A DNA stretch of 25,812 nt, taken from positions 1 through 25,812 of the IMG/VR virus record IMGVR_UViG_3300048016_000135, one strand, 5' to 3'. Made by a program: the position numbers and the translations under genes. The notes below the pieces were generated by a model. That model was given only the letters and a program-made list of their open reading frames with translations. It did no database searches and was not told where the DNA came from. Numbering within the stretch: position 1 is the first letter of the stretch; every line of letters begins with the position of its first letter. This DNA is from a virus. Below, one piece after another: positions 1-25,812 of this stretch.

Positions 1-195
1 ATCATACTTTACGTGTTCATCCCATGCATTACAAATATATTCTCGCACAACAGCAAGAATCTTATCGGAATAGATCTTGTCACGCAAGTAAAACGTTGCG
101 ATGTCCATCCCTTTAGTTGACATACCCATAACACTTCTAGTATCCTTGATATCGTCTGATGCGATTGTTTTGGTTGCAATAACTCCTGTTTTCAT
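1..195 (-). CDS. rIIA: rIIA-like GHKL-fold protein, N-terminal part (runs off the left edge)
   Basis: Only the first 65 codons are in the window; the gene continues past base 1. The N-terminus reads MKTGVIATKTIASDD and is followed near residues 45-58 by VVREYICNAWDEH, which matches the first ATP-binding box of GHKL ATPases (E..N..D/E) as it appears in phage rIIA proteins (VVRE..TN..DAH). In T4, rIIA is a membrane-associated early protein that protects infected cells from the lambda RexAB exclusion system; its biochemical role is unclear. The start ATG at 195 lies 8 nt after a TATAAT box in promoter copy 204-225, so the gene heads its own operon. The assignment rests on a short fragment, and another GHKL protein such as a topoisomerase subunit is possible but less likely from the N-terminal pattern. 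Confidence 0.6.
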   Translation of the reverse strand, partial: MKTGVIATKTIASDDIKDTRSVMGMSTKGMDIATFYLRDKIYSDKILAVVREYICNAWDEHVKYD

Positions 196-203
196 ATGGC
201 TAA

Positions 204-225
204 ATTATATTTCGGTTTTAATTAA
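204..225 (-). promoter_or_regulatory. Leaderless-type phage promoter, copy 1 (rIIA-like)
   Basis: Minus strand reads TTAATTAAAACCGAA, one base, then TATAAT; the ATG of the rIIA-like gene follows after 8 nt. This is the repeated motif described in the summary. The HNH endonuclease gene starts only about 30 bp away on the other strand. Confidence 0.75.
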
Positions 226-243
226 AAAAACTTTTTCTTAAGG

Positions 244-256
244 GATAAATAATAAC
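244..256 (+). promoter_or_regulatory. TAAATA box in front of the HNH endonuclease
   Basis: GATAAATA at 244-251, then exactly 5 nt, then ATG. The same box and spacing precede the other two intact homing endonucleases. It resembles the T4 late promoter core TATAAATA. Whether it is transcribed by a late sigma factor is inference. Confidence 0.4.
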
Positions 257-985
257 ATGACCAAGGAATGTTCCAAGTGTAAAGTTGAAAAGGAAGTATC
301 ATGTTTTGATAAATGTAAAAATGTTAAAAGTGGATTATATCCATCTTGTAAAGATTGTAGAAAGGAATATAGGTTACAAAATCTTTTATTAATAAAGGAT
401 AAAAATAAAGTGTATTACGAAAGTGTAAAATCCACAGATGAATTTAAATCTAAATCTAGAAATTACTATTTAAAAAATAGAATTAAAAAGATCAACTATT
501 CAAAGGAGTATTTTAAATCCAATAAAGAACATGTAATTAAAAGACAAAATACATGGGTAAAAAATAAAATGGAGCGTGATCCAACCTTTAAATTAACACA
601 ACGTATTAGACGTATTATTCGAAGAACACTTGAACGAAAAAATTCAAGAAGTATTGATTACATAGGTGTCTCTAACTATGAAGAATTTTTCAAATTATTA
701 ACCGATAAATGTGATAATAAAAATTGGTCAGATGAGAAATATCATTTAGATCATATTTGGCAAGTTCACTGGTTTGAAGATGCTTTACATAAAAACCCAG
801 AACACGTTTCCAGAATTATACACAATCATAAAAATCTAAGACCAATATCACCATCTGAAAATTTCAATAGATCCAAATCTGATTTTACTGCTCTTAATAA
901 AGAGGATTTTTATATTTATGAACAGTATCTAAATTCTGATATATGTAAAGAAATTAAGCAATACTTTATAAAGGAGAATAACTAA
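257..985 (+). CDS. Free-standing HNH homing endonuclease
   Basis: 242 aa. An N-terminal zinc-ribbon has two CxxC pairs (C5/C8 and C31/C34), a basic middle region follows, and a C-terminal HNH domain carries HLDH at 163-166, NLRP near 193 and a final Asn near 204 (ENFNRSKSD). This is the usual layout of phage HNH endonucleases that recognise a long site, cut or nick DNA and spread by homing. It stands on the plus strand against all its neighbours, between an operon promoter (204-225) and the 3' end of the gene at 966-1325, and its last 20 bases overlap that gene. This is the typical position of a free-standing homing endonuclease inserted between genes. Codons are even more A-rich than in neighbouring genes, which fits recent mobility. 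Confidence 0.85.
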   Translation: MTKECSKCKVEKEVSCFDKCKNVKSGLYPSCKDCRKEYRLQNLLLIKDKNKVYYESVKSTDEFKSKSRNYYLKNRIKKINYSKEYFKSNKEHVIKRQNTWVKNKMERDPTFKLTQRIRRIIRRTLERKNSRSIDYIGVSNYEEFFKLLTDKCDNKNWSDEKYHLDHIWQVHWFEDALHKNPEHVSRIIHNHKNLRPISPSENFNRSKSDFTALNKEDFYIYEQYLNSDICKEIKQYFIKENN

Positions 986-1325
986 TTTTGTTTCTTGTTC
1001 GCAAACTCAATTCCTTATCGGAATCTCCAAACTTATCAAGCCATTCTTTTAAAATTTCGTTTTGTTGTTCTATGTAACCCATCATACGTTTCATATCGCT
1101 AATTGATGGTTTATGATTGGCTAAGAATTCAGAAAGTCCCACGGTTTTTCCTTCATGGGGTGCTTCATGCTCATCTTCCCAATGGGGGGTAATTTTGTAT
1201 TCTGTAAATGGAGTATACTTATAAAGTCTATGCCAATGAGTATGACACATATGATGTTGGCTATGTTCACCAACAATTTCACCATTGCGTTCAATCCTAT
1301 AGTTAGTAACATTCGCAGATGTCAT
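966..1325 (-). CDS. Hypothetical protein, His-rich N-terminal half
   Basis: 119 aa from the ATG at 1325; the frame is open upstream to a possible start at 1340, but 1325 is preferred because it follows the stop of the 26-codon gene (1327) by one base, the TAATATG junction common here. I do not recognise the family. Residues 20-60 are rich in His and Trp (HSQHHMCHTHWHRLYK), which could bind metal; the second half is a probable amphipathic helix (IEQQNEILKEWLDKF). The 3' end overlaps the convergent HNH gene by 20 bases, so the original C-terminus may have been altered by the insertion. Confidence 0.65.
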   Translation of the reverse strand: MTSANVTNYRIERNGEIVGEHSQHHMCHTHWHRLYKYTPFTEYKITPHWEDEHEAPHEGKTVGLSEFLANHKPSISDMKRMMGYIEQQNEILKEWLDKFGDSDKELSLRTRNKISYSPL

Positions 1326-1326
1326 A

Positions 1327-1407
1327 TTAACGCTTTCCAATAATTCTATTGTAAAGATTGGTAATCGCCACCTTAATCATCCACAGTATTGTTTTTATCG
1401 TATTCAT
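1327..1407 (-). CDS. 26-residue peptide, first gene after a promoter
   Basis: Very short ORF: MNTIKTILWMIKVAITNL then YNRIIGKR. It starts 6 nt after the TACAAT box of promoter copy 1414-1435, which is exactly the spacing used by recognised genes, and ends one base before the next ATG (1325). The hydrophobic core with a basic end suggests a membrane-associated peptide. The context is the main evidence that it is real: without it the promoter would sit about 90 bp before the next start, unlike every other copy. Confidence 0.6.
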   Translation of the reverse strand: MNTIKTILWMIKVAITNLYNRIIGKR

Positions 1408-1413
1408 GGTTGA

Positions 1414-1435
1414 ATTGTAATTCGGTTTTAATTAA
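1414..1435 (-). promoter_or_regulatory. Leaderless-type phage promoter, copy 2
   Basis: TTAATTAAAACCGAA then TTACAAT, 6 nt before the ATG at 1407. The stop codon of the gene at 1432-1614 lies inside the motif. Confidence 0.75.
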
Positions 1436-1614
1436 TAATCATCCGCACTATTATAATGACTTCCATACTCGATATGATTCTCCAATCTTTCATCCAAGTC
1501 TTTAAACTTTTCATCAATATACAGTTTAAGTAATTGCGTTAATATATTGATTGGATATCCACTTGTAATTGAAGATTCTATAAGATCATTTAAACTTTTT
1601 TCTATATCACTCAT
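1432..1614 (-). CDS. Small acidic helical protein
   Basis: 60 aa from ATG at 1614 (MSDIEKSLNDLIESS). The frame is open to 1680, but that extension runs through the tRNA-like T-arm at 1628-1644 and gives unlikely residues, so 1614 is chosen. Mostly helical and acidic with a Tyr/Asp-rich tail; family not recognised. Its stop lies inside promoter copy 2. It sits just downstream of the structured RNA region and may be co-transcribed with it. Confidence 0.55.
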   Translation of the reverse strand: MSDIEKSLNDLIESSITSGYPINILTQLLKLYIDEKFKDLDERLENHIEYGSHYNSADDY

Positions 1615-1617
1615 AAT

Positions 1618-1961
1618 GATTAAGTGAGTGGGATTCGAACCCACAATGAACGATATGCACCGTTTCGAAAAACTAATCAACTAAAGAAGATCGATCCTCT
1701 ATAGTTGAGAAATATTTTTCTCTCAAATCCTCCGCGAAAGGATTTAACCGCTAACCTATATTTGGACTTCACTCAAATTAAAGGGAATATAATAGTAGAG
1801 ACTGGCATAGGGTGTTTCTCAATCTTGATTGACAGTCATCTAAACCCACCTAAAGATTACTTCTATTATATTCCCAAGGGGAAACCGTATGATATCGAAT
1901 CATAAAAAAAGCACTCTGCCCTTATCAGTGTCATAGCTTCGGTTTCCGATTCAATCACTTA
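1618..1961 (-). ncRNA. Structured non-coding RNA candidate with tRNA-like 3' end
   Basis: There is no convincing gene here on either strand, but many helices can be drawn. Minus-strand 1644-1628 is a perfect tRNA T-arm (GTGGG, TTCGAAT loop, CCCAC), followed by the acceptor-like strand TCACTTAA (1627-1620). Three upstream strands could pair with it: TAAGTGA at 1961-1955 (7/7), TTGAGTGA at 1776-1769 (8/8 with one G.U) and TTAGTTGA at 1684-1677 (7/8 with one G.U). Between them lie a perfect 13-bp inverted repeat (1783-1795 with 1863-1875), an 8-bp pair (1880-1887 with 1940-1947), and a 7-bp hairpin with a 7-nt loop TTCGCGG (1725-1745) that looks like an anticodon arm with anticodon CGC. Possibilities are a tmRNA-like molecule of about 340 nt, a tRNA interrupted by an intron or large insertion, or decayed tRNA genes. 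I cannot decide; a normal cloverleaf does not fit. Confidence 0.45.
1783..1875. repeat. 13-bp perfect inverted repeat
   Basis: GGGAATATAATAG at 1783-1795 and its exact complement at 1863-1875, enclosing 67 bases. Inside the loop is a smaller hairpin. A stem of this length is very unlikely by chance and supports a folded RNA here. Confidence 0.7.
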
Positions 1962-1974
1962 CAGAGAAGTGATT
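1953..1974 (-). other. 8-bp hairpin across the stop codon of the 75-aa gene
   Basis: AATCACTT (1953-1960), 6-nt loop, AAGTGATT (1967-1974). It overlaps the TAA stop of the gene at 1959-2186. It is not followed by a T-run, so a classical terminator is doubtful; it may mark the 5' boundary or processing site of the structured RNA. Confidence 0.4.
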
Positions 1975-2186
1975 CGACTATTGCGCATTTCACAGGTCAA
2001 GTCTCTTGTATCGACATTAACCCATTCACCAATATACTGATTCTTACGAATAAGAACCTTGCTTTGTCCACCCAAAATATGGAATGAACCATCCGGTCTG
2101 CGAACCATACTTATATTGAAAACCTTTGGGCTTTTCATTTGATCACGATTTCTTAACCATTGTTTGTTTCTCTTGTTTGTATTCAT
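1959..2186 (-). CDS. Hypothetical basic protein
   Basis: 75 aa, strongly basic N-terminus (MNTNKRNKQWLRNRDQ) followed by a beta-rich region with a pattern FHILGG...VLIRKNQYIGEWV. Family not recognised; basic character could mean RNA or DNA binding. It starts one base after the stop of the upstream gene (TAATATG), so the two are co-translated. A hairpin covers its stop codon. Confidence 0.6.
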   Translation of the reverse strand: MNTNKRNKQWLRNRDQMKSPKVFNISMVRRPDGSFHILGGQSKVLIRKNQYIGEWVNVDTRDLTCEMRNSRITSL

Positions 2187-2187
2187 A

Positions 2188-2433
2188 TTACTTTATTCTT
2201 TCTTTGTTTTCGTTTAGATATCCTTCATCAATTAACAACTGGTCAACAGACTCTAAGAAATCTTCAACTCTCAAATCGTAGAGTATTTCATCCACTTCTT
2301 CGATCATCTTAGCAAACTCTTTGTCATAGTCAATGGGGGGATATTCAAATTCCAGCGATTTCAAATGTTCCTCCAATTTTAGTCTTCTTTGTCGTATCTT
2401 GCCTACTCGGACTTGGTATTCTTCTTCTGTCAT
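2188..2433 (-). CDS. Hypothetical coiled-coil protein
   Basis: 81 aa, almost wholly charged helix (MTEEEYQVRVGKIRQRR; later EEVDEILYDLRVEDFLE). Probably forms a coiled coil or binds a partner protein; no family recognised. It lies 15 bp after the metallophosphoesterase gene with a weak AAGG upstream of the ATG, in the same operon. Confidence 0.6.
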   Translation of the reverse strand: MTEEEYQVRVGKIRQRRLKLEEHLKSLEFEYPPIDYDKEFAKMIEEVDEILYDLRVEDFLESVDQLLIDEGYLNENKERIK

Positions 2434-2448
2434 AAGATATTAGATACC

Positions 2449-3111
2449 TTAATTAGTACCCTTATCATGGTGGTCAATCAATTCAACTGTTTTCGTTGAC
2501 ATTAATTCTTGAATTTCTTCAAATGACCAAATTTTTCCATAGTCAATTCCAGTATCCAAGGCTTTGGCCAAAGGATATTCCGGTCTTCTCAATGGATCGT
2601 TTAAATGAGAATGTCCCGACAGATGCCAAGAAAACCTATGGCATCCATTCCATATTCTCAATGGAAAATGGTTTAGAACCAAACGTTGTTTACCTACTTG
2701 GATTTCCAAGTGATTTCCAACGAATGTGACGTTACCCATTTTTAGGGGATAAACTTCAATATCGTTTCTCCCAAATTGGTTTAATACTTCTTGTTTGTAG
2801 AGTCTATAGGTGTTTGAACAATGATTACCCCACAATTTATAAATGTTTTTACAATTAATTCTAGATAACCAGTTTAAACATTGTTCATCTGTTGCATTAA
2901 GAAACATATCTCCTAAAAACCAGATATAATCCGTTTCACCCACAGTATTGTTTATTTTTTCCAATAAGCATTCTGTAAAATCCTGTGCATTTAAATATCC
3001 CCTAGATTTCCAAATCGGAACCTCCCATTTAGGATCGTGGTATACATGCCAATCACTTGTAAAAAAGTGTTTGTGTCTAGTATCCCAAGGAAATTTTAAT
3101 ATTCTATTCAT
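2449..3111 (-). CDS. Calcineurin-like metallophosphoesterase
   Basis: 220 aa with the full motif set of the family: DWH at 20-22 (D-x-H), GD at 67-68, GNH at 95-97, a His in LNHF near 149 and GHSH at 167-170. These residues bind two metal ions and hydrolyse phosphoesters of nucleotides, nucleic acids or proteins; the substrate cannot be read from sequence. Similar small phosphoesterases are common in large phages. The gene starts 30 bp from the divergent LAGLIDADG endonuclease, and unlike most operon heads it has no copy of the conserved promoter in front of it, so the insertion may have separated it from its promoter. Confidence 0.85.
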   Translation of the reverse strand: MNRILKFPWDTRHKHFFTSDWHVYHDPKWEVPIWKSRGYLNAQDFTECLLEKINNTVGETDYIWFLGDMFLNATDEQCLNWLSRINCKNIYKLWGNHCSNTYRLYKQEVLNQFGRNDIEVYPLKMGNVTFVGNHLEIQVGKQRLVLNHFPLRIWNGCHRFSWHLSGHSHLNDPLRRPEYPLAKALDTGIDYGKIWSFEEIQELMSTKTVELIDHHDKGTN

Positions 3112-3128
3112 AATTTGATTCGTGAATG

Positions 3129-3141
3129 ACTAAATAATAGT
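3129..3141 (+). promoter_or_regulatory. TAAATA box in front of the LAGLIDADG endonuclease
   Basis: ACTAAATA at 3129-3136, then 5 nt, then ATG at 3142. Same spacing as at 244-256 and 13485-13497 (minus). Confidence 0.35.
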
Positions 3142-3900
3142 ATGGTTAATAGTGAAAGTGCAGTTAAAAGATGGAAAGACCACCCAAAGATTGATGGTTA
3201 CAATGTAGACCATAATTTGTTTTTGTCAAGTGTTGATCCATACGTTTCTTATATTTTAGGATTCTTATGGGCGGATGGAAATATTCAAACTAGGTCAATC
3301 AATTTAGAACTTAAAAAAGAGGATATTATAGATATTAAACCAATTTTTGATAAAGTTGGCAAGTGGGGTTATTATGAAAGACAGAGAATGAAAAATGGTG
3401 AACCATTTGGTAATATTCAAGCAAAATTATCAACTTCAAATAAACTATTAGTAAATTTTTTAGTTAGTATGGATTATACAAATAGATCGGTTGGTCCATC
3501 TAAAATATTAGACCATATACCTTTACAATATCATCATAATTTTTGGCACGGATTTTTTGATGGGGATGGATGTCTTTATATCGAAAACAAAAAAGGTGGA
3601 ACTATAACTTTACAATTTTGGTCAACTATTGATCAGGATTGGACCCCTTTAATAAATTACTTACATGGTGATAACTATAAAATATGGAAATATGAAAGAT
3701 TAAAAGAAAATGGAAATATCCATAAATCTTCCTGCTTTGGTGTTAAGAATACTTTACATATAAAATCCTTTTTAGATAAATTTTATCAGTGTGAGATCAC
3801 TGGTTTAACTAGAAAATATGAAAAATATAAAATATTAACAGATAGAATTATCAATAGTCCTAAAAAATATCCATCCACTGGAACTAGATTTTATCAATAG
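3142..3900 (+). CDS. LAGLIDADG homing endonuclease (two-motif type)
   Basis: 252 aa with two LAGLIDADG helices: LGFLWADG at 39-46 and HGFFDGDG at 136-143, each ending in the catalytic acidic residue. The spacing of about 97 residues is that of a monomeric two-motif enzyme, though somewhat compact. Such enzymes cut long DNA sites and copy themselves into gaps. It is on the plus strand, opposite to the surrounding operon, and its last 17 bases overlap the 3' end of the thioredoxin-like gene. No intron or intein sequence surrounds it, so it is free-standing. Confidence 0.85.
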   Translation: MVNSESAVKRWKDHPKIDGYNVDHNLFLSSVDPYVSYILGFLWADGNIQTRSINLELKKEDIIDIKPIFDKVGKWGYYERQRMKNGEPFGNIQAKLSTSNKLLVNFLVSMDYTNRSVGPSKILDHIPLQYHHNFWHGFFDGDGCLYIENKKGGTITLQFWSTIDQDWTPLINYLHGDNYKIWKYERLKENGNIHKSSCFGVKNTLHIKSFLDKFYQCEITGLTRKYEKYKILTDRIINSPKKYPSTGTRFYQ

Positions 3901-4153
3901 TCTCAGTATTTGATATATTTTTTAAATATTCTACGATTTCTTCGATTGAAGACAGTCTATCAGCCTCTTCTTCATTGTCAAGAATCAAAAGAATAGGTGT
4001 TGATTTAACCTTATATTTTTTATAAAGTTCTTTATCCACTTTCTCTTCATCCTGAAGAGAAACATAATCGTATTCGATTTTCTCCCTATCAAGTCTCTTT
4101 GCTAACATGAAGTCAACTCCCCAACACTTGTTAAGAAATAGTATGTGTTTCAT
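3884..4153 (-). CDS. Thioredoxin-fold protein with single-cysteine active site
   Basis: 89 aa, the size of a small thioredoxin or glutaredoxin. The N-terminal strand MKHILFLNKCW leads to C10-W-G-V instead of CxxC, so only the nucleophilic Cys is kept. A cis-Pro motif (KSTPILLILD) follows near residues 50-60, then a C-terminal helix. With one Cys it could act as a monothiol glutaredoxin-like protein, perhaps with phage ribonucleotide reductase, or may have lost redox function. The last residues are encoded in the overlap with the LAGLIDADG endonuclease, so the tail may be altered. Confidence 0.6.
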   Translation of the reverse strand: MKHILFLNKCWGVDFMLAKRLDREKIEYDYVSLQDEEKVDKELYKKYKVKSTPILLILDNEEEADRLSSIEEIVEYLKNISNTETIDKI

Positions 4154-4160
4154 TTTATAA

Positions 4161-4334
4161 TCAATCTAAATAATCATCGCCCCCAAAAAACTCTATGGTT
4201 AGAATAACCATCGACATGAATAGTATCACTGGCGATACTAGTATACAAATACTACCAAACAATAAAATTCCGGGAGTAACTAGGATTTTTTCATACCATT
4301 CAAAATCATTCCATCTTTCTTTATATTCATTCAT
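4161..4334 (-). CDS. Small membrane protein
   Basis: 57 aa. A charged aromatic N-terminus (MNEYKERWNDFEWYEK) is followed by a long hydrophobic stretch around residues 18-50 (ILVTPGILLFGSICILV, then further hydrophobics), enough for one or two membrane spans, and an acidic end GGDDYLD. The ATG overlaps the stop of the GatB/YqeY gene (ATGA), so translation is coupled. Function unknown. Confidence 0.65.
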   Translation of the reverse strand: MNEYKERWNDFEWYEKILVTPGILLFGSICILVSPVILFMSMVILTIEFFGGDDYLD

Positions 4335-4777
4335 GATAGTTTTTCTCCAACCATTTTTGAGATTCTTTTATTATCAGCACGACCATTAACAATTTCCACC
4401 ACTTTCTTGATAATGGCACCCATATCCTTTTTAGTTGGATTCTCATATTCCTGAATAGCCGACCAAACGATTCCGGCAAGATCACCATCATCAAGTTCAG
4501 TTGGAAGGTATTCCTTTAGAATCTCCATTTCAACTTCTTCCTTAGCAACCAGATCAAGTCTCTGACCATCAATAAATTGCTTAATAGAATCTTGTCGTTG
4601 ACTGAATTGTTTACGAACAATATTAATAATTTCAATATCTGACAATTCAGAATCAACATTACCCTTTTGTAGAGAGGCATTGGTGAATGCTGATTTAAGA
4701 CCCCTGAGAACATTTAGCTTAGTTTGATTCTTATCTCGCATTGCTTGTTTTAGATCCTCGTCAATTTTAGTTTTCAT
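4331..4777 (-). CDS. GatB/YqeY domain protein
   Basis: 148 aa, the usual length of YqeY. It matches the family over its whole length: MRDKNQTKLNVLRGLKSA at the N-terminus, then RQDSIKQFIDGQR, ILKEYLP near the middle, KDMGAIIKKV and GRADNKRISKMV at the end. YqeY resembles the tRNA-binding tail of the amidotransferase subunit GatB and is thought to bind tRNA. In a phage it may act on tRNA charging or tRNA stability during infection, which fits the RNA-repair genes nearby. It starts 4 nt after the stop of the 86-aa gene. Confidence 0.85.
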   Translation of the reverse strand: MKTKIDEDLKQAMRDKNQTKLNVLRGLKSAFTNASLQKGNVDSELSDIEIINIVRKQFSQRQDSIKQFIDGQRLDLVAKEEVEMEILKEYLPTELDDGDLAGIVWSAIQEYENPTKKDMGAIIKKVVEIVNGRADNKRISKMVGEKLS

Positions 4778-4780
4778 AAT

Positions 4781-5041
4781 TTATATATCATCTCTAACTT
4801 CATAATTAGCAATCACACGTTCAACTTTTAAAGTTGGCTTTTTTGTTTTTTTATTTTTCTCAATAAAATCTAATAGTTCTTGAATGTTAGAAGTTGAAAA
4901 TTGTGAAGAGTTATGTAAAGAACCCCACCAATATATAGGCGAATTAGATTCGATATCATTAATATCAGCATATTCATATGTCCACCAACCTTTTCTGATA
5001 GCATATTTTCCATCACTAAGTTTAATAACTTCCAATTTCAT
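4781..5041 (-). CDS. Hypothetical protein, Trp/Tyr-rich
   Basis: 86 aa. A short beta region with many aromatics (KGWWTYEYADIND, PIYWWGSLHNSS) precedes a basic linker (EKNKKTKKPTLKVE). Family not recognised; an ordinary phage accessory protein. It heads an operon: its ATG is 6 nt after the TATAAT box of promoter copy 5048-5069, with the YqeY gene next. Confidence 0.6.
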   Translation of the reverse strand: MKLEVIKLSDGKYAIRKGWWTYEYADINDIESNSPIYWWGSLHNSSQFSTSNIQELLDFIEKNKKTKKPTLKVERVIANYEVRDDI

Positions 5042-5047
5042 ATTAGG

Positions 5048-5069
5048 ATTATACTTCGGTTTTAATTAA
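5048..5069 (-). promoter_or_regulatory. Leaderless-type phage promoter, copy 3
   Basis: TTAATTAAAACCGAA then GTATAAT, 6 nt before the ATG at 5041. The TAA stop of the gene at 5062-5640 is inside the motif. Confidence 0.8.
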
Positions 5070-5640
5070 ACTTAACAGTCTTAACGTAACTAGGATAATT
5101 AAAAGTGGTATTTGTATCAACCAGATTGATCTTGGATAGAAAATCCAAAAGTTCCGAACAAGTAAATGGTCCTTTCAAACGTGATTGAATTTGTTTCATG
5201 GTCACGGGTCCGTTATTCTTGATATAAGAATATATTTTCTTTTGAACCTCGAAAGGGATACCACTGGAAGCGCAAGCATTCTTAATATCATCCACCGTTA
5301 GTTTAACAGGGGAGGGGGTTACAGGAATACCTGTAAGATCATTACTATCATCAAGATCAGTATCAAAAACATCATTCAATTGATATTCACGATAACCTTG
5401 GGAATTGAAACTTTTATCGTAGTTACTCAAAAGATCATTGGTATATAGTTCTTCGAATAGACGTTTAACTTCATCATGTTTAATATCCACTTGCATGAAT
5501 AGTCCATCGAATGATAGCACATATTCACAATTTCTAATTGAAGTGCGAATGTTTGTAGTGATATCGTAAATCGAAAACTTATCGGTTCCGAACTCCTTGA
5601 TTGCAAGAAGAATTGCTGTTATTAATTGTATTTGTTTCAT
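5062..5640 (-). CDS. Hypothetical protein with probable winged-helix domains
   Basis: 192 aa. The N-terminal half (MKQIQLITAILLAIKEFG) and the C-terminal half (KKIYSYIKNNGPVTMKQI) both look like winged-helix units: short helices followed by NGPVTMKQIQSRL, a typical recognition-helix pattern. A Pro/Thr-rich linker lies between (GIPVTPSPVK). A DNA-binding or regulatory role is inferred; no named family recognised. It starts 16 nt after the TACAAT box of promoter copy 5657-5678, the longest spacing of the set, so its mRNA would have a short leader. Confidence 0.55.
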   Translation of the reverse strand: MKQIQLITAILLAIKEFGTDKFSIYDITTNIRTSIRNCEYVLSFDGLFMQVDIKHDEVKRLFEELYTNDLLSNYDKSFNSQGYREYQLNDVFDTDLDDSNDLTGIPVTPSPVKLTVDDIKNACASSGIPFEVQKKIYSYIKNNGPVTMKQIQSRLKGPFTCSELLDFLSKINLVDTNTTFNYPSYVKTVKFN

Positions 5641-5656
5641 AATTTTATTTGTTTGT

Positions 5657-5678
5657 ATTGTATTTCGGTTTTAATTAT
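5657..5678 (-). promoter_or_regulatory. Leaderless-type phage promoter, copy 4
   Basis: AATTAAAACCGAA then ATACAAT, 16 nt before the ATG at 5640. The stop codon of the endonuclease remnant (5675) lies in the motif. Confidence 0.7.
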
Positions 5679-5912
5679 TTCCATTTGTATTCAAGACTTT
5701 GTATTGGGCATTTACCAATAATATTAAAAAAGTGGTCTGTTTTACTTTGAGGAATATATAATCGATACCCTTCTTTATTTTCGGTTGAATTACACCACAC
5801 TATTCCTAAAGTGAGTAAATCCATCATCTAAAAACCAATGTAGTAGAAACACTCCATCAATATCGATATCTTCCGGTATTACCTTTTTGTAGTTATTCCA
5901 TTCAGGATACCA
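5675..5912 (-). pseudogene. Decayed LAGLIDADG homing endonuclease fragment
   Basis: No intact ORF, but two overlapping frames give the C-terminal half of a LAGLIDADG endonuclease. The first frame, from about 5912, reads WYPEWNNYKKVIPED, then LLHWFLDDGFTHFRNS, with the WFLDDG signature of the family. It hits a stop, and the +1 frame continues WCNSTENKEGYRLYIPQ and FFNIIGKCPIQSLEYKWK, stop. The switch happens near 5790, so one base has been lost or gained. The N-terminal half is absent. The fragment lies between the PARP gene (it begins inside the last codons of that gene in another frame) and promoter copy 4, and points to an old homing event on the minus strand. Confidence 0.65.
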
Positions 5913-7146
5913 CCTTCAACTCTAAAAGATATTTTATTTTGATTTGATTGCTATTATACACAATAAGTTCATCATTGTGTAGTCCTGTCTTATGTGGTAA
6001 AGCCCAGCAAGAATCGTAACCAGAGGGTATTGAATTGATCCCATATGTAGTAGGATAATATGGATTACCCATTTCGAAATTACAGACGAAAAGCCAAGCG
6101 TTATTGCCAGATGATTGTCCCCAACGACCTAAGCTATAACCAAGACTTTTAGAACTTGTTTCAGAACCATAAACACCGGAGCCGAATAAAGCCCCCGCAA
6201 TCGCAGCAGTAGATGGCGGTCTAACATTTAGTCCACTTTTCAAGATCGACAATATGTTCGATTGCGAACTCCCGTGCCACACTTCCTTAACATTCACTGG
6301 ATTCTTCACGAAGTCAGTATTGTAATCCACAATGTCAACCTCGTAAATATTCACAATTTTGACATTGGTGTAATTATGCATTGCCTTGTTGGTCCTATTA
6401 TACCAATCCTGAATTCTCTTAATAACTTTTTGATCAGTAACCAGAGACATGTTGAGATTGAATACTTTTTCACCAGCCTTACCATCTTTAACAGTAGTTT
6501 TAAGTGCAATATCAACACTGTTTTCAAGAGCATCTAATACATCGGATTCTTTCTTTACAACATCAACAGTTGGAAATATATCCTCATACTGTAATCCACC
6601 ACCCTTTGGTCTTGGAATGATCTTAAGATAATCATCAATCCTTTGATTGAAATCATCTTGACCGTTCTTCTTGATGTTTTTGAAAAAGTAATCAAGTAGA
6701 ATACGTGCTTCTGAAATACCATCCTTGGTAACAATACCAAGGGGAGTTTGAAATACACCATTATTGAAGCTAATACTAGTTGAATTAGTAATCTTGTGGA
6801 CGTTGCTATCTGCAAGTCTCTTAATAAGTGTTTTGAGACTAGTATCAGAAAGATTTATTTGGGATAAGGCAATATCAGAAAGAGAAGTATTGGCAGCGGT
6901 AGTTGTATTAACCGCACCTTCCATTAGAACCTTAGCTCGGGAATATCCCTTGCGTTCCTTCTCACGGATTTTCTTTTCAAAGAATGATCTACCCACATTA
7001 CCAAAATCTTTTGATTGAGGGTTCTTAGCACCGACAACACCAAATTCTGCCACGACTTTACCATCATCATGTAATTCAGCTTGCCAAAACTTGTATGAAT
7101 TGGCCTTTAGGTCTGAAAAGACGAGCTTTACTTTTTCCACTTCCAT
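5902..7146 (-). CDS. WGR-PARP family ADP-ribosyltransferase
   Basis: 414 aa. Residues 5-75 form a WGR domain (KFWQAELHDDG near 19-29, then an FGVVG core and a KERKGYSRAKVL tail), found in PARPs and thought to contact nucleic acid. Residues 95-260 fit the helical regulatory region. The catalytic ART domain at about 285-412 has the H-Y-E triad: H291 in VWHGSS, Y326 in FGSGVYGS and E393 in HNDELIVYN, with SSKSLGYS after the Tyr. The triad with Glu is that of polymerising PARPs, which move ADP-ribose from NAD+ to protein or nucleic acid. This is the head of an operon, 6 nt after a TACAAT box. A macro-domain protein that could remove ADP-ribose is encoded at 20131-20649. Bacterial and phage PARPs are uncommon. 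Confidence 0.9.
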   Translation of the reverse strand: MEVEKVKLVFSDLKANSYKFWQAELHDDGKVVAEFGVVGAKNPQSKDFGNVGRSFFEKKIREKERKGYSRAKVLMEGAVNTTTAANTSLSDIALSQINLSDTSLKTLIKRLADSNVHKITNSTSISFNNGVFQTPLGIVTKDGISEARILLDYFFKNIKKNGQDDFNQRIDDYLKIIPRPKGGGLQYEDIFPTVDVVKKESDVLDALENSVDIALKTTVKDGKAGEKVFNLNMSLVTDQKVIKRIQDWYNRTNKAMHNYTNVKIVNIYEVDIVDYNTDFVKNPVNVKEVWHGSSQSNILSILKSGLNVRPPSTAAIAGALFGSGVYGSETSSKSLGYSLGRWGQSSGNNAWLFVCNFEMGNPYYPTTYGINSIPSGYDSCWALPHKTGLHNDELIVYNSNQIKIKYLLELKVVS

Positions 7147-7152
7147 ATCGTT

Positions 7153-7174
7153 ATTGTATTTCGGTTTTAATTAA
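7153..7174 (-). promoter_or_regulatory. Leaderless-type phage promoter, copy 5 (PARP)
   Basis: TTAATTAAAACCGAA then ATACAAT, 6 nt before the ATG at 7146. The stop of the HD hydrolase gene (7171) lies in the motif. Confidence 0.8.
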
Positions 7175-7767
7175 TGGTCTAGTATATCATGTTTACCGGA
7201 GTCATCAAGTCTAGCAGACAGGTTATCCGCAAGATGAAGAATCCATGCTTCCCTAGTAGCGGGAGCAACGGGACTTCCCCATTCTCTCATACCATGATGT
7301 GATAGAATGTTATGAACAATGTTATCGTTATTAATATCTGCTTTAAGACGATGAACACTCTTTAATTGAACCATGTGTTTTTCAAATTCAAGAGCAGATC
7401 GGGAAATATGATGAATTTGACGAGCATGATTATTGTGTTTACCCCATACTCCATTATCATCTTTTTGATAATCCCAAATCTTACCATAATCATGCCAAAT
7501 GACGCTGATAAAAACTTCTAGGGAATTCATATCCAATGCTTTATAAGGTTCGACATTATAACATCTATACTGTTCGATTATTGATCGACTTAACATCCAA
7601 ACTTCATAGGTATGTTTACACAATCCCCCATCACCATAATGGTGATGTTTACCACTACCAGAACCCGACCATTGGTTAAAAAATGGATCGTCTATAACAG
7701 GATAAACATAATCAATCACGCCATATGTTTTTGCCTGACTTTCTAACTCTTTTACGAAGTTTATCAT
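7171..7767 (-). CDS. HD-domain hydrolase, YhaM-like
   Basis: 198 aa. HD metal ligands are visible: H52 in LCKHTYEV, H92-D93 in WHDYGKIWDY, a His pair in LSHHGMREWGSP (157-158) and D181 in HLADNLSARLD. The second half (ILSHHG..GSP..P.T.EA..LH.AD..SA) is the signature of the HD domain of YhaM/Cbf1, a 3'-5' exoribonuclease, but the N-terminal OB domain is missing. It may therefore be a nuclease or a nucleotide phosphohydrolase. Its ATG overlaps the stop of the RNA ligase gene (ATATGA), so both are made together, which supports a role in RNA end processing. Confidence 0.8.
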   Translation of the reverse strand: MINFVKELESQAKTYGVIDYVYPVIDDPFFNQWSGSGSGKHHHYGDGGLCKHTYEVWMLSRSIIEQYRCYNVEPYKALDMNSLEVFISVIWHDYGKIWDYQKDDNGVWGKHNNHARQIHHISRSALEFEKHMVQLKSVHRLKADINNDNIVHNILSHHGMREWGSPVAPATREAWILHLADNLSARLDDSGKHDILDH

Positions 7768-8837
7768 ATCTTTAATTCTTGTTCAAGTGCCTTACGCAAT
7801 AATTTATCATCCAATTCCTTACCATCAAGACGAGAAAATGCATAAGGAACCATCCAATCATTACAACGTTCCATTATGTATTGTGCCTGTTCTTTTCGAG
7901 TATGCAAAGTCTTGATATATTCCATAGCACCATCAACTATGATCATTTTGGTTTTAACTATAGTATAAGCTTCACATATTTGATCTATGAAATCTTTACA
8001 CTTAACTGCAATTTCATGATCCATGGTTCGTTCCAAATATTCAAAAAAGTCTTTGGGGGTTGTGAATCTCGGAGAAGTCATAAAAACATCCAATACATTT
8101 TTAACGGTTTTTATACCAGTTGCCATAGAGTGAAGTGATCTATACCACTCAGATTTACACTTACGAAGTTTCTGACCATCTTCGGAATATAAAACAACTC
8201 CCTCTTTACCATTCCAAAGTTCAACATCGGAAATACATTCCAATATAGAATCGTAATGATATCTTTTGGGTCTATCAAGTCCCCAAGTTTCAGAAATTTT
8301 ATCCAATTCGGATTGTATAACTAATTTACCAGTTTCATTGTGAATAACTCCAACTAAAGTCAGAGTCGGTTCTGAAACCTCACTAATTACAATTACATTG
8401 GTCTTGGTTTGCCACTCAGTCAATATGCTATACTCTGGATTATTATAAATAGCAACCAATAGTTGTGGATACTTTTCCTTTAGAAATTGAATTTCATGTC
8501 CATTAGCCATATTTGAAGCATCAAAAGTTCCTCTAGTTCTATGAATCAGAACATCTTTATATATCCCCCAAATGATCAAAGACCCATCTTTTTTTTCAAT
8601 TACATCAAACGGTCCATCGGGAAATTTATCCAACTCTGGTTGTTCCTCATAGTTGAAGAATTTATCAAATCCTCTACTGATAATATAATTATCCGTCTTT
8701 CGAACAATCATAGAACGAAACTTTAAAGTTTCTTCTGTCCATTTACACTTGATACTATCGGGTGTGATAAGAATGCACTCATCCTCCGCAATAATTCCTT
8801 CCTTAAAGTTAAATTGTTCTGGATCAGGTAATTTCAT
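7764..8837 (-). CDS. T4 Rnl1-like RNA ligase
   Basis: 357 aa, close to T4 Rnl1 (374 aa). The nucleotidyltransferase motifs are in order: I, K82-K-D-G85 (IEKKDGSLI), preceded by a SRGFDKFFN strand typical of Rnl1; III-like LTEW near 139-142; IV, EGVVLYS at 212-218; V, K226-C-K228 followed by SEWY. K82 should become AMP-linked. The C-terminal helical domain is where Rnl1 binds tRNA. Such ligases rejoin tRNAs cut in the anticodon loop by host defence nucleases. The gene heads an operon 6 nt after TATAAT, with the HD hydrolase coupled behind it and the polynucleotide kinase in front. Confidence 0.85.
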   Translation of the reverse strand: MKLPDPEQFNFKEGIIAEDECILITPDSIKCKWTEETLKFRSMIVRKTDNYIISRGFDKFFNYEEQPELDKFPDGPFDVIEKKDGSLIIWGIYKDVLIHRTRGTFDASNMANGHEIQFLKEKYPQLLVAIYNNPEYSILTEWQTKTNVIVISEVSEPTLTLVGVIHNETGKLVIQSELDKISETWGLDRPKRYHYDSILECISDVELWNGKEGVVLYSEDGQKLRKCKSEWYRSLHSMATGIKTVKNVLDVFMTSPRFTTPKDFFEYLERTMDHEIAVKCKDFIDQICEAYTIVKTKMIIVDGAMEYIKTLHTRKEQAQYIMERCNDWMVPYAFSRLDGKELDDKLLRKALEQELKI

Positions 8838-8843
8838 AGGGAG

Positions 8844-8865
8844 ATTATACTTCGGTTTTAATTAA
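8844..8865 (-). promoter_or_regulatory. Leaderless-type phage promoter, copy 6 (RNA ligase)
   Basis: TTAATTAAAACCGAA then GTATAAT, 6 nt before the ATG at 8837. Here the upstream gene ends about 40 bp earlier, so this is one of the few copies that is not inside a coding region. Confidence 0.8.
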
Positions 8866-8902
8866 TTTAAAATTAACATAGAAAAACAAACACGATAAAC
8901 TT

Positions 8903-9352
8903 CTATCTCAACTTTAAATCTTTTCTAAGATTATCTTCCTGTCTTTTCAAAATATCCTCTCCGACATTATGAACATTCGGGTTATCGTGTCTCTTTTCAA
9001 GAACAACATAGATAACCTTGGCTCCCACTTCATTGGCCTTATCAACATAATACTTATAATCACTAGGTTTGGTGTTGGTGTTGGCAATCACAATATTTTT
9101 AACAGCGGGATTCAACAATGCCTGAGTAAACTTATTCATGGATTGCTTATGTGCTTCTCCAAGCTTGGTTGGATTAAAGTTATATTGACCATCCTGTTCA
9201 AAGTAGTCATCGGCAGTACAAACAACCTTTGGTTCCGCGATAGTATTAGTAAAAGTCGTCTTACCAGCACCGGAAACACCACGAACGATAATTACCGTCT
9301 TATCCTGATTACTGTTGATGTTTTCGTATAGTTTTACAATGTCTTTATTCAT
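8903..9352 (-). CDS. Polynucleotide kinase-like P-loop kinase
   Basis: 149 aa. Walker A GVSGAGKTT at 25-33 after a hydrophobic strand (TVIIVRG), then CTADDYF at 45-51 with the acidic pair, AHKQSMNKF, and VIANTNTKPSDYKYY, which is the pattern of the 5'-OH kinase domain of T4 Pnkp and N4BP2-type proteins. The phosphatase half of T4 Pnkp is absent, so 3' ends must be healed by another protein, possibly the 2H or cREC protein. It would supply 5'-phosphates for the neighbouring RNA ligase. The ATG overlaps the stop of the broken ORF at 9349-9527. Confidence 0.85.
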   Translation of the reverse strand: MNKDIVKLYENINSNQDKTVIIVRGVSGAGKTTFTNTIAEPKVVCTADDYFEQDGQYNFNPTKLGEAHKQSMNKFTQALLNPAVKNIVIANTNTKPSDYKYYVDKANEVGAKVIYVVLEKRHDNPNVHNVGEDILKRQEDNLRKDLKLR

Positions 9353-9527
9353 TTTAAATAAGTTTTTCTATTTTTCTTAAAATCTTCCGTAGTTACAATC
9401 AATCCATCATCAAGAATAATTCTACTATTATCAAAGGATTTTAATAAAGTCTTTGAACAATTTTTAATAGGATAATATTCTATATATAAACGATCATCAT
9501 CGTGTTCAATGTAATAATAGCTTTCAT
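9349..9527 (-). pseudogene. Short gene with an early -1 base frameshift (or sequencing error)
   Basis: ATG at 9527 overlaps the stop of the upstream gene (ATGA), the usual coupling here, but its frame stops after 15 codons. A neighbouring frame stays open from just after this ATG to 9349, where its TGA overlaps the kinase ATG. It reads ESYYYIEHDDDRLYIEYYP, then ILDDGLIVTTEDFKKN and a basic end. Adding one A to the AAA at 9522-9524 would join ATG to that frame and give about 59 aa. Either the gene is broken, or one base of the A-run is missing in the assembly. Function unknown. Confidence 0.5.
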
Positions 9528-9958
9528 TTCACTTCAATCATTTTAGGCCAATCTGGAAAGACTGATCCATTTTTCGAATTCGCCACTGTAACATGAAGCC
9601 CACGGAAATTCTCACCATCTCTGATACCCAACTTCTTTTTCATTTGATCCAAATCCTTGGAAAAGACCTTCAAGTAATACATAAGGAATCCCTTACGATA
9701 TCCACCTTCGATTATATGAGGATCGTAAGTAAATTCAACTTTTTTTTTACTGTATTCTAAAGCTTTTTTCCAATTTACTTTAGTATGATGCTTTTCGTTG
9801 TAGATGGTCACATGAGCACCATGCATTGGAGTGTTCATTCTTATCCAATAGTGTTTGGATAAGAACCAATAGTATAGTCGAACAAAATCATCAGATACAT
9901 CAAGAACAATACGTCCCTTATGTGGTTCTACTGAAATTGTCCCCTTTGCTGAAATCAT
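9524..9958 (-). CDS. 2H phosphoesterase-like protein (possible Acb1 relative)
   Basis: 144 aa with two H-x-T motifs, H49-V-T51 (HGAHVTIYN) and H122-V-T124 (LHVTVANS), the hallmark of 2H (LigT/CPDase) phosphoesterases that act on 2',3'-cyclic phosphates or 2'-5' bonds. The 73-residue spacing and short length resemble T4 57B (Acb1), which destroys cyclic nucleotide signals of the CBASS defence. The rest of the sequence is not one I can align to Acb1 by eye. The gene lies next to the kinase and ligase genes, so healing of RNA 3' ends is the other likely job. It starts 6 nt after the TACACT box of promoter copy 7. Confidence 0.65.
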   Translation of the reverse strand: MISAKGTISVEPHKGRIVLDVSDDFVRLYYWFLSKHYWIRMNTPMHGAHVTIYNEKHHTKVNWKKALEYSKKKVEFTYDPHIIEGGYRKGFLMYYLKVFSKDLDQMKKKLGIRDGENFRGLHVTVANSKNGSVFPDWPKMIEVK

Positions 9959-9964
9959 AAGGGA

Positions 9965-9986
9965 AGTGTAATTCGGTTTTAATTAA
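9965..9986 (-). promoter_or_regulatory. Leaderless-type phage promoter, copy 7 (2H protein)
   Basis: TTAATTAAAACCGAA then TTACACT, 6 nt before the ATG at 9958. The stop of the 119-aa gene (9983) lies in the motif. The hexamer is the weakest match among the well-spaced copies. Confidence 0.7.
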
Positions 9987-10342
9987 TTCTTTGGAATTAC
10001 ACCCATACTCCCATAAAATTTCTTACCATTTTCATCCAATCTATCTTTTGAATCTCCCATAAAGGGTTTCACTATATTATTATCATTTAATGGTGGGTAT
10101 TTTTTATTATTTAATTTAACCACTTTATCACGCTCATTGAGTTTTTCTTCCATGATTACCATCCATAATCTATGGGCTTCCTCTAGTTCTTCTTCAATCC
10201 ATAAAAATTTACTCAAAGGGTATTCTACCTTTTCGATATTATCACCACTATAACTCCAAAGAATTTTATCAACAGATCTTAATTGTGAAATAAATCTATT
10301 TAATGCTCTTTCCATCGGTGTTGATTCTCTACATGCTCCCAT
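9983..10342 (-). CDS. Hypothetical helical protein
   Basis: 119 aa. A helical N-terminal two-thirds (ERALNRFISQLRSVDKI; WIEEELEEAHRLWMVIMEEK) and a polar tail. Family not recognised. It starts 4 nt after the stop of the SLOG gene. The bases before the ATG read TACAAT plus 6 nt, the same spacing as the leaderless promoters, but the conserved AAAACCGAA part is missing, so an internal start is only a possibility. Confidence 0.6.
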   Translation of the reverse strand: MGACRESTPMERALNRFISQLRSVDKILWSYSGDNIEKVEYPLSKFLWIEEELEEAHRLWMVIMEEKLNERDKVVKLNNKKYPPLNDNNIVKPFMGDSKDRLDENGKKFYGSMGVIPKN

Positions 10343-10346
10343 AATT

Positions 10347-10877
10347 TTATTGTAATAAGTTAAGTTTTTCTATTTCTTTTAATATTTGTTCGGATGTTAA
10401 ATCGTATAAATTATATACTGGCGAATTGTAATGTCTTCCTATCCTTATGCATTGACCAGTCCCTCCAGTAATCCCACCCCCGTCAGTCCAACATATGACA
10501 AACTCACTGTCCGGTTCATTTAAACCTTTCCATTGTCTATAATTTCTCACCATAAAGCTTTTGGAAACAGAATTCAACTTACTACCATTAGGATGAAATA
10601 TGTTAACAGACTCTATAGCCTCTCTATCGTTTCTATTAACTAGCTTATAATCATGTTGTGGATGCATCCTTTGAAAGCCTATATTGAACTCTTTCCAAGG
10701 CAACCATATTTGGGCCTTTTCATCATTCACGCCCTTAGCAAACCATTGGTCGCTACCCTCGGCATTACCAGATCTTAAGATATAACCCATATCATTTAAA
10801 GATGATGCTATAATCTTCATTTCCTTTCCCACTTTATCGGGAACTGATCGTGATCCAATACCTGCGTAAAATTTCAT
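10347..10877 (-). CDS. SLOG / DprA-like Rossmann-fold protein
   Basis: 176 aa. The N-terminus YAGIGSRSVP (4-13) and LRSGNAEGSDQWFAKG (34-49) match SLOG-superfamily proteins (DprA, LOG, YpsA, TIR-linked SLOG) that bind nucleotides or nucleotide-derived signals; GSR and SGxAxGxD line the ligand pocket. A C-terminal FVICWTDGGGITGGTGQ loop is also typical. Phages often carry a DprA-like gene of this type; its function is unknown. SLOG domains can bind ADP-ribose-type ligands, so it is notable in a genome with a PARP and a macro domain. Coupled by ATGA to the upstream membrane-protein gene. Confidence 0.75.
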   Translation of the reverse strand: MKFYAGIGSRSVPDKVGKEMKIIASSLNDMGYILRSGNAEGSDQWFAKGVNDEKAQIWLPWKEFNIGFQRMHPQHDYKLVNRNDREAIESVNIFHPNGSKLNSVSKSFMVRNYRQWKGLNEPDSEFVICWTDGGGITGGTGQCIRIGRHYNSPVYNLYDLTSEQILKEIEKLNLLQ

Positions 10878-11242
10878 TCGATTATTAGTTCCATTTTTTC
10901 TTCATCAAAACCAACACATTGTTTGTAAGAATATACCTTATAAAATTTACAACCATTTTTATACTTTAGTATGTCGGCATACTCGGTAAATTTAAAATGT
11001 TTATATTCATCGGTTATAACATTCAATTTTTCATCATCCAACTTGATATAAGTTGGATGAATTTCGAATTTACTTGTTATTTTAAAATCATTATTTAGAG
11101 AAGATATTATATATATTAATCCACCAATACATAATATGGTTATAACAGCACTTAAAAATACTTCCACAGAGTTGGTTGATATAGCAATCAAAATTGGTAA
11201 TATTACCAATAGTATTATAAATATAATTTCTGTATATGTCAT
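10874..11242 (-). CDS. Membrane protein with two N-terminal spans
   Basis: 122 aa. Hydrophobic segments at about 5-22 (EIIFIILLVILPILIAI) and 28-48 (EVFLSAVITILCIGGLIYII) are followed by a soluble 70-residue domain (KFEIHPTYIKLDDEK). It probably forms a hairpin in the inner membrane. Family not recognised. Its stop overlaps the ATG of the SLOG gene (ATGA) and its own ATG overlaps the stop of the histidine phosphatase gene. Confidence 0.65.
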   Translation of the reverse strand: MTYTEIIFIILLVILPILIAISTNSVEVFLSAVITILCIGGLIYIISSLNNDFKITSKFEIHPTYIKLDDEKLNVITDEYKHFKFTEYADILKYKNGCKFYKVYSYKQCVGFDEEKMELIIE

Positions 11243-11901
11243 GATTTACTCTTTCTATATGGACTTGGAGTTAATGGGGTGATAGATGATAGTTTTCCAT
11301 TTTCAACCAACCATACTTCTCCGTTTTTTTGATTCTTCCATTTTTCAAATTCTTCAACATCCCAATTCAGAAGATGCATTAGATACACTTTATTAAATTC
11401 GCCATGTGCCACAACAATATTGTTTTCATATGTGGAAGTATTCAGTAACCATTGGTGAAACGTTGCCGCTCTTTTATATACATCACAAAACGATTCACCA
11501 TTAACTGGTCTATAATAGAAATTAAAGTGTTCTTCCGTTTTCAAACGAGAGGATACAATATCCCTCAAAGATCCCCATTCCCTTTCAATACATAAAGGAC
11601 TAGGCGTTATATTTTGAACCTTATAGTTCGCATAATCCATACTACAATTAGCTATAATATCAGCAGTTTGGAATGCTCTCTTATAAGTGGAATGAACTAG
11701 ATTGAAATACGTTGGGTCATCAGACGGATAATCTTTATTTTTTTGAAATCCTTTTAAAATTGAAATTATTTTAAGTCCAGCATTCAAAGCATCCCCTCTT
11801 CCCTTTGGGGAAAGTTCAATTTCAGAATCGTGTTTCTCGAAATATTTCGATTTATCAATATTTCCTTCTGATATTCCGTGACGTACTAAAAAAAATCTCA
11901 T
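11239..11901 (-). CDS. Histidine phosphatase (phosphoglycerate mutase-like)
   Basis: 220 aa. FLVRHGISEGN at 4-14 contains the RHG catalytic His (H8); R75 in STYKRAFQTA is the second phosphate ligand; E107 region REWGSLRD and H166 in VVAHGEFN complete the active site. This is the branch-1 histidine phosphatase fold, hydrolysing small phosphate esters; the substrate is unknown. The RHG motif near the N-terminus fixes the start at 11901. Coupled to its neighbours by ATGA on both sides. Confidence 0.85.
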   Translation of the reverse strand: MRFFLVRHGISEGNIDKSKYFEKHDSEIELSPKGRGDALNAGLKIISILKGFQKNKDYPSDDPTYFNLVHSTYKRAFQTADIIANCSMDYANYKVQNITPSPLCIEREWGSLRDIVSSRLKTEEHFNFYYRPVNGESFCDVYKRAATFHQWLLNTSTYENNIVVAHGEFNKVYLMHLLNWDVEEFEKWKNQKNGEVWLVENGKLSSITPLTPSPYRKSKS

Positions 11902-12359
11902 TGTTTAAAATATGCTTTGGTTATAATATCCGAAGTTTTGGACCCGTTTGTTATGGTGTCATATTCGATCACCAACATTGGGTCGCCATCACACCACACC
12001 TTACTATCGAATTCAATACCATACTTATAAGAATATGTTAATCGGTATATATCCAGAATAGACATTCCAATTAAATCATTTAGATTCAAGTCGGGCTTAA
12101 CCCATTCAAAACTTGTCATATTAAAAAATGGTTGATCCCTACCATCATCAAAAGTGTTTGGGTATTCCTCCAACCATACATAAGTAGATGAAGAGTTTAA
12201 TTCGGTTTTCCTAACAGTATATTCCTGACCGGGGATAAGTTTCTCGGAATCTTCTCTAACATTTATAAACCATGACATTGTAGGTTTTATAAATGTGATC
12301 TTTTGACCTACTTCGGGTAAACCGTGTAATATCTTAAATTTATCAAATATTTCTCCCAT
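11898..12359 (-). CDS. Hypothetical beta-rich protein
   Basis: 153 aa. Beta-strand-rich N-terminal half (GQKITFIKPTMSWFINV; GQEYTVRKTELNSS; TYVWLEEYPNTF) suggests an SH3-like or OB-like barrel, with a second part containing DLIGMSILDIYRLTYSY. Family not recognised. Lies between the Pth2 and histidine phosphatase genes, 2 nt after the first. Confidence 0.6.
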   Translation of the reverse strand: MGEIFDKFKILHGLPEVGQKITFIKPTMSWFINVREDSEKLIPGQEYTVRKTELNSSSTYVWLEEYPNTFDDGRDQPFFNMTSFEWVKPDLNLNDLIGMSILDIYRLTYSYKYGIEFDSKVWCDGDPMLVIEYDTITNGSKTSDIITKAYFKQ

Positions 12360-12361
12360 AA

Positions 12362-12799
12362 TTATAATAGTGGTAAATGGTCAGTCAACCCAAAAAATTT
12401 AGAATCTTCCGCTGGACCGATAGCAATACAAGTTTTGGTTTTAACACCATTGAATTCTGTTGCACCGTTATCCTCAACCATATGGGAAATCATTCCTTTG
12501 TCAAGTGCGCGTTTATGTAAATCTTCTAATTCCAGTTCAGAATCAACGTAAACACATATTTTACGAAACGAGTTTTCTAACCAATGTTGGATTACATCTT
12601 TAACATCCTCATCATAGTCGTTGTTAATAAATTCCGAATGATTAAACGGGGAACCCATAGTCCCCATATATCGTCTAAATATATCTTTAGTTAAAAACGC
12701 CATAGACGCATGACACGCTTGAGAAGCATATTTTCCCGTTCTAAGACCTTTAAATTTTCGCATTACTATCACCATTTTTGTATTTTTTTCTTCCTGCAT
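12362..12799 (-). CDS. pth2: Peptidyl-tRNA hydrolase, Pth2 type
   Basis: 145 aa. It follows the Pth2 pattern: MVIVMRKFKGLRTGKYASQ at 9-27 with the conserved Lys, ACHASM around H30, KICVYVDSELELEDLH, MVEDNGATEF, and CIAIGPAEDS...LPLL at the end. Pth2 is the archaeal/eukaryal form and frees peptides from tRNA; it is rare in bacteria. In the phage it may recycle tRNAs or counter toxic peptidyl-tRNA. The first residues (MQEEKNTK) overlap the 3' end of the GIY-YIG gene by 50 bases, and a similar N-terminus (MNTKQVIV) lies beyond that gene at 13492-13521, suggesting that the endonuclease was inserted here. M9 is an alternative start. Confidence 0.85.
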   Translation of the reverse strand: MQEEKNTKMVIVMRKFKGLRTGKYASQACHASMAFLTKDIFRRYMGTMGSPFNHSEFINNDYDEDVKDVIQHWLENSFRKICVYVDSELELEDLHKRALDKGMISHMVEDNGATEFNGVKTKTCIAIGPAEDSKFFGLTDHLPLL

Positions 12800-13484
12800 A
12801 TATTTTAATATCCTTTAAAAATCTTTTAATTACATGTTTACTATATCCAGATTCATTTAAAATTTCTGGAACTATTTTACCATATTTTTTATATAAAAAA
12901 ATTATAATTTTTTGTGTATCATCGTCAATCTTAACATAATTTGGATTTCCCTCCTTTAGTTTAGACAATGATAAAGAAATGCGTCCATTTTCAGTAAGAT
13001 CTATCCTTTTACCATTAATTAATTTTCCCTTTCTTGTAATTGACATCTTATTCCTTATGGCAGCAGAATCCTTCCCATATTTTTCATCTAAAGACATTCT
13101 TAACCATTTCTGATGTTCTTTATTTTCTTTATGAAATTTTTTAACTCTTTTACTTTGTTGTTGTTTCCATTCTTCAGTATGTATCGACCCAACTGCCCCA
13201 TCTCCACCTATTGTCATATTATAACCGTTTTTATAAGTATCAAATTTGGATATATACTTAATTTCTTTTTCAATTAAAATATCAATAGATTCTGAACACT
13301 CATCTAATACTTCCCATTTAAAATTTTCGATACTATATTTTCTTAATGCCCTATGAAATTTTGTCTGCGATCCACATCGCAATGCTAACGATTTATGATT
13401 TGATTTTCTTTTTCCTAGAGAAATGGAAGTAATCCCAACATATTGTTTCCCATTGATTAAATTAGTGCATAAATAAACGATCAT
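12750..13484 (-). CDS. GIY-YIG homing endonuclease
   Basis: 244 aa from the ATG at 13484. MIVYLCTNLINGKQYVGIT holds the GIY-like (IVYL) and YIG-like (YVGI) strands; the catalytic Arg is in LGKRKSNH and the Glu in IEKEIKYISKF, followed by NGYNMTIGG, as in the segment of I-TevI/SegA-type enzymes. The C-terminal part has helix-turn-helix-like KKYGKIVPEILNESG, likely for DNA recognition. A TTG six codons upstream is also in frame, but the ATG is 5 nt after a perfect TATAAATA, as in the other endonuclease genes. It sits inside an operon and overlaps pth2, unlike the two plus-strand endonucleases. Confidence 0.85.
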   Translation of the reverse strand: MIVYLCTNLINGKQYVGITSISLGKRKSNHKSLALRCGSQTKFHRALRKYSIENFKWEVLDECSESIDILIEKEIKYISKFDTYKNGYNMTIGGDGAVGSIHTEEWKQQQSKRVKKFHKENKEHQKWLRMSLDEKYGKDSAAIRNKMSITRKGKLINGKRIDLTENGRISLSLSKLKEGNPNYVKIDDDTQKIIIFLYKKYGKIVPEILNESGYSKHVIKRFLKDIKIYAGRKKYKNGDSNAKI

Positions 13485-13497
13485 ACATATATTTATA
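13485..13497 (-). promoter_or_regulatory. TATAAATA box in front of the GIY-YIG endonuclease
   Basis: A perfect TATAAATA (13497-13490) then 5 nt, then ATG. This equals the T4 late promoter core; function inferred. Confidence 0.5.
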
Positions 13498-13521
13498 CAC
13501 AATGACTTGTTTAGTATTCAT
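13492..13521 (-). pseudogene. Relic of the original pth2 N-terminus
   Basis: ATG at 13521 overlaps the stop of the 54-aa gene (ATGA) and reads MNTKQVIVYK before running into the endonuclease 5' region. The intact Pth2 starts ...KNTKMVIVMRKF. N, T, K, V, I and V agree in order, with synonymous codon differences. This fits an endonuclease inserted near the start of pth2, the present 5' end having come with it. A short match; could be chance. Confidence 0.35.
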
Positions 13522-13682
13522 ATACAATTTTCCAAACACCATAATGATGCACCAACATAATCAATGAACCATTGCTTGGAAATCACTTTACCTGATTTTA
13601 CTTTGATTGCAAGAAAATTAAAATTCAAATCAACACCTTTAGCATCTACTTCTGATCTTGTTTTTACTACGGTTTCAATCAT
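13518..13682 (-). CDS. Small hypothetical protein
   Basis: 54 aa: MIETVVKTRSEVDAKGVDL, then FNFLAIKVKSGKVISKQWF and a tail ending LWCLENCI. Beta-rich with two Cys near the end. No family recognised. The ATG lies within the end of the 84-aa gene (8-bp overlap), and the stop overlaps the ATG of the pth2 relic, so it belongs to the PEP-CTERM operon. Confidence 0.6.
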   Translation of the reverse strand: MIETVVKTRSEVDAKGVDLNFNFLAIKVKSGKVISKQWFIDYVGASLWCLENCI

Positions 13683-13929
13683 TTCTTTTTGGATTTACAT
13701 CAGTTATATACGGTGGATTAATGGGAGGGATTGGGGGAACCACTGGAAAATATAATTTATTCAATGGTTGTAATACGTCAGGGATTTCAATTATTTCTTT
13801 AGATGAATACAATCCATCTTTATCAGAGTATCCCGATTTAGAAGAATATGCTTCCGCTACAATTTTAGCTTTAGGTATATCTTCCGCTCTATTAAGAAAT
13901 AGATATAATGCTATTAGAATTTCAAACAT
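13675..13929 (-). CDS. Hypothetical protein with hydrophobic N-terminus and Pro-rich end
   Basis: 84 aa. MFEILIALYLFLNRAED could be a membrane anchor or uncleaved signal; the middle is Ser/Lys-rich (AYSSKSGYSDKDGLYSSK) and the end Pro-rich (FPVVPPIPPINPPYITD). This looks like a cell-envelope-facing protein. Its start lies 8 bases inside the end of the PEP-CTERM gene, so the two are probably co-translated and may work together. Family not recognised. Confidence 0.55.
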   Translation of the reverse strand: MFEILIALYLFLNRAEDIPKAKIVAEAYSSKSGYSDKDGLYSSKEIIEIPDVLQPLNKLYFPVVPPIPPINPPYITDVNPKRND

Positions 13930-14428
13930 TGCGGTTTCTACGGTTTAGTAAAAGGAGTATACCGATACCACCAAGTAGAATTGATCCGGGTTCTGGAATC
14001 ACATTACATGATGGGGTAATTGTTGAAATGGTTTCAATATTTTGACCATATTTTATGGTGATATTTCCAAACTTAGGACTATTCGGTGATTCAAATGATG
14101 CCCAAAAAGTATTTGGTTGTTCATCGGAAATATCATCAAATTTAAATGATGTTGGGGTTTGGTCAACCGATCCAATGGTAATTCCATTTGTTTGGATATT
14201 GGAAATAGTAAAATTACTACAAACTGCAAATTCAAAATGACTCAAATCTTGAGTGCTATGTGTGAACTCTTGTTTATTGAATGTATAATGGTATTGATAT
14301 ACTCCATTATACTCATTGACAAGAGCGACAATAGCACCCGAATCATACGAATAATTCAAAAGAACAGACGCATTCGATATTCCAATTAGGGCAAGCCCTG
14401 TAATTAAGCTGACTAGTTTAGTTTTCAT
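13922..14428 (-). CDS. Secreted protein with PEP-CTERM anchor signal
   Basis: 168 aa. The N-terminus MKTKLVSLITGLALIGISN then AS is a Sec signal peptide. A beta-rich domain follows. The C-terminus is a textbook PEP-CTERM tail: IPEPGS, a hydrophobic helix (ILLGGIGILLLL) and basic end NRRNRNV. Exosortase in the host cuts at such tails and passes the protein to the outer surface. So the phage depends on a host exosortase and probably displays this protein on infected cells; superinfection exclusion or surface masking is a guess. It heads an operon 9 nt after a TATAAT box. Fold of the middle domain unknown. Confidence 0.8.
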   Translation of the reverse strand: MKTKLVSLITGLALIGISNASVLLNYSYDSGAIVALVNEYNGVYQYHYTFNKQEFTHSTQDLSHFEFAVCSNFTISNIQTNGITIGSVDQTPTSFKFDDISDEQPNTFWASFESPNSPKFGNITIKYGQNIETISTITPSCNVIPEPGSILLGGIGILLLLNRRNRNV

Positions 14429-14437
14429 ATAGGGGGT

Positions 14438-14459
14438 ATTATAGTTCGGTTTTAATCAA
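14438..14459 (-). promoter_or_regulatory. Leaderless-type phage promoter, copy 8 (PEP-CTERM)
   Basis: TTGATTAAAACCGAA then CTATAAT, 9 nt before the ATG at 14428. The upstream gene stops 2 bases before the motif. Confidence 0.75.
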
Positions 14460-14461
14460 TG

Positions 14462-14926
14462 TCAATTATATCTTTCACCAACTTCTTCAACTACCCTAAT
14501 ATGGGTAGATAGAAATGTTGGAAGTCCATCAAATCTTGACATATGCACATCTCCCTTAATTTCACATTTGACCACAAATGTTGGAAACCTATAACCACCA
14601 TCATCTACAAAATTATTAATTAAATCGACATCAATCGCGTCTCTAACACTTAGAAACGTTCCCCATCTACCTACATGATCTTTATCCCAACTGGAAGAAT
14701 TAGTCCACCCAAACTTTTTAAATTTAGTGATTAGGTGACTAACCAATGAGTCACCGCAATAGGCGGGCTGATCGTGTTTTTTAGCCTTTTTCCAAGTTCC
14801 CTTTTGTAGAGGTTCCCCCATCACAGGTGTAACATACTTACCATTTCCTACTTTTTGAACCACCTTGTAAACATACTTCGGGATTTCCTTTTTCGGAATA
14901 TTTCTTTTTATAATTTTATCACACAT
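14462..14926 (-). CDS. Hypothetical protein
   Basis: 154 aa. Basic N-terminus (IIKRNIPKKEIPKYVYKV), then beta-rich segments (WGTFLSVRDAIDVD, YRFPTFVVKCEIKGDV) and an acidic end. It resembles the general pattern of small phage proteins with a C-terminal VVKCEI strand, but I cannot name a family. Starts 6 nt after an AATAAT box in promoter copy 9. Confidence 0.6.
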   Translation of the reverse strand: MCDKIIKRNIPKKEIPKYVYKVVQKVGNGKYVTPVMGEPLQKGTWKKAKKHDQPAYCGDSLVSHLITKFKKFGWTNSSSWDKDHVGRWGTFLSVRDAIDVDLINNFVDDGGYRFPTFVVKCEIKGDVHMSRFDGLPTFLSTHIRVVEEVGERYN

Positions 14927-14932
14927 ATTGTT

Positions 14933-14954
14933 ATTATTTTTCGGTTTTAATCAA
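14933..14954 (-). promoter_or_regulatory. Leaderless-type phage promoter, copy 9
   Basis: TTGATTAAAACCGAA then AAATAAT, 6 nt before the ATG at 14926. The stop of the 66-aa gene (14947) lies in the motif. Confidence 0.7.
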
Positions 14955-15147
14955 TGTCAATTAATTTTAATTCGTTTGGGTAACACTCGGTTTCCCATCT
15001 TCTCCATTTTGGTCTTACTAAGATATAAGCACCATTAATATTAGTAATAGTTCCAAACTGTCTTTTGAATGGACTTGTTTCACTATCCTGTAAAAGACGA
15101 ATCCTCACAAGAATCTCTACTTTATCTCCAACTTTAAACGGTTTCAT
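14947..15147 (-). CDS. Small SH3-like beta-barrel protein
   Basis: 66 aa: FKVGDKVEILVRIRLLQD, then FGTITNINGAYILVRPKW and a C-terminal strand. The order VGDKV...G.I..I....ILV is that of KOW/SH3-type small barrels, which often bind nucleic acid. The ATG overlaps the stop of the primase-like gene (ATGA). Confidence 0.6.
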   Translation of the reverse strand: MKPFKVGDKVEILVRIRLLQDSETSPFKRQFGTITNINGAYILVRPKWRRWETECYPNELKLIDID

Positions 15148-15830
15148 TCTTTGTATCTATATACGAATTTTGGACTCCATCCACCTTGATAAACTCCACA
15201 AGGAGGACTCATCATATCACCAGAAACGTCAGAAAACTTGGCTATGGATTGATACCATGTCTTTTGATTGGTTATTTTATCAACCTTATCCTTATGAACA
15301 AATAGATGATAACCCCCACGGGTTTCTACTATATCACAATAACCATCAACCATATCTATTATGCTTTGTATATCTATGGTCTTATCATCTATATCAAAAG
15401 ATATGTATTTTCTAGTTCCTATACTCTTTTGTATTTCGGACATTACTTCTTGATGTGGATTGGAATTCTTACCATTACATTCAAGAACCTTGGCTAATTG
15501 CCCTATACTACGCACTGTAGCCTTCCACAAGTCTCTTGGATTGGGGGAAAGGTAAAATGCTAAGGATTCTTGTGGAACCACTTTACCGTCGAACGTGAAC
15601 GCTCCCACCTTACATTCCAATTGAGCTATTTTATCATAAAGCCTTTCTTTGGTAGATGTAAATCTACGCAATTGTCCCTTGTCACTTTTTATCCACGGGA
15701 CCGTTGGACAGTATTTCTTTCTCATGAAGAGACAGCAATAAAACTGTTCATTTTCTTGACAATCGGGCAACCACTCTATATATTCTCGAAGTGCCTTTTC
15801 ATCCATGATTAATTGATATGTTTCAGTCAT
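15144..15830 (-). CDS. Possible archaeo-eukaryotic-type primase domain protein
   Basis: 228 aa. In the second half, YISFDIDDK gives D146-x-D148, and TRGGYHLFVH gives H175, similar to the hhDhD and sxH motifs of the AEP (PrimPol) primase fold. MSPPCGVYQGG...KFVYRY at the end fits the last strands. The N-terminal half has Cys pairs (CCLFMRKKYC) and is not recognised. A role in priming DNA or repair synthesis is inferred, and the third acidic residue is not clear. It is coupled to the 78-aa gene by an 8-bp overlap. Confidence 0.45.
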   Translation of the reverse strand: MTETYQLIMDEKALREYIEWLPDCQENEQFYCCLFMRKKYCPTVPWIKSDKGQLRRFTSTKERLYDKIAQLECKVGAFTFDGKVVPQESLAFYLSPNPRDLWKATVRSIGQLAKVLECNGKNSNPHQEVMSEIQKSIGTRKYISFDIDDKTIDIQSIIDMVDGYCDIVETRGGYHLFVHKDKVDKITNQKTWYQSIAKFSDVSGDMMSPPCGVYQGGWSPKFVYRYKE

Positions 15831-16059
15831 AATATTTTTTCAAAATTCGATATAACTCTTCCAATGTTCCTTCTTCGAGATACATACTATGAATTTCTTC
15901 TGTTCCAGAACATTCATAAGAGCTATACATCATAGCCCCTGTATTATCACTAAACTTATACATAAATAATACAGAATCGCCATTTGGAATTATGTGAGTC
16001 GTTCCAAAATAATCATTCTTCACGTTTTCCTCTAATATCTGATTCCAAACTTTTTTCAT
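15823..16059 (-). CDS. Hypothetical protein
   Basis: 78 aa, with a strand-rich middle (NGDSVLFMYKFSDNTGAMMY) and an acidic helical end (EEGTLEELYRILKKYYD). No family recognised. It heads an operon, 6 nt after the TATAAT of promoter copy 10, with the primase-like gene next. Confidence 0.6.
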   Translation of the reverse strand: MKKVWNQILEENVKNDYFGTTHIIPNGDSVLFMYKFSDNTGAMMYSSYECSGTEEIHSMYLEEGTLEELYRILKKYYD

Positions 16060-16065
16060 AATGTT

Positions 16066-16087
16066 ATTATACTTCGGTTTTAATTAA
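16066..16087 (-). promoter_or_regulatory. Leaderless-type phage promoter, copy 10
   Basis: TTAATTAAAACCGAA then GTATAAT, 6 nt before the ATG at 16059. The upstream YopX gene reads through the motif and uses the TAA of TATAAT as its stop, giving the tail LIKTEV. Confidence 0.85.
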
Positions 16088-16423
16088 TTCGGGATTTTCA
16101 AAGATATTACCAATAATTTCGGCAGTATTCCCATGCCAACAAATACAAGAATCTGGATGACAAAAGATTTTCCATCCTCCTAATACAGTTTTACAAATTC
16201 CTATTTGATTATTCCCCATCATGTTTTCAATTAGAATATCTCCTTCATAAATTTCTTTATCGTTTTTATCTTTTAACCCTGTATATTGTTGAACTGTGAA
16301 ATCTCCACCATATCCGGTTTTACCACAATCACATAAAAGAGTTCCATCAGTATGAATACACATATCATCTACAAACTCTTTACATTCGTGATCCCAAACT
16401 CTATATTTAATTCTCGTAATCAA
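16067..16423 (-). CDS. YopX family protein
   Basis: 118 aa. ITRIKYRVWDHE at the N-terminus, QQYTGLKDKNDKEIYEGDI in the middle and EIIGNIFENPEL at the end are the YopX signature. YopX proteins are common in phages and of unknown function. The start is a TTG, chosen because the N-terminal family motif begins there and GGAGG lies 7 nt before it. The stop (TGA) of the RNA ligase gene overlaps this TTG. The last residues LIKTEV come from translating the next promoter. A paralogue is at 19721-20134. Confidence 0.85.
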   Translation of the reverse strand: MITRIKYRVWDHECKEFVDDMCIHTDGTLLCDCGKTGYGGDFTVQQYTGLKDKNDKEIYEGDILIENMMGNNQIGICKTVLGGWKIFCHPDSCICWHGNTAEIIGNIFENPELIKTEV

Positions 16424-17805
16424 CTTTCTTCCTCCATGTCTTCTTCATTGTTATCTCTAGCAGCAGACTCTTTAACTAGAAATTGTGGACTCTTGAATTT
16501 TAGAGCAATCTTAGTATCACTACTTTCAATTCTAAGAACAACACCCTCATTAATAACTCCGGTATTACAGAACTCGCAAGGTTTATCAAGATATTTTTCC
16601 TTCATCTTGGATAAGAAGTTTTCGGACCAATCATTATCCATCGGAATATTATCTGCGAATAAATCCCTAGCTAGTCCATTGTAATAAACAGGAACTAATT
16701 GTAATCCATTTCCGTAGCAGAATTCTTCTATTTCATACCACTCCAATTCACGACAAATTCCATCAGATGTAGTGTGGGTCATTCTATAAACTTTAAATTC
16801 ACAATTGAATCTCTCAACACCGTAATCATACCCCGATTGAATCGTTTTTCCACCGGGAGTATAACCAACAATTTCTCCATATAAAGCGTATCCTTCTGAA
16901 ATTTTATCCTCTAATTCCTTAGCAATAATACCCCATACATCATCAGTGAATTTACCATCCTTACGATTCTTCAATACACTACGACTTGAGTATACGAATT
17001 TATACTCTTTATCGGGAATACTACCACCACATTTGTTCACAATACTCCTTAGAGGATTGAAAGACTTCTTACAAAGAAGATTTGAAAAGATGGCAGACGT
17101 TCCATGTAGTTTACTAGACACGGTAATGAAATCATCGGGTTTAAGAATGAATATATTTCTACCAAGATGTTCAGTCTTGTAGTGGAATTTGAATTGACCA
17201 TCCACAATTTGAGACTTAATACCTTCACTATTTCTATTAAACCACGCATTCACAAAGGTATAAGCACCCCTACGAATGGGTCTTGGTAGAACACCAAGAG
17301 TAGAATTCAACCATCTAGGAACTCGACTCTTTTTGACATTTTGTTCACCGGAGTTTGATTCTTTACGAACATACTTCGTAACCAATAAATCATCCCCAAC
17401 AGTATCAAAGATATCCCCAACACTAAACGCATTTTCTTCAATTCCATAATATTCTGATAATTTTGATACTTTGTAAAGGAATCCCTGACTCGGAATTTCC
17501 CTAAGCCTTACAGCCTTGACTCGACTATGTTTTCCAAAAAATCCTTTGGTCTTACCATCGGCATTCAGTTCGGCTTTATCTAACAGATTAGCCCAAGAAA
17601 GGAACTTGCGATCTATACAACATTCAACAGGAAAATAGATCAACTTCTCACCCTTATCATACATATCCTTGGCAACAATAACATCGTTACCAAAAACAGT
17701 AGCCAATTGCAGCCTTTCCGCATTTGGATGTTCCTTGAGTTCAGGACATGATACTACCGTAGCTAGATAGTTTGGGTCCGCTCCTTCTGATATTTTCAAT
17801 TTCAT
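16420..17805 (-). CDS. RNA ligase, Rnl5/DRB0094-like
   Basis: 461 aa. Residues 1-150 form an OB-like domain (LKEHPNAERLQLATVFG, VIVAKDMYDKGEKLIYFP) as in the N-terminal module of Deinococcus RNA ligase. Ligase motifs: I, K232-L-H-G (VSSKLHGTSA); III, LYGEIVG with E311; IIIa-like FKVYRM near 337; IV, EGVVLR at 420-425; V, K436-F-K438. Motif I has His where most ligases have Asp, as seen in this branch. DraRnl seals nicks whose 3'-OH strand is RNA. A second RNA ligase in the same window as the Rnl1-type enzyme suggests different substrates. It heads an operon, 6 nt after TATAAT. Confidence 0.85.
   Translation of the reverse strand: MKLKISEGADPNYLATVVSCPELKEHPNAERLQLATVFGNDVIVAKDMYDKGEKLIYFPVECCIDRKFLSWANLLDKAELNADGKTKGFFGKHSRVKAVRLREIPSQGFLYKVSKLSEYYGIEENAFSVGDIFDTVGDDLLVTKYVRKESNSGEQNVKKSRVPRWLNSTLGVLPRPIRRGAYTFVNAWFNRNSEGIKSQIVDGQFKFHYKTEHLGRNIFILKPDDFITVSSKLHGTSAIFSNLLCKKSFNPLRSIVNKCGGSIPDKEYKFVYSSRSVLKNRKDGKFTDDVWGIIAKELEDKISEGYALYGEIVGYTPGGKTIQSGYDYGVERFNCEFKVYRMTHTTSDGICRELEWYEIEEFCYGNGLQLVPVYYNGLARDLFADNIPMDNDWSENFLSKMKEKYLDKPCEFCNTGVINEGVVLRIESSDTKIALKFKSPQFLVKESAARDNNEEDMEEES
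16424..16435 (-). promoter_or_regulatory. Shine-Dalgarno site deciding a TTG start
   Basis: GGAGG at 16435-16431, 7 nt before TTG at 16423. It lies inside the last codons of the RNA ligase gene (MEEES). It shows that internal genes can use Shine-Dalgarno initiation although operon heads look leaderless. Confidence 0.65.
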
Positions 17806-17811
17806 TTCGAT

Positions 17812-17833
17812 ATTATATTTCGGTTTTAATTAA
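17812..17833 (-). promoter_or_regulatory. Leaderless-type phage promoter, copy 11 (Rnl5-like ligase)
   Basis: TTAATTAAAACCGAA then ATATAAT, 6 nt before the ATG at 17805. Stop of the 75-aa gene (17826) is in the motif. Confidence 0.85.
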
Positions 17834-18053
17834 TAATTTTATGATCCATTAATATATACTGTATTGCTTCATATCTACATCTTAAGATTTCATTATAATC
17901 TTCTGGATAAAGATCATCTTCTGATATTTTATATTCATAGGCTAATTCCAACCTTTTATCAACGTCCTGTTCGTTTTTGTAAAGATGAATTTCATCTAAA
18001 GTTGGACATGGAGATTCGCAAGACATATCTCTTTCGAATTTGTAATCTTTCAT
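17826..18053 (-). CDS. Hypothetical acidic protein
   Basis: 75 aa, helical and acidic (DEIHLYKNEQDVDKRLELAY; EDDLYPEDYNEILRCRYEA). Two Cys-Pro turns near residue 12-16 (SCESPCP). Family not recognised. Its ATG overlaps the stop of the 59-aa gene (ATGA). Confidence 0.6.
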   Translation of the reverse strand: MKDYKFERDMSCESPCPTLDEIHLYKNEQDVDKRLELAYEYKISEDDLYPEDYNEILRCRYEAIQYILMDHKIIN

Positions 18054-18229
18054 AGTTTCTCTATTTCTTGTTCGGTTTTTATTAAAATTTTCTTAGATAC
18101 TTCTAACATGTTTAATGCGAACTTATCGGGATACTTCTTCACATGAATCTCCCAAAACATAACATAGCCTCTGGCATTCATCAAGCGTTTTTTGTAAATT
18201 GCTTGAATTTTATACGGATCATCTTCCAT
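18050..18229 (-). CDS. Small basic helical protein
   Basis: 59 aa: MEDDPYKIQAIYKKRLMN, then ARGYVMFWEIHVKKYPDKF and a Lys/Glu-rich C-terminus (ILIKTEQEIEKL). It joins the DNA ligase gene by TGATG and the next gene by ATGA, so both ends are coupled. The end ILIKTE is coded by bases resembling the promoter motif (ATAAAAACCGAA) and may be a decayed copy. Function unknown. Confidence 0.65.
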   Translation of the reverse strand: MEDDPYKIQAIYKKRLMNARGYVMFWEIHVKKYPDKFALNMLEVSKKILIKTEQEIEKL

Positions 18230-19329
18230 CAGTCTGCGCGAATTGAGTGGACGAAGGGAAATCTCGGAATAAGTTTATCGGGAGTCTTATTAAAATACAC
18301 CACCGTTGCTTGTTGACCAATATAATGTGTCTTATTTATTAGAAGTTCCTTAAGCCACACTCTATCACCTTTAATATTAGAATTGAACGTATGTCCTAAT
18401 TCATTTTCAAAGACCATAGCTCCTGCAAGTCCAGCACGATTACCGACCCCTTCTATAATATCAAGAATTTCATACTCTTCATCTTGGAATTCTTTACGCT
18501 TGAGAAGATTAGCAGAACGCTTAAATTCATAGGGGGTATCAAGTCGAATCATCTGACCTTCATAACCTTTACTAAGATAAGCGTTATAAACTTTATCAAG
18601 TGTTTCCAGATCATCGATTCTATGGGTTGCTACAACTTGAATACAATCGGGAAGATCAAAGTTTTTCTTTAACTCTTTAATCCAATTCTTACGTTGTCTG
18701 AAAGTATGTTTATCACTAGCTGTATCATACCAATGAAATTGAACAACCTTAGCAGATTCATCCAAATCTTCATCGGTTGGTTTCGTCTTCTTGACCAATG
18801 AAGTGATTTTATTGAAATCATGTTTCAAATCATGATTATACAACTCACCATCCAGAATCAAATCTGGATACTTATCAAAAATCGGTTCTAACGCTTTTAG
18901 AATATGAGGAATAGTAACCCAATCCTTACCATTACGAGATTTAGCACCACTTCTAGTAATAACTGCTCTCAATCCGTCAAGTTTTGGTTGAGTATAAACA
19001 GGAAATTTTACCTTATCCTTACGGTCTTCCCATTTCTTAGCAAGCATGGGTTCGACATAAAAGCGCATATCAACATCATCAACATTTTCAAAATATCCAG
19101 TGTCTTTCTTCTTAGTCCATGCTGCTTGAGCTTCAAACAATGCTTGTTGTTCACGATTTCTCTCATTGGCACGACCTTCATTAGTAGGAATACAAACAGT
19201 CCATTCGGTTGTTTGTAATTTACCGTCTTGTTGACCATGGATCATTCTATAAGAGTCTCCTTGAACTTCAACTGTCCAAGTCTGAATAGCACCAGTGGAT
19301 GTGCGTGAATATAGTGTAGGTAATTGCAT
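18229..19329 (-). CDS. ATP-dependent DNA ligase
   Basis: 366 aa. Residues 1-80 form a WGR-like N-terminal module (TLYSRTSTGAIQTWTVEV; EAQAAWTKKKDTGYFENV) known from some phage DNA ligases. Catalytic core: motif I K116-L-D-G-L-R (YTQPKLDGLRAV); III, LDGELYNH; IV, YEGQMIRL; V, LLKRKEF. The C-terminal OB domain follows (IEGVGNRAGLAGAMVF). It seals DNA nicks during replication and repair. The PARP at 5902-7146 also has an N-terminal WGR domain. The ATG comes one base after the stop of the frameshifted membrane-protein gene. Confidence 0.92.
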   Translation of the reverse strand: MQLPTLYSRTSTGAIQTWTVEVQGDSYRMIHGQQDGKLQTTEWTVCIPTNEGRANERNREQQALFEAQAAWTKKKDTGYFENVDDVDMRFYVEPMLAKKWEDRKDKVKFPVYTQPKLDGLRAVITRSGAKSRNGKDWVTIPHILKALEPIFDKYPDLILDGELYNHDLKHDFNKITSLVKKTKPTDEDLDESAKVVQFHWYDTASDKHTFRQRKNWIKELKKNFDLPDCIQVVATHRIDDLETLDKVYNAYLSKGYEGQMIRLDTPYEFKRSANLLKRKEFQDEEYEILDIIEGVGNRAGLAGAMVFENELGHTFNSNIKGDRVWLKELLINKTHYIGQQATVVYFNKTPDKLIPRFPFVHSIRAD

Positions 19330-19330
19330 A

Positions 19331-19712
19331 TTATTTCTTAAGTTCTGTTCTCAAATAATCAACCACATAGACTCTAGGGGCCAATTTAATTTTAACCCAA
19401 TCCATATTTTCAGACATACCAATACCCCCCACCCCCACCAGAAGGGGAATCATCATAAATACTACAATTGACACAAATTCTGCCATATCATTTTTTATAA
19501 AGAATTTTATAAGTCTATATGACCCATATATAGATACAATAAACAAGAGTCCAAAAAAGATAAACCAAATTAATGATATCCAAAAGTTATAAACTAACAA
19601 TTCTTGAATGTATAATGGGGGTTTGTTCAATTACAAACTCTGTTCCTGTTTTAAATACGCCATCGGCCCAATTCAACATATCTACTAATTTTGATTCTAT
19701 TTCTGGTTTCAT
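19331..19712 (-). CDS. Small membrane protein split by a frameshift at a C5 run
   Basis: The ATG at 19712, 7 nt after a TATAAT box, opens a 41-codon frame (MKPEIESKLVDMLNWADG...TEFVIEQTP) that soon stops at 19587. The +1 frame, which has only a TTG start at 19630, gives PLYIQELLVYNFWISLIWF and two hydrophobic segments. Removing one C from the run at 19617-19621 joins them into about 126 aa. The joined junction TEFVIEQTPLYIQELL looks like a phage protein family with the pattern EQAPLVVQEIL before a membrane span. So there is a single-base indel, either real, programmed (+1 slip on CCC) or an assembly error. Two spans at the end suggest an inner-membrane protein. Confidence 0.6.
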
Positions 19713-19719
19713 ATCGTTT

Positions 19720-19741
19720 ATTATACTTCGGTTTTAATTAA
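19720..19741 (-). promoter_or_regulatory. Leaderless-type phage promoter, copy 12
   Basis: TTAATTAAAACCGAA then GTATAAT, 7 nt before the ATG at 19712. The upstream YopX gene uses the TAA in TATAAT as stop and ends LIKTEV. Confidence 0.85.
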
Positions 19742-20134
19742 TTCGGGATTTTCGTAAATGTTTCCAATAATTTCTGGTTGGTCATCTTCAAAAAGTTCAA
19801 CTAGATCAAACACCCTAGCTCCCATAAGATTTACAATAAATTTACCATCTTCAAATTCTACAGCGTCCCATTCATAATGTCCACCTTTAAAAATATCACC
19901 CTCATAAATTTCTACACCGTTCTTATCTTTCAGTCCAGTGTATTGCTGAATAACCATATTTTCCTTTTTAAAAACATGACCACCTTGATTCGTAAATGAA
20001 TGACCATGAAGACCGTAAAAACAAGGAAATCCGTCTTCCGCATCCCCACTTCCAACAAATCCAAATTGAATACTTGGAATATAGAACATTTGACAGGAAT
20101 CTTTATCCCATACTCTGAATTTAAATTCTCTCAT
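19721..20134 (-). CDS. YopX family protein (second copy)
   Basis: 137 aa: MREFKFRVWDKDSCQMF at the start, VIQQYTGLKDKNGVEIYEGD in the middle and PEIIGNIYENPELIKTEV at the end. The family match is clear. The middle is longer than in the copy at 16067-16423 (a Gly/His-rich insertion near 30-50, HGHSFTNQGGHVFKKE). The ATG overlaps the stop of the macro-domain gene (ATGA). Function of YopX unknown. Confidence 0.85.
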   Translation of the reverse strand: MREFKFRVWDKDSCQMFYIPSIQFGFVGSGDAEDGFPCFYGLHGHSFTNQGGHVFKKENMVIQQYTGLKDKNGVEIYEGDIFKGGHYEWDAVEFEDGKFIVNLMGARVFDLVELFEDDQPEIIGNIYENPELIKTEV

Positions 20135-20649
20135 AGTGGTATATATACTGAACTTTGTGCCTTATCTTTAGCTGTCATTTCACCATTATCGATATCATAA
20201 ATGATAAACTCGACGGGGAACTTTGATTCGATATCCTTAAGGATAGCTTCTACAATGATCCATGAACCACCAGCACGAACAGATGCCATTCCCATAGGGA
20301 TTCCAATAGTGAATGGTGATTCTAGTTTACATAGTGTATCACAAGCTCTATAGATAGCATCATATAAATAATCATAGCTACAGTTCCTATTGAGAGGATT
20401 TCCATCGTTACCTACACCAATCTGACCATATAGGTTAATTACTCCCCTGTTATCTGGTAGGATAGCATAAGAAGAATGTCCCATTCTGTCTGTATCAACT
20501 AAATGAAAGTTTTCATCAGCTTCATAAACCTCTGGCCATTTTTGCTTTAGGTAATAAGCGACACCGCTACCCATAACTTTATATGGATTGGCACAATGCA
20601 TCGCAATATCCCATTCACCTTCCAATAAATCACCTTTTATATATTTCAT
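20131..20649 (-). CDS. Macro-domain ADP-ribose-binding protein / hydrolase
   Basis: 172 aa. MKYIKGDLLEGEWDIAMHC is the first strand and D-G-D type loop (GDL at 6-8), followed by ANPYKVMGSGVAYYLKQKW at 20-38 with the Asn and MGSGVA loop that binds ADP-ribose. GIPMGMASVRAGGSW forms the second phosphate loop. Similar enzymes (TARG1/ALC1-type and COG2110) remove ADP-ribose from proteins or nucleic acid, or cut Appr-1''-p from tRNA splicing. A phage PARP at 5902-7146 makes it a plausible eraser. It heads an operon, 6 nt after a TACAAT box. Confidence 0.85.
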   Translation of the reverse strand: MKYIKGDLLEGEWDIAMHCANPYKVMGSGVAYYLKQKWPEVYEADENFHLVDTDRMGHSSYAILPDNRGVINLYGQIGVGNDGNPLNRNCSYDYLYDAIYRACDTLCKLESPFTIGIPMGMASVRAGGSWIIVEAILKDIESKFPVEFIIYDIDNGEMTAKDKAQSSVYIPL

Positions 20650-20655
20650 GACGTA

Positions 20656-20677
20656 ATTGTATTTTGGTTTTAATTAA
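20656..20677 (-). promoter_or_regulatory. Leaderless-type phage promoter, copy 13 (macro domain)
   Basis: TTAATTAAAACCAAA (G to A at one position) then ATACAAT, 6 nt before the ATG at 20649. Stop of the membrane-protein gene (20674) lies in the motif. Confidence 0.75.
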
Positions 20678-21072
20678 ACAAATTTATCCGTTTTTATAAA
20701 CGACTCAGTGTGAGTCTCTTTGAGAATCTTATATTCCAATTCAGGATAATGCATTTCCATGTAAAGAGCCAATTCATCTTCATTTTCAGCATTGACGTAG
20801 AATATTTTTCCATCATCCATTTCCAATTCATACATATTATGAATGATTGTATCGTAATATATAAATTTATAAACTCTACCAAATGCTACTCGAAATGCAT
20901 ATTCCCAAAACAACAGGAATGTTAAGGCAAACATCCCCCAATTTTTATCGGTTCCAAATATCCATCCCACTCCCCCAAATTTACACATTAAAAATAATCC
21001 AATAATGGCCATAAACCACCCAAACCAATCGAATGGTTTATATATTCTTCCTGTTATTTTAGGCACATTCAT
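20674..21072 (-). CDS. Membrane protein with two spans
   Basis: 132 aa. Hydrophobic segments at about 15-33 (WFGWFMAIIGLFLMCKFGG) and 44-62 (WGMFALTFLLFWEYAFRV), then a soluble domain (YELEMDDGKIFYVNAENED; ELEYKILKETHTES). Function unknown. Its start lies 14 bases inside the end of the 66-aa gene. Confidence 0.65.
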   Translation of the reverse strand: MNVPKITGRIYKPFDWFGWFMAIIGLFLMCKFGGVGWIFGTDKNWGMFALTFLLFWEYAFRVAFGRVYKFIYYDTIIHNMYELEMDDGKIFYVNAENEDELALYMEMHYPELEYKILKETHTESFIKTDKFV

Positions 21073-21259
21073 TCTGTAATTGTTCCTTTCGTTCTTTGAT
21101 TGTTATTTCAAGCTTATCCAATATTTGAGTTGTATTCGGAGTCTTTCCAAAATTCTCCTTTTTTAGAAGTTTAAAATAGCGTTCCTTAAGACTGATAGAA
21201 ATCTCGTCTTGTTCAACAAGGGTATCTACATTAATTTTCTTTTTTCGTTTAGCGGCCAT
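21059..21259 (-). CDS. Small basic helical protein
   Basis: 66 aa from the ATG at 21259 (MAAKRKKKINVDTLVEQD), which follows the stop of the 59-aa gene by one base. The frame is open upstream to 21379, but that part overlaps the 59-aa gene and its codons look like a shadow. Lys-rich N-terminus, then helices (SLKERYFKLLKKENFG; LDKLEITIKERKEQLQNE). Possible nucleic-acid-binding protein; no family recognised. Confidence 0.6.
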   Translation of the reverse strand: MAAKRKKKINVDTLVEQDEISISLKERYFKLLKKENFGKTPNTTQILDKLEITIKERKEQLQNECA

Positions 21260-21260
21260 A

Positions 21261-21440
21261 TCATTCAAAATCTTCGGGGCTTCCATAAGATGTAAATCCA
21301 CCGTTCTGTTCATCCTCTTCATGACACCCAAACCAAAAAGCCGCATGTGCAACTTCCTGCATTTTTTCACGAATATCATTTAGTTCCTCGGTAGTATACC
21401 CCCAAGTTTCCTTTAGCTCTTGTAATAGTTGGTCAATCAT
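21261..21440 (-). CDS. Small acidic protein, operon head
   Basis: 59 aa: MIDQLLQELKETWGYTTEE, then LNDIREKMQEVAHAAFWFG and an acidic tail (CHEEDEQNGG...PEDFE). Starts 6 nt after the TATAAT of promoter copy 14, as the recognised genes do, and ends TGATATG into the next gene. No family recognised. Confidence 0.65.
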   Translation of the reverse strand: MIDQLLQELKETWGYTTEELNDIREKMQEVAHAAFWFGCHEEDEQNGGFTSYGSPEDFE

Positions 21441-21446
21441 GGTGAT

Positions 21447-21468
21447 ATTATATTTCGGTTTTAATTAA
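21447..21468 (-). promoter_or_regulatory. Leaderless-type phage promoter, copy 14
   Basis: TTAATTAAAACCGAA then ATATAAT, 6 nt before the ATG at 21440. The HAD gene reads through the motif and ends LIKTEI. Confidence 0.85.
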
Positions 21469-22026
21469 TTCCAGTGTCTCTATTATATTTGAAGTTATGT
21501 TCGAAAGATATTCAACATCCTTTTCAATGGGTTCTTCCCACACAGTAAATGATTTGACCTTTACGTATTGAGTTAGTGGTAAATCGCTTAAGAATTTAAC
21601 CTTTCCAATCCCTATACGATGCTCTCGATATTGCAAGTCATCCACCAACATATTAAAAGTATCAATAAACATGGGATGTGGTTGATATTTGTATATATCT
21701 TCTCTTGCAAAAATTTTAGATTTGGGGTCAAACCCCAAATTCAGTTTAATATTACACCAATAGATATAATCCTGTAGTCCAGTGGTTAATATATAAACAT
21801 TATCAGGACCAACCAACTGTTTACAAAAAGTAATCAAATCATCTGCCCATGGTCTTTTAAATGTAACATGCCACCCGTATCCATACATTTCAAATTTATC
21901 CCCAACAAAGTGTTCGGTGTAATCGTATAATAATTCATCTGCATGTTTTTCACTATCAGCATATAAACTATGTCCCAATGTATTATCAAAATCTAAAAAT
22001 ATACGACTGTTAGTTAAGCCTCCCAT
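21448..22026 (-). CDS. HAD-superfamily phosphatase
   Basis: 192 aa. FLDFDNTLGHS at 10-20 holds the nucleophile D12 and D14; ILTTG at 79-83 gives the Thr; MLVDDL at 126-131 gives the acidic pair. This is the HAD fold; the substrate (nucleotide, sugar phosphate or protein) is not evident. A 30-residue insertion after motif I (SEKHADELLYDYTEHFVG) acts as a small cap. The ATG lies 13 bases inside the end of the GMP reductase gene. The C-terminus LELIKTEI is encoded by the next promoter. Confidence 0.8.
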   Translation of the reverse strand: MGGLTNSRIFLDFDNTLGHSLYADSEKHADELLYDYTEHFVGDKFEMYGYGWHVTFKRPWADDLITFCKQLVGPDNVYILTTGLQDYIYWCNIKLNLGFDPKSKIFAREDIYKYQPHPMFIDTFNMLVDDLQYREHRIGIGKVKFLSDLPLTQYVKVKSFTVWEEPIEKDVEYLSNITSNIIETLELIKTEI

Positions 22027-22988
22027 GATGATACTATTTCAATTTTAGAATATTTTATATCCAACAATTTACTCCCCCCCGAATAAGATACAGCAGATTG
22101 AAGATCCTGTTGAATTTCGATTAATTTTTCTTCATATGTCATTGCTTCCATCTCAATGACTTTTTTGATACCCTCAACGTGTTTATATTCTCCTTTATTA
22201 TATTGAGAAGCGGACCCATAATAAATTTTATGACCATCTATTATCTCAGCAGGGGAATCTATTAATTTAGAAAACACCCCTCCCGCCATAACCATAGTAG
22301 CACCAGCATGAATAGCCTTAACGATATCACCGTGTTCTCTTATACCACCATCTGCTATAATGGGAACCATCCTCAGTATGGAATGATTCTTAAGAGTATA
22401 AGATTTTATATCATTTATACAAGAATACATTGGATAAGTGAATCCTGTTTTGTTTTTAGTGGAGCATATTTTACCACTACCTATTCCAACCTTGACCGCA
22501 TCTACCCCCCACTCTATTAAATCCAAATACCCGGCACTGGTTGCGACATTACCAGCAATAATTTTAGATGTTATATTCAAAGATTTAATATACTCAATCA
22601 TTTCCTTCATTAAAACGGAGTGTCCATTTGCTATATCAATAGTAATAAAATTAGGAATATATCCTTTATCAACCATTAGATCTAATTCATTCATCGAATC
22701 ATATCCGACTCCAACACTTATAGATTTAAGATCCCATGCGTTATCACACATGGTTTTCATGATTTGAAGATTATCTTCTCCAAAACGATGCATCACATAA
22801 AAATATCCATTATCAGATAGCCATTTAGCTATCTTCATATCTATTACACATGTCATATTAGATGGGATAACCGGAAGTTTAAATTTTCTCCCAAGAAAAT
22901 TCACCGAAACATCGGCGTGTGATCTGCTTCTCAATTCACTGTATGTGGGAATTAAGCAGACATCTTTATAATGTAATTTTTTATCCAT
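22014..22988 (-). CDS. GMP reductase / IMP dehydrogenase family enzyme
   Basis: 324 aa, the length of GuaC and lacking the CBS insert of IMPDH. DIANGHS at 118-124, AGNVAT at 145-150, and the catalytic loop KVGIGSGKICSTKNKTGF with C175, then IADGGIREHGDIVKAIHAGA, all fit. GMP reductase turns GMP into IMP with NADPH; IMPDH does the reverse with NAD+. The C-S-T-K-N-K-T-G pattern after the Cys is closer to GMP reductase. It could shift the purine pool of the host. Its ATG lies 8 bases inside the end of the metallophosphoesterase gene. Confidence 0.85.
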   Translation of the reverse strand: MDKKLHYKDVCLIPTYSELRSRSHADVSVNFLGRKFKLPVIPSNMTCVIDMKIAKWLSDNGYFYVMHRFGEDNLQIMKTMCDNAWDLKSISVGVGYDSMNELDLMVDKGYIPNFITIDIANGHSVLMKEMIEYIKSLNITSKIIAGNVATSAGYLDLIEWGVDAVKVGIGSGKICSTKNKTGFTYPMYSCINDIKSYTLKNHSILRMVPIIADGGIREHGDIVKAIHAGATMVMAGGVFSKLIDSPAEIIDGHKIYYGSASQYNKGEYKHVEGIKKVIEMEAMTYEEKLIEIQQDLQSAVSYSGGSKLLDIKYSKIEIVSSWEA

Positions 22989-23682
22989 TTCTATGCTCCT
23001 TTATTTCCAATTCGTCCAATATTGTAGCCCAACAATCATCAAAGTCAACAACTGTCGATATATGAAAATGCCCATGATATGATCTTTTTGGTTTAGCTAA
23101 TTTAAAGAGTTTATTATGTTCTAATCTTTCCTTTAAACATTCATCCCAAAGAGTTTCATCCTCAACACACCATCCAGACAGACCTTCCTTATCAAAAGGA
23201 CCAATCCAAGTTGTTACTGAATGTGTAATTAAAACATCACATTCCACGATTTTGGATTCGTCAAATTTAAAGATTTCGTCAATCCAATAGTCAATGTTCT
23301 CTCTACGGTATCTACGATCTATAGATACAGCACCACCAACAAATAGAAACTTATCACCATTCAATTCCTTAACGGTGTAATCTTCTAAGAATTCCAGATT
23401 AGAGTATATTAATCTACCAGCACCTTTGAAAAAAGATGGATCATCGTGATTTCCACGTATTGTATAGAATTTAATATTACGCAATTTGAAAAACTCATTC
23501 AATATCCTTTGAGTTTCCAATTCAGTCTTATATGAAAAATTAAATCCGATACCGTAATCCCCGACACATATTAATGTACAATCACGAATATCCTGCTTGA
23601 TAACATTGTCCTTTAGATTACCAAATTTTCCATGAATATCTCCGATAATATAAATCGGATCGTTAACTATTGTTTCTTGCAT
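22981..23682 (-). CDS. Calcineurin-like metallophosphoesterase (second)
   Basis: 233 aa from the ATG at 23682 (MQETIVNDPIYIIGDIHGK). Motifs: GDIHG at 14-18, VGDYGIGF, RGNHDDPSFF, LITHSV and YHGHFHIS. This binds two metals and hydrolyses phosphoesters; the order is like that of phage serine/threonine-type and nucleotidase phosphoesterases. The frame is open to 23832, but that section is a shadow of the cREC gene. The true start lies 20 bases inside the cREC gene end. Confidence 0.85.
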   Translation of the reverse strand: MQETIVNDPIYIIGDIHGKFGNLKDNVIKQDIRDCTLICVGDYGIGFNFSYKTELETQRILNEFFKLRNIKFYTIRGNHDDPSFFKGAGRLIYSNLEFLEDYTVKELNGDKFLFVGGAVSIDRRYRRENIDYWIDEIFKFDESKIVECDVLITHSVTTWIGPFDKEGLSGWCVEDETLWDECLKERLEHNKLFKLAKPKRSYHGHFHISTVVDFDDCWATILDELEIKEHRNG

Positions 23683-24187
23683 TATATAATATTTCTTTAA
23701 TAATTGGTCTTGCCGCGCTGTTAGCCGTATGTATGTAATACTTCGGAATGGGAACTCTACGAACTTTACACGCTTCGACCAAATACTGAGCGCAGTGTGC
23801 TCCGGTTTTAATATCAAATTCTTGCCACCCAATCATTTGAAACTGTTTTGCTAACGCTTCATCGGTTGGGTTGGTCTGTAATTCATATCCCACATCCCAC
23901 AAATCATTATCAAAACTAACAACATCGGGAATTCCGTTCTTTTGAATGTATTCCACAAATTCATCATATGATCTAACAATATCCCACTTTATTTCGGGTA
24001 TTCCAGAAGCTTCATATAATGATTGATTTTTATCCCATAGAAATGCATTTCTCGGAACGCGCACATCATCTAGGAATAAGAACTTCTTGTCCTTTCCCTT
24101 GTTTTTGTTATCCCATAATGCTGAATTCCAATAGTTACTATAATTGGTAACTCTGGATTTACTTCCCTTTCCTGTCCATTCACTCAT
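23663..24187 (-). CDS. Cyclic-phosphate-processing receiver-domain (cREC) protein
   Basis: 174 aa. After a basic 34-residue N-terminal tail, KFLFLDDVRVPRN (35-47) and VVSFDNDLWDVG (89-100) give the acid cluster; KYYIHTANSAARP (149-161) gives the HxxN-like end. This matches the family predicted to process 2',3'-cyclic phosphates in RNA repair, usually written LDDxRxP, SFDHDL, HSxN. Here the Asp-His is Asp-Asn, an unusual change. Function inferred from the family; the kinase and two RNA ligases in the window support it. A TATAAATA lies 9 nt before the ATG but is in the coding region of the 29-aa gene. Confidence 0.75.
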   Translation of the reverse strand: MSEWTGKGSKSRVTNYSNYWNSALWDNKNKGKDKKFLFLDDVRVPRNAFLWDKNQSLYEASGIPEIKWDIVRSYDEFVEYIQKNGIPDVVSFDNDLWDVGYELQTNPTDEALAKQFQMIGWQEFDIKTGAHCAQYLVEACKVRRVPIPKYYIHTANSAARPIIKEILYNARNNS

Positions 24188-24188
24188 A

Positions 24189-24278
24189 TTAACTTTTATT
24201 TATATATTGCGCGGCAACGATAGCCATTATTACTATTCCAACGAACAGTCCAATCATTATACATGCGATTACACCCAT
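24189..24278 (-). CDS. Single-span membrane micropeptide
   Basis: 29 aa: MGVIACIMIGLFVGIVIM, AIVAAQ, then YINKS. One membrane helix with a short positive tail. The ATG lies 10 bases inside the end of the 72-aa gene, and the stop is one base before the cREC ATG (TAATATG). The exact fit at both ends supports a real gene; function unknown, and it resembles small phage membrane peptides. Confidence 0.6.
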   Translation of the reverse strand: MGVIACIMIGLFVGIVIMAIVAAQYINKS

Positions 24279-24487
24279 GTCAAGTCTATTTGAAAATCAT
24301 TTTCTTTATCTACAATTATTTCATCTTCCTTTAAAACTGATATTGCTTGTTGAAATCCTCTATGGTTTTCCCAAAATAATTTATACTTATATTCCATGTA
24401 AGGACTGCTCATCAATACAAATATTGCACCTATTTCTTCAAGACCCAACTTGTATAATTCTATTGGTAATGTTATTTCTCTTTTCAT
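24269..24487 (-). CDS. Small winged-helix-like protein
   Basis: 72 aa from the ATG at 24487, which overlaps the stop of the RadA-like gene (ATGA); an ATG at 24505 is also in frame. KREITLPIELYKLGLEEIGA, then FQQAISVLKEDEIIVDKEND, look like an HTH-type fold (helix, helix, wing). Family not recognised with confidence. Confidence 0.55.
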   Translation of the reverse strand: MKREITLPIELYKLGLEEIGAIFVLMSSPYMEYKYKLFWENHRGFQQAISVLKEDEIIVDKENDFQIDLTWV

Positions 24488-25398
24488 TTGTTGTGGAATT
24501 TCCATACTGCATCTTTACCCCTACCATATTTGATAATTTTCATATCCATTTCAAGTTCGGATAATAGTAATTTTGCGGTTTGTTCTTGTATATTCAAAGT
24601 CTCCATAACTCTGCTGAGTGTAATTAAAGGAGGCTCATCCATATTTAAAATAGTATCTTTTCTAATCTCTTTTACGGGAGTCTTTTTACTATTCTCTTCT
24701 TTTTCTGATTCACTTTCAGTATATTCTCCCATAAATTCATATCCAGCTTGACCAAATCTTGCACCATAAGACATAGTGGGTCCAAATCTATTTTTATAAA
24801 CATCAAATATACGAAAATCTTTATCATCCACATCCTTTGATATTTTCATATTAACGTCAACGGCATAAGGAAGCGTTGTACCGCCACGAATTTCACCACT
24901 TGTGGTTTCTTGCACAATAAACATGAGAGCGCACTCATGAACTTTGGCCTGTTTTACTAGATTATCGATAAAATATTTGACTCGCTCTCTTGAATTCAAT
25001 TCCTTTACAGTAGTCAAGGTTTGGAAAGAATCAATAACCATAAAATCCTTGTTTGGCATTATATCCAACAATTCATCAACATCGGTTATTGTTCCAATTT
25101 CTAAATTTTGAACACCAAGTCTCTTAGAAGTATAAGCAAGCTGACGAATATCTTCTTCACCAGAGGAATACGCCACATTGTAACCAATATTGGTTAATAG
25201 TTCTGACAGGGTAAGAGCAAACACACTCTTACCCACACCGGGAAGTGCCTTCAATGTAATTGTTGATCCGGGTAATATACCCGAACCGAATATTGCATCA
25301 ATATAATCATTTCCTGTCAACAACCTATTAAAGAAAATATCCGGTATTACTATATCGGATATTTTCGTAAATGGTGTTTGTTCTAAATTTAAGTACAT
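24484..25398 (-). CDS. RadA/Sms-like RecA-fold ATPase
   Basis: 304 aa. FGSGILPGSTITLKALPGVGKS with Walker A GVGKS at 54-58, YSSGEEDIRQ (77-86), Walker B FMVIDSFQ (119-126), and KNRFG at 202-206, the specific RadA motif. The N-terminal zinc finger and the C-terminal Lon-like domain of bacterial RadA are absent; the C-terminal 60 residues instead look like a winged helix (LSRVMETLNIQEQTAKLLLS). It probably acts in branch migration or as a helicase-like ATPase in phage recombination. Starts 6 nt after a TAAAAT box. Confidence 0.85.
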   Translation of the reverse strand: MYLNLEQTPFTKISDIVIPDIFFNRLLTGNDYIDAIFGSGILPGSTITLKALPGVGKSVFALTLSELLTNIGYNVAYSSGEEDIRQLAYTSKRLGVQNLEIGTITDVDELLDIMPNKDFMVIDSFQTLTTVKELNSRERVKYFIDNLVKQAKVHECALMFIVQETTSGEIRGGTTLPYAVDVNMKISKDVDDKDFRIFDVYKNRFGPTMSYGARFGQAGYEFMGEYTESESEKEENSKKTPVKEIRKDTILNMDEPPLITLSRVMETLNIQEQTAKLLLSELEMDMKIIKYGRGKDAVWKFHNK

Positions 25399-25404
25399 AT
25401 CTGT

Positions 25405-25425
25405 ATTTTAGTCCGGTTTTAATTT
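25405..25425 (-). promoter_or_regulatory. Leaderless-type phage promoter, copy 15 (RadA-like)
   Basis: AATTAAAACCGGAC then TAAAAT, 6 nt before the ATG at 25398. A weaker copy (GGAC instead of GAAx). The 64-aa gene ends in it: its stop TAA is part of TAAAAT. Confidence 0.65.
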
Positions 25426-25602
25426 CCAATAAAATTCAAGAGTTGATTTGTTAGATTTCCAACTCCAAGGATTATCCTGACATTTCAATATATAAATGTC
25501 TTTCAATATATCGGCATATATTAATTTAGCCTCGTTTTCTCCATCTTCATGAATATAGGTCGCCTCCATTATTATGGGTAATTTATCAAATATGTGTATC
25601 AT
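25408..25602 (-). CDS. Hypothetical protein
   Basis: 64 aa from ATG at 25602, or 53 aa from the in-frame ATG at codon 12 (MEATYIHEDGENEAK). A beta-rich pattern (IYADILKDIYILKCQDN, WKSNKSTLEFYWKLKPD). No family recognised. The first ATG abuts the TACAAA of promoter copy 16 with no spacer, so the downstream ATG may be the true start. Confidence 0.55.
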   Translation of the reverse strand: MIHIFDKLPIIMEATYIHEDGENEAKLIYADILKDIYILKCQDNPWSWKSNKSTLEFYWKLKPD

Positions 25603-25623
25603 TTTGTATTTTGGTTTTAATTA
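25602..25623 (-). promoter_or_regulatory. Leaderless-type phage promoter, copy 16
   Basis: AATTAAAACCAAA then ATACAAA, touching the ATG at 25602. The stop of the next gene (25621) lies in it. The divergent spacing suggests that the 64-aa gene starts at its second ATG. Confidence 0.6.
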
Positions 25624-25812
25624 CTTCATTTCATTAAAGGTCTTGCCATACTTTTCGAGGTATTCTGCAAATGTATCTTGTTTAACTTCATTAAAGATAA
25701 AATCAAAAAGCCATGTTTCTCCCTCCTCAGTCAGTCCCAATTCCTTATTTAGATTCTCAAGGTAATGCTCCTGAATATTTGAAAGTTCTTTAATGAATTG
25801 TTTCACACGGTA
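25621..25812 (-). CDS. Hypothetical protein, C-terminal part (runs off the right edge)
   Basis: At least 63 codons; the frame is open to the window edge, with a possible GTG start at 25806. Helical and charged (FIKELSNIQEHYLENLNKE; TFAEYLEKYGKTFNEMK), with a WLFDFIFNEVK hydrophobic patch. No family recognised. Confidence 0.5.
   Translation of the reverse strand, partial: YRVKQFIKELSNIQEHYLENLNKELGLTEEGETWLFDFIFNEVKQDTFAEYLEKYGKTFNEMK

Follow-up and report, generated by a model that had tools for sequence, protein, structure and literature searches.

The minus strand of a viral contig carries an RNA (RNA D) whose tRNA-like fold is conserved with compensatory changes, which stands in modular arrays and which recurs at another site in large phages. 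The contig, IMG/VR record IMGVR_UViG_3300048016_000135 (25,812 bases; hereafter the window, meaning the whole stretch analysed), holds most of its long open reading frames (ORFs) on the same strand. With a probability of roughly 0.55, we read the locus as the 3' end of a phage transcription unit, where distinct structured RNAs form a small array; judging from sequence comparison, D would have the shape of a tRNA plus one extra arm, would probably not decode, and would be released from the transcript and act as a mimic. The array is bordered on one side by a 75-aa gene and on the other by the start of a 60-aa ORF (1432-1614, minus strand), and its modules follow the order H0-B-C1-D (Table 1).

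Table 1. Positions and supporting observations for the parts of the RNA array (window coordinates).
Feature	Position	Strand	Observation
Upstream 75-aa protein gene, function unassigned	1959-2186	minus	conserved at 27 loci of related phages; its stop codon precedes the RNAs
Hairpin H0 over the stop codon, arms AATCACTT/AAGTGATT	1953-1974	minus	z -3.6; arms co-change in L003, L005 and L009
RNA B, 68 nt, acceptor-plus-hairpin	1880-1947	minus	16/16 pairs kept in 3 sequences; model R1
RNA C1, 13-bp stem GGGAATATAATAG/CTATTATATTCCC	1783-1875	minus	L005 has C1 too
RNA D, 156 nt, tRNA-like with added arm	1620-1775	minus	25/25 pairs retained across 3 sequences; G014-G016 and G019 have homologues
D acceptor 5' strand TGAGTGA	1769-1775	minus	7/7 paired in every distinct sequence compared
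D-arm-like segment TCCAAATATAGGTTAGCGG, GG in loop	1747-1765	minus	CC/GG pairs invariant
D anticodon-like arm, 7 bp, loop TTCGCGG	1725-1745	minus	strong covariation
D extra arm (hairpin), sequence variable	1664-1724	minus	z -3.8 in the window
D short variable-arm-like hairpin ACGGTGCATATCGT	1650-1663	minus	pairs kept in 5 distinct sequences
D T-arm GTGGG-TTCGAAT-CCCAC	1628-1644	minus	pairs kept with compensatory changes
D acceptor 3' strand TCACTTA	1621-1627	minus	sequence

The 75-aa protein had no match in Pfam or PHROG and no relative in searches of named phages, where a BLAST search of the region against 'phages' likewise returned no match; the 60-aa ORF had no relative among 18 records. 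Other genes of the window include one for a protein with PARP catalytic and WGR domains (5902-7146, minus strand), an IMP dehydrogenase/GMP reductase family gene (22014-22988, minus strand) and two endonuclease-like genes, of the endonuclease VII and LAGLIDADG types, which flank the array on the opposite strand (257-985 and 3142-3900, plus strand). Two RNA ligase genes also lie in this one short contig (7764-8837 and 16420-17805, minus strand); they would suit a conflict in which tRNA damage is at stake but prove nothing. A promoter-like motif, TTTTAATTAAAACCGAANTA (208-227, minus strand), is shared with L003, L005 and a 634-kb phage record.

The region from 1600 to 1975 folds better than 100/100 shuffles (z -3.0). 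Several parts that a sequence-only reading had pointed out are present, namely the T-arm with its acceptor strand (1621-1644), the 13-bp inverted repeat, the 8-bp pair (GGAAACCG/CGGTTTCC, 1880-1947) and the anticodon-arm-like hairpin. Its three possible acceptor partners also exist, at 1961, 1852 and 1775, each pairing 7/7 when G-U is allowed, where shuffles would lead us to expect 0.2 (P for at least two, 0.016). This chance figure alone gives no choice between the three, and the relatives decide. The most distant partner (1961-1955), earlier put forward for its 7/7 pairing, belongs to the stop-codon hairpin H0: it is the 3' arm (TAAGTGA), the other arm lies inside the end of the 75-aa gene, and in the 211-kb contig L003 the letters differ on both arms, independently of the D acceptor. 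The partner whose letters change in step with those of the acceptor strand reads TGAGTGA in the window, TTAAGGA in L003 and TAAGTGA in L005. Read side by side, the relatives resolve what had been taken for one molecule of about 340 nt into several separate RNAs. An intact protein gene across the region is unlikely, because the gaps between relatives break every reading frame there. The size of the whole region would suit a tmRNA variant, an idea of the same earlier reading to which we now give next to no credence: the tmRNA model RF00023 has no match in the window, while three of 20 records, all from relatives, score above its cutoff (G009, G017 and LR756511); the conserved acceptor partner gives an RNA of 156 nt; the parts are arranged differently from those of tmRNA; and neither GGATTCGAC nor a tag was seen.

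The same region was found in a near-identical contig (L002/L004), in the 211-kb contig (L003), whose neighbouring protein is 76-77% identical, and in a 9.3-kb contig (L005). Modules are lost or gained between these relatives, with the order H0-B-C2-D-E in L003 and, in L005, H0-B-C1-C2, a further tRNA-like segment, a hairpin, D and E. The further segment of L005 (minus strand, between C2 and D) is about 75 nt long, reads TTCAGTG...TTCGAAT...CACTGAA and has no ARAGORN call. L003 (3556-3860) and L005 (40-300, minus strand) have almost the same module E, about 210 nt long, and the protein adjoining it differs far more between the two contigs than E does.

The fold of RNA D is supported by how its paired positions change. 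Nine of its 25 pairs show two-sided changes among three sequences, against a shuffle mean of 2.9 and 0-1 in slid controls; in RNA B there are six among 16 pairs, against 2.0 expected in shuffles (again three sequences). This is the co-variation of helices that the sequence-only reading had proposed to look for in related phages. The structures of D and B were drawn from the tested sequences, which biases the percentage paired upward; the two-sided changes are the stronger evidence for both folds. D alone folds with z -4.1 against shuffles, and a scan for an acceptor joined to a T-arm gave exactly one match in the window, which is D, and 0-1 per shuffled or Markov control sequence. Its 7-bp acceptor and 5-bp T-arm with a UUCRANN loop are features of tRNA. 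Position 1620, right after the acceptor 3' strand, is an A in the discriminator position, and CCA is not encoded.

RNA D also occurs away from this locus. Run against 23 phage records, its covariance model (R2) matched, beyond its three source sequences, G019 (E 4e-8) and G014, G015 and G016 (about 5e-7; the full range across the four contigs is 4e-8 to 7e-7), where D stands after another gene than the window's 75-aa gene. For D, G015 equals G016 and G014 differs by a few bases, so that the sample comprises three close sequences and three distinct distant ones, two of the latter nearly identical. In these distant homologues the acceptor (7/7) and the anticodon-like arm (6/6) are paired with changed letters, and the T-arm and short variable arm are kept. 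The model matches no ordinary tRNA in the 211-kb relative, and the ordinary tRNAs of G009-G011 reach only 18 bits with it. A final viral scan with ATAGCTGTTAATCGTGG returned ten stretches, only four of which are D by R2, all already known. These data bear on the thought that the locus is an attachment site or a chance tRNA 3' end: an isolated T-arm with an acceptor strand can look like an attachment site, but here the 5' acceptor strand and the inner arms co-vary with them and D recurs elsewhere, which leaves this explanation with a negligible chance of being right. The earlier suggestion of a new tRNA-like RNA is supported by the compensatory changes and by the homologues at other sites.

In D, the extra arm follows the anticodon-like arm and precedes the short variable arm. 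In single-sequence folding its z is -4.2 in G019 and -5.5 in G016, and near zero in G001 and G002. An earlier idea, a tRNA with a large insert, applies only in a loose sense: there is such an arm, but no sign of splicing accompanies it. Allowing introns, ARAGORN proposed for the near-identical copy a tRNA-Thr whose 322-nt intron would span the region; as L003 and L005 gave no such call, this reading was dropped. A group I intron, one of the models suggested for checking, had no Rfam match up to E 10.

The other modules are documented in fewer sequences (three for RNA B, two for RNA C1). RNA B has a closing stem of 7-8 bp and a conserved inner segment, AAGC.AT.ACACTGATAA; its hairpin TATGA-TTCGATA-TCATA abuts the closing stem as a T-arm does on an acceptor. 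This likeness to a T-arm is weaker than that of D, as its loop is closed by an A-U pair where G-C would be expected, and L005 reads TGCGATA. The covariance model of B (R1) gives a convincing score only for the three known copies. Within the stem of C1, reading by eye points to a possible pseudoknot (TAGGTG with CACCCTA; AGATGACTG with CAGTCTCT).

The position of the array invites another explanation, in which the tRNA-like end serves as punctuation: RNase P and tRNA 3'-end enzymes would cut there, the upstream mRNA would be ended, neighbours such as C1 would be released, and the RNA itself would have no further role. Every array seen comes directly after a stop codon, and C1 is positioned between B and D. 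Among the 27 loci examined, the space that follows the 75-aa gene is taken up by ordinary tRNAs in L011 and L031 and by a terminator-like hairpin in other relatives; in L012, L024, L030 and L033 the RNAs after the homologue of this gene are short and tRNA-like, and their anticodon loop is not a normal one. Such contents fit a 3'-end or processing role and are the basis of this main rival. Punctuation has no need, however, for conserved D-like, anticodon-like, short variable or extra arms, and we regard it as rather unlikely. Further observations in the relatives concern other RNAs. L031 (4245-4296) has an RNA-like segment with GTTGGCTTAGAAGCAGC that resembles the GTPase-associated centre of 23S rRNA (its Rfam LSU match is weak, E 0.15, and its best E. 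coli BLAST places are the 23S genes). In a tRNA-Leu(UAA)-like gene of L074 (1501-1629, minus strand), a hairpin of about 44 nt is inserted into the anticodon loop. A tRNA-His(GUG)-like gene of 128 nt in G019 (C1:194745-194872; L116) has its D and anticodon arms separated by an additional hairpin, and L055 (G001 near 152.8 kb) has two more T-arm-like sites outside any ARAGORN tRNA.

A released RNA of this shape might still decode. The ordinary tRNA reading was negative in two of the checks that had been suggested: ARAGORN at default settings called no gene in the window, and the Rfam tRNA model, the best Rfam match of the region once thresholds were relaxed, scored 17.1 bits, below its cutoff of 29. 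D could nonetheless be a divergent class II tRNA, charged and decoding, that tRNA finders miss through its extra arm. It is similar to tRNAs of the leucine type in its D-loop GG, its T-loop, its acceptor and its short variable arm, the loop TTCGCGG could give the anticodon CGC, and relatives hold tRNAs with inserted hairpins. Against this stand the sub-threshold tRNA score and the anticodon-like loop itself, which is 7-9 nt long (TTTCGCGGA, ATTCGCGGT, AAGCGCGAT and AATTCGAAA when read as 9 nt) and has neither a conserved U33 nor an anticodon common to all sequences, so that the 7-nt loop with conserved U33 typical of tRNAs is not found in D. In L003 the loop reads AGCGCGA, without U33, in G014-16 and G019 it is AATTCGAAA, and the candidate anticodon is CGC in the window and L005 versus CGA at best in G014-16. 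We consider a decoding tRNA of this type improbable. Because loop length, base 33 and anticodon vary, and because the 211-kb relative G001 has 22 ordinary tRNAs (ARAGORN), we read D as an RNA that probably does not decode.

For such a non-decoding D, the acceptor/T-arm stack would be what RNase P and tRNA 3'-end enzymes recognise, and these host enzymes would cut D from the transcript; the argument for release draws on what is generally known of RNase P, RNase Z and CCA addition. With less confidence, we suggest that released D may have no part in translation and may instead act as a tRNA mimic that keeps tRNA-binding or tRNA-cutting host proteins occupied. Its function can only be inferred, and D may serve either as a decoy for proteins that act on tRNA or as an element for processing and 3' ends. 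More broadly, non-decoding tRNA mimics with an added arm might form an RNA family of large phages; host tRNA-processing enzymes would release them, and host proteins that bind tRNA or cut it would be the targets of these decoys. This broader idea is tentative, and we would not yet expect it to hold. Why phages carry tRNAs is still debated, one proposal being resistance to tRNA-cutting host enzymes (PMC10264068); a conserved tRNA-shaped RNA without clear decoding, beside ordinary phage tRNAs, would separate decoding from other roles. D is also an example of how RNAs of this type escape tRNA finders and Rfam.

Among known RNA classes, tmRNA (RF00023) shares with D a tRNA-like end joined to further structure, but D has no match to its model and a different order of parts, and relatives encode true tmRNAs, like ordinary tRNAs, apart from D. 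GOLLD and ROOL are structured phage RNAs of unassigned function, often near tRNA islands, and are much larger than the window's RNAs (PMC12286853), whose region matched no Rfam family at the gathering score, these two included. In the open-access literature we found no description of RNA D. Phage-encoded tRNAs, some of which are proposed to resist host anticodon nucleases (PMC10264068), have an acceptor stem, a T-arm and a D-loop GG as D does, and D likewise occurs in phages that hold ordinary tRNAs. D differs from them in its extra arm, in its inconsistent anticodon-like loop and in not being recognised by ARAGORN or by the Rfam tRNA model at threshold. D belongs to no Rfam family; in kind it is a phage-encoded tRNA-like RNA. 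In the tRNA cluster of phage T4, the stable RNAs C and D are non-tRNA stable RNAs made beside phage tRNAs. By this description they would resemble the window's RNA D.
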